Shown: positions 1-64,000 of the stretch, piece after piece
Position numbering within the stretch: position 1 is the first letter of the stretch
Layout of the letters: every line of letters begins with the position of its first letter
Origin: a virus
Virus record (IMG/VR): IMGVR_UViG_3300033064_000964
Span: 62,001-126,000 of that record
DNA: 64,000 nucleotides
Reading direction: 5' to 3' (one strand)
Notes under the pieces: generated by a model
Databases searched by the model: none
Told to the model about the DNA's origin: nothing
Seen by the model: the letters and a program-made list of their open reading frames with translations, nothing else
Translations under genes and position numbers: made by a program

Positions 1-570
1 CTGGCCAACATCTTCGCGGAGCAGAACCTCGACGGCATCCAGAAGATTCCGGTCATCAACGCGGCCTACTCGCTCGCCGACATGAACCTCCAGCAGGCCG
101 GTCACATCTGCGACTGCAAGGCCGCAGAGGCGGACGTTCACATCCTTGCCTTCGGTCAGGAGCAGTTCCTCTCGTTCACGCAGGAGGGCAGCCCGGCCCA
201 TGAGGGCCTGGGGATGGACTCGGCGGACGCAGGCACCCGATGGGTGGCCATGACGGCGGCACAGGCGTCCGTGTCGTGGCAGCAGCAGCAGGAGGCCCTG
301 CGGGGTCAGGTGCTCGACCGGGGCGGGAGCCACATCGTCAAGCAGATCGTGGAGACGTTCGGCATTGACACAGGGCCGAGCGGCAACGATTTCACGGAGT
401 CCCTCGGCATCGAAGGTCTGGAGCCCGGCATCAGGACGAGCGTGTTCGAGAAGACCAACGCAGAGGCACAGCACAACTTCACGGACGAGGATGGACCTCT
501 TCAGGAGGCCATCCGGGAGGCAGAGCAGAACGGCCTCAACCTGACGACGCCGCCAGGGGGTGACCAGTGA
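1..570 (+). CDS. Virion-region protein of unknown function, 5' end missing
   Basis: The reading frame is open from the first base of the window, so this is the C-terminal 189 residues of a longer protein; the first internal ATG (base 82) is not evidence of a start. The visible part is hydrophilic and mostly helical in character, with a Gln-rich stretch (SWQQQQ) and an acidic, proline-containing tail ending in TPPGGDQ. I see no recognisable catalytic motif. It ends in a GTGA overlap with the spike gene, which implies translational coupling, and it lies immediately upstream of that gene. A tail or baseplate assembly role is therefore plausible, but this is inference from position only. Confidence 0.75.
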   Translation: MANIFAEQNLDGIQKIPVINAAYSLADMNLQQAGHICDCKAAEADVHILAFGQEQFLSFTQEGSPAHEGLGMDSADAGTRWVAMTAAQASVSWQQQQEALRGQVLDRGGSHIVKQIVETFGIDTGPSGNDFTESLGIEGLEPGIRTSVFEKTNAEAQHNFTDEDGPLQEAIREAEQNGLNLTTPPGGDQ

Positions 571-2987
571 CCGACCAGTACGGCAGAGCGTGGAACACCC
601 TGAGTCAGGTGCATCGCGGGCACCTGACTCAGCAGCCCTTCGCCAAGAAGAAGAAGCTCGACGACATGAACCCCGACAAGGGGGGCAGCCTGGGGCTGGG
701 CGTCGCCCGTGTGGTGGGCATCGACTACGAGGAGCACTTCGTCACCCTGCGTACCGTCGTCGGCACTGAGCAGGAGTTCGAGCGCGTCCCTGTCCCCCTG
801 ACGTACCCCGGTGCGGGCTGTCGTCACTTCTTTGGAGCCATGCCGGAGGTCGGCGACTACTGCGTGGTCGGCTGGCTCCCCCAGGAGTCCTCTGAGAAGC
901 ACGGCGGCAGCAAGACCCCCGTGATCCTCAACTGGATCATCCCGGGCGTCTGGCCCGGCCGTGACTGGCTCGCGCTCTCGAACTTCACGGAGGACGAGCA
1001 CGACTCGGGCACCAGCCGTAACCGGGAGGAGGTCAAGGGGATCTTCGACCAGATCCGGCACAAGCTCCGGCACCTCCAGCCGGGCAACATCCTCGCGTCG
1101 TCATCGCAGGGTGCTGACATGGTGCTGGATGAGAACGTCCACCTGGCCAACCGCCGGGGCAACGAGTTCATCCTCCGCGACTCCGACCAGGCCGTAGTCA
1201 CCCGTGCTCTCCAGCAGTTCACGGCTCTGGCAGGCAGCCGCACCTACGCAGGCATGGTCCAGCGCGACGCCCTCCGGCTCCCGACCACGATGTTCAGCGA
1301 TGGGTTCGTGTGGGACGGGCCGATCCAGGCATACGCGGGAGTCGCCCTGCATGAGGGTGACCTCCCTGTGGATGGGGTCTACCCCGAGGGGTTCCTGACC
1401 CCTGACCCGCAGCTTGCCCGGACGTTCGATGCGGACGGCAAGCTCACCAAGTCGCTGTACCAGTATCCCGCCTTCCTCGACCCCTACGTCTTCCTCCGCA
1501 ACGGTGGCTACATTGACGAGGATGGTGTCGCCGTGGACTCGCGGCACCTCAACGACGCGGTGTACGGCGGCAAGGGCATCTACCGCATCGGCACCGGGTC
1601 ACTCGCCAACACCGTCCTCGACCCCGGCGTCCCGGCCCTGACCGAGCACCGGATCGAGGTGTCCCACACCTCCGATGGCCTCCTCCCGGTCACGGAGCAG
1701 ACGGATGGGTTCGACGCCGAACGGCTCCCGCCCTCTGACCCCGACACGCCCGGCGTCTCCGGCAACCAGCCCTACATCGAGTGGGTCATGGGCTCGGTCA
1801 TCGGCAACGACCCCTTCTCCGGGCAGGGCCGCAAGGAATACGGCCTCCCCCTGGTCACTCGCGTCTTCGATGAAACCGGGGGGCTGAGCCCTCGCATCGA
1901 ACCCGCCCGCGTCGCATCAGCAGGGAAGTCCGGCGGGACCCCGCTCGCCGAGCACGCAGCGACGTTGTTCAAGCTGACCCCGCCCTCGGGTCGCCTGGCT
2001 CCGACCTGGTGGTCCATCAACAAGCAGGGGCAGGCCCGCGTCAACCTCTCCGGGCCACCCACGGGCTACGGCCTCGACATGGCTGTCGCTGGTGGGATGC
2101 GACTCGCCGTGGGGGGTGGGCTGGAGCTGCTGCTCAAGGGTGGCATCCACATCGGCACGCTGTCGAAGAACAGCCTCCGGCTCCGTAGCGAGCAGGGGCC
2201 TCTCATTCTCTACGGCGGCGGCTCCGACCGGGGTGATGAGAGCACTCTGGAGCGCCTCCAGGGCACGAACGGCGGCGAGAGTGGCGTGCCGAGCGTGGAC
2301 ATTCACGCCAGGACGAATGCCAGGTTCCGGGCCGAGAAGCATCTGCTTCTGAAGGCCGAGCAGTTCGAGACCAACGCCAAGGCGGTCAAGGTCATCGGCC
2401 ACGACTTGATCGAGGTGGCCACGTCGAAGCAGCTCTCGGTGGCCGCCGAGGACATGAAGTTCACGGCCAGCGGCAAGCGAACCGACAACTTCACGGGTCC
2501 GAAGCAGCTCGATTCAAGCAACGGAGCCCTACACGAGCGGAGCTACACCCCGAACTTCTCCGGTGTCGTGTGCGAGGAGGTCAACTACGAGTCGGGCGAC
2601 CGTGAGGAGACGTTCCAGAACGGCAACCACACGACGAGCATGGTCATCGGGGACATGACCTACGAGACCGACCAGGGCACCTGGAAGGCCCGGTCGGGAC
2701 AGAACAGCCAGGAGGTCAGTGCCGATGGGGTCATCGGCACGGCCACGACCGGGAGCGCGAAGCTCACCGCGACGGCCGGAGCAGCGGTGATGAAGGGCTC
2801 GACCTCTGTGCTCGTCGAGGCAACGGCAGGGCCACTGACGCTCAAGTCGTCCAGCTCCATCTTCTTGCAGTCCTCCGGGAATGCCCCGGACATCGGTGGT
2901 GTGCTCTGCGCTGGCTCGCTGGAGCCCTTCACGAACCTGCCCTTCTCCACATGGGGCCTCGGTGCCGCAGGAGTGGTGGTGTCCTGA
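567..2987 (+). CDS. Baseplate central spike protein (gp5/VgrG-like)
   Basis: This 806-residue protein probably forms the membrane-piercing spike under the tail tube. Residues about 45-135 (LGVARVVGIDYEE ... GDYCVVGWLP) have the alternating pattern of the OB-fold found at the base of gp5 and VgrG-type spikes, where a value is written over several strands and ends in a G-D-x-V-V-G-like segment. The C-terminal third is rich in short beta-strand repeats (ARFRAEKHLLLKAE, VKVIGHDLIEVATSKQLSV, AGPLTLKSSSSIFLQSS), as expected for the intertwined beta-helical needle of VgrG proteins. I see no lysozyme motif. The start is GTG at 567, overlapping the upstream stop (GTGA); the stop overlaps the next ATG (TGATG). 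The assignment rests on fold-like patterns and on the gp25/J genes downstream, not on a database match. Confidence 0.6.
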   Translation: MTDQYGRAWNTLSQVHRGHLTQQPFAKKKKLDDMNPDKGGSLGLGVARVVGIDYEEHFVTLRTVVGTEQEFERVPVPLTYPGAGCRHFFGAMPEVGDYCVVGWLPQESSEKHGGSKTPVILNWIIPGVWPGRDWLALSNFTEDEHDSGTSRNREEVKGIFDQIRHKLRHLQPGNILASSSQGADMVLDENVHLANRRGNEFILRDSDQAVVTRALQQFTALAGSRTYAGMVQRDALRLPTTMFSDGFVWDGPIQAYAGVALHEGDLPVDGVYPEGFLTPDPQLARTFDADGKLTKSLYQYPAFLDPYVFLRNGGYIDEDGVAVDSRHLNDAVYGGKGIYRIGTGSLANTVLDPGVPALTEHRIEVSHTSDGLLPVTEQTDGFDAERLPPSDPDTPGVSGNQPYIEWVMGSVIGNDPFSGQGRKEYGLPLVTRVFDETGGLSPRIEPARVASAGKSGGTPLAEHAATLFKLTPPSGRLAPTWWSINKQGQARVNLSGPPTGYGLDMAVAGGMRLAVGGGLELLLKGGIHIGTLSKNSLRLRSEQGPLILYGGGSDRGDESTLERLQGTNGGESGVPSVDIHARTNARFRAEKHLLLKAEQFETNAKAVKVIGHDLIEVATSKQLSVAAEDMKFTASGKRTDNFTGPKQLDSSNGALHERSYTPNFSGVVCEEVNYESGDREETFQNGNHTTSMVIGDMTYETDQGTWKARSGQNSQEVSADGVIGTATTGSAKLTATAGAAVMKGSTSVLVEATAGPLTLKSSSSIFLQSSGNAPDIGGVLCAGSLEPFTNLPFSTWGLGAAGVVVS

Positions 2988-3565
2988 TGGCGTTGACCCG
3001 TGCCCTCTACTACGCCGACATGGTGGCTCTGAAGGGGGCTGGCCTGTTCGCGTTCGATGGCGTCCCCTTCGATGACCTGGCACAGAGCGTCGCGGCAGCG
3101 ATGATGGCCTGGGGGCCGACCGTCCAGCTCAAGGGGCAGGCGGTGGGTACGGCCGGGGCCGGGACCATCAACACGCCCACCAGCAAGGTCATCCTCGCCC
3201 CCAACCCTCCGGTGGTCATCGCGGGCCTGGCCTCTGCCGGGATGGTCGGGCCGCTGAGCATTGCCCTTGGCACCGTGGTCGGTCAGGCCTTGGCGAAGAC
3301 CATCTCGACCTCCGGTGGCTACTCCGGTGCGGTCGTGGGGGTCGGCATCGGTGCCGACGTGTCGAAGGTGACCGTGGCGGACGAAGCAAAGCTCTACAAC
3401 ACCCTGCTCATCCTGCTCGGCACTGGACCGGCGGCCTCGATGATGGCCCGGGGCCTGGCCACGGGCATCTCGAAGCTGCTGTTGACGGCCACGGGCGCGG
3501 GTAGTGTTGTGGGCTCCCCAAGTACAGCCCCAGCAACGGGCACCTCTACCTCGGTGATGGTCTGA
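2987..3565 (+). CDS. Small Gly/Ala-rich hydrophobic virion protein
   Basis: A 192-residue protein beginning MALTRALYY. I chose ATG 2987 because it overlaps the spike stop codon as TGATG; the frame is open further upstream but inside the spike gene. It is unusually rich in Gly, Ala, Val, Ser and Thr, with several hydrophobic segments (residues about 80-115, 120-130 and 145-175) and a low-complexity Ser/Thr/Pro/Ala C-terminus (SVVGSPSTAPATGTSTS). Its place directly between the spike and a giant virion gene suggests a baseplate or spike-associated structural role. It does not show a PAAR-type tip motif, which I looked for because of its position. Function unknown. Confidence 0.7.
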   Translation: MALTRALYYADMVALKGAGLFAFDGVPFDDLAQSVAAAMMAWGPTVQLKGQAVGTAGAGTINTPTSKVILAPNPPVVIAGLASAGMVGPLSIALGTVVGQALAKTISTSGGYSGAVVGVGIGADVSKVTVADEAKLYNTLLILLGTGPAASMMARGLATGISKLLLTATGAGSVVGSPSTAPATGTSTSVMV

Positions 3566-6500
3566 TGGGAATCGAGTTCACAGGTCACGTCCTGCGGGCT
3601 CCCCGGGTCGCCCCGGGGAACTCGACGACATCGAGCCCTCCGGCGAACGGGGTGGTTCGAGACGTTCGGGTGCCCCCGGCTCGGACAACCACGGCTCCTC
3701 TCATCGTGGACTTCGCGGGTGACCAGTATCGGGCCGCTGTGCTCGAAGGCCCCGGCACCTCCCCGCATGAGTATCTGGTCTGGACCGCCGTGTCCTCGCA
3801 GCTCGCCCTGGTCGATGACGCGAGCTGGTGGATGGCGGATGGCACCGGCAGCATCCCAGCCGGAGTGACCTTCAAGGTCATCGTCACGGACGACGGTGGG
3901 CGAGCCATCGGTCGGGTGACCCACCTGGTCATCTCCCGTGGTGACGTGGCCCACGTCGATGAGGGCTGGGTGGACGTGAACAACCCGGCGGCAGGCCGAC
4001 TGGGCTCGCTGCCCTACTACGTCGTCGTCCCTGCGGTCGTGGACCAGAACCCGGTGTCCGGGGTGGTCACCCTGACCGACGACAACGTGTTCACGGCCAC
4101 GGGAGCAGCCCTGGTCCCCAGCACCCTCGCGGCCTTGTTCGGGGGTGGCCTGTCCATCGAGCGCGGCGATGTCGTACAGGGTGTGCGCTACACCTTGTCG
4201 GCAGCCCGCTTCTGGTGGACTCGCAACGACCGCTACGAGACCCGCTTCGGCTGGAACGGTCGCCTTCAGCGGTGGATGCCCTACAAGGGATCGGCCCCGG
4301 TCAACCTCGGCCGACTCCTGTTCGATGAGTCGTACCGGATCTCGCCTCCCCTCAGCAACCTCCCTGTGGGCTCTGTGCTGCCGGGGAATGCCCTGGTGGG
4401 CGACCAGTACGCCATGCTCCGGCTGGGCTCGTCAGCAGGGGCTCTGAGCCTCCCAGTGGGTGTCTCCGACCCCGATGGGTTCGAGGGTGTGCAGGTCGTC
4501 GCGGATGCCGACGTGGCGACTGACTACGACTTCTCCGGGTCCGCTCGGGCAGCGGTCGTGGGTCAGACGACGGGCATCCTCCAGTTCAACCCGCTGTTCA
4601 TCGAGGAGCACGCGGGCAAGGTCATTTGGTACGTCTACCGGAGCTTCGCGGCGGCCTCGACCGGCATCGTCGGCACCCTCATCGCCCCCGATGACCTGTT
4701 TCTTGCCCCGGTGCCTGGTCCGACCGACTATCCCTTCATCCGCATCAACAACCGGACGCCCCTGACCGTGACGCTGGCTGTCGATGAGGCAGCTCTGGCC
4801 GCTTTGACGTTCGGCGAGGGTTCGTGCGGTGTGGCCCTGACGACGGGACGGCTGAAGCTCTCTCAGACAGACATCGACAAGGCAGACCCAGAGAAGCTGG
4901 CGACCTTCGACAAGCACTTTCTCGGGGCGAGCATCGTCTACGACGGGGTGGCCCTCAACGCGACTCCGCAGCCGACGAAGGGGCCTCGACCTCTGGTGCA
5001 GCTCGACGGGGTGACGACGACGGTGCATCCGGTCGAGCCGATGTACCTGCCCGCTGCCCTCCCCTGGCCGGAAGACGCAGCAGGAGGGCTGTACGCAGGG
5101 CTCGGCCTCTCCGGTGTCATGCACATGCCGGACAAGACCGGAGCGGTCCCCGACCCGGAGGGGGTGAACCCCGCCATCGTGGTAGTCCCGGTACGACCGG
5201 GTGGTGATGCCTTGCCCCCGCCTGGTGGTGGGGTGCCTCCGCAGACCATCGGGCTGATCCGCCAGATCGAAGACGGGGTGGGTGACACCATCCTGTTCTC
5301 GAAGGCCGGGGCCATCGAAGAGCTGATCGTGGTGGACCGCAACAGCGAGCTGCCGAACTTCCCGTTCGATGTCCCCGGCGGGGTGGCCTACATCGCCCGT
5401 GAGGCAACGACGGTGGCAGGGGCTCCGCACTCAGCGGTGCAGCTCGGGTCGGAGACACGGACAGCGTTCGCTGGTCAGGATGTCTACTTCCTCCAGGCGT
5501 CGTTGAACCCCTCGACGTACACGGAGACGGCCGCCCTCTACTCCAAGAGCCGCATCGTCTTCCGGTTCGACGGCACCGAAGTCCTGTACTTCGCCAGCGA
5601 CGGCACCGGCCACGACTGGCACGCCAGCTCCTTGCCCGCGCAGGACTTCTACACAGCAGGCGAGGTGGCTGCCTCCATCCAGGCCCGCATCACCGCACAG
5701 GCAGGCACAGCGGTCTGTCGAGCTGCTGGTGACCGGGTGGTGCTTGAAGCGGCTGACCCGGACGTGGGCTGGATCGAGATCGGCTGGGGCTTCCCGAAGG
5801 ACTTGAGCGGGGCGGCGGCCCTCGGATTCTTGCCGGGCTGGCGAGCCCTGGGTGGCCAGCCGAACTGGCTGACCGATGCGGGCGTCTCGATGGGCTTGTC
5901 CCGGAGCTTGCTCAACCTGGACCGCAGCAAGCCAGACGCGGACTACCTCGCGCAGTACCGGCTGTCCGATGTGGTGGTCGCCTCGTCCGTGCAGGGGTCG
6001 CCCTTCGTGTTCTTCGACTTTCCGCCCGTCGAGGACGTGGCGGGCTTCGATGAGGGGGTGTTCTTCAACCTCCAGACGATGGCACTCAACGGCGACGACA
6101 TCCGCATCGTGGACAAGCGGCTGGGCCACTACGCTGAGATCGAGCATCGCTTCGCAGAGGGCAAGTTCTCCTGGCTGGACAGTGCCACCTCATCGAACCC
6201 GGTCATCCAGCGCACCTCATCCGTCAACCTGGGGCACTCGGCGGTCGTTCCAGAGACGCTGCTGGGCGCTCCGGGCATCGGCGGGGGCTTCATGGCTGCC
6301 GAGGATGCCGGTCAGTACGTCGTCCAGCGTCAGGGCGTGGACTACCTGATCACCGACGACGGCCTCTCCGGCACCACCCAGCTCATCACCCGCTACGGAG
6401 CACGGGTGGACTTCGGAGCCCGTGGCACCTACGCCCTCGGTGGCACCACCTTCGAGGACCCAGACGCGAACTTCTTGGCGGCGATGCAGCCTGGTACACG

Positions 6501-9500
6501 CCTCAAGCTGTCCGAAGGGTCGTACTTCGTCGATTCCATCACGGATGGGACCCACGTGGAGGTCTCTCCACCCTTCATCTCATCCTCGACTCGCCCGACC
6601 CCGTGGGAGGCGTTCGCAGGGTTCCCCGACAGCGTTTACGACCCGGCCATCGTCGCCGACCAGGTGTTCAAGCCCTTCGACCACCTGCCTGATGAGCCCT
6701 TCCGTGTCCGCGTGCTCTCGCCGCTTGGCATCATTGTGATTGCGGACTTCACGGCAATCGTGGAGGACGCGAACACCAGTGGCCGTCCCGTCAGCCTCCG
6801 GTTCGGTGCTGTAGCTGCTGGTCCTGGTCTGACGGCCACGCTCTCGCCTTTGACGTTGACCACGCTGGGGGTGTTGGCGAACAACCTGCTGGTGCTCCCC
6901 AAGACGACGCACGTTGCCGAGGCGGCCTTCAGCATCCGGGTGGGCACCGTCCTGTACGAGCAGGCCGCCGGGCTGCTGCCCGTGGCGAGCTTCACGGCTG
7001 ACCCGGTGGCGGTGGAGTACCTGACGGCTGATTGGGACGACGGCACGGTGGTTCACCCCGCTGGCGAGCTGAAGTTCAACTCGGTGTTGCTGGTATCGCT
7101 GGAGTCCAGTGCGGTGGTGCTGGTCGAGGAGCTGCGGGCGTCCGCCAACCTGACGGCGGGGACGGCTGAGTACGACGCGAAGACGGGGGCTATCCGCATC
7201 GCGGCAGCGGACGTGACGACCCACACCGGGGCGCAGCTCTACTTCACCGAGCAGATGATCACGCGGAAGCCGGGGGCCGACGTGGCGATCAGCCCGATGG
7301 TCGGTGCGGTATCGTTCCGCAAGCCCATCAACAAGGGCAGCCTCGTCGAGATCGAATACTGGCTGGCCGACTCCGAGGGGCGTCGCGTCGGCACCCCGGC
7401 GGATAGGACCATCGAGTTCTTGCCTGTCTTCGTCCGCCGGGAGGCAGCGGTCAGGCTCACCGACCACGAGTTCAACCTCGACCCGCTCGGCGAGCACGCC
7501 ATCGACACCCGCATCAAGCCGGTGGTCTACCTGGGGCCGAAGCAGCAGAACTTCGGCAAGGTGGACTTCACGGTGGACGCCCCGGCCAACCTGCTGGGGC
7601 AGCGGCTCTCGTTCAACCGGGACCTGGCGACGTGGATCGTCCCCGAGGTCAGCTACGCCGTGTTCGACGCACTGGGCGGCGAGCGTGCCTTCCAGACATC
7701 GCAGAAGCCGGTCTATCGACCCCCCTTCTTCATCAAGGCGGGGATGGACAACTTCGGGCTCCGGGGCAACCGGGCAGCGGACTTCGAGGTCGGTCAGATG
7801 CTCCGCATCGGGCCGGAGTGCTTCTACATCACGAAGATCCGCTACTTCGCTGACCCGGACACGACTCGGTTCGACATCTACCCCTCCACCGTGGGCGAGG
7901 TCGGCTCTCGTTCGCCCGGCAACGATGTCCTGACGCTGGTGACGGCTGGCCCCATCACCCCGACGCTCGATCCTGATGGGCTTGCCCCGATTGCTACAGC
8001 AGCCCCGGCGGGGTTCATGCAGGAGATCGTGCTCACGGACTTCCCGTTCGAGCCGGTCAACGCGAAGCAGAACAGCATCACGTTCATGGGTGACCTCACG
8101 GCCTTTGCCGTGCCCGGTCACATCATGGAGATCGCTGGGCTCCCCTTCACCATCGCCTCTGTGTCGTTGAGCGATGACGGCACCCGCACGAAGCTCATCT
8201 TCACCAGCCCCTTCCGGCTGGCCATCGACCCCACGGGCGGCCCCACGGTCAGGCTCTCCTACCGGCCGGTCTACCCCCCGGAGGTACGCCAGCTCGTCGG
8301 GGTCGGTCCCTACGTGGCCTCTGAGGGGGTCGAGCTGACGCTGTTCGGGGAGTTCATCGAGGGAGTCGAGCAGCCGGGCCGTCAGCTCGCAGAGGGCACG
8401 GAGTTCGAGATCGACCCGGAGACGGGTGCAGTCCAGTTGCTTGCCCCGCTGCAAGAACCTCTGGGGCCGAAGCAGAAGCTCCTGCTCTCGTTCACGAAGA
8501 TTCGGGTCATGGAGCCCTTCTACTCGGGCGGCCAGGTGCAGTTCCCCCGGTGGGCCGCTCAGTACAAGCACGCGGTCTTGCCGAATGAGGACAACGGCTA
8601 CTTGGGCGGCACGCTGACGGCCCGGTACACCTTTGACAACCCCGACTCCTTCTACTTCCGGGCGCTCCCGCTCCGTAGCTACCTCGGCGAGGCGGTCACA
8701 CAGGCGGTCGCCGAGATGCAGCAGGGGCAGGCCTCTGGTGGCCCACGGTTGTCGTCCCCCGCAGGGACCAACAACTGGCAGCAGGGCAACGTCGGCCTGG
8801 CGTCCCAGCGGCGGGACTTGCTCGACAAGGACCGGGCGGCCCGCAGCCTCTTGACCTTCTACAACAACGCCGTCGTGGCCTTCGAGCAGGTCGAAGAGGC
8901 CATCACCGGCAAGTTCATCGGTGACCGGGACGGCAAGTTCCGCTTCTGGATCGGTCGGGGTGAGGAGTACGCCCCGCCGGGCTACGAGGACGACTACACG
9001 GGCGAGCTGAACCCCTCAATCGTGTGGAGCAGCGTCTTCAACGCGACTGACATCACGCGGGACATCCAGTTCCTCGTCACCGATCCCCTGGTGCGACCGA
9101 CTCTCTGCACGATGGTCGATCTCCAGTTGTTCGGGGAGCCCCTCGGGGCCTCTCAGCTCCGCGACTTGATGGATCAGCAGCGTGCGCTCATCCGCAACGA
9201 CGTGGACGACGTGGTGCTGCTGGCGTCATCGACCCCCCGCATCATCACGACCAACGCACCTCCGTACTTCACGGTGGAGTCGGACGGGACGTTCGCCAAG
9301 ATGGGCTCGGCCCACAGGTACTCCCGGCTGTTCCCGACCACGACGGAGGTGTTCTTCACCCTCCTGCCGGGCATCGAGGCCGACGTGGCGGGTGCTGGTG
9401 ACGTGGGCTCCTACGCCTGGAACCGCATCACGACGACGGGGACAACGGAGTCCACCTACCGGGCTCCCATCGGCCAGGTCGGCAACCCCGTCATGGGGGC

Positions 9501-12500
9501 CATCGGCAACATCTCCGAGAAGGTCCTTCAGATGCGGCTCCCGCGAGCCCGCATCCTGAGCTACCACCCGGAGGGCCTGGACAGCTCAGCCTTTGGCATG
9601 GCCGTCCCGCTGCCCTGCTTGGTCATCTCGGCCGTCCCGCTGGCGGACCTGCCGATGGACCCCGCGACGGGCTTCCCCGACGTGAGCCGATTCTTGTCAC
9701 AGAACGTGACAGGTGACACGGCGGACGCCGTGGCAGGCGACCCGATGTTCGCGCTTCCGGGCTTCGAGGCCGGTCAGAGGGTCGGCTGGGGTAAGCCGGA
9801 CGGTCGGCTCCTGGCTGCTCTGTTCCCGGAGGAGGTCGATGTCTTCGGGTCGAAGACGTACACGGGGCTCTTCGTCAACCAGGTGCTCTACGGCTGCGTG
9901 CTGACCTTCAGGGACCGCCAGGGCAACGCCATCAGCGACCCGAACCAGATCCTCGTGGGCACCTCGCCGACGAGCGGCCTCGCTGCACACATCTTCGGCC
10001 TCATCGAGTCCGACACCATCTACGTCCTCCCGCCGGACACGGCCAACCCCATCAGCGACCCGGCCACTGAGTCGCCGACCATGGCGAACCAGCAGCAGGC
10101 AGCCCTGCTCTCTCCGGCCTTCCGGCAGGGCTTCGACCTGGCGGTGGACACCAGCGGCCAGATCAAGGATCTGTCGCTCCCGTCCTGGGGCGACCCCTCC
10201 CTGTTCCCGGTCAAGGAGCTGCTGGGGCAGAAGACGCCGGAGCCGATGAGTCACCTTGAAGGGGTGGTGGACTTCGCCAACGTGGACCAGCTCCCGCTGC
10301 GAACGCCTGCGCTGCTAGGCAACCCGCAGGACGACGCGGGCGACTACGCCATCCCCTACATGAAGGGCACGAACACGGAGCTGGCCCGGTTCGAGCAGGT
10401 CACCAACGTCATCGGCCCGCTGATGGCTGCCGATGCTGTGGACGGGGGCTACTTCCCCGATGAGATCCTGTTCGTGGACGGTGAGGTCCCGGCAGCCCCG
10501 GTGCTCATCGCCGGGCTCAACTACCGCGAACCCGCTGCTCTGATGACGCCGACGAAGACCGACCCTGCTGCAACGCTGGGTGTGGCTCCGGGCCGTGAGG
10601 GTGACTTCCTGCTGGTGGAGGTGAACGCAGGGGCTCCGCAGGGCTACCAGGGCATCCTGACGGTGGGTGCCCTGCGGAACGTGAACACGGGTGGGGCCGA
10701 CTGGTCGTGGATCGAGCCGCCACGCTTCGTCACGCAGGTCAACCAGGGCTCATCCATCCGGTACCTCCTGGCCCTCTACGCCGTCCACACGACGCCGGGG
10801 AACTACCCGTTGGACCCGCAGGTCACCGACCCGCCGGGCGTCCGGCTCTTCGAGGACGTAGCGGGCAACCGCACCATCCTCTCGTTCCAGGACGTGGTGT
10901 TCGGTCTCAACGACGGCAACGCCATCAACACGGGGAACCTCAACACCATCCTTGCTGCTGATGTGGACAACGTGGTCGAGGTCCAGGTCTTCTCCCGCCC
11001 CGATGACACAGCCGTCGATGGCCCTGCTGGTCTGGGCACCTACACGAACGTCCAGAAGGACGGGCGCGACATCATCCGGGTCTTCCTCCGGTCGGGCTTC
11101 GGTCGGGTCATTGACTACCTCGGCAACGACACCGGCTGGATCGCCCATACCGGCGTGACCATCGGCGGCTTCGACGCCCTCGGTGGTGAGCCTGCTCCGG
11201 GCACCGTGGCAGACAACCGGCACATCATCATCAACGGCTGGGCCAGCCTGCCCCTGACGGCTGGAGTAGGACAGGAGGCCGACTGGTTCCTGCCCTACGA
11301 CCTGATCGACCCCGGTGGTCCGAACGAGCGGAAGATCAGCAAGTACGGCTTCGAGTTCGGCGTGTCCATCAACACCCTCGGGACAGGGGAAAGCACCTCT
11401 GCCTACATCGACGCTGACCGCCTGACCTTCCACGAGGTCGTGGACTTCCGTCTGGCTCGCCCACGGGGCTTCGCGCTGACCAATCCGAACGGTTCCCAGG
11501 TCTACGAGACGGCCATCAGGGTCGGGGAAATCACTCTGGGCGGGGCGGCCTTCTCCACGATCAACGACGTGGAGGGTACGACCATCACCATCAGGAGCCG
11601 GGACGGCTCCACGACGAGCATCGAGGGCACCTGGAACCCTGCGGCCTCCCCAGCCGAAGAGGGCTCCATCCGGGTCATGGGCTTCGAGTACAACAGCGTG
11701 GCGATCACGGCCTCCGACGTGACGGCCTCGGTGGTGGCCTCGCAGACCACCGACCCTTCCGGTTCGGACATCCTGGTCGGTGACGGTTGGGCAGAGGCGG
11801 ACCGGATCGACAGCATCGTGGCTACGTCCGGCGACATGGACAACGTCCAGAAGGGCGATGCGGTCTACATCGACCGTTCGGCCACGGCCCTCCCGGATGC
11901 CGCGACGGCAAAGGCGGGGACGTACATCACCCGGTACGTCATCAAGCCGACTGCCGGGCCGAACTTGTACCTCCCGGTGACCAAGAGCAGCTACGCAGGC
12001 ACGGGCAACGGCTTCATCACCACGCGGTTCCCTCGTGTCCTGTCCCTGGACGTGCTCCTTCAGCGGTTGGAGATCGACGACCACCTGATGCTCCCGGCCA
12101 CGGGCAAGCTCTTCATCGCCATTCGTCCTGCCGACCTCAACAGTGCGGTGGCCGGGACCTTCCAGAAGGCTCTCTTCAGCGTGGACTGGACGGCCTTCGA
12201 CCTCGGTGGTCCGAACCCGAAGCTCGTCCTAGGGGCCTTCGACACCTGGCGGTGGGCTGACGACACCCCGATTGGGGCGAGTCTCGCGGCCATTGCCTTG
12301 CTGATCTCCACCGCCGATGTGGCCAGCCGCCAGATGTCCTGGCACGACAACCCTGTGGCGGGGCCTGGAGCTTCCGCATCCGGGTCAATGCAGGTGAACA
12401 TCAGCGTCCGGGGCGGGGACCTCCCGGACGATTCTTCCGTCGTCGGCCACCACAACATCGGTGGTGGTGCGACGGATGCTGCCTACGGCTTCCACGGCAT

Positions 12501-14694
12501 CACCTACGAGACGATCTACGGCCCCTCCCTGGTGCTGGTGGGCAACATGATCGCTGGTGGGGCTCCCGCAGCCGGAGAGATTGGTGTGAGTCCCGGGACG
12601 CCCCACGCCAACGAGACCTTCGACCCCACCAACTCGGTGCCGGTCTACTCCAATGTCCCCCGGAACCTGCACTTCCGCGTCAATGACGTGCAGGGTCAAG
12701 CCATCAACGACCCACAGCTTCACCTGCCGCCGGGCAACTTCGGTGTCTCTTGCCTCCTGCCGGGGACTGAGATCCGCACCGAAGACGGTAACCCGGCCTT
12801 CTTCGCACTCGGCGGGGTGTTCCTGGAGCCATCACTCCCGAAGTACCCGCCCGACCTCAACCCGGCCACAGGGCCGAACGTGGTGGATGCCACTCGGTCG
12901 ATGGGTGTGAACACGGTCGGGATGGTGGCTGCGGGGACTGCTGAGCAGGTTCACTTCGAGGTCCGGCGAGTTCGACGGTGGCACGGGCAGCAGAACGCCA
13001 TCAACGACGCCTTCCAGCCCTTGCAGTACGCCTACGAGATCCGCCGGGGCATCATCACGGGGTACACCCGGAACGAGCAGCAGGTCGGCACAGTGACGGC
13101 CCTCGACTTCCAGATGAACTGGGCCGTGGCGAACCCAGCCTTGTCTCGCGTCGCCGACGTATGGAATGACGATGATGGGGTGCTCCACAGCGGCACGAAC
13201 CTCGGGCCGTTCAACTCCGAGGACGTGAACATCAACCCCGGCGACACCTTCCGCCTGCTCGACGACGACGGTGTGGTGCTGGAAGAGGCTGTCGTAGGCG
13301 AGGTGGTGTCCGGTTCTGCCTTGAAGCTCCGGGCTCCGGGCTTCTCCACTCAGGCGGCAGCCAGCGTGGTCGGTCGTCGCTTCGAGGTCTGGCTCCGTCA
13401 GGCCCCGGTCCCGCATGAGCAGAGCAACGAGCAGCTCCTCGAACTCATCACCGACTCCGTGGTCCACGTCACGGCGGCTGACCACAGTGACGCCGACCCG
13501 CAGAACTGGGTGGGCGGCTACGTCCCGGAGACGGCTGGTGGCAGTGCGTGGGCCGACGTGAGCAACAAGCTGCTCGACGACTCAGCGGGTGGCGTGGACT
13601 TCACGGCTCTGGGCGTCCGGGCGGACGACATCGTGATCATCGACCCGATGGGCACCCTGCCGGTTGTGGACGAGCGGGGTGCCCGTCCGCTGGGTGACCG
13701 AAGCGTCCCGACCCGCACGCCAGCGGGTGCGTTCGATGCAGGTCCGGCATCCAGCCTGGACGACAACCGGGGCTTCTACCGGGTGGGCACGGTAGAAGCC
13801 GGGGAACTCGGCATCGACCCCATCCACCTGTTCGCGGGGACGCTGGGTGGCGACGTGCTGATGGCGGCGGCCCGAACGAATCTCGTGTACGCCATCTACC
13901 CGACCGTCAGCAGCTCGGTGCTCTCGACGGATGGTGCCGAGGGTCAGAACGACTTGCGGCCGACCCGCAAGGCTGTGGGTGGGACCTTCACCAGTGGGGT
14001 GCCCGTCGAGGACAAGCACTCGATGAGGCCCTTCAGCTACCGCATCATCCGGCCCAGCTCGCTCTTCAGCACGGAGGTCGTAGACACGGTGCTGATGCTG
14101 CGGGAGCGGATGCTCTCGCTCATCGAGCTGTTCCGCAGCGCGACCAAGGGGACCAAGGGCGGCTTCTACTGGACGTGGCAGAACGCGGATCACGTCGAAG
14201 ACCTTGGTGACCCGGCGGACCCGGACTCCGGGCGGGGGCTCTTCCCGAACCGCCTGGTCACGACCATCGTGGGCGAGACCAGCCGCTCGCCGTTCGTGAA
14301 CACCAACGACTGCCTGTCCATCCTGGATCGTCGCTTCTGGATTCACGACACGAAGCTGGACCTCCGCGAGCCCGACCCGAACAACCCGTTCGGGATGCGC
14401 GAGGCGACGGGCGGGGTGCCCTTCGACGGCGTGGGCGGCCCCTACACGGCCTATACGGACGTGACAGTGGGTGGGTCAGAGGTCAGGCCGGTGTTGACCG
14501 ACCACATCAACCTGGTGCTCGACGTGCGAGATCGACTCCGGGACATCCGATACACCTGGCTGGCCTACCGGACGCACAGGTACATCGGGACGCTGGCTCG
14601 AATCGCAGCCTTCGACGCGGCCTTGCCGTCGAGGTTGGAGGAACGCGAACGGGCGATGCTGCTGGAGAGCACGGCCGGAGAGGTGACGGAATGA
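3565..14694 (+). CDS. Giant (3709-residue) virion structural protein
   Basis: One uninterrupted 11.1-kb frame, about a sixth of the window. The start overlaps the previous stop (TGATG) and the end overlaps the next start (ATGA). Composition is beta-rich throughout: short alternating segments, many Gly, Asp, Thr and Pro, few long helices and no coiled coil. That argues against it being the tape-measure protein, which is normally a long helical protein. The final 150 residues are more helical and charged (EVVDTVLMLRERMLSLIELFRS; LRDIRYTWLAYRTHRYIGT), resembling an anchoring tail. There is no recognisable enzymatic motif or signal peptide. Location between the spike and the gp25-like gene suggests a very large baseplate or peripheral tail component. 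Proteins over 3000 residues are known as virion parts of some large phages; the exact role here is unknown. Confidence 0.8.
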   Translation: MGIEFTGHVLRAPRVAPGNSTTSSPPANGVVRDVRVPPARTTTAPLIVDFAGDQYRAAVLEGPGTSPHEYLVWTAVSSQLALVDDASWWMADGTGSIPAGVTFKVIVTDDGGRAIGRVTHLVISRGDVAHVDEGWVDVNNPAAGRLGSLPYYVVVPAVVDQNPVSGVVTLTDDNVFTATGAALVPSTLAALFGGGLSIERGDVVQGVRYTLSAARFWWTRNDRYETRFGWNGRLQRWMPYKGSAPVNLGRLLFDESYRISPPLSNLPVGSVLPGNALVGDQYAMLRLGSSAGALSLPVGVSDPDGFEGVQVVADADVATDYDFSGSARAAVVGQTTGILQFNPLFIEEHAGKVIWYVYRSFAAASTGIVGTLIAPDDLFLAPVPGPTDYPFIRINNRTPLTVTLAVDEAALAALTFGEGSCGVALTTGRLKLSQTDIDKADPEKLATFDKHFLGASIVYDGVALNATPQPTKGPRPLVQLDGVTTTVHPVEPMYLPAALPWPEDAAGGLYAGLGLSGVMHMPDKTGAVPDPEGVNPAIVVVPVRPGGDALPPPGGGVPPQTIGLIRQIEDGVGDTILFSKAGAIEELIVVDRNSELPNFPFDVPGGVAYIAREATTVAGAPHSAVQLGSETRTAFAGQDVYFLQASLNPSTYTETAALYSKSRIVFRFDGTEVLYFASDGTGHDWHASSLPAQDFYTAGEVAASIQARITAQAGTAVCRAAGDRVVLEAADPDVGWIEIGWGFPKDLSGAAALGFLPGWRALGGQPNWLTDAGVSMGLSRSLLNLDRSKPDADYLAQYRLSDVVVASSVQGSPFVFFDFPPVEDVAGFDEGVFFNLQTMALNGDDIRIVDKRLGHYAEIEHRFAEGKFSWLDSATSSNPVIQRTSSVNLGHSAVVPETLLGAPGIGGGFMAAEDAGQYVVQRQGVDYLITDDGLSGTTQLITRYGARVDFGARGTYALGGTTFEDPDANFLAAMQPGTRLKLSEGSYFVDSITDGTHVEVSPPFISSSTRPTPWEAFAGFPDSVYDPAIVADQVFKPFDHLPDEPFRVRVLSPLGIIVIADFTAIVEDANTSGRPVSLRFGAVAAGPGLTATLSPLTLTTLGVLANNLLVLPKTTHVAEAAFSIRVGTVLYEQAAGLLPVASFTADPVAVEYLTADWDDGTVVHPAGELKFNSVLLVSLESSAVVLVEELRASANLTAGTAEYDAKTGAIRIAAADVTTHTGAQLYFTEQMITRKPGADVAISPMVGAVSFRKPINKGSLVEIEYWLADSEGRRVGTPADRTIEFLPVFVRREAAVRLTDHEFNLDPLGEHAIDTRIKPVVYLGPKQQNFGKVDFTVDAPANLLGQRLSFNRDLATWIVPEVSYAVFDALGGERAFQTSQKPVYRPPFFIKAGMDNFGLRGNRAADFEVGQMLRIGPECFYITKIRYFADPDTTRFDIYPSTVGEVGSRSPGNDVLTLVTAGPITPTLDPDGLAPIATAAPAGFMQEIVLTDFPFEPVNAKQNSITFMGDLTAFAVPGHIMEIAGLPFTIASVSLSDDGTRTKLIFTSPFRLAIDPTGGPTVRLSYRPVYPPEVRQLVGVGPYVASEGVELTLFGEFIEGVEQPGRQLAEGTEFEIDPETGAVQLLAPLQEPLGPKQKLLLSFTKIRVMEPFYSGGQVQFPRWAAQYKHAVLPNEDNGYLGGTLTARYTFDNPDSFYFRALPLRSYLGEAVTQAVAEMQQGQASGGPRLSSPAGTNNWQQGNVGLASQRRDLLDKDRAARSLLTFYNNAVVAFEQVEEAITGKFIGDRDGKFRFWIGRGEEYAPPGYEDDYTGELNPSIVWSSVFNATDITRDIQFLVTDPLVRPTLCTMVDLQLFGEPLGASQLRDLMDQQRALIRNDVDDVVLLASSTPRIITTNAPPYFTVESDGTFAKMGSAHRYSRLFPTTTEVFFTLLPGIEADVAGAGDVGSYAWNRITTTGTTESTYRAPIGQVGNPVMGAIGNISEKVLQMRLPRARILSYHPEGLDSSAFGMAVPLPCLVISAVPLADLPMDPATGFPDVSRFLSQNVTGDTADAVAGDPMFALPGFEAGQRVGWGKPDGRLLAALFPEEVDVFGSKTYTGLFVNQVLYGCVLTFRDRQGNAISDPNQILVGTSPTSGLAAHIFGLIESDTIYVLPPDTANPISDPATESPTMANQQQAALLSPAFRQGFDLAVDTSGQIKDLSLPSWGDPSLFPVKELLGQKTPEPMSHLEGVVDFANVDQLPLRTPALLGNPQDDAGDYAIPYMKGTNTELARFEQVTNVIGPLMAADAVDGGYFPDEILFVDGEVPAAPVLIAGLNYREPAALMTPTKTDPAATLGVAPGREGDFLLVEVNAGAPQGYQGILTVGALRNVNTGGADWSWIEPPRFVTQVNQGSSIRYLLALYAVHTTPGNYPLDPQVTDPPGVRLFEDVAGNRTILSFQDVVFGLNDGNAINTGNLNTILAADVDNVVEVQVFSRPDDTAVDGPAGLGTYTNVQKDGRDIIRVFLRSGFGRVIDYLGNDTGWIAHTGVTIGGFDALGGEPAPGTVADNRHIIINGWASLPLTAGVGQEADWFLPYDLIDPGGPNERKISKYGFEFGVSINTLGTGESTSAYIDADRLTFHEVVDFRLARPRGFALTNPNGSQVYETAIRVGEITLGGAAFSTINDVEGTTITIRSRDGSTTSIEGTWNPAASPAEEGSIRVMGFEYNSVAITASDVTASVVASQTTDPSGSDILVGDGWAEADRIDSIVATSGDMDNVQKGDAVYIDRSATALPDAATAKAGTYITRYVIKPTAGPNLYLPVTKSSYAGTGNGFITTRFPRVLSLDVLLQRLEIDDHLMLPATGKLFIAIRPADLNSAVAGTFQKALFSVDWTAFDLGGPNPKLVLGAFDTWRWADDTPIGASLAAIALLISTADVASRQMSWHDNPVAGPGASASGSMQVNISVRGGDLPDDSSVVGHHNIGGGATDAAYGFHGITYETIYGPSLVLVGNMIAGGAPAAGEIGVSPGTPHANETFDPTNSVPVYSNVPRNLHFRVNDVQGQAINDPQLHLPPGNFGVSCLLPGTEIRTEDGNPAFFALGGVFLEPSLPKYPPDLNPATGPNVVDATRSMGVNTVGMVAAGTAEQVHFEVRRVRRWHGQQNAINDAFQPLQYAYEIRRGIITGYTRNEQQVGTVTALDFQMNWAVANPALSRVADVWNDDDGVLHSGTNLGPFNSEDVNINPGDTFRLLDDDGVVLEEAVVGEVVSGSALKLRAPGFSTQAAASVVGRRFEVWLRQAPVPHEQSNEQLLELITDSVVHVTAADHSDADPQNWVGGYVPETAGGSAWADVSNKLLDDSAGGVDFTALGVRADDIVIIDPMGTLPVVDERGARPLGDRSVPTRTPAGAFDAGPASSLDDNRGFYRVGTVEAGELGIDPIHLFAGTLGGDVLMAAARTNLVYAIYPTVSSSVLSTDGAEGQNDLRPTRKAVGGTFTSGVPVEDKHSMRPFSYRIIRPSSLFSTEVVDTVLMLRERMLSLIELFRSATKGTKGGFYWTWQNADHVEDLGDPADPDSGRGLFPNRLVTTIVGETSRSPFVNTNDCLSILDRRFWIHDTKLDLREPDPNNPFGMREATGGVPFDGVGGPYTAYTDVTVGGSEVRPVLTDHINLVLDVRDRLRDIRYTWLAYRTHRYIGTLARIAAFDAALPSRLEERERAMLLESTAGEVTE

Positions 14695-14930
14695 GCGAAG
14701 GGCTGACCGAGGAGCAGGTGACCGAGCGACTCAAGGCAGCGGGCATTGACCCGAGCGCCTGGGGTGCGATGGGCGGCCACGGCCCGCAGACGCCGAAGTT
14801 CGCTCTCAGTTTGGCGGCGGATCTCCAGAAGGTCACGGCTCTCCTTCAGGGCGTAGTGAACGAGAAGCAGGGCAAGGTGCGGTCGTTGGAAGAGCAGCTC
14901 GCCCGGTTGCGCTACGGCGGGGGTAGCTGA
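14691..14930 (+). CDS. Small coiled-coil protein
   Basis: A 79-residue protein in an ATGA overlap with the giant gene and a TGATG overlap with the following gene, so it is translated in a tightly coupled chain. Residues about 4-20 form a charged helix (LTEEQVTERLKAAG) and residues 38-72 a longer heptad-like helix (LAADLQKVTALLQGV ... VRSLEEQLARLRYG). It could be a small baseplate or tail assembly protein or a chaperone for one of its giant neighbours. No family recognised. Confidence 0.7.
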   Translation: MSEGLTEEQVTERLKAAGIDPSAWGAMGGHGPQTPKFALSLAADLQKVTALLQGVVNEKQGKVRSLEEQLARLRYGGGS

Positions 14931-17917
14931 TGCCCGTCGATGACAGAACCGGCCAGTGGGGGACTCTCAGCCTCACCATCCCCGACTTCCTTGGGGACGT
15001 GCGGGATGCCATCAACGACTTCGCGGAGCTGCTCATCAGCGTCCTGGAGATCGTCAACCAGGCGTTGGAGTTCGTGAAGGCCTTCATCAAGGGCTACATC
15101 GACCCGATGGTCATCCTCATCGAGGCCATCATCGACGAGATCGTGGCCATCCTGACCGACCTGCGGGAGATCGGCCTCTACATCACCGGGGACTGGGCCT
15201 TGCTCGGCTGGCCGCCAGAGGATCTGCGAGGCGGCTTCAGCGAGTACGAGCGGCGGATGATCGCCCGCCTGTCGGACCGAACCGACCCGACGCGGCCTGA
15301 CTTCTCCAGCAAGATGAAGGTGCTGGGGTTCTTCGGCTACCTGTCCGTGGATCCCAGCGAGTTCGAGCGGCTCGTCAACTTCATCACCACCATCATCAAG
15401 ATGTTCGGGTTGAGCTTCTTCCCGGACACCTCCGGCCTCCCGGTGCCGACCATCCAGGAGACCCTGTACGGCCCCGACACCGTGGGGGTCACGACAGCCT
15501 TCCAGTTCGGGGCGCTCAAGCAGGCTCTCACGGCGGACGGTGGTTCCCCTCCAGCCCGGTGTCGTGTGACCTGGACTACGCAGCCCGCGTCGCAGAAGCA
15601 TCCGCTGAACCCCTTCCCGGTCATCGGCCCCTCTGGCTACATCGTCACCGTATCGACGCTGCCGAACGGCATCGCCCTCAAGTACGCCCGACCGAAGGCG
15701 AACACCGACAAGAAACCGGCTGGTGGTGACCCCGACAAGCTGGCCCAGCCCCGCGAGTCCGGCTCCGTTCTCGACTTGAACGGGACGCCCCTGGTGCTCC
15801 ACGGTGGGGCAGAGATGCTGGCCTTCCAGGATTCGGGCTTCGGCTACAACGAGCACATGGACGACGGCATCCCCGAGGACGGGAGCTGTCAGGTCTTTGG
15901 GATGCTCGACCCAGCCTCGAACGAGATCATCCCGTTGGAGCTGCTCGGTCAGGCTGATGCTCTGGGGACGGCCCTTGACGGCAAGGGCAAGGACTTCTAT
16001 CTCCAGCGGACCTTCCTGGTGGGGGCGGGGGTGGCTCTCGCTCAGTGGTTCGCGGGGGAGTACAGCGCGGTATTCCACCTTGACGACATGCCCCGTGCAG
16101 CTCGCTTTGAGAAGCAGTCGGACGGGACGTTCGACCTGGTGGATGACGGCCCGGCGGCCAACTACTACGTCCGCGTCTGGGCGACGGGCAAGGAGGTCGC
16201 CGAGGCGACCCGGATTCCGCAGTGGAACTTCGAGGCACAGCAGGCCAAGAACAACGCCACCACTTCCGGGCAGCCCTTCGTCGTCGGCCTCAAGTGCGGC
16301 CCCTCCGGCATCGGGATGCCCTCCGGCCCTCGCAAGATCACCTTCGTCAACGCCAACACGAACGAGTACCTGCACGCCCTGGAGACCGCCCTGATGGTGC
16401 TGGTCTTGAGCCGGTCGGACTTGCCGTTGCTGGACGAGCTGGTGGGCTCGAAGCCGGAGGCCACCGCACAGGGCTACCGCGACGGCAAGTGGGCCGGGCA
16501 GGGCTTCGCTCTGACAGCGACGGGTCTGGAGGACTCCAGGCACCTCGTCAGCCTGATGTACCCGAACACCAAGACGCTGGAGAAGCCGAACCAGTCGCCC
16601 CAGGCGTGGCGGACGGTGCTGTTCCAGAAGGTCCGCCAGATGGCACAGGACATCTACGAGCAGACCGGCCCGATGCCCGATGTCGAGAAGATCATCGTCG
16701 ATGCGACCACGGAGCTGCGGACGCTCTCGTGGGATGCCCTGCTCGACTCGGACGACGCCGCAGGGGGTCGTCAGTACGTGTCGGCTGTCGAGGCGCTGGA
16801 CACGGAGCCACCTCCGATGTTCAAGGCGCTGGACCCGAAGAATCCCGTGGCCGGGATGTCCGAGTTCGGCATCGCCCCGAATGTCATGTCGATGGGTGTC
16901 GCTGCACAGGACGTGGAGACGTTGTTCTACGACCCGGTGGATGGGGGGCAGGGGCCGCTGCGGCATCGGGCCAGTGACTTCGTGCTCTGGGACGGCGGCA
17001 GCATCGAGATCGTCTACGAGGAGTCCGACCCGGGGAACGTCCGTGCGCTCAAGGCCAGCTCGCCAGCGAGTCTGGTCCGCATCTACGACAAGTTCACGGA
17101 CAAGGACGGCAAGCTGCTCGTCCCCGAGGACTGGCGGCAGTATTTCCAGGCGGTCGAGGCACAGTCGAAGGTGGTGGGCTCCGCTGACAAGGCCCCCGTC
17201 TTCGTATCTGGAGCCTCGCAACTGGTGAAGTACACCAAGAGCGGCAGCTTGGTCGCTGCGTGGCCCGGAGCCCTTTTCTTGCGGGGCCTCTTCCGGCTCT
17301 ATGAAGACGGGCTTCTCTACCAGCAGGCGGCCATCGCCCTGCGGGTGGCTACGGCGGCATCGAGCCGGGCACCGGAGGACGGCGAGTGGATTGCCATGCG
17401 GCTGTTCGATGCCTTCCCGGAGCTGGAGACGTTCCTGAACGCGGTCGAGAACTGGGTGAAGTCCCTTGCGTCCGCCGCACAGTCGATGGCGGACGCCATC
17501 ATCAAGTACATCGAGTTCGTGCAGGCGCAGATCGTGGAGCTACAGCAGCTCATCGGTCGCATCAACGGCTTGATCCAGTCGTTCCTGTCCTTCAGCTTCG
17601 CTCTGCCGGAGTTCAGCGGCCTGATGCTGTTGTCGGACGGCACGGACGGGGTGATGTCCGACCTGGTGACGGCCAAGAACAAGCCCTCGGACAGCCCCCT
17701 GTCCTACGCAGGCGGTCTGGCTCTCGTGATCCCCTTCGGCCCGTCCTTCATCTTCGACCTCATCGCTCTGGCTGGTGGGGAGGACAACGAGGGCTCGACC
17801 CCCAATCCAGACCCCAACGTCGCCATGACGATGATCGGGGCTCCAGACGCCATCGGCATCGAGCAGATCCCGCCGGGTGCTGGGCCAGCCCCGACCGATG
17901 AACCCGACGTGCTGTAG
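14930..17917 (+). CDS. 995-residue virion protein with amphipathic helical ends
   Basis: Start ATG overlaps the preceding stop (TGATG). The protein has two hydrophobic helical zones flanking a large mixed middle: residues about 20-85 (ISVLEIVNQALEFVKAFIKG; VILIEAIIDEIVAILTDLRE) and residues about 835-960 (LNAVENWVKSLASAAQSMAD; YIEFVQAQIVELQQLIGRIN; YAGGLALVIPFGPSFIFDLI). The middle is beta-rich and Pro/Gly-containing. The helical ends could pack against each other or against other baseplate subunits; I see no clear signal peptide and no catalytic motif. It sits among baseplate genes and ends 8 bases before the next start. A structural role in the baseplate or tail is the best guess. Confidence 0.7.
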   Translation: MPVDDRTGQWGTLSLTIPDFLGDVRDAINDFAELLISVLEIVNQALEFVKAFIKGYIDPMVILIEAIIDEIVAILTDLREIGLYITGDWALLGWPPEDLRGGFSEYERRMIARLSDRTDPTRPDFSSKMKVLGFFGYLSVDPSEFERLVNFITTIIKMFGLSFFPDTSGLPVPTIQETLYGPDTVGVTTAFQFGALKQALTADGGSPPARCRVTWTTQPASQKHPLNPFPVIGPSGYIVTVSTLPNGIALKYARPKANTDKKPAGGDPDKLAQPRESGSVLDLNGTPLVLHGGAEMLAFQDSGFGYNEHMDDGIPEDGSCQVFGMLDPASNEIIPLELLGQADALGTALDGKGKDFYLQRTFLVGAGVALAQWFAGEYSAVFHLDDMPRAARFEKQSDGTFDLVDDGPAANYYVRVWATGKEVAEATRIPQWNFEAQQAKNNATTSGQPFVVGLKCGPSGIGMPSGPRKITFVNANTNEYLHALETALMVLVLSRSDLPLLDELVGSKPEATAQGYRDGKWAGQGFALTATGLEDSRHLVSLMYPNTKTLEKPNQSPQAWRTVLFQKVRQMAQDIYEQTGPMPDVEKIIVDATTELRTLSWDALLDSDDAAGGRQYVSAVEALDTEPPPMFKALDPKNPVAGMSEFGIAPNVMSMGVAAQDVETLFYDPVDGGQGPLRHRASDFVLWDGGSIEIVYEESDPGNVRALKASSPASLVRIYDKFTDKDGKLLVPEDWRQYFQAVEAQSKVVGSADKAPVFVSGASQLVKYTKSGSLVAAWPGALFLRGLFRLYEDGLLYQQAAIALRVATAASSRAPEDGEWIAMRLFDAFPELETFLNAVENWVKSLASAAQSMADAIIKYIEFVQAQIVELQQLIGRINGLIQSFLSFSFALPEFSGLMLLSDGTDGVMSDLVTAKNKPSDSPLSYAGGLALVIPFGPSFIFDLIALAGGEDNEGSTPNPDPNVAMTMIGAPDAIGIEQIPPGAGPAPTDEPDVL

Positions 17918-17925
17918 GAGCTGCC

Positions 17926-18828
17926 ATGCCGTCGTTCACCAAGATGGGCAGCTTCCCGGTCGGATACTTCCGGGCGACGACTGCATGGCTGTTGCGGGAG
18001 CGGCGGGATGTCGTGACCCGCATCGCCACGTTGCAGGCAGAGATGGCCCGCATCGGCTTCGTCACCATGAACTACCGGAAGGTCAAGGAGGGCGACAGCA
18101 CCAAGGCGACGGCAGAACGCCTCGGCTTCTCCATCCCAGAGGGCACGAGCCTCGCCCGGCTGGTCCAGGCGTACATCGCCACAGGCGGCAACCCGTTCAA
18201 CATCTCCGGCTTCCTCCACCCGAACACCACAGAGGTATCTCCGGCGGCGGACGGTGGCGTGTCCGTGGCACAGGACTACCCCGGTGGTGGGGCTCCAGGA
18301 GCGCAGTCAGTCGCCTACGACAACCCCCTGCCCGAAGGCCCCAAGGACGGCAGCACGAACCCTCAGAAGTCCGGCTACGAGGCCTACGAGGGCGGCTACA
18401 TCGACCACCCTGGCTACAAGCCTGCCCGGCAGGGCGGCAGGATGGACCGGGGCTCCTGGGATGACGCCACGGTCGTCCGGGTGATGCACGACACCCGCAA
18501 CTGGGCGAACAAGGAGATCAAGGCCCGGCTCCAGAACAAGGAGTGGCAGATCATCAAGCTCTCCGACTGCTGGGAGCAGCTCCGGGTGGAGCGGGATGAA
18601 GTGCTCATGGAGGCGTTCGGCGGGCAGTTGGTTGACCTGCCCGCCATGGACGACGAGACGTTCGACACCAAGCGGCTCTGCCAGGTCATCATCGCCGACA
18701 TGTACGCGCTCCTGTTCGACGTGGATGACTCCGGCATCCCGACCGGATTCAAGCCGAGTCCCACCCTCGGTCTGCTCTATTTCGCCTACGAGGACGTGCC
18801 CGGGGACGACGCAGGCCCCATGGGCTGA
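17926..18828 (+). CDS. Unknown protein preceding the gp25-like gene
   Basis: A 300-residue protein with start ATG 17926 preceded by TAGGAG at a suitable distance. Residues 1-85 form a helical, charged domain (TTAWLLRERRDVVTRIATLQ). Residues about 95-185 are a Gly/Pro/Tyr-rich, probably unstructured segment (SVAQDYPGGGAPGAQS; YEAYEGGYIDHPGYKPARQG). Residues 185-300 are again globular and helical (WANKEIKARLQNKEWQIIKL). Two globular domains joined by a long flexible linker would suit an adaptor or assembly factor. It is the last gene of the first coupled block and is followed by a 46-base gap with promoter-like sequence. No family recognised. Confidence 0.7.
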   Translation: MPSFTKMGSFPVGYFRATTAWLLRERRDVVTRIATLQAEMARIGFVTMNYRKVKEGDSTKATAERLGFSIPEGTSLARLVQAYIATGGNPFNISGFLHPNTTEVSPAADGGVSVAQDYPGGGAPGAQSVAYDNPLPEGPKDGSTNPQKSGYEAYEGGYIDHPGYKPARQGGRMDRGSWDDATVVRVMHDTRNWANKEIKARLQNKEWQIIKLSDCWEQLRVERDEVLMEAFGGQLVDLPAMDDETFDTKRLCQVIIADMYALLFDVDDSGIPTGFKPSPTLGLLYFAYEDVPGDDAGPMG

Positions 18829-18837
18829 CGGTTTCGG

Positions 18838-18845
18838 GCCTATAC
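18838..18845 (+). promoter_or_regulatory. Candidate late promoter, GCCTATAC
   Basis: GCCTATAC lies in the 46-base gap before the gp25-like gene, 37 bases from the G to the ATG. The same GCCTAT core occurs in the other three structural gaps longer than 40 bases. TATA is conspicuous in such GC-rich DNA. A single-block late promoter, as in T4-like phages, is inferred; no -35 element is obvious. Confidence 0.45.
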
Positions 18846-18861
18846 CTCGCCAGTGGTGAGG
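18845..18861 (+). other. Short hairpin in the 5' leader of the gp25-like gene
   Basis: CCTCGCC-AGT-GGTGAGG can form a 7-pair stem (one G-T) with a 3-base loop, just after the GCCTATAC element and ending 13 bases before the ATG, directly upstream of the ribosome binding site CTAGGAGG. No U-run follows, so it is not a typical intrinsic terminator; it may stabilise the mRNA or be an RNA end formed by processing. Confidence 0.35.
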
Positions 18862-18874
18862 CCCTAGGAGGTTC

Positions 18875-20050
18875 ATGTCCCTGGAGTTCCAGCTCGCATT
18901 CCCCTGTCCACATCTGACGGTGGAAGAGGTGGTGTCCCTTGGAGACGATAGGCGGTCGCTAAACACGCGACAGCCGGTGGCGTCTGCCGGACAGGTGCGT
19001 GTGCTCGTCAACGACGACTTCTCCATCCCCCGCGAGGGCGTGCTCTCGGCAGCCGTGCTCTCCAGCTCGGTCTCTGGCCCCTTCGACATCATCGAGAACG
19101 AGGACACCCTCACGGTCGAGGCCAGTGGCGGTACGGCCACCTTGTCCTTCGGGGCGGTGGGGACCATCCGGCTGACGACGGATCAGGTCGTCCGGCGGAC
19201 GACCATCGCTGGCTGGGAGCACGTCGAGGTCCGCAACGACAACGGCCACATGGTCTTCGTGGACATCAACAAGGTCGGCCCCTCGGCCTTCGTCAAGGTG
19301 CGAGGCACGGTGGCCTCTGCTCTGGGCTTCGGTCAGCCGACGCTCTCGGGCAGGCAGTGGGCGGCCTACGGCAAGGAGGTCTACCCCGGGTGGGACCTGT
19401 ACCTCCGGCCCGACACCATCACCAACCGCTTCCCCCGGTTCCGCAAGCCGCTCCGCTTGAACCCGATGCTCAAGGTGACCTATGCCGTCCCGGTGCAGCG
19501 GTGCCTGCGATGCCAGGCGGGCTTCATCGAGAACGACTTCCGGTTCGACGCCAGCGGCAACATGCTGCTCATTCAGAACGAGGACTTGCTCTACCAGGCG
19601 GCCCTCAAGATTCTGCTGACCGACCGGGGCTCCAACCCCTTCTTCCCGTGGTACGGCACGACCATCCGGGAGCGCATCGGCAGCAAGGCTCTGTCCGGCG
19701 TCGCATCGGTCCTCAGCGAGGACGTGCGGAAGGCCCTGAGCCGCGTCCAGTCGCTTCAGACGGAGCAGGCGAAGTACCAGCAGGTCACGTTCAAGGAACG
19801 GCTCTACAGCGTCCTGGCGGTGGACGTGAAGCGCCACACGCAGGACGCGAGCACCTATCTCATCGAGGTCACGGTGCAGAACGCTTCTGGGGAGCCCATC
19901 TCCCTCAACATCGTCTTCTCGGTGCCCGAGGTGGTGGCCCTGATGGGGAGCAACGGCTTGATGCTAGGCGCGAAGTCAGCAGGGCTCGGGACCACAGAGG
20001 CCCGCCAGCTCTTCAAGAATGACCGCAACCTGCTGACCGGAGGCCAGTGA
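18875..20050 (+). CDS. gp25-like baseplate wedge protein with N-terminal extension
   Basis: The C-terminal half of this 391-residue protein matches the pattern of the gp25/W family of baseplate wedge proteins. After a beta-rich segment comes LLYQAALKILLTDRGSNPFF and then PWYGTTIRERIG (residues about 225-265), followed by a helix and strands. The family is normally about 130 residues, so the first 200 residues here are an extra domain, beta-rich and without recognised identity. A CLRC pair (residues about 210-213) just before the gp25-like part could bind metal or form a disulfide. In contractile tails gp25 helps lock the wedge to the sheath. Start ATG 18875 has a strong AGGAGG site. Followed in coupled fashion by the J-like gene, the W-J order seen in P2-like and many large phages. 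Confidence 0.7.
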   Translation: MSLEFQLAFPCPHLTVEEVVSLGDDRRSLNTRQPVASAGQVRVLVNDDFSIPREGVLSAAVLSSSVSGPFDIIENEDTLTVEASGGTATLSFGAVGTIRLTTDQVVRRTTIAGWEHVEVRNDNGHMVFVDINKVGPSAFVKVRGTVASALGFGQPTLSGRQWAAYGKEVYPGWDLYLRPDTITNRFPRFRKPLRLNPMLKVTYAVPVQRCLRCQAGFIENDFRFDASGNMLLIQNEDLLYQAALKILLTDRGSNPFFPWYGTTIRERIGSKALSGVASVLSEDVRKALSRVQSLQTEQAKYQQVTFKERLYSVLAVDVKRHTQDASTYLIEVTVQNASGEPISLNIVFSVPEVVALMGSNGLMLGAKSAGLGTTEARQLFKNDRNLLTGGQ

Positions 20051-23000
20051 TGGCTGCATACCCAGAGTTCCGAGGCCCGGACGGCACGCTCCGGCAGAAG
20101 TTCATCCTCTCCACGACCCTCCCGAACCAGGTGTTCACCGGGGCCATGCCCCTCGACACGGTGGACATGCAGGTGTCGGTGCGAGGCGGGACGTACACCA
20201 GCGACCCCGACTACATCACCTTCGAGGGTACCGGCTTCACGGTCCCCAACCCGTCCGCCTTCCCTGACGGCCTCCAGCTCCTTCCGGGCAGCAACGAGAT
20301 CAAGGTCAAGGCCATCCTCTCCACAGGGTCGGTCACGCAGGAGGCAATTCTCCAGGCCAACCTCTCGCTCGAAGCGGACATCGGCGACCTGGCTGACCCA
20401 CCGACCGGCATCTTCTTGGAGCGGTTCAACTCGACGGTCAGGGTCACGGTCGAGGGCCTGACCAACACGAACGTCGCGGGCTACCACTTCTACGCCTCCA
20501 CTCAGCCGGGTGGCGGTGACGTGGGCTACTTCCGCATCAACCCCTCGCTGGTCATCTCCGGCGAGGTGGTGGAGGCCACGGACGCCCTGGCGACCCTCTC
20601 GGTCGATGCGAGCATCGTGCTCGACTCCGAGGGCTTCCACGCGGCTGACCCACTGAACTTCCGGTTCCGGGGCACACAGGAGGACAGAGACGACCTGGTG
20701 CTGGGCATCAACTTCGATGAGCTGCTGGAGGTCCCGGAGACGGCCAGCAAGCTCCGCATCGCCACGATCATCCAGACGGTGCGGGAGACCCAGCAGTACA
20801 CCTTCGAGCACGACCGGCAGGCGTCGCTGGAGAGCACTTTCCCTGCTCTGCCACACGCTGATCTGGCGACGGTGCCGGAGGCCGACCCGCTCTACTACGT
20901 CGCCACGGCCATCCACATCATCAACGGCGAGGAGATCGAGAGCTTCTTCAGCCCGGAGGTGCTGGGGGCTCCCCTGCGGATCACCCCGTCCGTGGGCTCG
21001 TTCCCGCAGGTCACCCGTCAGCAGATGGTCAAGGGAGCCGTCCTGTCCATCTACCGGAGCCAGCCGCAGGTCCGGGTGGACCCGGGCTCAGCTCTGCGGG
21101 ACACGTTCATCGACCCCTTCACGACCGAGGCGGATCGTGTCCGGTTCATCATCGACTTCCTGCACAACGCCCAGAGCTTCCCGACGCTGCTGCTCATCGA
21201 CGACCCCGGCTTCACCGGCACGTCGATCCCTGTCGCGCAGTCGTCGTACAAGACGGCCTTGCGGGAGGCGTTCTTCCTGACATCGGACGCCCAGGTCCAG
21301 ACGATCATCGACAACGCCTTCGACAAGCTCGCCAGCAACTACGGCGTCATCCGGGACGGCGGCAAGCGAGCCCGAGGCGAGGTCACCTTCTTCGTGACCA
21401 ACCGGCCCACGACCTCCATCACCAAGACCATCGGGACCATCTGCCTGGGTGGTGGGACGACGTTCCGCACGACATCCACTGCTGTCATCTCGCCCACGGG
21501 AGCCGGACGGAACTTCAACCCGTCCACGGGTCGCTACTTCGGCAGGGCCTTCATCCAGGCAGACGCGGCTGGATCTGCGGGCAACCTGTCCGAGGGGCAG
21601 GTGTCGGTCATCTCCAACAACACGTTGAACGTCCAGGTGACCAACGAGTCCAGGACGTTCGGCGGCACCGACAGGCAGTCGAACCGCGACATCGCTCTCG
21701 AAGCCATGCGGGTCATCGCCTCCGTGGATTCGGGTACCCGCATGGGGTACGTGGACAACGCCATCAAGACGCCGGGCGTCGAGCAGGTGAGCGTCATCGA
21801 GTCCGGTCACGCCTTGATGATGCGGGACCGCAACGACGCGGGCCGCCACGTCGGCGGCAAGGTGGACATCTACCTGCGGGGCAGCTCCGAGGCCAAGGTC
21901 ACGGACTCGTTCGCCTTCGGCTTCCAGACCCGCCAGGCCCAGCAGTTCGAGCCGGTCGGCGACCTGGCGACTCTGCGCTTCCGGGCGGTGGACCCGGCCC
22001 TCTCGGCTGAGAACCCGCTCATCGAGATGCTGGACCTGCCCAGCATCGATCTGGTCTTCGAGAACGCCAGCAAGAGCCTGGTGTTCGACCTGACCGACGT
22101 GCAGTACGTCGCCTACGACCAGATCCAGCTCGACGCAGCTCTCAACGACCCCACGAGCCATGACCTCGACGACGAGTACCGGGGTAGCTACCGCTACCGC
22201 ACGTCGGACAAGTTCGTGATGACCCGCCAGCCCGTCATTTCGGTGACCAGCTTCGTGGGTGCTCAGACCGGGGCACTGGTCGAGGGCATCTACGACCTCT
22301 ACCGGGCGTCCGACCCGCTGGAGCTGGGCCGCTCCACGGACGCAGGCGACTACGTGCAGGTCACGGAGCCTCTGACCTCCGGGGCCACCATCCCCTCGTC
22401 TACGCCGATCACGGTGCCCGGCGAGGCCCACACGATGCTCGACGGCATCGAGTACCTGAACAACCTGGGTGCCAACTTCTTGACGGTCCGGGTGTGGAAC
22501 ACCGAACGGACCATCGAGTACAACGGCCCCCTCTCGACGGCCATCCGGGACTTCACCATTATCGACGGGACGGAGCGGGTGCCCCTCGGCCTCCAGCTCA
22601 CGGACGGCAGCCGCATCGTCGAGGGCCAGTCGGTGCTGGTGGACTACTCGCACGACGAGAACTTCACCATCGAGTACCTGAGCAACGCGGTCGTTCGGGT
22701 CGTCCAGGAGAACATCGACAACGACTCCCACATCACGGCGGACGCCATCGCCAAGTGGGCGGTCGATGTCCCGGTGGACTTCACCGCCACCATCGTCCTG
22801 CTGGCCAACACGAACGCCAACGTGGTGGACGGCCTTGTCCGTACTGCCCTGGCCCGGCTGTTCAACACCTTCGGTCTAGGCACAGCCGTCCGGCAGTCCG
22901 ACGTGATTCGCGCGATTGATGCCGTCGTCGGGGTCAGCTACGTCATCACCCCGTTGACCCTCATGGTCCGGGGCGACGGGGCACAGATCGTCCGCGAGGT

Positions 23001-23535
23001 GGTGACCACCGACGCCGACACCGATGCGACGCTGGTGACGGCCTGGTCCTCCCCCACCGTCTCCGTCTACCTCCTCGTCAACGCTCTGGACGCGGCAACT
23101 TCAAACGCAGGTGGGCTCCGCAAGGAGTTCCGGGGCGTTTTCCAGGACGAGGTACGGCTCGTCCACCACGAGACAGCTCCGAACGTCAACGGCTTCCCGC
23201 TCCGGGGCTCCGCAGGTGGCAGCTTCATCATCGGGAGGGACGGGCTGAACATCCCGGGGGTCAGCGACGACGTGACCATCACGGCTGCCTACGTCCTGCC
23301 GTCCAACGTGGACGAGAAGGCCGCCGAGATCCTCCGCATCCGCCGGGTGCTGACGGCGAACCGGGTGCTGGCGAGCTTCGTGCCGGGTGGGGTCATCCCG
23401 GACAGCCCGAAGCTGCACGACTACACGGTGACCTACGTGGTCAACGGCGACACCGGGGTCAAGAACATCGAGCCCGGCCCCATCGAGTACCTGACCATCG
23501 GTGACCTGAACTTCGTCTACGACGAGCGGACCTGA
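20050..23535 (+). CDS. Baseplate J-like wedge protein
   Basis: Residues about 430-590 carry the core pattern of the baseplate-J/gp6 family. RARGEVTFFVTN is followed by a T-I-x-x-G-T segment with FRTTS, then GSAGNLSEGQVSVISN, then a V-T-N motif and FGGTDRQSNRDIALEAM, corresponding to the usual GNv..g.i / tN...a.GGtd.EsDe signature. In contractile tails this protein forms the wedge ring around the central hub. The protein is about 1161 residues, much longer than P2 J, with additional beta-rich domains on both sides. GTG 20047 and ATG 20050 are adjacent; I prefer ATG 20050 because it gives the TGATG coupling seen repeatedly in this block. It overlaps the next gene in the same way. Confidence 0.78.
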   Translation: MAAYPEFRGPDGTLRQKFILSTTLPNQVFTGAMPLDTVDMQVSVRGGTYTSDPDYITFEGTGFTVPNPSAFPDGLQLLPGSNEIKVKAILSTGSVTQEAILQANLSLEADIGDLADPPTGIFLERFNSTVRVTVEGLTNTNVAGYHFYASTQPGGGDVGYFRINPSLVISGEVVEATDALATLSVDASIVLDSEGFHAADPLNFRFRGTQEDRDDLVLGINFDELLEVPETASKLRIATIIQTVRETQQYTFEHDRQASLESTFPALPHADLATVPEADPLYYVATAIHIINGEEIESFFSPEVLGAPLRITPSVGSFPQVTRQQMVKGAVLSIYRSQPQVRVDPGSALRDTFIDPFTTEADRVRFIIDFLHNAQSFPTLLLIDDPGFTGTSIPVAQSSYKTALREAFFLTSDAQVQTIIDNAFDKLASNYGVIRDGGKRARGEVTFFVTNRPTTSITKTIGTICLGGGTTFRTTSTAVISPTGAGRNFNPSTGRYFGRAFIQADAAGSAGNLSEGQVSVISNNTLNVQVTNESRTFGGTDRQSNRDIALEAMRVIASVDSGTRMGYVDNAIKTPGVEQVSVIESGHALMMRDRNDAGRHVGGKVDIYLRGSSEAKVTDSFAFGFQTRQAQQFEPVGDLATLRFRAVDPALSAENPLIEMLDLPSIDLVFENASKSLVFDLTDVQYVAYDQIQLDAALNDPTSHDLDDEYRGSYRYRTSDKFVMTRQPVISVTSFVGAQTGALVEGIYDLYRASDPLELGRSTDAGDYVQVTEPLTSGATIPSSTPITVPGEAHTMLDGIEYLNNLGANFLTVRVWNTERTIEYNGPLSTAIRDFTIIDGTERVPLGLQLTDGSRIVEGQSVLVDYSHDENFTIEYLSNAVVRVVQENIDNDSHITADAIAKWAVDVPVDFTATIVLLANTNANVVDGLVRTALARLFNTFGLGTAVRQSDVIRAIDAVVGVSYVITPLTLMVRGDGAQIVREVVTTDADTDATLVTAWSSPTVSVYLLVNALDAATSNAGGLRKEFRGVFQDEVRLVHHETAPNVNGFPLRGSAGGSFIIGRDGLNIPGVSDDVTITAAYVLPSNVDEKAAEILRIRRVLTANRVLASFVPGGVIPDSPKLHDYTVTYVVNGDTGVKNIEPGPIEYLTIGDLNFVYDERT

Positions 23536-24941
23536 TGGCGGACAAGCCTGCCACCCCGAGTCTGCTCCCGACTCTGCTGACGCAGAATCCTGCCCCTGTG
23601 GGCGGGTCGGGTCAGGACCGGATCAAGGCGCGACGCGAGCAGGTGGACAGCATCATGTCTGTCTTCATGCAGGTGCTCCCGTCGAACTACGTCGCGCAGG
23701 TGCAGGGGCCGTTCTACACCGTCCAGTTCCAGGCAGCCGCAGAGGCCATCGCCGACTTCCAGATCACCGCGCAGGAAGCGTTCAGCGACTCCGACTACGA
23801 CTACATGCGCGGCGAGTTCCTGTTTCAGCTCCTCGGCTCCCTGGTCTTCCCCGATGCGACGAGCGATGGCTACCCCACGCTCAAGGGTGACCTGACCTAC
23901 CGCGAGTTCCTGAAGCGGATGGTGCTTCTGCTGCTCCAGGGGGCTACCAAGAGCACGGTCGAGGGTGGTCTGGACCTGCTCTCCGAGGCCACGTTCACGG
24001 TCATCGAGAAGGTCATCGCGGCCCGGGACACCAAGAAGAAGGTCTTCAACAAGGCCCTCGGCATCTACGAGATGCTGCCTGGCTCGGCCTGGGGCCTGGA
24101 CGACCAGTTCGAGTTCGAGATCAACGTCTCCTACCTCGACCCGACCACGGGCACGCAGCGGTTCCCCGAAGACCCCTTCATCCTTTCTGAGAACGTCCGC
24201 ATCGTCATGCGGGCCTTGAAGCCTGCCCACACCCTCTACGAGTACCGGCACCTCTTCACAGAGGCGTTCGGAGCCATGTTCGACGGCTCTGTCTCCTGGG
24301 ACCTGTCGAGCTACTACTACGCCGACTTTCGCCGCTTCTGCTGCGGTGCGAAGAACCTGACGGGGACGGCTGGCATCACCTGGACCGACCGCACGCTGTT
24401 CAGCGACTCGACCCGCGAGTTCACCCAGCTCAAGGCCGGTTCGGATCTGGTCATCACCTCCGGCCCGAACAGCATCCACGTCGGCGGGACGGAAGGCACT
24501 GGAGCCTCCACAGACCGCCGCCACATCGGTCGCTACCGGGTCGTGGACGTGTTGACCTTCCCGGTAGGCACGGACGCTACCGCGAGGGCCTACACGACCT
24601 CTGGTGGCCTCTCAGGTACGGCCACGGTGGTCGGGAACGTGGTCGAGGACACGGCTCAGGACTGGAGTGCTGCGGCCAAGGGCGAGACCCTGACCTTCAC
24701 GGAGGGGCCGAACGCAGGGACGTACCGGCTCAAGGCTGTGCTGGGCAACTACGGAGGCCCCGTGGGTGAGGCTCCTGGGCCTGGAACACGGGTACAGGTG
24801 GCATCGAGCCTCCTGCGAATCGAACGTCGAATGAAGCAAGCGACATCGGGCCAGAGCTACACGGTGACGGTGGACCGTCTAGGTGTGCAGGAGCCCCATG
24901 CGGTGGCGGGGGAAGATGCCTCCATCTACTTCGTCCTGTAG
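23535..24941 (+). CDS. Baseplate/tail protein in gpI-like position
   Basis: A 468-residue protein, coupled to the J-like gene by TGATG. Residues about 40-170 form a helical domain (PSNYVAQVQGPFYTVQFQAA; YMRGEFLFQLLGSLVFPD; YREFLKRMVLLLLQGATKST) resembling the helical first domain of tail proteins that link baseplate to fibres. It occupies the slot that gpI has after J in P2-like gene order. Residues about 300-465 are beta-rich and repeat-like, with two similar stretches ending in a valid beta motif (TGTAGITWTDRTLFSDSTRE and SGTATVVGNVVEDTAQDWS). The J-I position and the following fibre genes suggest that it connects wedges to fibres. No direct family match is claimed. Confidence 0.6.
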   Translation: MADKPATPSLLPTLLTQNPAPVGGSGQDRIKARREQVDSIMSVFMQVLPSNYVAQVQGPFYTVQFQAAAEAIADFQITAQEAFSDSDYDYMRGEFLFQLLGSLVFPDATSDGYPTLKGDLTYREFLKRMVLLLLQGATKSTVEGGLDLLSEATFTVIEKVIAARDTKKKVFNKALGIYEMLPGSAWGLDDQFEFEINVSYLDPTTGTQRFPEDPFILSENVRIVMRALKPAHTLYEYRHLFTEAFGAMFDGSVSWDLSSYYYADFRRFCCGAKNLTGTAGITWTDRTLFSDSTREFTQLKAGSDLVITSGPNSIHVGGTEGTGASTDRRHIGRYRVVDVLTFPVGTDATARAYTTSGGLSGTATVVGNVVEDTAQDWSAAAKGETLTFTEGPNAGTYRLKAVLGNYGGPVGEAPGPGTRVQVASSLLRIERRMKQATSGQSYTVTVDRLGVQEPHAVAGEDASIYFVL

Positions 24942-24954
24942 CTGCCAAGAATCA

Positions 24955-24962
24955 GCCTATAC
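24955..24962 (+). promoter_or_regulatory. Candidate late promoter, GCCTATAC
   Basis: The 63-base gap before the first fibre gene contains GCCTATAC, identical to the element at 18838. It lies 50 bases upstream of ATG 25005. It probably starts a separate fibre transcript; inference from recurrence in gaps. Confidence 0.45.
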
Positions 24963-25004
24963 GGCGGGGGAAGGTGAGGGCCTCGTGCTCCAACGGAGGA
25001 TCGA

Positions 25005-28000
25005 ATGCCTGCGGTAATCGAAAGCACCCTGTACGAGTCTCCCGGTGGAGCGGTCGTCGCAGGTTCCACACAGCAGAACAGCCGGGATGATCTCCGGCTG
25101 GGCTACCAGGTCACGCTGAACTCGGTACAGGCGGGCACCACCTACTCGTGGACCCTCGCGTTCGCGTCGGACTCCCCCGGCACGACCGTTGCTGGCACCC
25201 CGTTCGACGGCACGGACTCCGCATCGTCCCTGCTGCCCCCAGAGGGCAGCACAAGCAAGACCGCGAAGTTCAACGTGGACTTCGAGGGCACGTACCTCAT
25301 CCGCCTGACCGTGGACGCTGGACTTCCGACCGAGGACTCGCAGTTCATCCGGGCGAGGGTGCTGACCCTCTTCGGCTCGCTCAAGCTCATCGCGGCTGGC
25401 GAACGACGGGACGAGAACGGCGTCATCCCGGTAGACGCGACCCCCGAGGGGTGGGCGAACGACCAGAACGCGAACATGCAGCGGGTCGCTCTGCTGCTGC
25501 GTCGGGTGTCCCACAGCGGTCGCATCCTGTTCGTGGACAGCAACCGTGGTCGGGACTTCACCGAGGACCAGGACGACTACGACAACGTGATCGCCATCCC
25601 CGGGCCGGAAGTGGCTCGACCGGAGGCGACGGGCATGAAGTTGCGGGCGATGGCCCACGGCGACTTCTCATCCATCAACCAGGCCATCGCCTACGCCTCT
25701 GCGGCAGCAGCTCGTGGGGAGCCTGCCCCCAGTCAGAATGAGCCGTACTACATCGTGATCCGCAAGGGTCGGTACGCCGAAGACCTGAACCTGGTGCCCT
25801 TCGTCCACCTGGTCGGGGACGACATCACCTTCACCAACATCGACATCAGCTCCGGTGGCCTCGGCAACGTCATCAACTACGGGGTGTCGGTCCAGTCCGT
25901 GAACGTGGCGGGAACGGGTACGCACCGTTTCAACCCGCTGGCGAACGCTGAGAACGCCTGGTGCTTCCTGTTCAACATGGCGTTGCAGGGGTCGGCGAAC
26001 ACCACGCTGCCGGTCCTCGATCAGCTTGGTGGTGCGATCAAGCTCTTCGGGTGCGCCGTCTTGCAGGATGGCGATGCCGTCAACCAGGGCGAGGCCATCC
26101 GGTGTGTCGTATCCAACCCGGCTCACACCCCGGCCCTCTGGCTGGAGGACTGCTTCGTCCAGTCCGATGCGACCACGGCTGACCGGGTAGCGGTCAGGTT
26201 CAACGCGACCGGGGGCATCCTCAACCTCATCCACAGCCAGGTCGTCGCGGAGTCGTGCCAGGGCATCGTGGTGAACGAGGCCCTCTACACGGTCTGCGAG
26301 TGCTACGTCCGGGGTGACTCACTCCTCGTTGGAACCCCTCCCTACGTCGGGTACGGCTCGCTTCAGCGGTTCGAGGACTCCACCACCAGTCCAGTGGGCG
26401 GCGGCACTCCCTCCATCAACGTGAGCGCCTTCGGTGGCGGTGCGGGCAGCAAGCCCGGCGATGTCACCCTCGACGTGCAACGGATGACGCTCAACGGCGT
26501 CATCTCCTTCGAGACCGCCGCTGCCGTTGGTTCGACCGTGCTGGTCAACTCCGGCAACGTGAACCGTCTCGGCGGGGCGACCCCCCACGTCCTCCTGCCG
26601 GACGCTCCGGGCGACCTGCCGAACCTCTCCATGCCCATCTTCGACGGGGAGTCGGTCGGCTACCTGCCGAACCACTCCGATCCCCTGCTGGGCCCCGGTG
26701 GTCCGACGACCATCAACGCCGCCAACCAACTCCAGAAGCGGAACCTCCAGGAGGTCGTAGACCGCATCCTGCTGGGCGTCTTCCCCGTCGTCGGGAGCCC
26801 CTTCTACTCGCTGCACACGGCCTACAGCGGCCTGGCGTCCCTCAACCCGCCGACGCTGGGCACCGGGCTCGGGCGGACCATCATCGCCAACGGTGGTGCG
26901 GTCCAGATCACCGGAGGCACGGCCCCGTTCGCTCTTGACGCAGAGCGGAAGGATGGTGGTCTCCAGACCGAAGGCGTCATCGACATCGGCGGGCTCATCG
27001 GTGGAACGGGCTCTACCCCTCTGGCCTTGGTCGGGCACTCGGAGATCCACCTCAACCCGAACATGATGGGCGTCGGCCCCGTCATCGCCCTTGGACGAGC
27101 TGCCTGGACCACTGGCGTCAACGGTGGCGACCGGGGCTTCCCGGCTGCCGTCATCCGTGCGGACTCCGCGACAGCCCCGGCACTTCCGACTTTGTCGCCC
27201 TACCACATCCACCTCCGCACGCTTTCGGGGAAGAACTCGAACACGGGTGGGCTCGGGAACATCTACATCGCTGCTGGCGGCATCACAGATCCAGCCAGCG
27301 TTGACAACCCGGGCCATGTCCACATCAACGGCGGTGGGCACCTCAATGCAGGTGCCGGGAGCACAGGCGACATCTGGCTCGCTCCTGGTGACCTGTTCGG
27401 AGCAGCGGGGTTCGGCAAGGTCTGGTTCGCCGGAACGAACGGCACTCCGGCGAGTCTGACGGCTGCTGGCCCCTGGATCGGAGGCACCGCTGGGGTCATC
27501 ACCATCGGTACGCCGAACGGCGTGGAGTTCTTCACCTTCACGGGTGCTGAGGCCAACGTCGCGGCAGCCACCGCCTTGTTCAACGCGACGGCCAGGGCCT
27601 TCATCGCTACCGACGATGGTGCCACCATCACGCTCATCGCCAACCCCAGCCCGGCCAGCGACATCGTGTGCCTCGGGGACGATGGCAGCGGGGTGAACGT
27701 CAACCTCGGTGACTTCCTTCCGGCAACGGCGACGTTCACGCCCGGAACCTACGGCGACCTGATCTCCGTGGACGTGCCGGTGAACGGTCGTCTGCGGGTG
27801 AACGGTGACCTCCAGGTCACGGGAGCCATCATCGGGACGGTGGCTCCGGCCTACCGGGCGATCACCGGGGCTGACGCCTACCCGTATCCCTCGCTGGCGA
27901 CTGAGCTGATCCTCGGGGCACAGCTCGTGGCCACCCTGGACCGCACCATCGTCCTCAACCCGGCCTACCCCATCGGAACCACGGTCGTCGTCAAGGATGA

Positions 28001-28160
28001 ACTGGGGCTCGCCAACGCCATCCCCGCCCCGATTGGGCAGATGGTCAGCATCGTGGACGCTGCTCGAACCTTCGACGGGGCGACCCCGCTGAACATCACG
28101 ACGGCTTACGGTGCGGTAACGCTCTACAAGAACAGCGCGAGCAACTGGTCGATCATCTAG
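25005..28160 (+). CDS. Tail fibre/spike with beta-helix-like region
   Basis: A 1051-residue host-interaction protein, probably trimeric. The first 120 residues resemble an Ig/PKD-like beta-sandwich (GTTYSWTLAFASDS ... FNVDFEGTYLIRLTVD). From about residue 205 a pectate-lyase-type parallel beta-helix seems to begin: FSSINQAIAYASAAA followed by YYIVIRKGRYAEDLNL is the usual entry motif, and short strand repeats continue to about residue 470. The C-terminus (residues about 920-1051) resembles fibre end domains: NGRLRVNGDLQVTGAIIGT, then VVVKDELG, and an ending in LYKNSASNWSII. No active-site residues for polysaccharide cleavage can be assigned by eye. ATG 25005 follows CGGAGGATCG. The next gene starts 18 bases after the stop. 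Confidence 0.7.
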   Translation: MPAVIESTLYESPGGAVVAGSTQQNSRDDLRLGYQVTLNSVQAGTTYSWTLAFASDSPGTTVAGTPFDGTDSASSLLPPEGSTSKTAKFNVDFEGTYLIRLTVDAGLPTEDSQFIRARVLTLFGSLKLIAAGERRDENGVIPVDATPEGWANDQNANMQRVALLLRRVSHSGRILFVDSNRGRDFTEDQDDYDNVIAIPGPEVARPEATGMKLRAMAHGDFSSINQAIAYASAAAARGEPAPSQNEPYYIVIRKGRYAEDLNLVPFVHLVGDDITFTNIDISSGGLGNVINYGVSVQSVNVAGTGTHRFNPLANAENAWCFLFNMALQGSANTTLPVLDQLGGAIKLFGCAVLQDGDAVNQGEAIRCVVSNPAHTPALWLEDCFVQSDATTADRVAVRFNATGGILNLIHSQVVAESCQGIVVNEALYTVCECYVRGDSLLVGTPPYVGYGSLQRFEDSTTSPVGGGTPSINVSAFGGGAGSKPGDVTLDVQRMTLNGVISFETAAAVGSTVLVNSGNVNRLGGATPHVLLPDAPGDLPNLSMPIFDGESVGYLPNHSDPLLGPGGPTTINAANQLQKRNLQEVVDRILLGVFPVVGSPFYSLHTAYSGLASLNPPTLGTGLGRTIIANGGAVQITGGTAPFALDAERKDGGLQTEGVIDIGGLIGGTGSTPLALVGHSEIHLNPNMMGVGPVIALGRAAWTTGVNGGDRGFPAAVIRADSATAPALPTLSPYHIHLRTLSGKNSNTGGLGNIYIAAGGITDPASVDNPGHVHINGGGHLNAGAGSTGDIWLAPGDLFGAAGFGKVWFAGTNGTPASLTAAGPWIGGTAGVITIGTPNGVEFFTFTGAEANVAAATALFNATARAFIATDDGATITLIANPSPASDIVCLGDDGSGVNVNLGDFLPATATFTPGTYGDLISVDVPVNGRLRVNGDLQVTGAIIGTVAPAYRAITGADAYPYPSLATELILGAQLVATLDRTIVLNPAYPIGTTVVVKDELGLANAIPAPIGQMVSIVDAARTFDGATPLNITTAYGAVTLYKNSASNWSII

Positions 28161-28178
28161 GCAGGGGAACGGTGACGA

Positions 28179-31100
28179 ATGGCTTTCACGCCGCCAACGA
28201 ACCCCGAGGACAGCTACGAACTGAGCCCCTTCGGGTTCGGCCCGTTCCCGCTCCCTGGTGAGTCGGTTGACGTAGCTCCCCCGCACCCGGTCGGCGGTGG
28301 CTACGGCGGTGTCGGTTTCTTGTCGGCTGGTGACCTCCCGGACAACGGCAGCCCCTACGGCCTGGGCTCCTACGGCTCCCGGTGGTTCAGCCGCCCCAAG
28401 GTCAACATCAGCGGCGGCTACGGTGGTGACCCCTACGGCCTGGGTGGCTACGGCAGCACCGAAGTCACGCCTCCCTACGTCTCATCGGCCATTTCGCTCG
28501 ACGGCTTCACCATCGAGGTGTTCTTCAGCGAAGAGGTGGACACCACCAACCCCGCGTTGACCGACCCGACGAGCTACACGCTGGAGCCCATCACCGGGGC
28601 AGCTCCCGCGACGGTGCTCTCGGTTCACATCGAGAAGCTGGGGTCGGTCAACCTGGCTGCTGGCGACACCATCGCCGGGGCCATCTCGGTCGTCATCACC
28701 CACACAGGGACGACGCAGGGCGGGATGTACAAGGTCCACGCCACGGGTCTGACCGACATCGCGGGCAACCCGATCATCGACGCTGACGCTCCGTTCCTGG
28801 CCAAGGGTGAGCCGCCGACCTTCGCGGTCAGCCTTCCGGCCCCGGACGCAGGGAACGAGCTGCTGGTCACGTTCAGCCACCCGATGTTGCAGAACGCGGG
28901 TGGCTTCCCGGACCTGGCGAGCTACGACTTCGCGGTAGCCACGAGCAACCCCTACCCCATCGATCTTGTGCCGACGAGCATCGTCGTGGTGGACGACAAG
29001 CAGGTGCGGCTCGGGGTCAAGGGCATGACCTCGTTGAACTACGACCTGACGGTCAGCGAGGCGTTCGCGTTCGCCTTCGACACGACGCTGGGGCTCCGCA
29101 ACTGCACCGCTCTCACGCTGGGGGTGGGGACGGTCACGGAGTCTCCGGGCTACCTCGTGTTTTCGAGGCCGAACACCTCTGCGGGCTTCGCTCGGGAGTG
29201 GGACGACACGAGTGGCACCATCACCCCGCTGACCTCGACGCTGCGGTCGGACTGCACCTTCGACTTCAGCAACGCGGCCTTCGAGCCTGCGATCTCCCTG
29301 TTCCCGGTCCCGGAGGTCGGGGAGATCCTCTTCCAGGATGGCGTGCCCGGCAACGGCCTGTTCATCAAGGTCATGCTCCAGATGAGCATCACCGGGGTCG
29401 AGCAGGTGCGCTTGCGGTCGGGCACCTTCGACATGACGGTGGACGCCACCTGGTCGGATGCGGTCCACACGATCTCCTTCGTGCGGAACATGCAGGCGGG
29501 CATCGTCACCTTCCTGCTCGATGAGCAGCCGCTCACGTCCACCGCGATTGCGAACGTGGACGCCCCGGCAGAGACACAGGCGTCAGTGCGCTTCGGCCTC
29601 TACCCCGGCGGGTGGAACATCAGCGGTGTCCGGCTGGTGAGCCTCATCACCACCAGCTCCACGACGGTCTTCTCGTCTGCCTGGAACTTCCTGCACGGCC
29701 AGATCGGGCAGTTCCTCGGCTCCGATCTGCTGACCCGTGACCGACTGCTGACGCAGCGAGGCCCGCTGGTCAAGGGCTGGGGTGACGCGACCCCAGCGAC
29801 CGAAGCTGATGTGGCTGTCATCATCAATGGCACGGCGGTATCCATCGCCGAGGTGAACCCCTACATCGGCGGCATCGTCCTGACGGTGCCTGTACCCCTC
29901 CTCCCGCTCGGTGACCCACAGGCCAGCGTGGCGGTGGACTACAAGTGGTTCAAGAGTCCCGTCATGGAGCTGGCCGGGTTGAACACCCTCGGCCTGGTGC
30001 TCAACAAGTTCGACTGCGCCCGCAGAGGCCACCACGACCCGGCGGCCCACGGCGATCAGGTCCAGGTTCTTCCGGGGCAGCCGGACTTCATGGCGAACCC
30101 CGGACACCCCAAGGGGGCCGTGGACATCCACCGCTTCCCGATGAGCGTGGTCCTCGGGCCGATGAGCCGGAGCGAACCGCTCTACATCGGTCACCGCTAC
30201 ATGGGGTTCGAGCGGGCGTACTCAGCTCTGACCAACAGCCCGACCACCCTGCGGCTCAACCAGGCCCCAGGGCGTGTATCCGTGCCCGGCTTCGAGCGGG
30301 AGGTAGCTGGGGTCAGTGTGGCCTACGAAGGGCTCGTGAAGCCCGTAGACGCCGCCCCTGCGTGGGCTCTGGACGGTGCTGACTTCGGTGCCGTGGATCA
30401 CGACGCTGATGCAGGGATCGACCTCGGGACGTACACGATCATCGACCCCATCGTGGGGGACGCTGGGCCGACTGAGACGGCGACGGTCTACCACCGTGGG
30501 CTGGACCTCACCTATCCGTCGAGCGTTAACCTGGTGGCCCGCTTCCAGACGGCAGCCACGGCCTTGTTCGATACGGACCACGTGGCTCCTTCCCCGGCTC
30601 CGACCGGGCTGGTGGCGGTCCCCACGGCTGATGGTGTGTTCACGGGTGTCGGGTTCGGCATCCACGACAACAGGCACCTGTACTTCTGCGGGGTGCTCCT
30701 GATCAACGGGGTCGAGCACGTCGGCCTGCTGCTCAACCCGAAGCGCATCCACGAGTGGGAGTCCTGGGCCATCGGGCCGAAGTCCATCCTGACGGCCTCC
30801 TCGCAGAGTCGAGGGGCCTTCCCGTCCTCGCAGGTGTCCACGGGGTTCACAGTCGGGTCGAAGTTCCAGCGACTCACGGGCACGCAGGTCGGGGTCTACA
30901 CGGCGACGAGCGTGGTGGCTCAGAGCGACGGCACGACGACGGTGGACTTCACGCCGGTCCTTCCCTCGCCGTGGGACATCTACGGCAACAAGTTCGTCGA
31001 GGTGGTCTTCGAGACGCGAGCGAGCATCAAGCCGTTCACATACCGGCTCGACCTCGACACGGACCAGCAGGTTGCAGAGCTGCGGATCTCCGGGGAGACG

Positions 31101-34100
31101 CGGGGGGTGGTCACCCGCATCGACGGCAACGTGCCTCCGGTCCCCGTGGCAGCTCAGACATCGCTCCTGCTCCCGGAGGAGATCGTCGGGCAGGTCTTCT
31201 GGGGCAGCTTGAGCAGGCAGGCGGCGAGCCGGGCAACGTGGTCCTTCATGCGTTACGGCCTGGTGCCCGACCAGGTGTTCATCCAGGGCCACGCGGTCGT
31301 CAACAACACGGAGATGAGCGACCTCCCCGAGGACAACCCGGCGGCCGGTGGCGGCCAGTGGTGGCCGGTGCAGACCTTCGGGACGGCAGAGATCCTGCCG
31401 AACGTGGACACCTTGCTCTTGAAGGCCACTTCGGCGAGCAGTGTCTACGATCTGAGCTACGGCTACGCCCGAGTGGAGCCATTCTTCACCCCGGACGCCA
31501 TCTTCGACTACCGGGCAGGCATCCAGCTCGACTCGACCACCATCGGGGCAGGTGGAGCTGAGCTGCTGCTGGACGACACGCAGCGACAGACCGTCGTGCG
31601 CAGCCTCATGGTGCTGGAGAACCTGTCGGCTGACCCCACGGCCTACCGGGGCCTGGTGTCGCTGCCGCAGGTGAGCCACACCGGCCTCTTCCCGACCTCC
31701 GAGATGGGCTGGGCGGTCGAGGCAGGTGCGACCGTGGTGGGGACGCATGAAGGCGCTCAGATGGTGGTGGTGCAGAACGCCACCCAGCGGGGCAAGTGGC
31801 TCAACAACCTGGTGTTCGACGCGACTGACCCCGGCATCGTCGATGCGGACGAGGGGCGGGTCTTCGAGGCACGGCTGGAGGTCAAGGCCCGGACGACCAA
31901 CGCCAACGGCGACTCCGGCATCATCTTCGGTGGCCAGGTCGCGGCTGCGGGGGCCGGGTTCGCGTACTTCCAGATCGAGCTGGCCGGAGCCATCGGCAGC
32001 GAGGTGGTTCGGCTTCGGACTGCTGCCGGTGCCCCCATCGGCGAGTACACCTTCGACTGGACGGGGGAGGCCCACACGTTCCGGCTCCTCGCCAACCGGG
32101 TAGCGGATACGGTCACCCTGGTCATCGACGACATCGTGCAGACGCCCAGCGTCGCGTTCACGGCCTTCACCGGGGGCACGAACAACACGCAGGCATTCTT
32201 CGGCTGCACGGGTCGGGACGCTGCTGATGCCTTCGACACAGCCTTGACGGCCACGGTCGAGTGGCAGCACTTCCACGCCCACGTCCAGGCTCCGGCGGGT
32301 GTCGTGCGAACCATCGGTGTGCTGCGGGGGGTGACGGCCAACGCCTTCTCGCAGGACATCAACGACTACGAGCTGCCTCGAACGGACGCCTCAACGGCTC
32401 CGAACTCGTGGGCGACCGGGCCGGTCATCGAGTGGTGGGACTGGCGGCAGCCCATCGACCTGCGGGTCTACCGCGATCCAGGCTGGGGCGTCACGGTCTT
32501 CCGGCCCGACCTGCCCTTGCCGCCCTACTACGTGCCCGAGGACGGCACGGCAGGGGTGGGCTTCATCACGGAGTCCAACGAGCCTTCGGCGGGCTGGATC
32601 AACGTCGAGTACAAGAACCTGCCTCCGACGCGGGGTGAGCAGCTCGGGTTCGTGGGCTTCGGCAGCCTGATCCCCGAGGACATCAGCCAGGCCCGGTGGG
32701 ACTGGGTCCGCTACCGGATGTTCAAGCACCCGACCGAGGACCGCATCGCTCCTGAGCACATGCTCCTCAACCAGTTCAACGTCATCACGAGCGGGGAACG
32801 CACGCAGGACGTGACCCTGGAGACGGTCATCGTCCAGACGATGGACAAGACGCGGCTGTCCTTGCTGCCGACGCACCTGTACGCCGAGTCCATCTACAAG
32901 ATCATCGACGGGGCGACGATCTGGACGCGGGAGTTCTGGACCTTCGACCCGGCTTCGCAGCTCGTCACCCTCCAGCCCGACCCGCTGACGGGAGCCGCAC
33001 GGGAGTTCTCTGCCGAGCACGCCAACGTCACGGTGATGTTCACGCCGGGCTTGCCGGTCACGAACACGTACCTGGGGCTCCAGCCCCTCCTGGACGGGGT
33101 GACGCTGCTCAACGAGGGCACGCCTCCGATTCCGATGAGCCAGACGGCTGAGAGCCAGATCGAGACGGTGTATGGGTCGCACTTGAACGACCCGGAGGAC
33201 GTGCTCAACGACGACCCAGACTTCGTGCTCAACGACCCGCACAGAACGATCCGCCACAACGACGTGGAGGGCTCGCTCTACGAGTCGCTGGACTTCATCG
33301 AGGTGGACAACAGCGGCCAGACCGACCTCATCGCGGCCATCTGCGAGGGTGGTCCCGGCACAGGCTTCTCCGGGCACTCGCCCACCGAGGGGGAGGACAC
33401 CTACTCCAAGACCGGCGGCGGGGCAGCTCTCGGTGGCGTGGGTGGCGTGGCTGACCTGTTCGCCACGGGCACCAAGGTCGGCATGGCGGTCGGGGCCGAG
33501 GTCTTCGACTTCAGCGGGACGATGTTCTGGCACGACACGGACTTCCTGCCCCAGCCGGACTGGCAGCAGAAGGGCGGGATGCCCGGCGGCATCCTGTTCG
33601 CCTCTGGCGGCAACTTCGTCAACCCGGTGGTGGACGCCCTGGGCAACATCATCCCTGGAGCGGTCGTAGCGGGCGGTGGCAACCTCGGGCCGGGCACGGC
33701 AGTCCTGTTCCCCACCTTCCCGGCCAGAGGGCCTGTGGGTGGCGACCAGGGGCGCATCTACCAGCGCACGGACTGGTACCTGAGCCTCCGCTCTGTGCTG
33801 GCCACCGACCCCGGTGGTTCGGCAGGTTCGGCAGGTTCGGCAGGTTCGGCAGGTGGTGGTGCGGTCGAGACCCCGCTGGACGAGGACTGGACGGCATCCG
33901 GGTGGGACACGGATGCTCCGAGTGGCCCTGCGAGTCAGGTCGTCAACCCGACCGGGGTGACCAACCCTCTGGGTGCGGCCATCGGGTACATGCTGGGGGC
34001 AGGCGACTACTCCCGCTACGGCCCGTGGGGTGGCCTGGGTGCCTTGTCGGCTGCCCGGGACTCCGGGAGCTTCGTGTTCATGGTCACGCTGGAAGAGAAC

Positions 34101-34598
34101 GACCGGATCATGCTGTGGGACCGGACCACCCTGACCCGGCATGGCTTCCGTGCGAAGGCTGTCCCCACGAACCCGAACCACCACTTCCAGCGAGGCCCGA
34201 ACGAGCACATCGCTCTGGCGAATGCCATCAACGGCTCCACCATCGGCGACGACTACTTCGCGGTCGCTGGTCTGAGCCTCAGCGGTCAGCTCAGCGTCAC
34301 GGTCTACACGCTCGCTCCGGCCTTGCCGAACAGCAACCCGGACACGGCGGTCATCGGCACCAACACGCCGAACATCATCCTGGCCGATGTGCTCTCCACC
34401 GAGAACCCGACCCCGGCGGGGTGGACCTACGGGGTTCCGTGGGGTGGCTCCGAACTCACGCAGTCTTCTCTGCTGGCTGGTGGGGTGCAGACCATCGACT
34501 ACCTGAACGCCTACGACCCCCGCTTGGGTATCGTGGCGAACGGCGGTCAGGTGCTCTCCTTGGGGGCGGAAGTCAAGTTGATTTTCCAGCCAGCTTGA
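28179..34598 (+). CDS. Large adhesin-like tail fibre with Ig-like and lectin-like domains
   Basis: A 2139-residue protein. The N-terminus (residues about 1-100) is Gly/Tyr-rich with two copies of a PYGLGxYGS motif. Two domains of SbsA-type Ig-like pattern follow: residues about 104-200 (ISLDGFTIEVFFSEEVDTTN ... TDIAGNPIID) and about 208-300. Segments around residues 320-480 and 1190-1340 have the concanavalin/LamG-like pattern (VFEARLEVKARTTNANGDSG ... FRLLANRVADTVTLVIDD). A Gly-Ser-Ala linker lies near residues 1880-1895, before a C-terminal 240-residue domain. These features fit a long extracellular receptor-binding fibre. It starts with ATG 28179 and is followed by a 61-base gap holding promoter-like sequence. 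Domain boundaries are approximate. Confidence 0.7.
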   Translation: MAFTPPTNPEDSYELSPFGFGPFPLPGESVDVAPPHPVGGGYGGVGFLSAGDLPDNGSPYGLGSYGSRWFSRPKVNISGGYGGDPYGLGGYGSTEVTPPYVSSAISLDGFTIEVFFSEEVDTTNPALTDPTSYTLEPITGAAPATVLSVHIEKLGSVNLAAGDTIAGAISVVITHTGTTQGGMYKVHATGLTDIAGNPIIDADAPFLAKGEPPTFAVSLPAPDAGNELLVTFSHPMLQNAGGFPDLASYDFAVATSNPYPIDLVPTSIVVVDDKQVRLGVKGMTSLNYDLTVSEAFAFAFDTTLGLRNCTALTLGVGTVTESPGYLVFSRPNTSAGFAREWDDTSGTITPLTSTLRSDCTFDFSNAAFEPAISLFPVPEVGEILFQDGVPGNGLFIKVMLQMSITGVEQVRLRSGTFDMTVDATWSDAVHTISFVRNMQAGIVTFLLDEQPLTSTAIANVDAPAETQASVRFGLYPGGWNISGVRLVSLITTSSTTVFSSAWNFLHGQIGQFLGSDLLTRDRLLTQRGPLVKGWGDATPATEADVAVIINGTAVSIAEVNPYIGGIVLTVPVPLLPLGDPQASVAVDYKWFKSPVMELAGLNTLGLVLNKFDCARRGHHDPAAHGDQVQVLPGQPDFMANPGHPKGAVDIHRFPMSVVLGPMSRSEPLYIGHRYMGFERAYSALTNSPTTLRLNQAPGRVSVPGFEREVAGVSVAYEGLVKPVDAAPAWALDGADFGAVDHDADAGIDLGTYTIIDPIVGDAGPTETATVYHRGLDLTYPSSVNLVARFQTAATALFDTDHVAPSPAPTGLVAVPTADGVFTGVGFGIHDNRHLYFCGVLLINGVEHVGLLLNPKRIHEWESWAIGPKSILTASSQSRGAFPSSQVSTGFTVGSKFQRLTGTQVGVYTATSVVAQSDGTTTVDFTPVLPSPWDIYGNKFVEVVFETRASIKPFTYRLDLDTDQQVAELRISGETRGVVTRIDGNVPPVPVAAQTSLLLPEEIVGQVFWGSLSRQAASRATWSFMRYGLVPDQVFIQGHAVVNNTEMSDLPEDNPAAGGGQWWPVQTFGTAEILPNVDTLLLKATSASSVYDLSYGYARVEPFFTPDAIFDYRAGIQLDSTTIGAGGAELLLDDTQRQTVVRSLMVLENLSADPTAYRGLVSLPQVSHTGLFPTSEMGWAVEAGATVVGTHEGAQMVVVQNATQRGKWLNNLVFDATDPGIVDADEGRVFEARLEVKARTTNANGDSGIIFGGQVAAAGAGFAYFQIELAGAIGSEVVRLRTAAGAPIGEYTFDWTGEAHTFRLLANRVADTVTLVIDDIVQTPSVAFTAFTGGTNNTQAFFGCTGRDAADAFDTALTATVEWQHFHAHVQAPAGVVRTIGVLRGVTANAFSQDINDYELPRTDASTAPNSWATGPVIEWWDWRQPIDLRVYRDPGWGVTVFRPDLPLPPYYVPEDGTAGVGFITESNEPSAGWINVEYKNLPPTRGEQLGFVGFGSLIPEDISQARWDWVRYRMFKHPTEDRIAPEHMLLNQFNVITSGERTQDVTLETVIVQTMDKTRLSLLPTHLYAESIYKIIDGATIWTREFWTFDPASQLVTLQPDPLTGAAREFSAEHANVTVMFTPGLPVTNTYLGLQPLLDGVTLLNEGTPPIPMSQTAESQIETVYGSHLNDPEDVLNDDPDFVLNDPHRTIRHNDVEGSLYESLDFIEVDNSGQTDLIAAICEGGPGTGFSGHSPTEGEDTYSKTGGGAALGGVGGVADLFATGTKVGMAVGAEVFDFSGTMFWHDTDFLPQPDWQQKGGMPGGILFASGGNFVNPVVDALGNIIPGAVVAGGGNLGPGTAVLFPTFPARGPVGGDQGRIYQRTDWYLSLRSVLATDPGGSAGSAGSAGSAGGGAVETPLDEDWTASGWDTDAPSGPASQVVNPTGVTNPLGAAIGYMLGAGDYSRYGPWGGLGALSAARDSGSFVFMVTLEENDRIMLWDRTTLTRHGFRAKAVPTNPNHHFQRGPNEHIALANAINGSTIGDDYFAVAGLSLSGQLSVTVYTLAPALPNSNPDTAVIGTNTPNIILADVLSTENPTPAGWTYGVPWGGSELTQSSLLAGGVQTIDYLNAYDPRLGIVANGGQVLSLGAEVKLIFQPA
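33816..33851 (+). repeat. Four tandem 9-base repeats encoding Gly-Ser-Ala
   Basis: The unit GGTTCGGCA occurs four times in perfect tandem, encoding (GSA)4 and followed by a Gly-rich stretch. In-frame slippage would lengthen or shorten a flexible linker before the C-terminal domain of the large fibre without shifting frame. Confidence 0.9.
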
Positions 34599-34609
34599 CC
34601 CGGTATCCA

Positions 34610-34616
34610 GCCTATG
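34610..34616 (+). promoter_or_regulatory. Weaker candidate late promoter, GCCTATG
   Basis: The 61-base gap after the large fibre gene contains GCCTATG, one base different from the GCCTATA at the other sites. It lies 50 bases upstream of ATG 34660, the same distance as at 24955. Confidence 0.35.
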
Positions 34617-34627
34617 AGGCACGGAAG

Positions 34628-34660
34628 ATGAGCAACCGGCCTGACCCCGGGAGGAGCTGA
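34628..34660 (+). CDS. Possible 10-residue leader peptide
   Basis: ATG at 34628 opens a ten-codon frame (MSNRPDPGRS) whose stop overlaps the next start as TGATG, the coupling used throughout this region. The only upstream Shine-Dalgarno-like sequence, GGAAG, is very close to the ATG. It could be a leader coupling translation or chance. Confidence 0.2.
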   Translation: MSNRPDPGRS

Positions 34661-34860
34661 TGCCCCAGTACAGCGAGCAGATGAAGCGACAGCGGCAACA
34701 GGTCAAGATGGGCCTGGCGTTGCAGTACGCCGATGCTCCCCTTCGAGCAAAGAAGGGCACCTTCATCTTCGACATGAAGGACGCGGAGACGGGCGAGCAG
34801 CTCGCCTACTTTGAGAAGGACACCGAGAACCAGTCCAAGGAGCACGTTCGGGATGCGTAA
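34660..34860 (+). CDS. 66-residue protein, probable 5' remnant of a gene split by the following endonuclease
   Basis: Starts at ATG 34660 after a good GGGAGGAG site. Residues 31-51 (KKGTFIFDMKDAETGEQLAYF) align with residues 6-26 of the product at 35533-36090 (AKGEFFFKMTDARSGRVLAEW), with about ten identities in 21 positions. After that the sequence turns hydrophilic (EKDTENQSKEHVRDA) and stops, overlapping the endonuclease start. The simplest reading is that this is the original 5' part of the downstream structural gene, cut off by endonuclease insertion, while the downstream copy has a replacement 5' end. An alternative is an independent small paralog. Codon use is phage-like. Confidence 0.6.
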   Translation: MPQYSEQMKRQRQQVKMGLALQYADAPLRAKKGTFIFDMKDAETGEQLAYFEKDTENQSKEHVRDA

Positions 34861-35536
34861 GGGCACCACCCACACGGAAGCGACGAAGGCAAGGCTCCGT
34901 GAAGCTCGAAGCCATCAGGTGCCGTGGAACAAGGGCGTCAAGACGGGGCCTCGACCGGCAGCCGTGCGTCAGAGGATCTCCGAGTCATTGATGGGGCACC
35001 CGGATCATGTCCCCGTTGAGAAGAAGGCCACATGGAGACGGGCAATCTCGGAGTCCAAGAAGGGCCACGTTCAGTCAGATGATACTCGGCGCAAGCGGAG
35101 TGCCTCCATGTCCCGGGCATACGCGGAGGGTCGGAAAACCGTCAAGCCAGCTTCCGGCTACGGGAAGGGTCGTCACTACGAGTCGCCGTTCCAGGGGTCA
35201 GTGTGGTTGCGGTCCACATCAGAAGTGCAGCGAGCCGAGGAATTGGATGCTGAGGGCGTGGTCTGGTTCTACGAGGTCCGTCGCTTCCCTGTTCGCATGG
35301 GGGATCGGGTTACGACCTACAGGCCGGATTTCTGGATCATCCCTGGTCTTGTTCGGGAAGACGTGCCCATCGATTACAGAGGTTTCCTCTTGTCGCTTCC
35401 TGTTGAACGGGTTCGTGTCGAGGACGTGAAGGGGTGGTGGAAGCCCTCGCACAAGACCTTCCCGAAGATTCAGGCATTTCAGCAGCAGTACCCCGACATC
35501 CGATTCGAGATCGTCATTCGAGAGGGTCAGCGATGA
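34853..35536 (+). CDS. Homing-type endonuclease, NUMOD3-like repeats plus PD-(D/E)xK nuclease
   Basis: A 227-residue protein starting at ATG 34853, inside the end of the upstream ORF. Residues 7-95 hold repeated short helices of NUMOD3 type (TEATKARLREARSH; AAVRQRISESLMGH; ATWRRAISESKKGH; DDTRRKRSASMSRAY), used by GIY-YIG and other homing enzymes to bind DNA. Residues 115-225 look like a restriction-type nuclease: E124 in STSEVQRAEEL, D159 in YRPDFW, then D191-V-K193 in VRVEDVKGW. The DNA is visibly less biased to C/G at third positions than its neighbours, suggesting transfer. It ends with an ATGA overlap on the next gene. Expected activity: double-strand cleavage of endonuclease-free relatives, spreading by recombination. 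A second protein of the same plan lies at 36165-37112. Confidence 0.7.
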   Translation: MRKGTTHTEATKARLREARSHQVPWNKGVKTGPRPAAVRQRISESLMGHPDHVPVEKKATWRRAISESKKGHVQSDDTRRKRSASMSRAYAEGRKTVKPASGYGKGRHYESPFQGSVWLRSTSEVQRAEELDAEGVVWFYEVRRFPVRMGDRVTTYRPDFWIIPGLVREDVPIDYRGFLLSLPVERVRVEDVKGWWKPSHKTFPKIQAFQQQYPDIRFEIVIREGQR

Positions 35537-36090
35537 TCACGACCAAAGCCAAGGGCGAGTTCTTCTTCAAGATGACGGACGCCCGATCCGGGCGTGTTCT
35601 CGCTGAGTGGAATCAGCCCCAGGTCATCACCCTGGACGCAGGGATCGCCGGGGCTGCCCACTTCAAGGGTGACCTGACCGGCGGGTTGAAGATGCTGGCC
35701 ATCGGGACGGGTGCGACGGGCAACCTGCTCTCGCCGGACGCCCCGCAGAACACGCAGCGCAAGCTCAACAACGAGATCCAGCGCAAGGCGTTTTCGTCCA
35801 CGACGTACCGCACGGCAGAGGGTGTGGCGGTCAGCTATCGCACGCACATCGTTGACTTCACCACGACCTACGGCGAGGCCGAGGCGGTGGGTGCTCTCAA
35901 CGAGATGGGGCTGCTGGTCCCGGCATCGATCAACCCTGCGACGCTGAACCCCATCAACAACGGGCCGTCCAACTACGACGCGAGCATCGACGTGGCCGGG
36001 CTGGACTTGATGGTCAACTACCTGACCTTTTCGGTAGTATCGAAACCAAGTACAGCGGTTTTGGCTATCACATGGAGGCTTACGCACTGA
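35533..36090 (+). CDS. Tail fibre-associated structural protein between two endonucleases
   Basis: A 185-residue protein; ATG 35533 overlaps the endonuclease stop. It begins with a short beta-rich region (KGEFFFKMTDARSG) homologous to the 34660 product, continues with VITLDAGIAGAAHFKGDLTG and KMLAIGTGATGN, and ends with a strand-rich C-terminus (VNYLTFSVVSKPSTAVLAIT). The pattern of a small beta-sandwich with a GTG loop is common in phage tail or fibre-attachment proteins, but no family is certain. The first 28 codons and especially the last 21 codons use T- or A-ending codons (for example TTT, GTA, AAA, AGT, ACA, GTT, CTT), unlike the middle of the gene. Both ends face endonuclease genes, so they may have been replaced. 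Confidence 0.6.
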   Translation: MITTKAKGEFFFKMTDARSGRVLAEWNQPQVITLDAGIAGAAHFKGDLTGGLKMLAIGTGATGNLLSPDAPQNTQRKLNNEIQRKAFSSTTYRTAEGVAVSYRTHIVDFTTTYGEAEAVGALNEMGLLVPASINPATLNPINNGPSNYDASIDVAGLDLMVNYLTFSVVSKPSTAVLAITWRLTH

Positions 36091-36151
36091 TGCTGGCCCC
36101 CCACTCGCCACACCCCAACCCAGAGAGTAAGGTAGTTGACCAGAACTACTT

Positions 36152-36159
36152 GAAGGGGG
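36152..36159 (+). promoter_or_regulatory. Ribosome binding site deciding the start of the second endonuclease
   Basis: GAAGGGGG lies 5 bases before ATG 36165. The frame is open upstream to ATG 36072, but that start lies inside the preceding gene and lacks such a site, so 36165 is preferred. Confidence 0.6.
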
Positions 36160-36164
36160 TTGGT

Positions 36165-37112
36165 ATGCCTGGTGTGGTCAAGTGCCGGGTCTGCGGCATC
36201 GAGCGACGACGGCTGGGGGCTCACATCAAGGCGTCCCACGGGATGACAGTGCCCGAGTACCAGTTGCAGTTTCCCGATGCAGCCGTGGAGGTCATCGGTA
36301 GTCGTGTGCGGTCTGCGGAATGTCGGGCCAAGCAGGCGACGGCTGCCAAGCGGCGGTGGGCTGACCCAGATGAGCGGGCTGCACAATCGGCTCGACTCAA
36401 AGATGCGGCCCCGTGGAAGGGCAAGAATCTCTCAGAGAGCCACAAGGCGGCGATCTCGGTGGGTGGATCTGGTGTCGCACATGACCTCACGGACGAGCGG
36501 CGAGCAGAACTAGCCGCCCGAGGTCGGCGGCTTCTGGTCAACAGCCGACAGCACCCGGACTATCGGCAGAAGCTCTCCGAGGGGCAAAGGCGGCGGCATG
36601 AGCGGGAGATCTGCGGTCTTGCGGACCCTGCCAATCAGCGCAAGAGCTACAACACCAGACTCAAGAACGGCACGCTCATCCCTCCCGGTGGGGGTCGCGG
36701 TATCACGGGCTTCCGCAAGGGTCTGTCGCACTACTGCCGAAGCACACTGGAGGCGAACTTCGCCCGCATCCTCGTTCACGAGAGGGTGCCCTACGAGTAT
36801 GAGCCGAGGGTATTCATGCTGCCTGGTGGGGGCCGGTGGACACCGGATTTCCGGCTGCTCGCACCTCTCGGGGGTATCCCTGCTGGCTGGGTGGAAATGA
36901 AGGGCTGGCGACAGAAGGATGGCACCTTGCCGGGTGAAGCCTCTGCCAAGATCGCCGCCTTTGAGCAGATGACGGGGGAGGCTGTGTACGTCCTGGTGCA
37001 GAGCAGCCCTGAGTGGAAGGCCCTCACTGCGAAGTACGCTGGGCTGGTTCCGTGGGAGAGGCCCCGTTTCAACCTCAAGACTCATCCGGCCCTGTTCGGG
37101 AGGAAAGCCTGA
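36165..37112 (+). CDS. Homing-type endonuclease with zinc finger, NUMOD3-like motif and PD-(D/E)xK domain
   Basis: A 315-residue protein. Residues 7-25 form a Ros/MucR-like C2H2 zinc finger (C7, C10, H20, H25), followed by the typical HGMTVPEYQLQFPDA segment. Around residues 85-100 is a NUMOD3-like helix (KGKNLSESHKAAIS), with further basic helices to residue 190. The C-terminal nuclease domain has E196 (STLEANFARIL), D228 (WTPDFR) and E244-M-K246 (WVEMKGW), the same arrangement as the enzyme at 34853-35536. Zinc finger and NUMOD3 elements would recognise the target; the PD-(D/E)xK domain would cut. The gene sits alone between two structural genes with its own ribosome binding site and has relaxed codon bias. 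Its stop overlaps the next start (TGATG). Confidence 0.7.
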   Translation: MPGVVKCRVCGIERRRLGAHIKASHGMTVPEYQLQFPDAAVEVIGSRVRSAECRAKQATAAKRRWADPDERAAQSARLKDAAPWKGKNLSESHKAAISVGGSGVAHDLTDERRAELAARGRRLLVNSRQHPDYRQKLSEGQRRRHEREICGLADPANQRKSYNTRLKNGTLIPPGGGRGITGFRKGLSHYCRSTLEANFARILVHERVPYEYEPRVFMLPGGGRWTPDFRLLAPLGGIPAGWVEMKGWRQKDGTLPGEASAKIAAFEQMTGEAVYVLVQSSPEWKALTAKYAGLVPWERPRFNLKTHPALFGRKA

Positions 37113-40100
37113 TGGCGGTCAAGGACCACACCAACCACTTCGACGCGCTTGAGTCGGCCCCTACCCCGGCCGACTTGCGAGTGCCGAACACCGTGTCCCG
37201 CTCGCCGGGGACTGGTGAGCGTGCCTTCATTGGTGTCGTCGCTGAGTCCGGCAAGCCGGTCCTCGACGCAGAGCTGAACCTGCACCAGAACGCTCAGTGG
37301 ATGGAGGACTACCTCCTTCGTCGCTGGCAGACCCCTTCGGGCTGGCTCCGGGGGCGCACACACCTCGATGCCTACTGCGACTGGAGCCTGGAGACGGCTC
37401 CTGCTGGCGTCACCGACGATTCTGGCCTCGTAGACCCCGGTGGCTCCGCAGGTTCGGCGGGCTCTGGTGGCTCTGGTGGCTCTGGTGGATCAGCGGGTGG
37501 TGGTGGCCCCCTCATCGCCGACGACGGGACGCTCCTGGACTCCGTGATTCTTCCGAGGCTCGAAGCCACGGTGGCCGGGCATCCGGTGGTGGTCGAGTAC
37601 ACGAACACGAAGACGCCGGGCTACAACCTCATCGGCCTGACACCCGCGAAGATCTACGACGGCACGAACGCGACGGTGAAGCGCACCGACATGATCTTCC
37701 TGGAGGTCTGGCGGTCACTGGTGGCCCCCTCGCCCTTCGCCACGGGTCAGATCCAGATCGTTGCCTTCGCTTCCCTGATCGCTGGTGACCTTGTTCGCAT
37801 CAACGGCATCGCCCTGACGGCTGTGGCGGGGGCTCCGGGCCTCAACCAGTTCCAGATCGGTGCGAGCAACGACATCACGGCCACGAACATCGCCACGGCG
37901 ATCAACCTGGTCGCCAACTCGTTCGACCTCATCGTGACGGCCCGTCCGACGACCAACGTGGTCCTCCTGACGGCTGACCTGCCCGGAGCTGGCGATGTCA
38001 TCAGCCAGACGGGCAACTTCATCACCCTGTCCGTAACGGTCGCCACCGTGGGGGCTATGGTCGTCTCCGGGGCCACGCTGGTCGGGGGTGCTGACCGCCC
38101 GAACAAGCCGAGCAGCGAGCAGGACAAGATCTACCGGCACGGCAACGTGCTGTCCCCCAGCCCCGTCTGGCTCGACGACGAGATGGTCGATCCCATCATC
38201 GCGGTCGAGAGCAGCCAGCGCATCCAGCTCCACTACCGCATCCGCACGACGAGCGACGCCGAGGCCCTCAACTACAAGAAGCACCCGGACGGCTTCTCGA
38301 ACCTCATCGCAGGTGGTGGCCCGAACGACGCGGCCATCTTCGCGCAGGGCAACCGTGCCGTCCCGGTGTGGGCTGGCAACGGCGTGGACACCGTGTCCTA
38401 CCCCTTCGTCCCCGCCGACAAGACGAGCACATGGCTCCAGTCCTCTGCCGTGTCCTTCGGCTGGGAAGACGACGGCCTGTACGTCGCGGGTGACGGGTCG
38501 GCAACCTCCGCAGCGAACCTCGGGGCCATCGACGGTTTCGTGTTCGCCATCCCCATCGCGTTCGTTCACCGGCACAACAACGTCAGCGACATGCTGGCGG
38601 GCTTCAAGGGCTTCGACCCGGAGAGCAACGCCAACGGTGCCCCGATGTACGCCCACACCGGCTACGTCGGCCCGCTGGGCAACATCCCGGCTGGTGACTC
38701 CGACCGCCCGGACGGCGAGTTCGCCAACGTCATCACGCAGCAGAACATCCTGGACCTCCGCAGGCACGTCGTCTTCCCCGGAGTGGACCTCGCGGCAGAG
38801 CTGAAGTACCAGGTCCAGAGCCTCATGGATGGCAACCTGCGAACCTGGTCGGTGGACACCGCCAGCAAGCAGACCCTCGGTGGTGACTCCGGGGATGCCT
38901 CGACCCGTTACCTCATCTGCAACGAGGTCGGTCGCACGGAGTCCGAAGGTGCGACGCCCCCTCTGGCGGGTGAGAACACCGAGCGGGGCGAGCTGATCCG
39001 CAGCTACGACCACATCTGCCGGAGGTTTGCTGACCAGCCCATCGTGGAACGGGTCGTCGTCGCCTTCTGGCCGGGTGACCGCAACGGAGCCCCCGTGGCT
39101 CCGGGTACGGACAACCCCGGCAAGTACATCAGCCCCAAGGCTGGTGGTGGCACGATGACGGCCCTCTGGTACGAGGGCGACACGCTCAACCTCGACCTGG
39201 AGTTCCTCAACTCCACGACCCTCGGCGGCATGTTCGACAGCCGCCCGGGTGCGGGCACGGGTGGCGGCGGCTCCGGCACGGGCATCCCGGACCAGAACTT
39301 CCTTCAGTTCGCTCCGGCGGGCACGGTCATCACCGATGTCCTCAACGCCTGGCACGACGACGGCCACTACGACCAGGTGACCAACCAGAACGTGCAGCTC
39401 GGCATCATCAAGGGCCTGGGCACGACGCACCTCCAGGTCACCATCGACGCCAACGACACGGTGACCACAGAGGGGCAGCCCATCGCCGGACCGAACATCG
39501 AGCACAAGATGGTCGGCTCGGACGTGGCTGGTGCTCCCCCGGTGGCTCCTGCGAACTTCGGTTCGCCTCGACGCATCTTCCTGGAGGTCGAGATCACCTA
39601 CCCCATCGGGGTGGGGACGACCGACACCCCGGACCACGAGGTCATCCCGGACCTGGGCGTCTACACGGACAGCGTGCTGACGGTCACTGGCCCCGGCCCG
39701 CTCATCGAGAACGACGTGCTCCAGCGGCCCGCCGACTTCGAGAACCTGCTGGCAGCCCGCTACCGCAGTGGCTTCCGCGAGGTGCAGTCGGAGTACGTGG
39801 CGAACGACACCATCAACCACGCGGCTCCTCTGGCTGGAACGGCCATCGGGGTGGCGACGGTCGAGCAGATCGTCTCGCTGGACCGCAGCACCTTGCGGTT
39901 CCCCCGCCGGGTGTGGAGCAACGACAATGGAACCGGGCTGTACGTCAACGACGTACCCGGAGCGGCAGTCCAGACGGTCGATGTCCCCAACTCGGAGCTG
40001 GGTTCTTCCAGCCGCCTCATCCAGCTCGCCGGGGGCGGGGGCATTCCCCTCTCGGGAGTGGGTCACACGCTCTGCGACATCCGGTACTTCGCACAGGACC

Positions 40101-40873
40101 CGATCCCGAACTACGGGGTCAACGGCGGCGGCTACCAGATCGCCTACTACTTCCGCTCCAACTCGCCGCAGACGGCGGGCACCAAGGAGGGCGACATCAC
40201 CTCCACGGGCGACGGCACCTTGCCGACGACCTTGGTAGTGGAGCCTCTGCTCGCCAGCCCTAGCGTCTGGACCGGGCAGGTCGGGATGGGTGGTCACGAG
40301 CTGGCCTTCCCCTACGAGTCGCCTCTGGACCAGATCCCCATCAACGATGGGACGACGGTTCCGGCGGGCTCGCAGCAGATCAGCGGGACGACGGAGGAGT
40401 GGTACTTCGCAGCGACGGCAGAGGTCGCGCTCGACCACTTCGACGCGGATACCGGGTTGCTCAACCTGCACGCCTTCGTGCAGCAGGACATCCAGAACGA
40501 CCAGGAGTTCGGCGGACCGGACAACGACAAGAAGCCCCGGAAGGATGCGGAGTTCAGGGCCTACTACCCGTTCGCGGATGACGAGTCCTACCGCCCCACC
40601 GTGTTCGCGCAGCCCTTGTTCGGGGCGACGCGGCACAAGTCGTTCACCCCGTTCCTGGCAAGGGCGACGGCTGACGTGCCCGGAGTCGCTGGTGGGCTCC
40701 TGTTCCGCAAGTCGGAGCTGCTGCTCATCGTCCTCTCGCGGTTCGCTGAGCTGGACGACGAGAACAACGTGCGGTTCATCGACCCGCAGAGCAGCAACAG
40801 GACGCTGGCGGCGGTCTACCGGACCCGCAACCTTCTTCTGACCGTGGGAGATCGCACATGCCTCGGAAGCTGA
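37112..40873 (+). CDS. Tail fibre/structural protein, paralog of the 51811-58059 product
   Basis: A 1253-residue protein from ATG 37112 (TGATG with the endonuclease stop). Its first 600 residues share an ordered set of motifs with the 2082-residue product at 51811-58059: GKPVLDAELNL (here GKPPLDAELNL), FLEVWRSLVAPSP, a Y-R-I-R segment, HPDGFSN, IDGFVFAIPIAFVHR, QQNILDLRRHV and a G-x-L-R-T segment. This copy has two insertions: a Gly-Ser linker (residues about 110-132), and about 110 residues (residues about 210-330; LVRINGIALTAVAGAPG ... GADRPNKPSS) of a beta domain between FLEVW and the Y-R-I-R segment. The C-terminal half is beta-rich and unrelated to the paralog by eye. A fibre or baseplate-peripheral role is likely. 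It overlaps the next gene by 16 bases. Confidence 0.65.
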   Translation: MAVKDHTNHFDALESAPTPADLRVPNTVSRSPGTGERAFIGVVAESGKPVLDAELNLHQNAQWMEDYLLRRWQTPSGWLRGRTHLDAYCDWSLETAPAGVTDDSGLVDPGGSAGSAGSGGSGGSGGSAGGGGPLIADDGTLLDSVILPRLEATVAGHPVVVEYTNTKTPGYNLIGLTPAKIYDGTNATVKRTDMIFLEVWRSLVAPSPFATGQIQIVAFASLIAGDLVRINGIALTAVAGAPGLNQFQIGASNDITATNIATAINLVANSFDLIVTARPTTNVVLLTADLPGAGDVISQTGNFITLSVTVATVGAMVVSGATLVGGADRPNKPSSEQDKIYRHGNVLSPSPVWLDDEMVDPIIAVESSQRIQLHYRIRTTSDAEALNYKKHPDGFSNLIAGGGPNDAAIFAQGNRAVPVWAGNGVDTVSYPFVPADKTSTWLQSSAVSFGWEDDGLYVAGDGSATSAANLGAIDGFVFAIPIAFVHRHNNVSDMLAGFKGFDPESNANGAPMYAHTGYVGPLGNIPAGDSDRPDGEFANVITQQNILDLRRHVVFPGVDLAAELKYQVQSLMDGNLRTWSVDTASKQTLGGDSGDASTRYLICNEVGRTESEGATPPLAGENTERGELIRSYDHICRRFADQPIVERVVVAFWPGDRNGAPVAPGTDNPGKYISPKAGGGTMTALWYEGDTLNLDLEFLNSTTLGGMFDSRPGAGTGGGGSGTGIPDQNFLQFAPAGTVITDVLNAWHDDGHYDQVTNQNVQLGIIKGLGTTHLQVTIDANDTVTTEGQPIAGPNIEHKMVGSDVAGAPPVAPANFGSPRRIFLEVEITYPIGVGTTDTPDHEVIPDLGVYTDSVLTVTGPGPLIENDVLQRPADFENLLAARYRSGFREVQSEYVANDTINHAAPLAGTAIGVATVEQIVSLDRSTLRFPRRVWSNDNGTGLYVNDVPGAAVQTVDVPNSELGSSSRLIQLAGGGGIPLSGVGHTLCDIRYFAQDPIPNYGVNGGGYQIAYYFRSNSPQTAGTKEGDITSTGDGTLPTTLVVEPLLASPSVWTGQVGMGGHELAFPYESPLDQIPINDGTTVPAGSQQISGTTEEWYFAATAEVALDHFDADTGLLNLHAFVQQDIQNDQEFGGPDNDKKPRKDAEFRAYYPFADDESYRPTVFAQPLFGATRHKSFTPFLARATADVPGVAGGLLFRKSELLLIVLSRFAELDDENNVRFIDPQSSNRTLAAVYRTRNLLLTVGDRTCLGS
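37439..37506 (+). repeat. Gly-Ser repeat tract within a fibre gene
   Basis: Imperfect repeats of GGTGGCTCT-like units encode a Gly/Ser/Ala linker of about 23 residues (GGSAGSAGSGGSGGSGG and onward). It resembles the tract at 33816 and again joins two globular parts of a fibre-type protein. Confidence 0.85.
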
Positions 40874-43800
40874 ATCCCGGCACCCTGACGACGGGGCACG
40901 GCAAGGCGGCCCCTGACGAGATCGCCCTTCGTCCCGAACTGACGGGCGCAGGTCTGGCCGGTCCTGGGCCGAACATCGGGGAGATCCAGCAGACGATCCC
41001 CTCGCTGCCTGGTCAGCTCGCCGTGCAGTCGGTCATCGCCCACATCGACGACCCCAAGCAGGCCCACACCGCCTCGGCCATCGAGCACGACGGGCACCCG
41101 GACATCTTGTGGTCCACCAACGTCGAGGGGGCTCTGGACGAGCTGATCGGCACGGTGCTGAAGCGTCCGCCCATGCTCGGTGAGTGGTCGCCGGACACGA
41201 CCTTCTCCGGCATCACGGACTGGGGCTCCTTGAAGCTCCGCGACGGTGGCCTGGAGAACTACGCTGCCCTGACGTTCACCGACGCCACGGTGCAGAACGA
41301 CGCGAACGTCTACCCCTACCTCCTCAGCGAGACGGGGCCGCCTCGGGACACAGAGTTCGCCGTCCCGATGACCGACCCCCGCACGGACCACCAGTTCAAC
41401 TGGGGCATGGACTCGCTCGGCGAGCCCGGCATGGGCTACGGGCGTGCCCACATGGGGGCCTACACCCGCGACGGCGGTGGGGCTGCTGTCCCACCCCTGC
41501 CCATCTTCCGCTCTGGAAGAATCTTCCCCCGTCCGGCAGCCTTCGATGCGACCACGGGCCGCAACGAGCGTGCCCCGGTGACCGTCTCCGGCAACATCTT
41601 CCCGGCCGACCGGGGAGTGCTGGCCCTCATCCACTTCGTCGTGCCCCGTGGTGCGAGCGTGGCTGCCTCGTTCCTGGCACAGCCACTTGTCTCCGACGAG
41701 ACGGCCCACCTGTCCACTCAGGGGCGGGTGGTCGCGGCCATTCTGCTCGGCAACGGCATCCTCGGCGACAAGTGCCACGGGGTCGATCCCTGTGCCGATG
41801 CCCACCTCTGCGACGGCGACCCCGGCGGCATCTTCGGCCCCGGTGTGGATGCAAGCGGCAACTACGACCCCTTCCAGTTCCCCGGCAGGGCGAGCGGTCA
41901 GTACGACCTGCTGGAGCTGCACCTGGGCGTCAACTCTGCTGCACAGGCCCTCAAGGTCCCGTGGAACGACCTCGACGGCGACACGGTGGCAGGAGCCCAG
42001 CGGACGCCCACGGCAGTCATCCCGGCACCTGGTCAGGTACGCCTCGGCACCGACCCCGACGCAGCTCCCCTGCTCCCGGTGGTCCCGAACGGCATCCCCA
42101 TCCTCGGCGGCACCGCTGCCTGCTTCACGGCTGTTATCGGAGCCCAGCCGGGCAGCTTGACCCTCCCCATCCTCGGGGATGCCGTCATCCGGTCATCGAA
42201 CTTCTTCCGCTACCGCTTGCCGGTACTGAAGGACTACTCGCCTGCGACCGGGTTGAAGTGGACGCCCAGAGGCGAAGTTCCCACAACCACGTTCGAGACG
42301 AGCAGGTTCTTCGACGTGGCTACCCCCTCGTCTGCCACCTACGAGGACGGCACGCCAGTCGTAGGCGGCCTCCTGCGGTCGGCAGGGGTCTACGACGACT
42401 TCGACGAGGACTACTGGGTCTGGCAGATCGCCCGGTACCGGCAGACGTTCCTGATGCCCTCCATCGCGGCGAACAACGTCCGCGACGAGGCGGGCACCTA
42501 CATGCTCGTCCACTTCAAGCGGGAGACGGATTTCGAGTCCTTCGTCCGCGATGCTGTCTTCCCGTGGGACACCCCGGTCCCCTACGAGGTCTACGGAGCG
42601 TCCATCGTGGATGCCCCCGAGGACATCGACAACCTGGCGAACGACTGGCCCGCAGCGACGGTCCCGGTGGCCCCGAACGGTCCGGCTCCGGCCTACGGCT
42701 ACGCCGCGAATCCGTGGCACAACATCCGCAACCGCATCTTCATGGACCCGAATGGGGTGAACCTCCCGGGGGTCACTTCGGACACCCTGACGTGGACCTC
42801 TGCCTCTGCTCCGGGTGGCGGGACAGAAGAGGTCGTCTGGGTGTCGGGCATCGCCTACTTCACGCCCCGCGACATCACCACAGGAGCACCCAGCGTTCGG
42901 ATCACCGAATGCGACATCACCCTCGCAGCAGGCTTCTGGAGTTCGTACCGCACGGACTACGCCGACCTGGAGACGTGGCCGACCATCGGCCCGGCTGTAG
43001 TGGCTTCGCAGAACCCGGCGATGGTGGCAACGGCTCCGTGGGGCTACGGCCCCGATGGTGGGCTGGCGAGTTCCCTGACCGTCCCGGTGAACCCGAACCC
43101 GGCCATCGGCTTCATCCCGGCCACGACCTACCAGGATCAGTTCCGGCTCGAAGTACCGTTCACGCACCTGGGCGGCAACGTCGGCGGGGCCTTCACCGAC
43201 GCCAACGCCCCGCTGGACGCCGATCCCCTGGTGCTGGCCCTGCCCTCCCCCATCGAGCTGCTGGGTGACAACCTCGACCCGTCCTTCTCCAGCAACGCGG
43301 TCGTGCGAGTCCACTTCCGCCGTCCGCTCAACCACATCGCCGCCAACTCCACGAACCTGCCGCACACGGCGGCGGACGGTCACGGCTACCTCTTGACCCA
43401 CACCGACGCAGGCACGGTGCTGCTGCACACGACCCGGTGGGACGCTGCGAACAGGGTCGGGGACTACGGCAACTTCCTGGTCGGCGGTGCTGGGGCCATC
43501 GAGTTCAACACGCCTCTCAAGGACTACACCGAGAGGTTCCTGGACGAGGGCCATCGCTACGTCGCCGATGCCCCGGCGGGCATCAACGGCACCGGCCCCT
43601 ACACGGCAGCCACCATCGCGGCCCTCGATGGCCCCGGCATGGGTGGATGGGCTGGTGGTCCGGTAGAGACCCCGGTGCGTGTCTCGCTGGCGAACGCTCC
43701 GTGGAGCGGGTCCTCGTGGTTGCTGCAAGGACACCACCTCCTCGACCTGTCGGGGGCGACCCTGAGCCACGACGCTCTCCAGGTGGCTGGGCTGCCTGAC

Positions 43801-44553
43801 CGGAACCCGCAGATCAAGGACGTGAACACCGTCCCGTTCCCCTCGGCAGGGGTGCTCATCTACCCGAGGACCAACTACGCGGTGGGGCACTTCCCGGTGA
43901 CGGTGACTCACATCACGGCGGTTCAGTTCGACTACAGCGGAGCGGTGGGGCAGCGCACCTACATCCGGTGCTTCGATGCGGCCTTCTCCAACCACGCGAC
44001 TCCGGTGGCCGTGGCAGGGAAGTCGGATCTGCTGGTCCGACTCGATGGCATCACCCTTGCCGACATCCTCTACGCAGCCCCCGGCCCTGGTGGTCTGAAC
44101 GCTTCCCGCATCGCCGTGGCTCTCAAGGTGCCCGGCCTGACGACGTGGATGGACGCGGGGCGGCAGGATGGTGCAGGACCGAGCAAGCAGGACAACCTGC
44201 TGGACGGTGCTGGCTGCCTGGTGCTCGGGAACGAGACCTACACGTTCACCGACCCGGTGACGGGGTACAAGGGCTGCTACCTCAAGATCAACGTCGGCCC
44301 CGTGGCAGGCCTGTTCATCAACCCGGCCCTGTGGTCGAGCTACACCGCTGGCTCGCCTCTGGGCGAGGCTCCGGTGCTCGTCAAGGTGTCGATGGACCAG
44401 GGGGCTCTGTCCTACAACCTGGAGCACCGGGCCACTGGCGTCGGTACCTTCGAGGGTGGCCCTGCCAAGCCTGGTGGCGAGTCCGACCAGGTGCGCGGCC
44501 TGTTCACCATGCGGCTGGTACACCCCGCCGATACCCTGATCGCGTCCGACTGA
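40858..44553 (+). CDS. Tail fibre protein
   Basis: A 1231-residue protein starting inside the end of the upstream gene. Residues 59-98 contain a segment often seen near the N-terminus of phage tail fibres: AHIDDPKQAHTASAIEHDG followed by STNVEGALDELIGTV, matching the usual aH..D...AHdASAI ... tdVq.ALdeL pattern. The remainder is beta-rich with many Gly, Pro, Asn and aromatic residues, including a Cys-containing loop (residues about 303-316, CHGVDPCADAHLC) that could bind metal or be disulfide-linked. No hydrolase motif can be assigned. A 48-base gap with promoter-like sequence follows. Together with the genes on either side it probably makes up the receptor-binding apparatus. Confidence 0.68.
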   Translation: MPRKLNPGTLTTGHGKAAPDEIALRPELTGAGLAGPGPNIGEIQQTIPSLPGQLAVQSVIAHIDDPKQAHTASAIEHDGHPDILWSTNVEGALDELIGTVLKRPPMLGEWSPDTTFSGITDWGSLKLRDGGLENYAALTFTDATVQNDANVYPYLLSETGPPRDTEFAVPMTDPRTDHQFNWGMDSLGEPGMGYGRAHMGAYTRDGGGAAVPPLPIFRSGRIFPRPAAFDATTGRNERAPVTVSGNIFPADRGVLALIHFVVPRGASVAASFLAQPLVSDETAHLSTQGRVVAAILLGNGILGDKCHGVDPCADAHLCDGDPGGIFGPGVDASGNYDPFQFPGRASGQYDLLELHLGVNSAAQALKVPWNDLDGDTVAGAQRTPTAVIPAPGQVRLGTDPDAAPLLPVVPNGIPILGGTAACFTAVIGAQPGSLTLPILGDAVIRSSNFFRYRLPVLKDYSPATGLKWTPRGEVPTTTFETSRFFDVATPSSATYEDGTPVVGGLLRSAGVYDDFDEDYWVWQIARYRQTFLMPSIAANNVRDEAGTYMLVHFKRETDFESFVRDAVFPWDTPVPYEVYGASIVDAPEDIDNLANDWPAATVPVAPNGPAPAYGYAANPWHNIRNRIFMDPNGVNLPGVTSDTLTWTSASAPGGGTEEVVWVSGIAYFTPRDITTGAPSVRITECDITLAAGFWSSYRTDYADLETWPTIGPAVVASQNPAMVATAPWGYGPDGGLASSLTVPVNPNPAIGFIPATTYQDQFRLEVPFTHLGGNVGGAFTDANAPLDADPLVLALPSPIELLGDNLDPSFSSNAVVRVHFRRPLNHIAANSTNLPHTAADGHGYLLTHTDAGTVLLHTTRWDAANRVGDYGNFLVGGAGAIEFNTPLKDYTERFLDEGHRYVADAPAGINGTGPYTAATIAALDGPGMGGWAGGPVETPVRVSLANAPWSGSSWLLQGHHLLDLSGATLSHDALQVAGLPDRNPQIKDVNTVPFPSAGVLIYPRTNYAVGHFPVTVTHITAVQFDYSGAVGQRTYIRCFDAAFSNHATPVAVAGKSDLLVRLDGITLADILYAAPGPGGLNASRIAVALKVPGLTTWMDAGRQDGAGPSKQDNLLDGAGCLVLGNETYTFTDPVTGYKGCYLKINVGPVAGLFINPALWSSYTAGSPLGEAPVLVKVSMDQGALSYNLEHRATGVGTFEGGPAKPGGESDQVRGLFTMRLVHPADTLIASD

Positions 44554-44564
44554 TGCGGTGGGGA

Positions 44565-44572
44565 GCCTATAG
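44565..44572 (+). promoter_or_regulatory. Candidate late promoter, GCCTATAG
   Basis: The 48-base gap before the beta-helix tail spike contains GCCTATAG, 37 bases upstream of ATG 44602, the same distance as the element at 18838. Imperfect complementary arms (TGCGGTGG and CCACGCA) flank it and could fold into a hairpin. Confidence 0.45.
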
Positions 44573-44601
44573 CCACGCAGAGGCAGACGGAGTGAAGTCT
44601 G

Positions 44602-47600
44602 ATGGCTGATTACCCACTGACGAAGCTGGAGAAGGCGCTCGCCCGCCGGGCGTCGTCGTCAGCGTCGAAGCCCGCATGGCAAGAGCTGATGGAGCGGTAC
44701 GACACCGTGCCGTCATCCAAGTCGGTCCAGGCCCCCGATGCCATCACGGGCTTCAGCGGCTCGTGGGCCGCCAGCTACGACCTGGGTGGCTCGCTGCGGG
44801 ACATGACGGTCGGGGAGAGCCCCGCGCAGATCCAGCGACGCACGAACTTGCTGGGCCAGCCCGGCATGGGCGAGATCAACTTCCGCCCCTACGACCACGG
44901 CACCAACCGGCACGGCAAGTACGGCCCCAGCCTCCTCGGCCACCCCATCTCCTTCCAGGTGGTCGGCCCGACCGCGAAGACCCGTGGGCTGGTCCACCAG
45001 TGGTTCATCACCGAGGCGGGCAACGTCGATACGTTGAACCTCGACGTGGGCGCGGACATCAACTCGAAGTCCATCACTCCGAGCCCCCTCCCGGCGGGTG
45101 CGGACACCATCGGGGAGATCTACGGCTTCACGGCGATCCCGGAGGGTGGGCTCTACATCGTCGTCACGATGACGGGCTCTGAGGGCGTCGTCACCGACAA
45201 CGGTGCGTTTGCCCCCGGCACGGATGGTGGGCTCGGCGATGGGTTCATCGGTGAGGACGATGGGGGTGCCCCCATCGGAGCGGGTGCCCGTCTGGCGGTC
45301 ATCCCCCGCACGGAGTCGGTGAAGTACGAGATCTTCCGCGTCACGGCCATGACGCCGACGACTCTGGTGCTCGACAACGCCAAGCGGCTGTCCACCTACT
45401 TCGACTACAACATCGGAGCGAACGCCCCGGTCATCCGGGCCATCACCATCATCCGGCCCGCAGCGACGCGACTGGTGGCGGTCCCCGGTTCCGGCAGCGT
45501 GCAGGGGGGCGAGCAGACGTTCGCCTTCGTGCCCCCGGTGACGGCCCTCAACGCGGACTGGCAGCCCGTCTACGCATCGGCCACTGGCACAGGTCTCTTT
45601 GACCCGTGGACCAGTGCCAAGAACCTGGACACGAACCCCGCGTGGGGCTTCGCAGCCGACGCCAAGGACTACGGCCAGGCGGTCGTGCTCCCGATTCCGG
45701 CCCCCGTCAACCGAGGACAGGGACGGCTCCAGGGCATCAACGGGGAGGCCCCACAGCAGCTCCCACTCGGTCGTTTCCGTCTCATCCTGGATGCGGCGAG
45801 CTACTTCGGCAGCACGCTCGACATCGGCAAGATCATCCGCATCTATGACATCCGGCGAGTGCTGGATGGTGACTGGGAGACCATCGCGTCCGCTCCGGCG
45901 ACCCATCGGGGTCGGCCCCTCCTGGATCGGATGCTCGGCTACTTCGAGATCTTCAACACAGGCAACGCCGATCAGGGCGTCGGGGCGAACAACTTCTACG
46001 ACCTGAAGTTCGTCTCGCAGGTTGATCCCGACACGGGCGTCCCCTTCTTCGGTGCTGGCACGAACTTCGTGATGGCGACTGGCAGTGGAGCCGGACAGGA
46101 AGTCCGGTTCCAGTGGACGGTCCATGAGCCCATCTCGACTCTGTGGACTGACCGCTACCTGCACCCGACCCGGCTTGACTCAGCCCGGCTGAAGAACCTC
46201 ATCGACCCCCGCTGGGTCAAGCCGACCTTGAAGGGTCGGGAACTGACCGACATGGCCGGTCACCAGGCGATGCCTGACCGGGCCATCTTCGATACGAGTT
46301 CGAGCAGTGCTGGTGTTGCGGGCGGCAACGCGAATCCGGGCAACCTGCTGGACCTCGGTTTCCGGGTGGTCTTGTTCCCCGCCAAGGTCATCGGAGCCCC
46401 TACGACATCCCTGGTGCCGGACTTCGACAACCCCATCGACGCGAATGAGGTGGTCCTCGACCCGACGAAGCTGGATGAGAACCAGTTCATCGAGGTGGAC
46501 TACTCCGCAGGGCTCGTTCACCTGTCCCACCCGCCCGTGGTGGGCAGCCAGCTCGTCCCGCTCGCAGGAATCCTGACGGCGGACGACAACCCCCGTGGCG
46601 AGGCCGTGTTCTTCGCTGCCTGCGTGCCCTTCAGCCGCGAGCCCGGCCAGATGGGCGTGAACCCTCGTCTGACGGCGGGACGAAGCCTTGACCGTGCGGG
46701 GAGCTTCTGTGGGCTGGACAGCCCGGAGCCCGTGGATGTCTACGGTGGTCGCATCTTCTGGCCGGGAGACAACCAGACGATCAACAGCGGGCCACAGCGC
46801 ACCATCCAGTTGAACGTGGAGCTGGGTCCCATCGACCTGCCCTTGACGGGCTTCGTGGACGTGCTGATCGGGGATCACAACCCGGCGGGCGATCCCCTCT
46901 TCTCCAACTCCGATGAGGAACGGCTCTGCACCTTCGGCTACAGCACCGTCAACTACAACGACGTGGGCCACGGTGGTCGGACGACCCTGGAGGGGACGTT
47001 CGGCGGTGGTGACCAGACGGGTCCGGCGAGCTACGTCGTCGTGCCTGCCACCACCCCGGTCACGGTGGTCCTCCGCAAGAACATCGTCCTGCCGAACACC
47101 CTGGACGGCCGCACTGGCACCGACTACCAGTTCGACACGACCTACGGCTACGCCAAGCGGCCTGCAACGCTGCGCTTCACGCATGGCGATCTGACCCCTG
47201 AGCACGACGGCTCGGTCAGCATCTCGACGAAGGACCCCCGCACGGACGCCCACGAGGCGCTCTTCAGCGAGCTGTTCTCGTCCTGGTGCATCAGCGGTGG
47301 CATCAACTCGACGGTTCTGCCGTCCGTTGGAGCGACGCTGCACTTCAGCGAGGCGGTCGTGCTCATCCAGGGCATCCGCACCGTCATGCCCGAGCAGGAC
47401 TTGGTGCTCGGTGTGGTGGCTGGCCCTCCGGCGTCCCGGTACGTCTACATCGACGGCAGCACCCCGGCTTGCCCGGTCTGGGCCAGCACGACTGTACTGC
47501 CCCTGCCCACCGACAACGACGTGCTCATGGCGTCGTACACGCACGCAGGCGGGAACATCCAGACGCTCATCGACCTCCGCGACCCGCTCGTGGACATCGA

Positions 47601-50202
47601 CAAGCGGCTGGAAGTCACGGTCGGCAACCCTTCGGGGCATGGCCAGCCGGGAGACGCGCACTTCAACGAGCTGGCCGATGCCGTCGCGTTCGTGACGGAG
47701 ACCTACCGGGCCTTCCAGGTCTCGGGCGCACCGGGCGAAGAGGGTCGGGCTCGCCGCATCAAGGTCATCGGGCCGACGCGGGAGGACAACGCCAAGCTCC
47801 CCATCTCGCCAGCCGGTCTCAGTGGGGTCATCATCGAGGGTGCCGCCCGGACGCCGGACGACACCGCCGCGAACCCCCTGTCGATCACCTGGGAGGGGGC
47901 AGCGGCTCCCCCGCTGTTCGACCTCTCGGATGTATCTGGCTGGACGTTCCGGGATCTGGCCTTCCGCTTCGTGGACTCGGCGGCTTCGGCGGTGGTGCCG
48001 GAACGCTGCCTGTTCATCACGAGGGATGGCCCGACTCGGAACTGCATCTTCGAGAACATCTACCTTCTCGGGAAGGCCCACGGCTTCTACTACATCGACG
48101 ACACTGCCGTCCCTGGCAGTGCCGCCTACGACAACCTGCTGTTCCGCAACTGCGCTGCCACGGAGCTGACCGACTTCGCCATCCGGGTCGAGAACAACAT
48201 CGACGCGGCCAACGCCGACGTGATGAAGGTCGAGGGCTGCGACTTCACGGTGGCCAAGGGAGCTGGCCGCGAGCTGAACGGGACGATCACCGATGGTGGC
48301 ATCGTCCACGTCGGGACGACCAACGCCGAGCGGACCAGCATCCGGGACAGCAGGCTCATTGGCGGCAACGTCGGCATGTTCTCTGCTGGTGTCGGCAACG
48401 TCATCGACGGCTGCCTCATCCAGAACACCGACCTCCCGGCGATCTGGGCGAAGTCGGACTTCTGGGAGATCAACAACAACGACATCGTGGCCGCCCACAC
48501 CGTCAAGGGCACGTCCGGGCCGTTGAACCCCGCCAAGGTGGCCCTCTACATCGACGCGGGTGGTGCTGGACAGAACGAAGTCCACGTCATCAACAACCGG
48601 GTCGATGTCAGCGGTGGTGCAGCGGGCGACCGGGCCATCTTCAGCGACGGCAACACCTTCAACTGCATCTTCTCCGGCAACAGCGTCGATTTCGACATCA
48701 TGGCTGCGACGGCAGTTCACATCCTCGACAACGACATCGCGGTAGGCGATCTGTCGTTCGATGCCAGTTGCACCGTCCGGGGCAACGCCGTGGTCGGAGA
48801 CATGATCCCCCTGGGGACCCTGGCCAACATCTCCAACAACAACGTGGCCGGTCTGCTGCTGGGCATCCTTGGGACGAACTGCCGCTACAGCAACAACAAC
48901 TTCCTGAGCAGCACCGCCACCGACCATGTGGTCGCCAACGGGAGCAGCTTCAACGGCGACTGGTTCGGGGACCAGGCATCGGCTGGTGGTCGGGTCGAGC
49001 TGGCGAACGACTGCACCTTCATCGGGTGCCGCTTCTCTGATGCCGTGGATGGTGTGACGAAGTTGCCTTCCCGGAACCGTTTCGAGGCGTGCGTGTTCGA
49101 TATGTACGCCACCGGCTTCCAGGTAAGGGGTGGCTCAAACTCCTTCCTTGGCAACGCCTTCAACGACCGGACGGCGGGTCCAGTCCTCAATCTTGAGATC
49201 AACATCAAGGGTGAGGGGACGGTCTTCTCGGACAACAAGTGCTCCATCGGCACCTTGTCGCTGGAGCCCGAAGCGGGTGAGAACCAGCGGTTCGTGGTGA
49301 CCGGCAACCAGTTCTTCGTCCCTGACATCAACGTGGGCGGCATGTGGATTCAGGGCGGCTACAGCGTGGTCAGCGACAACGTGGTGGTCGGCTGGGAGAG
49401 CGAGAGCGCCGACCCCGACAAGTTCTCCATCTTTGTCGAGGGGAACCAGAACGTCGTCAACGGCAATCTCTGTACCAAGAGCCTTCAGGTGAAGGGTGCC
49501 CAGTGTACGGCGGTGGGGAACCGGGTCTTGATCAACGCCGTCGTCGCGTTGACCGATGGCAAGTTCGACTCGAACCACGTCCAGGGCGATGTGCTCATCG
49601 GTGGTGGGGCAGCGGCCAGCATCCAGTTCAACAGCAACCGGATCGCGGGCGACGTGGACTACCTGACGCCCGCGACCGACTCCCTGATCTCCAGTTCGTT
49701 CAACGACAACCGCATCGTCGGTACGACCACCCTGGCCGTAGCGGCTGGTGTGTCCATCGTGGACAGCACGATCTCGGGCAACAGGTTCGGCAACGACTTC
49801 GCGGCCACCCAGAGCGACGACTGCACCTTCGTAGGGAACCGCTGCACCGGCAGCGTGAATCTCACCAACTCGGTGGGGCTGGTCTGCAACAACAACCGCA
49901 TCGGCAAGGGTGGGGCGACGAAGAACCTCATCCTCACCACCTGTGCCGACTACATCTGCAACGGCAACTACGTCGAGGGCAGCATCCTGGTGGACGCCAA
50001 CACTAGCGGGACAGGCGTGGGCATCCTGGTCGGCAACCGAGCGGCGGTCATCTCGTCGGACAACGCTCCGCTCGCAGGTCAGGTTGCTGTCGGCAACCGG
50101 ACGACCGTCAACGGGGTCACCCCGTCGCTCTTCAACACGAACACGGGCGTCGTCGCCGACATCGGCGTTACCGTGCCCTCGAACTTGAACACCGAGGTCT
50201 AG
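44602..50202 (+). CDS. Tail spike with C-terminal right-handed beta-helix
   Basis: A 1866-residue protein. The N-terminal 1050 residues are mixed beta domains that presumably attach to the virion. From about residue 1090 the sequence becomes a long series of 20-25-residue coils rich in Asn, Gly, Cys and Ile. Examples are NCIFENIYLLGKAHGFYYI, NVIDGCLIQNTDLPAIWAKS, WEINNNDIVAAHTVKG and CTFVGNRCTGSVNLTNSVGL. This is typical of parallel beta-helix spikes that bind or cut capsular or lipopolysaccharide. Asn stacks (NNND, SNNNV, CNNNR) fit the internal ladders of such helices. The run continues nearly to the C-terminus (about 750 residues). Catalytic acids cannot be assigned by eye, so enzymatic activity is only possible. 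It ends 4 bases before the next start. Confidence 0.75.
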   Translation: MADYPLTKLEKALARRASSSASKPAWQELMERYDTVPSSKSVQAPDAITGFSGSWAASYDLGGSLRDMTVGESPAQIQRRTNLLGQPGMGEINFRPYDHGTNRHGKYGPSLLGHPISFQVVGPTAKTRGLVHQWFITEAGNVDTLNLDVGADINSKSITPSPLPAGADTIGEIYGFTAIPEGGLYIVVTMTGSEGVVTDNGAFAPGTDGGLGDGFIGEDDGGAPIGAGARLAVIPRTESVKYEIFRVTAMTPTTLVLDNAKRLSTYFDYNIGANAPVIRAITIIRPAATRLVAVPGSGSVQGGEQTFAFVPPVTALNADWQPVYASATGTGLFDPWTSAKNLDTNPAWGFAADAKDYGQAVVLPIPAPVNRGQGRLQGINGEAPQQLPLGRFRLILDAASYFGSTLDIGKIIRIYDIRRVLDGDWETIASAPATHRGRPLLDRMLGYFEIFNTGNADQGVGANNFYDLKFVSQVDPDTGVPFFGAGTNFVMATGSGAGQEVRFQWTVHEPISTLWTDRYLHPTRLDSARLKNLIDPRWVKPTLKGRELTDMAGHQAMPDRAIFDTSSSSAGVAGGNANPGNLLDLGFRVVLFPAKVIGAPTTSLVPDFDNPIDANEVVLDPTKLDENQFIEVDYSAGLVHLSHPPVVGSQLVPLAGILTADDNPRGEAVFFAACVPFSREPGQMGVNPRLTAGRSLDRAGSFCGLDSPEPVDVYGGRIFWPGDNQTINSGPQRTIQLNVELGPIDLPLTGFVDVLIGDHNPAGDPLFSNSDEERLCTFGYSTVNYNDVGHGGRTTLEGTFGGGDQTGPASYVVVPATTPVTVVLRKNIVLPNTLDGRTGTDYQFDTTYGYAKRPATLRFTHGDLTPEHDGSVSISTKDPRTDAHEALFSELFSSWCISGGINSTVLPSVGATLHFSEAVVLIQGIRTVMPEQDLVLGVVAGPPASRYVYIDGSTPACPVWASTTVLPLPTDNDVLMASYTHAGGNIQTLIDLRDPLVDIDKRLEVTVGNPSGHGQPGDAHFNELADAVAFVTETYRAFQVSGAPGEEGRARRIKVIGPTREDNAKLPISPAGLSGVIIEGAARTPDDTAANPLSITWEGAAAPPLFDLSDVSGWTFRDLAFRFVDSAASAVVPERCLFITRDGPTRNCIFENIYLLGKAHGFYYIDDTAVPGSAAYDNLLFRNCAATELTDFAIRVENNIDAANADVMKVEGCDFTVAKGAGRELNGTITDGGIVHVGTTNAERTSIRDSRLIGGNVGMFSAGVGNVIDGCLIQNTDLPAIWAKSDFWEINNNDIVAAHTVKGTSGPLNPAKVALYIDAGGAGQNEVHVINNRVDVSGGAAGDRAIFSDGNTFNCIFSGNSVDFDIMAATAVHILDNDIAVGDLSFDASCTVRGNAVVGDMIPLGTLANISNNNVAGLLLGILGTNCRYSNNNFLSSTATDHVVANGSSFNGDWFGDQASAGGRVELANDCTFIGCRFSDAVDGVTKLPSRNRFEACVFDMYATGFQVRGGSNSFLGNAFNDRTAGPVLNLEINIKGEGTVFSDNKCSIGTLSLEPEAGENQRFVVTGNQFFVPDINVGGMWIQGGYSVVSDNVVVGWESESADPDKFSIFVEGNQNVVNGNLCTKSLQVKGAQCTAVGNRVLINAVVALTDGKFDSNHVQGDVLIGGGAAASIQFNSNRIAGDVDYLTPATDSLISSSFNDNRIVGTTTLAVAAGVSIVDSTISGNRFGNDFAATQSDDCTFVGNRCTGSVNLTNSVGLVCNNNRIGKGGATKNLILTTCADYICNGNYVEGSILVDANTSGTGVGILVGNRAAVISSDNAPLAGQVAVGNRTTVNGVTPSLFNTNTGVVADIGVTVPSNLNTEV

Positions 50203-50206
50203 CCAG

Positions 50207-51040
50207 ATGAGAATCCTCGTTGACCTGCGAAGCCACCTGTCGGATGCACCGGAGATCATCCAGGTGCAGCGGGTTCCCGTGGAAGGCTCCGCTGGTGGCG
50301 AGACCATCAACGGGAAGTACGCCCTCCCGGTCCCGTTGAACATGGAGTTCCCCATCGACGGGACGAACTACATCCTCGACGGGGCGGGGAACATCGACGG
50401 CGGCGACGTGGTGAGCATGGGCTACGCCCACCTCCTGGCTCTCTACCTGCCCTTCGAGAACATCTACTTCAACCCGCTGCTGACCAGCGACCATGTAGGC
50501 GAGCTGGTCCTCGACCAGTCCTTCCACTTCACCGACCGCAGCGTCTCGCCCCCCGTCCAGTTCTTCCCCCGGTTCCAGACGGGCCGCGAGGAGGGCGTCG
50601 CCGACGACGGTCAGATGCCCACGCACACGGCGATGATGCCCGCGAACGACACGGTGACCCCGGAGCGGCCAGGGCTCATCATCACGGAGCCCATTGACAT
50701 CGGGCCGTTCACGCTCGACTGCGACGACGTGCCAGTGGGTGCCGACGAGTTCATGGTCTTCTGGAAGCTCTACAACTTCACGGTCGGCCAGGATGTCGCG
50801 GCTGATGCAGGACTGCTGGCGGGCACGAACGCCCCGGCGGCACGGCTGCTGGAGGAGACGCCCCAGGAGCCGGACGACCTCTCGGTCTTCATCAGCACCG
50901 ACAATGGCGCGAACTGGTGTCAAGTCGGCCTGTTGGAGCCCATCGCCTTCTGCGACAAGACGACATCGGTGCGACTGGCGTTCATGAACGACTCGCTCAC
51001 GAACAAGCTCTTCCTCGCCAGCTTCGCGCTGCTGTTCTGA
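50207..51040 (+). CDS. Unknown virion-region protein after the tail spike
   Basis: A 277-residue protein starting ATG 50207, only 4 bases after the spike stop. It starts with MRILVDLRSHLSDAPEIIQV and is beta-rich with acidic loops, ending in a strand pattern (SVRLAFMNDSLTNKLFLASF). Three Cys residues (in TLDCDD, ANWCQV and AFCDK) are spread through the C-terminal half. It may be a cap, chaperone or head-binding partner of the preceding spike; nothing specific is recognised. Codon use up to its last codon is phage-like, unlike the gene ends that face the endonucleases. Confidence 0.65.
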   Translation: MRILVDLRSHLSDAPEIIQVQRVPVEGSAGGETINGKYALPVPLNMEFPIDGTNYILDGAGNIDGGDVVSMGYAHLLALYLPFENIYFNPLLTSDHVGELVLDQSFHFTDRSVSPPVQFFPRFQTGREEGVADDGQMPTHTAMMPANDTVTPERPGLIITEPIDIGPFTLDCDDVPVGADEFMVFWKLYNFTVGQDVAADAGLLAGTNAPAARLLEETPQEPDDLSVFISTDNGANWCQVGLLEPIAFCDKTTSVRLAFMNDSLTNKLFLASFALLF

Positions 51041-51050
51041 AGGTAGGAAA

Positions 51051-51821
51051 ATGGCACTCGACCACGGACAACTACGCCGCATCTCCGCCGCCGCTGACAA
51101 GCGGCGGTCGGTGGAGCGTCGTGCCGCCGTGGGTCGGATGAAGGAGAAGCCCTGTGCAGACTGCGAGACGGCCTATCCTTTCTTCGTCATGGACTTCGAC
51201 CACCGGGACCCGAGCACCAAGGATTTCACCATCAGCAGGGTGGTGACCCGGCTGGCATGGGACAAGCTCGTGGCCGAGATCGAGAAGTGCGATGTCGTAT
51301 GCGTCAACTGCCACCGTTTGCGAACGTGGGCACCGCCCACGAACCGGTCGGCCCGGCAGCGACTTCTGATTGACCTCAAGGCGACCCCCTGTGCGGATTG
51401 CAAGGGGGAGTTCCACTACTGCCAGATGGACTTCGACCACGTTCGGGGTGAAAAGCTCGGTCAGGTGCCCAAGAGGGGCACCGCACAGGCCATCAAGGCT
51501 GAGGCCGCCAAGTGCGATGTGGTCTGCGCGAATTGCCATCGAGTGCGTTCACAGGCCGCCGCCAAGGGGTCTGCCCGGTTGGTTCCTGCGGACATCGACA
51601 TGGTGTGGAAGCAGCGCAGTAGCAAGACTCCGCAGACGAAGCTGCGGAAGACCACACGGCCTTGGCACAGCCTCGCCGGAATGATGCCGGATGGTGCTCT
51701 TGCAGCCCGCCACGGGATCACCCGGAACGCCATCAGGAACTACCGGAAAAAGATGAAGATCGAACCGTTCACACGCCAGGGCGTGCGACCCGATCTCAAG
51801 GAGGTGCGCTGTGGCGCTTGA
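51051..51821 (+). CDS. Tandem-HNH homing-type endonuclease
   Basis: A 256-residue protein containing two complete HNH units. Unit 1: C35, C38, D50-H51, C84 and N86-C87-H88 (CADC ... DFDH ... CDVVCVNCHR). Unit 2: C114, C117, D129-H130, C159 and N161-C162-H163 (CADC ... DFDH ... CDVVCANCHR). Each has the zinc-binding cysteines, the D-H pair and the N-C-H end expected for a working beta-beta-alpha-metal nuclease. The C-terminus (residues about 212-238, DGALAARHGITRNAIRNYRK) looks like a helix-turn-helix. The first six residues, MALDHG, are identical to the first six of the next gene product, suggesting insertion just after codon six of that gene, using its start. Its end overlaps that gene by 11 bases. 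HNH homing enzymes usually carry one such motif. Confidence 0.8.
   Translation: MALDHGQLRRISAAADKRRSVERRAAVGRMKEKPCADCETAYPFFVMDFDHRDPSTKDFTISRVVTRLAWDKLVAEIEKCDVVCVNCHRLRTWAPPTNRSARQRLLIDLKATPCADCKGEFHYCQMDFDHVRGEKLGQVPKRGTAQAIKAEAAKCDVVCANCHRVRSQAAAKGSARLVPADIDMVWKQRSSKTPQTKLRKTTRPWHSLAGMMPDGALAARHGITRNAIRNYRKKMKIEPFTRQGVRPDLKEVRCGA
51798..51804 (+). promoter_or_regulatory. Ribosome binding site inside the endonuclease gene
   Basis: AAGGAGG lies 6 bases before GTG 51811. It is within the 3' end of the HNH gene, so the endonuclease gene itself carries the translation signal for the structural gene it precedes. Confidence 0.7.
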
Positions 51822-54800
51822 TCATGGAACTGGCGTCTCTCGGACCTTGAGCCCTCTCGACAGGGCTTACGCTTCGGTCATCTGGCAGAAGGGCAAGCCG
51901 CCCCTCGACGCAGAGCTGAACCTCATGTCCTCGCTGGACCAGGAGCGGCTGCGGGAGTACGTCGCGGGCCTGATGCCCTCCGGGTTCTTGATGGACCCGA
52001 CCCGCTCCGAGTTCGACTTCCGGTTCGACCCCAAGTGGGTCAACCACTTCCACCTCGGCGTGCCTCGGTCTGCCACGGGCAGCCTCGACGCAGACGAGAC
52101 GCAGCCGGTCGTGTGGGCCAACGTCAACGGCTGGATGGTCCCGGTCGCTGGAACGGACATCACGGGCACGGCTGATGTCCACAACGTCGTCAAGCTCTAC
52201 CCCGCCCCCGGCTCCGATACCCGCGTGGACTTCGTGTTCCTGGAGGTCTGGAACTCCCTGGTCCAGCCGAATCCCTCGACGCTGAACAAGCCCACGGCTT
52301 CGACCGTCTGGAAGTACGGCAACGTCAAGCACGGCGGCACGAACATCACGGACGACCTCGAAGATCCGACCATCGGCTTCGAGACCAGCAAGCGAGTACA
52401 GGTCCAGTACCGCATCCGCGTCTACGGACAGGGCCTCGGCGGTGGGGCCAGCGTGAACCTCGCTGTCCACCCGGACGGCTTCGGTGACCCGAACATCCTC
52501 GGTCGGGGGGCCAACGCGAGTGCCCCCGTCGCCGGGATGCAGTGGGCCAACATGCGAGAGCAGCTCGGTGACCCCTCCCTGTGGCGAGCAGGCGACGGCG
52601 ACCCGAACAACGCTCTGGGCACCATCGACGGCTACACCTACGCCATCCCGATCTGCGCGGTCTTCCGCCGGAGCCGGGAGACCTACGTCGCCATCAAGAC
52701 CAGCGGCAACCCCACGCAGAACGGGGCGACCCTCCGCACGCCGGGCGTCTACCTGCTGGTCGATCCCCTGACGGGTGCCGTGCCCCTGCTCCAGGCGTCG
52801 CTCGGGGCGGCTCTGGGGCCGGACGACGGCAAGCTGGCCCCCTTCACCATCGCGGTCACGAACATCAACGGCTCCGGGCTGGAAGACACGGCCCACACGC
52901 TGTCGAGCATCTACCTCCAGATCGAGGATGAGATCGTCGGCATCTCGGCGGTGGACCTGGTGGGCAACACCATCACCATCCCGGCAGGTGGCCGTGGGCG
53001 GTGGGGTACGGCTGCTGTGGGGCACGCGACGGCGACCCCCATCAACCAGTTCAACACCCGCCCGGACGGCCTGTACGCCGACCAGGTGGCCTCTCAGGAC
53101 GTGCTGGACCTCCGCAGGGCGGTGAACCCGGGCGACTGGGACTACAACCGTCTGCTGGCCCACAACGTCGCAGCTCTGGCCAAGGGCACGCTGCGGACGG
53201 CGTGGAAGGAGAGCAACCCCGGTGACACCGAGGGTCCGGTCGTTCACGAGGTCGTGGACATGTACGCCGGGGACGAGACGCACCCGAACCACACCGACGC
53301 GGCGGACGGCTCTGATGGCATCCGCACGGTCTGGTCGGATGGGGCGACCATCCAGTCGGACGTGACGCTCCTCCTCAAGCACGACGCCACCCGCGACGCG
53401 GACGGCATGGTCGGCTTCACGAACACCGGCTTCGATGCCCTGGTCGAGTGGGATGTGGGGGCGAGCTTCAACCCCATCGGTTTCTTGAACACGGGCGGCC
53501 TGGCGACGGGCTGGTACAACGGCTCGTCGGTCCACCTGTTCATCGGCGGGACCACGGGCGAGCTGGGTGCAAGGGCGACCTTCCGTGCCGCCAACGTGCG
53601 GGACGTGCGCTTCGTCACACCGGGCGAATACTGGAAGACGGGTTACCCGGTCGTGGACCCGACCACGGGCAACCAGCACCCGGTATCCCTCCGGTTCCTG
53701 GGCGAGAAGAGCACGGTGGCACCGCCGTCTGCTCTGGCCGCAGCCGACAAGCTCATCGCCCCCGGCCCGCAGTACCCGTGGCGGGAGGGGTCGTTCGAGC
53801 GACCCTTCATCGTGCTGGGTGGCCTGCTCCACAGCAACCTGCGGATCACTGCTCTCGATGTCAGCAACCTGACTTCGGCGGTCGATGTCTACGGCACGAC
53901 CCGCTACTACCTCGACCTGACGGGCAAGGGCTTCGACTTCGACGCGGCTGGTGGGTTCAACAACGCCAGCGGTGGCGTCTTCCCGAACGACCCCGCGCAG
54001 GTGGCGACTCCGTTCCTGCGGGGTGAGCGCACCTTCTTCGGGATGCTGACCGACGACGGTCGGGACCAGACGGGGGCCTCCTCTGAGGTCTACCTGATGA
54101 CCTTCGGTGACCCCACGGGCCGCAACAACAACGGTGCCTTCCGGGTCATCGGTGCCGGGACGGTGGGCTACACCAACGTCCCTGGCATCAACGCCGGGAC
54201 GCTGGTGCTGGAGCCGCTTTCGGGGGACTTCACCGGCTGGTCGGCCACGGGCTCGGGCAACGAGATCACGGTCGATTTCCGGTCGCAGTACCACAACGCG
54301 GACGACATCTCGACCTACGCAGCTCGCATCGCCGACCTGGCCATCGTGCTGACCGACATCGGTGGCGAGTCTGGTGACGGAACGCCGTGGGACCTGGCGA
54401 ACGTCGGGACCAACGCTCTGGATCAGGCGGGCGGCTTCTACTACGCCCCGAGCAAGATGGTCCTCTCGACCACGCTGCTCTACCACCCCGGTCGGTCAGC
54501 GGCGACGCGAGTGCCGGACGAGTTCGTGCGGTTCGCCATGCGGGGCGGTTCGGAAGAAACGCTCGGGACGTACCTGCGACGGTCGCCGTCGAGCATCGAC
54601 ACGACCTTCTCGGCCATCGGGACGGCAACAGACGAGACGTACTGGCCGACCATCCACGTCGGCACGTGGAACAGGCTCTCCGGCCTCGGCTGGCACGCCC
54701 CCCTCGCACCGGCCTACGGCGGCTCCGTGGTGGGCTTCACAGAGCAGGACCGCGAAGCTGAGTGCTTCGTGGACCGTGGCAGCAAGACGGCCATCTTCCG

Positions 54801-57800
54801 TCCGTTCCGCAACCGGGACATGACGCTCCAGGCGTTGACCTGGCCGGACCCGGAGATCCCCGCAGGGAGCTGCCTGCTCGGCCCGTACCTGTACCCGGCC
54901 CCCGACTCGTCGGAGAAGGATGCTCTCCAGATCCTCACCGGCAACAACGGAGCCCCGCACGGCACGACGGGCAAGCGGATGGGCTTCATGGTCCCCCGCG
55001 AGTTCATGCCGCGCTTCGGGCGGCAGGACATCCCGTACCGCCAGCTCAACACGGGCACGGCCCCCACGGCTGCCGGGTTCATGCCGGGCATCAACCACCT
55101 GTTCACCGATGTCACCGACCTGACCAACCCGGTGTTCAACATCATCGGTGGCGAGCGGAACGCCGGAGGTGCGGAGGTCAACTCCCTGTTCATGGTGACG
55201 CGAGCCAGCGAGATCGTGTACGCCCACGGCAACAGCAGCTACGGCCCGAAGAACATCGGTGCCTACGGTGCTCGCAAGACGACCGACATCAACCCGGCTC
55301 TCGGGCCGAACTCCGCTGCCGTCGTCGCTGCGCTGCGGGCGGTCAACTCGTCGGACCTGGGCCGGGGGCTCAAGGGCATCCAGCTCCCGCCCTACATGGG
55401 CATCGCCCGGCTGTACGGCGTCTACGAGCTGGCGGACTACACGGCCAAGGGTGGCACGGCCTTCAAGGTCAACCGCTACGAGATGGAAGCGGCTCCGGTG
55501 TCGATCAACCTCATCCGCGAGGATGCCGACCAGCAGACGCTCTTCATCCTCCAGGACGGTGCTCTGGACCTCACGGGTGCAGCGGGTGACCACACCTACA
55601 TCATCCCGTCGAACGTGCTCGACCTGGCTCGCATCCCGACCTTCGTGGCCGGGGACGCTTTCGAGGACTACGACTACGTGGTCGAGGCGACGGTCTTCTT
55701 CTTCGCTCGGGGCTTCATCAACGAGAACAACGTGGTCCTCGTGCGGAAGCGGGACGGCTCCTACGCCCTCAACACCGATGGGGACGATGCGGAGCTGGAG
55801 AACGTGCCGATGTGCATCCCGTCTCCGGCGGGCATCAACGACCGGCTCTACAACGCCTACAACCGCACCGTCTACCAGGGTGACCCCTACATGACGCGGG
55901 ACGGCTCGACCCGGCAGGAGGCCGACTACGAGAACCGCTACGGGCGGCTCACCCCCGGCCAGGCGTGGCTCCTCCGCACGGCAGTCCAGCAGTTCGACTC
56001 GGCGGGCAACTTCGTCCCGCAGATGGACAACGAGCGTGGCTTCGAGGTGCTCGCCTCGATGGACTTCTACACGACGCTCGGCACGGGCAAGGTCGGCGGG
56101 ATGCTGTTCCCCGGCACCCCGCTCGACGTGGGGCACATCTCCGACACGCTGCTGGCCTCCAGCCGGATGCCGCTGACGGAGACGGCCAACGACTGGCGGA
56201 TCGACGTGCGGGCCTTCACCGAAGGCCAGAAGATGAACCCCAGCCGGGCAGCGGCGTCGGTGGAGGTGTTGAGCAACCTCTCGATGCTCAACGCGGTCAC
56301 CAACGACGACACCTTCTTCGTGCGGTTCATCCTGCTCGACGACAGCGTGGTGACCCTCTACGGCTCGACGGCGGCCTTCGTCGCCACCCTGACGGGTGGC
56401 CCGAACAACGTCCCGGCGGGCGACATCTTCGTCCTGGACGAGACGAGCAGCCACCGGGAGCTGACGGACCAGTTCAGCCCCATCGGGGTCCTCAACGACG
56501 GGACTCTCTCGTCGGCGACGGTCGCCCTGGTGGGTGCCAAGGTCGGTGACGCGGTGACGGTCAACCCGGACGCGATGGTGAACGGGGCCTTGATCTACGG
56601 CTTCGTCCCGGCTGCCGACCAGGTCACCATCGTCGTCCAGAACATCAACCCGGACATCCCGTTCACCTCCCTGAGTGATCACGACAGCATCAAGCCGATC
56701 ACCGTCACGGCGGCTGACCTCGGTGGTGTTGCAGTCCCGGCAAACGACAGCACGGCAACCGCCGAGGCATTCGTCGGGGCGGCAGTCGGGGATGCCGTGG
56801 TCGTGAACCCCCCGGCGGGTCTGGCAGCGGGTCTGATCGTCACGGCAGACACGGTGACGGTGGCCGACCAGGTGACCCTCCGCGTCCACAACGTCACGGC
56901 GGCTCCCATCGCGTGGGGTGCTGACCGGGTGCTCGACGTGGCCGTGCTGAAGGACCATCCCCAGGGCTCCATCGACATGAGCCTCGTCAACTTCGACGTG
57001 CGGGTCAGCCAGACGGTGGGGACGGAAGACGGGACCGCTGACAACCTCGTGGCCGTCATCAACGCCAACACCAAGCTGTTCCGCTCGGTCACGGCCTTCA
57101 ACGACGGAACCCCCAAGGTCCAGATCGCAGCGGTCCCGACCGGAGCCGAGGGCAACGGCATCCGGGTCCAGGTCGGCAAGGTGTCCTGGGGTGCCACGGT
57201 CGGAACGGCACCACTGCTGGTGCAGCAGACCCTCCAGATCGCTGTCCCGCACGACAACATGGTGGTCACCCCCCACGTCACCTCCAGTTTCTTGCTGGGT
57301 GGCCTCGACGTGCCGGTGAACGCGGGCATCGGGACGAGCCAGATGGCTCTGACCGGCATGACGGAGCGGCTGCCTCTCGGGGTGCTCGTCCAGGACAGCG
57401 ACTTCCTGTGCGAGAATCCCCTCGGTGACGCGGCTTCGGCCATGAACTCCAGCCCGGCTCCGCTGCGGCCCATCCAGACGCTCATGCCGCTCATCGGCGG
57501 CGAGGAGTACAGCCGATTCATGGGTGCTCCCGGAGAGCTGCTGGCCCTGGCCGACGTGCAGATCGCCCCGAACTCCTGGGCGGCCTGGACCGACACGGCA
57601 CCGGACGGTGCGACCCGGAAGTTCCGCATCTACCGGGGCGGTGGTGCTGCCTACGTGCTCTCCGGGGACAACCCCGGCGGCCCCATCGACTGGGTGAGCG
57701 AGAGCTTCCCGAAGTCGGCACAGCCGGTGCTCAAGGGCGGCGTGCTGGCCTGCAAGGCGATGCTCGTCCGCAACTACTACGAGGAGGCGTTCGCTGGTGG

Positions 57801-58059
57801 GAGCCTCGCAGCCCCGAGCCAGGGCGACGAGATCCAGATGGTCATCCTGACCCACGCCCACCTCGGCGATGGGCTGACGGTGCTCAACGGTGTGACCCTC
57901 GACGGCATCATCTCCCCCAGCGGGTACGGCGAGGGCTACTCGGCAGCCGACCGCTACCGCTGCATGGGGCGGCCGATGTTCCGTGGGTACAGTCGCGTGA
58001 TCCCCGATCCGGTCACCGTCACGCTGGCGGTGTACCCGGAGAACCAGCGGGGAACCTGA
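51811..58059 (+). CDS. Large tail fibre/structural protein, paralog of the 37112-40873 product
   Basis: A 2082-residue protein beginning at GTG 51811. Residues 1-470 share motif order with the 37112 product (GKPPLDAELNL, FLEVWNSLVQPNP, VQYRIRVYG, HPDGFGD, IDGYTYAIPICAVFRR, SQDVLDLRRAVNPG), without its inserted domain or Gly-Ser linker. Near residues 1566-1618 and 1648-1705 are two copies of a beta domain of the form V-G-A-x-V-G-D-A-V-x-V-N-P ... A-D-Q-V-T-x-x-V-x-N, frequent in phage fibres. The C-terminal 200 residues include EGYSAADRYRCMGRP. No enzymatic motif is recognised. The first 22 codons have atypical T-ending codons (CTT, GAT, CAT, ACT, TCT, CCT, GCT), unlike the rest of the gene, consistent with a replaced 5' end after endonuclease insertion. 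Confidence 0.68.
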   Translation: MALDHGTGVSRTLSPLDRAYASVIWQKGKPPLDAELNLMSSLDQERLREYVAGLMPSGFLMDPTRSEFDFRFDPKWVNHFHLGVPRSATGSLDADETQPVVWANVNGWMVPVAGTDITGTADVHNVVKLYPAPGSDTRVDFVFLEVWNSLVQPNPSTLNKPTASTVWKYGNVKHGGTNITDDLEDPTIGFETSKRVQVQYRIRVYGQGLGGGASVNLAVHPDGFGDPNILGRGANASAPVAGMQWANMREQLGDPSLWRAGDGDPNNALGTIDGYTYAIPICAVFRRSRETYVAIKTSGNPTQNGATLRTPGVYLLVDPLTGAVPLLQASLGAALGPDDGKLAPFTIAVTNINGSGLEDTAHTLSSIYLQIEDEIVGISAVDLVGNTITIPAGGRGRWGTAAVGHATATPINQFNTRPDGLYADQVASQDVLDLRRAVNPGDWDYNRLLAHNVAALAKGTLRTAWKESNPGDTEGPVVHEVVDMYAGDETHPNHTDAADGSDGIRTVWSDGATIQSDVTLLLKHDATRDADGMVGFTNTGFDALVEWDVGASFNPIGFLNTGGLATGWYNGSSVHLFIGGTTGELGARATFRAANVRDVRFVTPGEYWKTGYPVVDPTTGNQHPVSLRFLGEKSTVAPPSALAAADKLIAPGPQYPWREGSFERPFIVLGGLLHSNLRITALDVSNLTSAVDVYGTTRYYLDLTGKGFDFDAAGGFNNASGGVFPNDPAQVATPFLRGERTFFGMLTDDGRDQTGASSEVYLMTFGDPTGRNNNGAFRVIGAGTVGYTNVPGINAGTLVLEPLSGDFTGWSATGSGNEITVDFRSQYHNADDISTYAARIADLAIVLTDIGGESGDGTPWDLANVGTNALDQAGGFYYAPSKMVLSTTLLYHPGRSAATRVPDEFVRFAMRGGSEETLGTYLRRSPSSIDTTFSAIGTATDETYWPTIHVGTWNRLSGLGWHAPLAPAYGGSVVGFTEQDREAECFVDRGSKTAIFRPFRNRDMTLQALTWPDPEIPAGSCLLGPYLYPAPDSSEKDALQILTGNNGAPHGTTGKRMGFMVPREFMPRFGRQDIPYRQLNTGTAPTAAGFMPGINHLFTDVTDLTNPVFNIIGGERNAGGAEVNSLFMVTRASEIVYAHGNSSYGPKNIGAYGARKTTDINPALGPNSAAVVAALRAVNSSDLGRGLKGIQLPPYMGIARLYGVYELADYTAKGGTAFKVNRYEMEAAPVSINLIREDADQQTLFILQDGALDLTGAAGDHTYIIPSNVLDLARIPTFVAGDAFEDYDYVVEATVFFFARGFINENNVVLVRKRDGSYALNTDGDDAELENVPMCIPSPAGINDRLYNAYNRTVYQGDPYMTRDGSTRQEADYENRYGRLTPGQAWLLRTAVQQFDSAGNFVPQMDNERGFEVLASMDFYTTLGTGKVGGMLFPGTPLDVGHISDTLLASSRMPLTETANDWRIDVRAFTEGQKMNPSRAAASVEVLSNLSMLNAVTNDDTFFVRFILLDDSVVTLYGSTAAFVATLTGGPNNVPAGDIFVLDETSSHRELTDQFSPIGVLNDGTLSSATVALVGAKVGDAVTVNPDAMVNGALIYGFVPAADQVTIVVQNINPDIPFTSLSDHDSIKPITVTAADLGGVAVPANDSTATAEAFVGAAVGDAVVVNPPAGLAAGLIVTADTVTVADQVTLRVHNVTAAPIAWGADRVLDVAVLKDHPQGSIDMSLVNFDVRVSQTVGTEDGTADNLVAVINANTKLFRSVTAFNDGTPKVQIAAVPTGAEGNGIRVQVGKVSWGATVGTAPLLVQQTLQIAVPHDNMVVTPHVTSSFLLGGLDVPVNAGIGTSQMALTGMTERLPLGVLVQDSDFLCENPLGDAASAMNSSPAPLRPIQTLMPLIGGEEYSRFMGAPGELLALADVQIAPNSWAAWTDTAPDGATRKFRIYRGGGAAYVLSGDNPGGPIDWVSESFPKSAQPVLKGGVLACKAMLVRNYYEEAFAGGSLAAPSQGDEIQMVILTHAHLGDGLTVLNGVTLDGIISPSGYGEGYSAADRYRCMGRPMFRGYSRVIPDPVTVTLAVYPENQRGT

Positions 58060-58065
58060 TAGCCC

Positions 58066-58404
58066 ATGCCCTTCCTGAACCGACGAGACATCGCCCTCAA
58101 GACGAGGACGCAGGCTGAGAAGGACTACCGGATGCAGCTCCGGTCGGCCCTCTCAACCCCTGGCCTGCCTGCTTCACAGCGGGCAGAGATCAACCGTCGC
58201 TTGAAGAATGTGGGCCAGCCCCGCGTGTACGACGCCGACTCACCACCCCCTCCCGGGGCCATCGAGTTCACTACCCCGGAGGTCGCCACGGAAGCGTCCC
58301 TGAAGGGTCTGACGAAAGCAGCTCTGGTTGCGCTAGCTGGAGGGCGGGGACTCCCCACCTCCGGTACAAAGGCCATCCTGGTCGAGCGTTTGCTGGGTCG
58401 CTGA
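58066..58404 (+). CDS. Small protein with C-terminal SAP/HeH-like domain
   Basis: A 112-residue protein starting 6 bases after the giant fibre gene stop. The N-terminal half is basic and helical (MPFLNRRDIALKTRTQAEKD; ASQRAEINRRLKNVG), followed by a Pro-rich linker (DADSPPPPGAIEF). Residues 78-111 (SLKGLTKAALVALAGGRGLP then SGTKAILVERLLG) fit the helix-extended-helix pattern of SAP, HeH and LEM-like motifs, in which L-T-K-x-x-L and S-G-T-K-x-x-L-V-x-R-L are hallmarks; many such motifs bind DNA. Short HeH-containing proteins are often found near phage structural genes, where their role is unclear. No specific function is assigned. Confidence 0.65.
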   Translation: MPFLNRRDIALKTRTQAEKDYRMQLRSALSTPGLPASQRAEINRRLKNVGQPRVYDADSPPPPGAIEFTTPEVATEASLKGLTKAALVALAGGRGLPTSGTKAILVERLLGR

Positions 58405-58419
58405 ACCAAGGAGGCAGCC

Positions 58420-58941
58420 ATGCGCTACCTGACACTGATCGTGCTTGCTCTGTCGCTGACCATCGCGGTCCCCGTGTTCGCCCTCGTCGATCTCGGCGGG
58501 GAAGTCGAGGCCGGAGACGATGACTCGTCCATCCCGGAGGCCCCGGAAGCTCCCGAGGCCGATGAGGTTGCCCCGGACGACGATGACTCGGCAGTCGTCA
58601 CCCTCCCGGACACCGACGAAGAGGCCATGCTGCTCATCAGCAAGCTGCTCGACGCGGCCAACAACGGTCACTGGACCGTGTTCGCGGGTCTCCTGATCCT
58701 GCTCCTGGTCTTCGGCATGAACCGCCTGGGCCTCGCAGCCAAGATCGGCGGCAAGTGGGTTCCTTGGGTCACACTCGGGACGGGTGCTGCTGTCGCCATC
58801 GCCATCGGCCTGGCCACGGGTGCTCCGGTAGGCGAGTCCATCGTCGCCGGGCTCCTCGAAGGCACCGTCGCCATCGCTCTGTGGGAGCTGCTCGCCAAGC
58901 ACGTCACGGCGAAGAAGGCGGACGGCACCGCTCGCACCTAG
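58420..58941 (+). CDS. Secreted/membrane protein, holin-like candidate
   Basis: A 173-residue protein after a strong AAGGAGG site. Residues 1-21 look like a signal peptide (MRYLTLIVLALSLTIAVPVF, then A). Residues 25-68 are an acidic, proline-rich linker including PDDDDSA and EAPEAPEADEV. Two or three membrane segments follow: about 85-103 (WTVFAGLLILLLVFGMNRL), 116-134 and 140-158, with a basic C-terminus (AKHVTAKKADGT). Several small phage membrane proteins with this layout act as holins, and the position after the structural genes fits a lysis or envelope role. No endolysin is adjacent, so holin is only a hypothesis. The acidic linker resembles spacers in some bacterial surface lipoproteins. 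Confidence 0.6.
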   Translation: MRYLTLIVLALSLTIAVPVFALVDLGGEVEAGDDDSSIPEAPEAPEADEVAPDDDDSAVVTLPDTDEEAMLLISKLLDAANNGHWTVFAGLLILLLVFGMNRLGLAAKIGGKWVPWVTLGTGAAVAIAIGLATGAPVGESIVAGLLEGTVAIALWELLAKHVTAKKADGTART

Positions 58942-58960
58942 TTCCCTGGGGGTCCACTCG

Positions 58961-59611
58961 ATGTTGGACAGGCTGGCAACGGCTCCGGCCCTCACTGTCA
59001 TCGAGTGGGCCTTTCAGACCTACGGCGATCAGCTCGCCGTGTCCACGGCGTTCGGTCCATCAGGGATCGTCCTGCTGGACATCATCAGCAAGGTCCAGCC
59101 CGGAGCAGCCGTTTTCTTTGTGGACACGGGGTTCCACTTCCCCGAAACGCTGACCCTGCTCGACCGAGCCCGCAGTCACTTCGACCTCGACCTTCAGGTG
59201 GTTCACCCGGCGGTCGAGGTCGCTGCTGATCTGAACGTCCTGTTTCCTGACCGTTGCTGTGCTCTTCGGAAGGTGGCCGCGACGTGGGCTGCCCTCGCAG
59301 GCAAGCCCGCATGGATGACGGCTCTTCGCCGTGACCAGGGGCCGACTCGTGCTGACATCAAGGTGGTCGAGCCCCAGGTCGTGAACAACGCCGGGGTGGT
59401 CAAGATCAGCCCCATGGCGTCATGGACTCGTGAGGAGGTGTGGCAGTACATCAGGGCGAGCAACTTGCCCTACAACGAGCTGCACGACCGGGGCTACCCC
59501 TCGGTCGGTTGTGCTCCCTGTACGTCTCCTGTTGCCAGCACGGCAGCAGAGCGGTCAGGACGGTGGGCTGGCTGCGGCAAGAGCGAGTGCGGGATGCACA
59601 CGGGCAGCTAG
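58961..59611 (+). CDS. cysH: Phosphosulfate (PAPS/APS) reductase
   Basis: A 216-residue enzyme of the CysH family, which reduces adenylylated sulfate to sulfite in the cytoplasm. Visible hallmarks: STAFGPSG (residues 28-35, the nucleotide-binding loop), VDTGFHFPETL (54-64), and the family C-terminus RSGRWAGCGKSECGMH with catalytic C210. C99-C100 and C184-x2-C187 form the C-C ... C-x-x-C set that binds a [4Fe-4S] cluster in the APS-reducing branch; E. coli-type PAPS reductases lack it. It is close to the usual 230-250 residue length, so probably complete. Phage cysH genes are known auxiliary metabolic genes, perhaps boosting sulfur supply or altering host metabolism. No other sulfur gene is in the window. 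It ends 16 bases from a convergent gene, with no clear terminator between. Confidence 0.88.
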   Translation: MLDRLATAPALTVIEWAFQTYGDQLAVSTAFGPSGIVLLDIISKVQPGAAVFFVDTGFHFPETLTLLDRARSHFDLDLQVVHPAVEVAADLNVLFPDRCCALRKVAATWAALAGKPAWMTALRRDQGPTRADIKVVEPQVVNNAGVVKISPMASWTREEVWQYIRASNLPYNELHDRGYPSVGCAPCTSPVASTAAERSGRWAGCGKSECGMHTGS

Positions 59612-59627
59612 TCCATCTGGGTCGCCA

Positions 59628-60068
59628 TCAGACGACGTTGTACCGCTGGACGAGGTAGACGATCCCACCGACGCCACCAGCGAGGATGCAGAAGCAGCAG
59701 GCGTAGTAGGCGAGGTTGCTGAACAGGATGACCCCGACCGACTCGCTCATCACCTTGCGCTGGGCATCAATGCGTCGCCCGGCTTCAGCGAACTCCCGGT
59801 CGAAGCTGCTGCCGCCGCCGAAGAGGCTGCCGCCGCGTGACGGGCCACCTCCCGCCGGGTAGACCCGGCGACCGATGACGACCTTCTCGGGTCGTCCAGC
59901 GGGAGACCCGGCTTCGGGCTTCGGGCGCCGGAGCGAGGCAGCCACCTTGCTCTGGATGATGGAGCTGGCGATGATCTTGACGAGCAGCACCCCGACGATG
60001 CCGACGACGAAGAGGCCGATGGAGATGTAGAAGAGAGCGGGGTTGGCCCCGGTCAGCAGGTCGGTCAT
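59628..60068 (-). CDS. Two-TM membrane protein with Gly/Arg-rich loop
   Basis: A 146-residue protein; its ATG at 60068 overlaps the upstream stop (ATGA). Two membrane segments are clear: residues about 12-33 (LFYISIGLFVVGIVGVLLVK) and 112-140 (GVILFSNLAYYACCFCILAG and onward). Between them is a basic, Gly-rich and probably disordered loop (PAGRPEKVV; GGGPSRGGSLFGGGSSFD). Both ends would lie on the same side of the membrane. No family is recognised. It is the last gene of the minus-strand set and could modify the host envelope. Confidence 0.65.
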   Translation of the reverse strand: MTDLLTGANPALFYISIGLFVVGIVGVLLVKIIASSIIQSKVAASLRRPKPEAGSPAGRPEKVVIGRRVYPAGGGPSRGGSLFGGGSSFDREFAEAGRRIDAQRKVMSESVGVILFSNLAYYACCFCILAGGVGGIVYLVQRYNVV

Positions 60069-60271
60069 GGAGTGCTCCTGGTGGGGATGAGATCCCCGTT
60101 CTCGTCGTGGGTCGCCTTGTAGGCGACCTCGGCCCTGCGTCGGGCCTCTTCGGGTTCGATGTCAAAGTCATCGCCCACGGCGATGAGGAACGCGGTGGAC
60201 CGAAGGTGAAGCTCCTTGCGCTGCACCGGGTCGGCGAGGATGGCCTTGATGTCCACGCGGCGACTGCTCAC
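60065..60271 (-). CDS. Small acidic helical protein
   Basis: A 68-residue protein starting with GTG at 60271, overlapping the upstream gene's stop (GTGA), and ending in an ATGA overlap. It is mostly helical (VDIKAILADPVQRKELHLRS; EPEEARRRAEVAYKATHDEN). Such small proteins in early regions are often host-takeover factors, but nothing specific can be seen. Confidence 0.6.
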   Translation of the reverse strand: MSSRRVDIKAILADPVQRKELHLRSTAFLIAVGDDFDIEPEEARRRAEVAYKATHDENGDLIPTRSTP

Positions 60272-61128
60272 AGCCCGGCCACCTTGATGTTCGGGTAGTC
60301 GGCCACGAGGTCACGGGCACCCTTGGCCGTCAGGTCCAGCACCTTGTTGCCCAGTCCGTTGAGGGCAGCCCACACGCCCTTGCCCATCGGCTTGACGATG
60401 ACGATGGAACCGTAAGGGCCGGTCAGCCTCGCGGCGGGCACCAGCGGCGTCGCAGCGGCTCCGATCTGGCTCTGGAGCCACTTCACGAGGGCCTGGAACA
60501 AGCCGATGTCAGTGCAGGTCTGGACGGCGAAGTGCTCGCTGTTGCTGCCGCCCCAGAAGATGGAGATCGCCCGGCCCATGTGCTTCGTGCAGAAGGTGGC
60601 GAGGTCGCCCTTGAAAGTGCCGTAGACGGCCCCCTGCCAGTCGGCGGGGAACTTGTCGAACTCGATCTCGATGTTCGAGCCCCTGATCCGCATCGACACC
60701 CCACCCGTGTTGCACCGCCACGATGTCGGGCTGGGTGCGGCAGGCTTCGCGGGGGCCACCGGGGCGTGCGTCCGGGGCGTGTTCTGAACGGTGTGCCGGG
60801 GCTTGGTGGGCGTGGCCTGCGGGGTCGTCCCCTTGATGGTGGACTGCTGCACCCGCACGAACGGGGTGTCGGCGTAGTCGTAGCCCTTGGCGATCTTCTC
60901 GGGAGCCGCCTTCTCGACGTAGTCCCAGTCCTTCACGATGATCTGCGCCTTGGCACCGATGCTGCCCCAGTGGATCTCGACTGGCTCGTTGCGGGCTCGA
61001 CCCGTGCAGAGCCAGAACTTCTGACTCGGGTTGCCGTTGGCGGTCGTCCCGTAGAACTCCAGTCGGAAGGTCCAGGGTCGTCCCCTCCCCATCGTCCTGC
61101 GGGCATCAGCCAGTGTGAGTGTCGCCAT
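60268..61128 (-). CDS. WGR domain protein
   Basis: A 286-residue protein. I chose ATG 61128 (MATLTLADARR) rather than the longer frame because it follows the promoter-like element at 61153-61181 with a suitable leader and GGAG site. Residues 18-92 fit a WGR domain: RPWTFRLEFYG, then KFWLCTGR, a strand ending in HWGSIGAKAQ (W54-G55), and a helix with KIAKGYDY, the usual order. WGR domains occur in PARP enzymes and in bacterial and phage proteins, commonly as nucleic acid or protein contacts. Residues 100-135 are a Pro/Thr/Ala linker. Residues 136-286 form a second domain with no identified family (MRIRGSNIEIEFDKFPADWQ). No ADP-ribosyltransferase part is visible. Confidence 0.68.
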   Translation of the reverse strand: MATLTLADARRTMGRGRPWTFRLEFYGTTANGNPSQKFWLCTGRARNEPVEIHWGSIGAKAQIIVKDWDYVEKAAPEKIAKGYDYADTPFVRVQQSTIKGTTPQATPTKPRHTVQNTPRTHAPVAPAKPAAPSPTSWRCNTGGVSMRIRGSNIEIEFDKFPADWQGAVYGTFKGDLATFCTKHMGRAISIFWGGSNSEHFAVQTCTDIGLFQALVKWLQSQIGAAATPLVPAARLTGPYGSIVIVKPMGKGVWAALNGLGNKVLDLTAKGARDLVADYPNIKVAGL

Positions 61129-61152
61129 GATCGTCTCCGTTCGTCCGTGTCT

Positions 61153-61181
61153 ACTACTGACCGGGCTCGTCGTCTGAGCCC
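61153..61181 (-). promoter_or_regulatory. Promoter-like element GGGCTCAGA-N15-GTAGT (copy C)
   Basis: On the minus strand, GGGCTCAGA is followed after exactly 15 bases by GTAGT. The second block ends 24 bases before ATG 61128 of the WGR gene. One of four copies with the same spacing. Confidence 0.6.
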
Positions 61182-61450
61182 TACTCGTGCCCGAGCGCAC
61201 AGGGGTCATCGAACGCAGCCATGTCCCGCAATTCCAGGGCCTCCCGGTCGCCCTTCTCCGCGATCTGCCTGGCCACGTCGAGGGCGTGCTGGGCACTCTC
61301 GACTGACGGCATGGCGGTGTCGTCCTCGCGGGACCAGGCCACCCCCTTGGCGACCTTCACCAGCATGGCGATGGCGTGGGCCTCTGTCCCGAACCAGGAC
61401 CCGTCCTGGTTCTCGCCCCGGAGGGCCGCTCGAATGGTGTCCTCGTTCAT
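61181..61450 (-). CDS. Small helical protein
   Basis: An 89-residue protein; start ATG 61450 lies 2 bases after the stop of the Cys-rich protein gene. The sequence is mainly helical (MNEDTIRAALRGENQDG; EAHAIAMLVKVAKGVAWSRE; AQHALDVARQIAEKGDREAL). The frame is open upstream of 61450, but that part overlaps the preceding gene. Short, with no family recognised; probably co-expressed with the Cys-rich protein from the element at 61762. Confidence 0.6.
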   Translation of the reverse strand: MNEDTIRAALRGENQDGSWFGTEAHAIAMLVKVAKGVAWSREDDTAMPSVESAQHALDVARQIAEKGDREALELRDMAAFDDPCALGHE

Positions 61451-61452
61451 GG

Positions 61453-61740
61453 CTACCAGCCTCCGTCGTAGCAGCCGTAGTCCTCGTCGGTGCCCCACCC
61501 GCAGGAGGCCAGAGCCGAACCCGCGTCACCGTCCATGTCGTCGTTGAAGTCGTCGGCGTAGTCGTCGCTGTCGTCGGCTACGGGCAGCGGGCGCTCGCAC
61601 AGCGGGCAGTAGTCCGGCACGTCGCTCTCGCGGATTCGGAGGTTGCCCCACCCGCAGCCGCAGAGCACCTGGACCCAGGGGTTGCAGTCCTCGCAGGCCT
61701 CGGGGTCGTCGCAGCCTTCGCACTCGTTGTCGTCGTTCAT
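61453..61740 (-). CDS. Cys-rich acidic protein
   Basis: A 95-residue protein starting ATG 61740 after GAGAACACG, the same leader sequence found before 62095. The frame is open 33 bases further upstream, but that would run into the conserved leader. Cysteines are clustered: CEGC and CEDC near residues 8-18, CGCG near 28-31 and CPLC near 46-49, a zinc-ribbon-like arrangement. The C-terminal half is very acidic (DDSDDYADDFNDDMDGD) with Gly and Trp (ASCGWGTDEDYGCYDGGW). A metal-binding regulator or DNA-mimic-like early protein is conceivable; nothing is proven. Confidence 0.6.
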   Translation of the reverse strand: MNDDNECEGCDDPEACEDCNPWVQVLCGCGWGNLRIRESDVPDYCPLCERPLPVADDSDDYADDFNDDMDGDAGSALASCGWGTDEDYGCYDGGW

Positions 61741-61761
61741 CGTGTTCTCGCCTTCACCCCT

Positions 61762-61790
61762 ACTACGGGCCACCCCACCGTTCTGAGCCC
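61762..61790 (-). promoter_or_regulatory. Promoter-like element GGGCTCAGA-N15-GTAGT (copy B)
   Basis: Minus-strand copy reading towards the Cys-rich gene. GTAGT ends 21 bases before ATG 61740. The 16 bases from GTAGT onwards (GTAGTAGGGGTGAAGG) are identical to copy A on the other strand. Confidence 0.65.
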
Positions 61791-61798
61791 CCTTTTCG

Positions 61799-61814
61799 AG
61801 GAATCCAGATTCTT
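61799..61814. promoter_or_regulatory. Imperfect palindrome, possible operator
   Basis: AGGAATC-CA-GATTCTT is symmetrical except for one base. It lies between the two divergent promoter-like elements, upstream of copy B. A regulator site is possible. Confidence 0.35.
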
Positions 61815-61831
61815 GCCCAGGTGGGCGAAAA

Positions 61832-61854
61832 CGCAGGCATTTTCGATTCCTGCG
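61832..61854. promoter_or_regulatory. Inverted repeat CGCAGG-N11-CCTGCG, possible operator
   Basis: Perfect 6-base arms separated by 11 bases, ending 5 bases before copy A. The stretch TCGATTCCT within it is complementary to the TCGAGGAATC beside copy B, so both sides of the divergent region share sequence beyond the promoter blocks. Confidence 0.35.
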
Positions 61855-61859
61855 ATTGG

Positions 61860-61888
61860 GGGCTCAGAACCGGGACGTGCTCCGTAGT
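61860..61888 (+). promoter_or_regulatory. Promoter-like element GGGCTCAGA-N15-GTAGT (copy A)
   Basis: Plus-strand copy reading towards the 44-residue peptide gene. GTAGT ends 23 bases before ATG 61912. Together with copy B it makes a back-to-back divergent control region. Confidence 0.65.
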
Positions 61889-61911
61889 AGGGGTGAAGGA
61901 TGGAGAGCACG

Positions 61912-62046
61912 ATGAAAGTCACGACCGCGCTGCGACGCCTGATTGTCCAGTCCAAGGCCTACGGCCATGCCACCAAGGGCAAGGGCAAGCGGGGCGCGAG
62001 CAAGGCCCGCCGTCAGGTCGGCAAGGCTCTCTGCCGGAACTTCTAG
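61912..62046 (+). CDS. 44-residue basic peptide
   Basis: ATG 61912 is preceded by GGAG at 6 bases and the GAGAGCACG leader shared with other genes here. The product starts MKVTTALRRLIVQSKAYG and continues with a Lys/Arg/Gly-rich part (KGKGKRGASKARRQVGKAL), with 13 Lys/Arg residues and no Asp or Glu. One Cys lies near the end. It could bind nucleic acid or an acidic host protein. The shared promoter element and leader argue that it is a real gene despite its size. The next promoter-like element overlaps its stop codon. Confidence 0.6.
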   Translation: MKVTTALRRLIVQSKAYGHATKGKGKRGASKARRQVGKALCRNF

Positions 62047-62074
62047 GGCTCAGAAACTCAGACTGGCGAGTAGT
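62046..62074 (+). promoter_or_regulatory. Promoter-like element GGGCTCAGA-N15-GTAGT (copy D)
   Basis: The first G is the last base of the peptide gene stop codon. GTAGT ends 20 bases before ATG 62095, and GGAGAACACG precedes the start. Confidence 0.6.
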
Positions 62075-62094
62075 CAGATCGACTGGAGAACACG

Positions 62095-63258
62095 ATGCGA
62101 ACCGACCCCGAAATCGAAGCTGCCTTTGCCGCCTTCGGCACCAGCAACCCCCCGGCAGGCACGAACCCCGCGTCGGGCCGACTGGTCGCCAACGTGGACG
62201 CCCTGCTGGACGCCCCCGACCTCGGCCCCAACCGCAGCCCCAAGGTGGTCATCCCCGCCGGGACGGGAACCTCGTCCAGCGCGGCCCACTCGGCTGCTGA
62301 TGCCCTCGGCATCATCCGCGAGTGGCAGAAGGTCTTCACGCTGACAGCGACCCGCTGTACCTGCTGCGGCACCGACCTGCGGGACGCCGTGAGCGTGTCC
62401 CGAGGCATCGGCCCGGACTGCTCCCGCCAGCACTACGAGATCGACTTCGACATCACCGACGCGATGTTCGAGGAGGCCCTCGGCCTGCTCCAGGCGAGCA
62501 AGCTCGACAAGCTGGTCAAGCTCGCCGCCAAGGGCCTCAAGTCGAAGCCCCGCGACCTCTGCAACATCCTGATCTGGTGGTCCTCGGCCCACCTCGACAA
62601 CACGCAGGTCGTCCTCGACTGCGCGAGCATCGTGACGGCCCTCGGCTTCGTCGGCCTCGGTGACCGGCTCCGCGAGCGCAACACCGATGTCATCATCAGC
62701 CGCGACCCCGCCGACGCGAACTTCTACGTCGTCCGCTGCCGCAGCAAGATGAACGTCCGCCGGAACATGCGGCAGGTCAAGGAGGCCACCTCGGTCCCCC
62801 GTGAAGGCCGCTTCACCTACGGCTGGCGCTTCCCGCTCATCCGCAAGTCCCTGGTCTGGACCATCCTCGGTGAGGACTTCGGCGGACAGTGGGTGACGGT
62901 CCCCGGCATGATCGCTGGCAACCCCAGCCGGGTCGTCCAGATGGACGCGGCCTCCTGGTACGACGTGCGCGAAGCCCTCCGGGCTGCCTACAACCCGAAG
63001 CCGGCCGTCACCAAGGCGGCCCCCGCCGCCCCGGTCGTCAAGCCCGCCATCCTCCGGGTGCGGAACAACGGGCAGATGGATGTGATTGACCTCTACACCC
63101 CGAGCCGCAACTTCGGCTTCGTGGCCGAACTGAAGGCCCTGGTCCCCAGCCGGAACCGCACCTGGAACCGCGACTCGGGGTGCTGGACGGTCTTCTCGAT
63201 GAGCCTCCAGCCCCGGCTGGTCGAACTGGTCGCCGCCCACTTCAACGGGGCGGTCTAG
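62095..63258 (+). CDS. DUF6011-like zinc motif protein with HARP-like C-terminus
   Basis: A 387-residue protein. Residues 88-109 (CTCCGTDLRDAVSVSRGIGP then DC) match the C-x-x-C-G-x-x-L-x-D-x-x-S-x-x-x-G-I-G-P-x-C pattern of DUF6011-type motifs found in phage and actinobacterial proteins, likely a small zinc site. The middle (residues about 115-300) is globular and not recognised. Residues about 315-385 (LRVRNNGQMDVIDLYTP; FVAELKALVPSRNRTWNRDS; CWTVFSMS) resemble the HARP-like repeat seen next to DNA-remodelling helicases, including the R-x-W-x-x-x-x-x-x-W spacing. No helicase or nuclease motif is present, so a DNA-binding or recognition role is a guess. It has its own promoter-like element. 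Confidence 0.62.
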   Translation: MRTDPEIEAAFAAFGTSNPPAGTNPASGRLVANVDALLDAPDLGPNRSPKVVIPAGTGTSSSAAHSAADALGIIREWQKVFTLTATRCTCCGTDLRDAVSVSRGIGPDCSRQHYEIDFDITDAMFEEALGLLQASKLDKLVKLAAKGLKSKPRDLCNILIWWSSAHLDNTQVVLDCASIVTALGFVGLGDRLRERNTDVIISRDPADANFYVVRCRSKMNVRRNMRQVKEATSVPREGRFTYGWRFPLIRKSLVWTILGEDFGGQWVTVPGMIAGNPSRVVQMDAASWYDVREALRAAYNPKPAVTKAAPAAPVVKPAILRVRNNGQMDVIDLYTPSRNFGFVAELKALVPSRNRTWNRDSGCWTVFSMSLQPRLVELVAAHFNGAV

Positions 63259-63264
63259 CCCGCC

Positions 63265-63525
63265 ATGGGCTTCATCAACTCCCAGATCAGAGCCCTCGAC
63301 ACGAGAGGGTGGTGGGACGGGTTCGTGGTCAACAAGAGCGAGCACCCCTTGAAGCTGGGGTTCGCCTACGAGGGTCGGCCCAGCTTCATCCGCCGGGAGC
63401 GCCCAGCCCAGGTAGAGCCCGGAGAGATCGTTCAACGAGTACGAGTGTGGCCGAGGTACAGAGGCATCGACCTCGTGTGCCAGTACCAAGCCCACCCTGA
63501 CCCGCAACCGGAGACCCCGCAGTGA
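63265..63525 (+). CDS. Small basic protein of unknown function
   Basis: An 86-residue protein starting 6 bases after the previous stop and overlapping the next gene as GTGA. It begins MGFINSQIRALDTRGWWDGF and is rich in Arg, Trp and Tyr, ending in a Pro-rich tail (HPDPQPETPQ). Probably beta-strand containing. No family recognised. Confidence 0.6.
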   Translation: MGFINSQIRALDTRGWWDGFVVNKSEHPLKLGFAYEGRPSFIRRERPAQVEPGEIVQRVRVWPRYRGIDLVCQYQAHPDPQPETPQ

Positions 63526-64000
63526 CCGAGCCCCATCCCTTCGTTGCCATTCTGACCGCCAGCCGCAAGCTCAAGAGCCCGACGTTGGAGCAGGTGCAGG
63601 CCATCACCCCGCACATCCCGGACGACGTGATCGCCGCGAAGTACGACGAGATCCTCAACGGGGTCGCGCCCGTCCCGGAAGGGCTCGCTGCCATCCTCTC
63701 CGACCTGGATGACGAGCAGGAGGCCCAGGCCCAGCAGATCTGGAAGGACAACGGGTACCGGACGCTGGACGCGAGCATCCCGGACAACATCCGGGAGCGT
63801 GTCCAGGAGATCGGCAAGGCCATCTCGGACACCAAGCATCGCGGCTGGTACTTCGCCGTCCCCGGCGTTCACGTCGATGGGGCCGTCTACAACTTCAACC
63901 TCTCCTGGTCGGCGGAACACGGCTCGAAGCTCACGGGCGACTACTGCTCGAACCTCCGGGTCGGCCAGAAGACCGTCCCGGCCTTCGGAGCCGAGGCCCA
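63522..64000 (+). CDS. Unknown protein, 3' end beyond the window
   Basis: GTG 63522 overlaps the preceding stop (GTGA), and the frame stays open to the window end, giving at least 159 residues. The N-terminal part is helical (LEQVQAITPHIPDDVIAAKY; LSDLDDEQEAQAQQIWKDNG), followed by HRGWYFAVPGVHVDGAVYNF, which looks like a beta segment. It is probably co-transcribed with the two genes before it. No family can be assigned from the visible part. Confidence 0.65.
   Translation, partial: MTEPHPFVAILTASRKLKSPTLEQVQAITPHIPDDVIAAKYDEILNGVAPVPEGLAAILSDLDDEQEAQAQQIWKDNGYRTLDASIPDNIRERVQEIGKAISDTKHRGWYFAVPGVHVDGAVYNFNLSWSAEHGSKLTGDYCSNLRVGQKTVPAFGAEA

Follow-up and report, generated by a model that had tools for sequence, protein, structure and literature searches.

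A two-block motif that probably switches on about a dozen non-structural genes in a bacterial virus that is uncultured and probably very large

What turns on the genes that lie behind four copies of one two-block motif in a viral genome, and which protein reads it? The window, that is, the whole stretch of 64,000 nucleotides analysed here, corresponds to positions 62001-126000 of a fuller record of 132,823 bp (G000). A sequence-only reading had singled out four sites in it as a promoter family of constant spacing, each ending 20-24 bases before a start codon. All four proved to be exact matches, the window contains no other match with fewer than three mismatches, and GTAGT is separated from the ATGs at 61128, 61740, 61912 and 62095 by 24, 21, 23 and 20 nt, respectively. 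It is probable that about a dozen non-structural genes of this virus are switched on from the one motif, and the most plausible reader, as argued below, is a sigma-like protein of the phage itself.

Sites in the window and across the record

The putative promoter sites and the genes behind them are given below, with +1 positions inferred from the geometry discussed in the next section; G001, G003 and G005 are related IMG/VR contigs.

61153..61181, minus strand: promoter site 1; GGGCTCA 61181-61175, GTAGT 61157-61153; inferred +1 at about 61146
60268..61128, minus strand: gene behind site 1; 286 aa, without Pfam match; homologues in G001, G003 and G005
61762..61790, minus strand: promoter site 2; GGGCTCA 61790-61784, GTAGT 61766-61762; inferred +1 at about 61755
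61453..61740, minus strand: first gene behind site 2; gene call of 95 aa
61181-61450, minus strand: second gene after site 2; 89 aa, directly following the 95-aa gene
61860..61888, plus strand: promoter site 3; GGGCTCA 61860-61866, GTAGT 61884-61888; inferred +1 at about 61895
61912..62046, plus strand: small ORF behind site 3; gene call of 44 aa, 82% identity to the G001 copy
62046..62074, plus strand: promoter site 4; GGGCTCA 62046-62052, GTAGT 62070-62074; inferred +1 at about 62081
62095..63258, plus strand: gene behind site 4; 387 aa, DUF6011 match (Pfam 2.2e-08); homologues in G001, G003 and G005

Sites 2 and 3 form a divergent pair that is kept in G001 (101105-/101175+), where the 29-mer of site 4 also recurs, identical, at 100919-.

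The scan of the complete genome that the sequence-only reading had proposed was run on the rest of the record, and it ties the sites strongly to gene starts. G000 holds nine exact and two one-mismatch matches to the motif, against none for a reversed-pattern control. GGCTCA-GTAGT pairs occur 11 times at a spacing of 17, once at 9, once at 16 and twice at 28, with 0.097 pairs expected by chance at any given spacing (log10 Poisson P of -18.8 for 11 at spacing 17). An SD-ATG ORF follows 10 of the 11 paired sites, compared with 20 of the 225 other GTAGT sites in the record (9%). All 11 pairs lie on the non-structural flanks and none within the structural block at 48.5-120 kb, so that the confinement to the non-structural part, claimed from the window, holds for the record.

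The boundaries of the blocks had to be redrawn: the fixed spacing stood, and the constant core is GGCTCA-N17-GTAGT in place of the N15 spacer originally described. The base before GTAGT is usually A or C. After GGCTCA, G000 has G where some relatives have A, and in many cases the match continues to GTAGTAGGGG. A near-constant distance of 16-18 bp between two conserved blocks, filled by variable sequence, is the form of a bacterial sigma-type bipartite promoter. As had been noticed from the window, the blocks do not make a usual -35/-10 pair: the consensus GGGCTCA / [AC]GTAGT includes neither the TATAAT-like -10 nor the TTGACA-like -35 of housekeeping sigma-70 promoters, nor does it have the TATAAT-like -10 that accompanies an activator box replacing the -35 in promoters of the T4 MotA type.

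Conservation and the inferred start site

An exact IMG/VR scan combined with whole-record scans recovered the same motif and spacing in at least eight related contigs (G001, of 141.7 kb, G005, of 169 kb, G002, G003, G004, G006, G012, G013 and others). Sites at the rigid spacing number 11 in G000, 20 in G001, 36 in G005 and 8 in G002, with almost none at other spacings. G005, G012 and G013 mostly carry GGGCTCAA where G000 has GGGCTCAG, and 36 G005 sites take the former shape. Most motif-bearing contigs have virion or replication genes in common with G000, while G002, G004 and G012 are tied to the group mainly through its other members. Across the clade the blocks and the spacing are kept, the filler is free and the sites precede gene starts, in agreement with the original view of a protein-bound promoter; that the sites are promoters is, in our estimate, very likely. 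Three strong sites in G005 (5349-, 33066- and 39701+) have no clear downstream ORF and might give rise to non-coding transcripts.

The position of the first ORF-opening ATG offers a clue to the start of transcription. Among 96 distinct clade sites it falls exactly at +6 from GTAGT in 11, about a tenth, compared with 3, 1, 1 and 0 sites at +4, +5, +7 and +8, and most of the others lie at +9 to +45. This suggests that the genes with an ATG at +6 have leaderless starts; since such ATGs stand at a constant offset, the start site would lie just downstream of GTAGT, and +1 is placed 7 nt after it. GTAGT then occupies -11 to -7 and GGGCTCA -35 to -29, positions that suggest the geometry of a bacterial holoenzyme, so that both the start site and the holoenzyme-like complex are deduced from spacing. 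The motif could instead be a repeat, an origin-like element or a protein-binding element with no promoter function, and several sites do form divergent pairs with AT-rich centres; however, the sites point toward ATGs, the leaderless offset of +6 is constant and single sites are common, which leaves this reading a very small chance.

Distant relatives, hosts and the candidate reader

A nucleotide search against known phages returned no match. By protein, the closest relative is a 485-kb metagenomic phage, LR745208.1 (W01), followed more remotely by Tunturi_5 and phage G, and whole-record scans of W01 and Tunturi_5 found the GGCTCA-type motif in neither. De novo counting of gapped pairs before ATGs, covering parts of these genomes only, brought out other motifs in four more distant huge phages: CTAAA-N16-CCGATA in W01 (46 of 50 pairs at the rigid spacing), CTTACT-N13-GCGTAG in the 536-kb G017 (27 of 27), GGTTAC-N15-TCCGT in G032 (15 of 15, with the ATG at +9 in 8 of the 15) and CTTA-N15-GAGTA in G019 (8 of 11, borderline against the shuffled control). 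Their cores can be set in register as CTCA-N16-CGTAGT for G000, CTTA-N16-CGTAGA for G017, CTTA-N16-AGTAGT for G019 and TAAA-N16-CCGATA for W01, with G032 offset by about 2 bp; the partial sequence of G018, G022, G033, G024, G025, G028 and G029 yielded no clear motif. Equivalent motifs with other letters and the same geometry suggest that these viruses bring their own promoter readers, which evolve together with the motifs.

The phages might instead exploit an alternative sigma factor of the host. The W01 motif, written as TAAA-N15-GCCGATA, resembles the bacterial sigma-28 consensus, and one bacterial contig does carry convincing sites. A scan of bacterial genomes, whose pattern included the AGG extension and would miss a host regulon lacking it, gave 68 matches, a number in the range that chance predicts (about 120 by an estimate from equal base frequencies), nearly all with no gene start behind them. 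The exception is contig L227 of a Deltaproteobacterium MAG (GC 72%), cellular in appearance, on which two good sites at 4894 and 10182 precede an AAA/MoxR/VWA-like gene cluster; no sigma gene (TIGR02937) and no similarity to phage proteins was found on it. The remainder of this MAG, however, is not enriched (62 near-matches vs 85 in controls), and the letters of the motif vary between related phages while its geometry stays constant. A host factor as the reader is accordingly rated unlikely, though it keeps some weight.

A reader encoded by the phage has to be sought beyond G000, since no region-2 or sigma gene was found within its 132.8 kb; a weak region-4 match at G000 48321-48431 belongs to a small HTH-repeat protein and was discarded as a sigma factor. 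Another contig, G004, shares with G000 a terminal overlap of exactly 137 identical bp, and the synteny of G006 with the two contigs runs through the overlap point. The two were joined by this overlap and synteny, not by reads, and on these grounds the two sigma-like proteins encoded in G004, B and D, are very probably products of the phage from which the window comes. Matches to TIGR02937 were grouped into families A (region-2-like), B (a region-2-like core with a C-terminal HTH) and C (canonical). Family A itself is represented by 61 IMG/VR loci in huge phages, one of them on a contig of more than 600 kb.

Protein D, of about 200 aa, has two Sigma70_r4 domains (60 bits) and no region 2; it is present in G004, G006 and G012 and at 39 IMG/VR loci on contigs of up to 536 kb. 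Its predicted model (mean pLDDT 80.6) matched solved sigma region-4 domains in Foldseek with high probability for the HTH parts, no E-value falling below 0.001. The first recognition helix is near-identical in seven phages that span five motif types, and recognition helices that are invariant where motifs differ weaken D as the protein that sets specificity; it may rather contact the polymerase or a feature common to all these promoters. The same observation bears on an arrangement in the T4 MotA style, in which an activator on GGGCTCA would recruit the host holoenzyme to GTAGTA as a poor -10. D, as a two-HTH protein without region 2, could be such a recruiter, and HTH proteins are encoded in G000, but the D helices do not change with the differing -35 blocks, a TATAAT-like -10 is lacking and GTAGT varies no more than the upstream block. 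An activator of this kind appears improbable.

B, encoded at G004 61486-63012 and also in G012, matches Pfam sigma domains weakly (best E 0.0013, region 2), its members having been detected via TIGR02937; its structure model (pLDDT 43) was too poor for use. For its C-terminal HTH, identity is 68% between the two GGCTCA phages, about 50% with G019 and 9-12% with W01 and G032, a covariation with the motif that spans five phages of common ancestry and that relatedness alone could produce. B is favoured as the specificity reader because its C-terminal HTH varies with the motif and the D helices do not. Autoregulation of B was considered and set aside, as a motif site lies just upstream of the B gene only in G032 (36345-) and none was found near it in G012, G004, W01 or G019. 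The C gene of G032 has four motif sites in its vicinity. Divergent from the B gene, G004 60269-61423 (L411 2270-3424, minus strand) encodes a protein in which a stretch resembling region 2 and an HTH at the C-terminus can be made out by eye; it is possibly a further sigma-like family.

Phage-encoded RNA polymerases are known from phiKZ-like and AR9-like jumbo phages (PMC7598289), and one of these could in principle recognise the sites. A regex search of the contigs examined, which cover the genome incompletely, found no beta-prime catalytic motif, which makes such an enzyme less likely; the large virion-region proteins, scanned as candidates, gave no match and no support, and the gapped 17-bp spacer is unlike the T7-type form. 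We regard a phage RNA polymerase as highly improbable here.

Among the readers originally offered, then, the sigma factor fits best, given the holoenzyme geometry, the similar register of the motifs in homologous phages and the sigma-like genes on the joining contig, while the phage RNA polymerase and the activator lose ground. In the mechanism we favour, GGGCTCA would act as a -35-like and [AC]GTAGT as a -10-like element for a bacterial-type host core RNA polymerase equipped with an initiation factor other than the housekeeping one. That factor would be a phage-encoded sigma-like protein, with B as the best candidate, and the genes under its control would be non-structural and probably of an early-middle class. 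We put the probability of this phage-specific regulon, with its phage-encoded reader, at about two in three. It is more tentatively hypothesized that divergent family B, possibly with D as part of a multi-part factor, co-evolves with its promoters, so that each phage lineage would have its own promoter alphabet within a single conserved geometry on the host core RNA polymerase.

Comparison with known systems and further observations

The phage SPO1 proteins gp28 and gp34 are phage-encoded sigma factors with regulons of their own. As in those regulons, bipartite phage promoters without TATAAT and with a spacer near 17 bp would serve one class of genes here; the letters differ, the candidate reader comes from sequence comparison, several sigma-like genes occur in one clade, and motif letters change between relatives. 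Two short blocks, rigid spacing and a CGT/CGA-type -10 also recall bacterial ECF and sigma-28 promoters, although the phage motif is not enriched in the single bacterial MAG counted genome-wide, and GGGCTCA/CGTAGT is not known to fit any consensus. In Bacillus subtilis, SigO-RsoA is a two-part sigma factor, and by analogy D together with B or A may divide region 2 and region 4 between proteins.

Sigma factors have been described in jumbo phages: the part of PMC7824862 considered here distinguishes minimal single-HTH and RpoD-like types in Group 2, and PMC7162821 describes a huge phage that encodes a sigma-70 itself. Like those Group 2 phages, the present virus would supply sigma parts while apparently having no RNA polymerase of its own; it differs from the types in that portion of PMC7824862 in the two region-4 domains of D, the divergent fusion in B and the identification of promoters, no such motif being reported there. 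A literature search found no description of a GGGCTCA/GTAGT promoter family. Gene control in huge phages with apparently no RNA polymerase of their own is a largely unknown field, in which a promoter regulon legible from sequence gives access to gene classes and start sites. Homologous motifs with other letters and similar geometry amount to a natural experiment in how sigma factors change their specificity, and offer orthogonal promoter-reader pairs open to in vitro tests.

Several minor observations concern the same contigs. Outside the window, G000 30741-31745 (L009:10741-11745) encodes a protein that matches Volactin, an archaeal actin family, over the full length (PF25216, 3.4e-69), and this gene is conserved in G001 and G006. 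In G005, ARAGORN predicts a tRNA with a CUA anticodon at L051 14461-14550, labelled tRNA-Pyl, which could be an amber suppressor. A second conserved pair, CCTAT-N12-GTAG, stands before genes at G000 8274+ and 32241+ and at several positions in G012, G006 and G004, with up to 7 sites per genome; it often reads GTAGA, is often preceded by GTTAGT or TGATT, and possibly represents a second promoter class.
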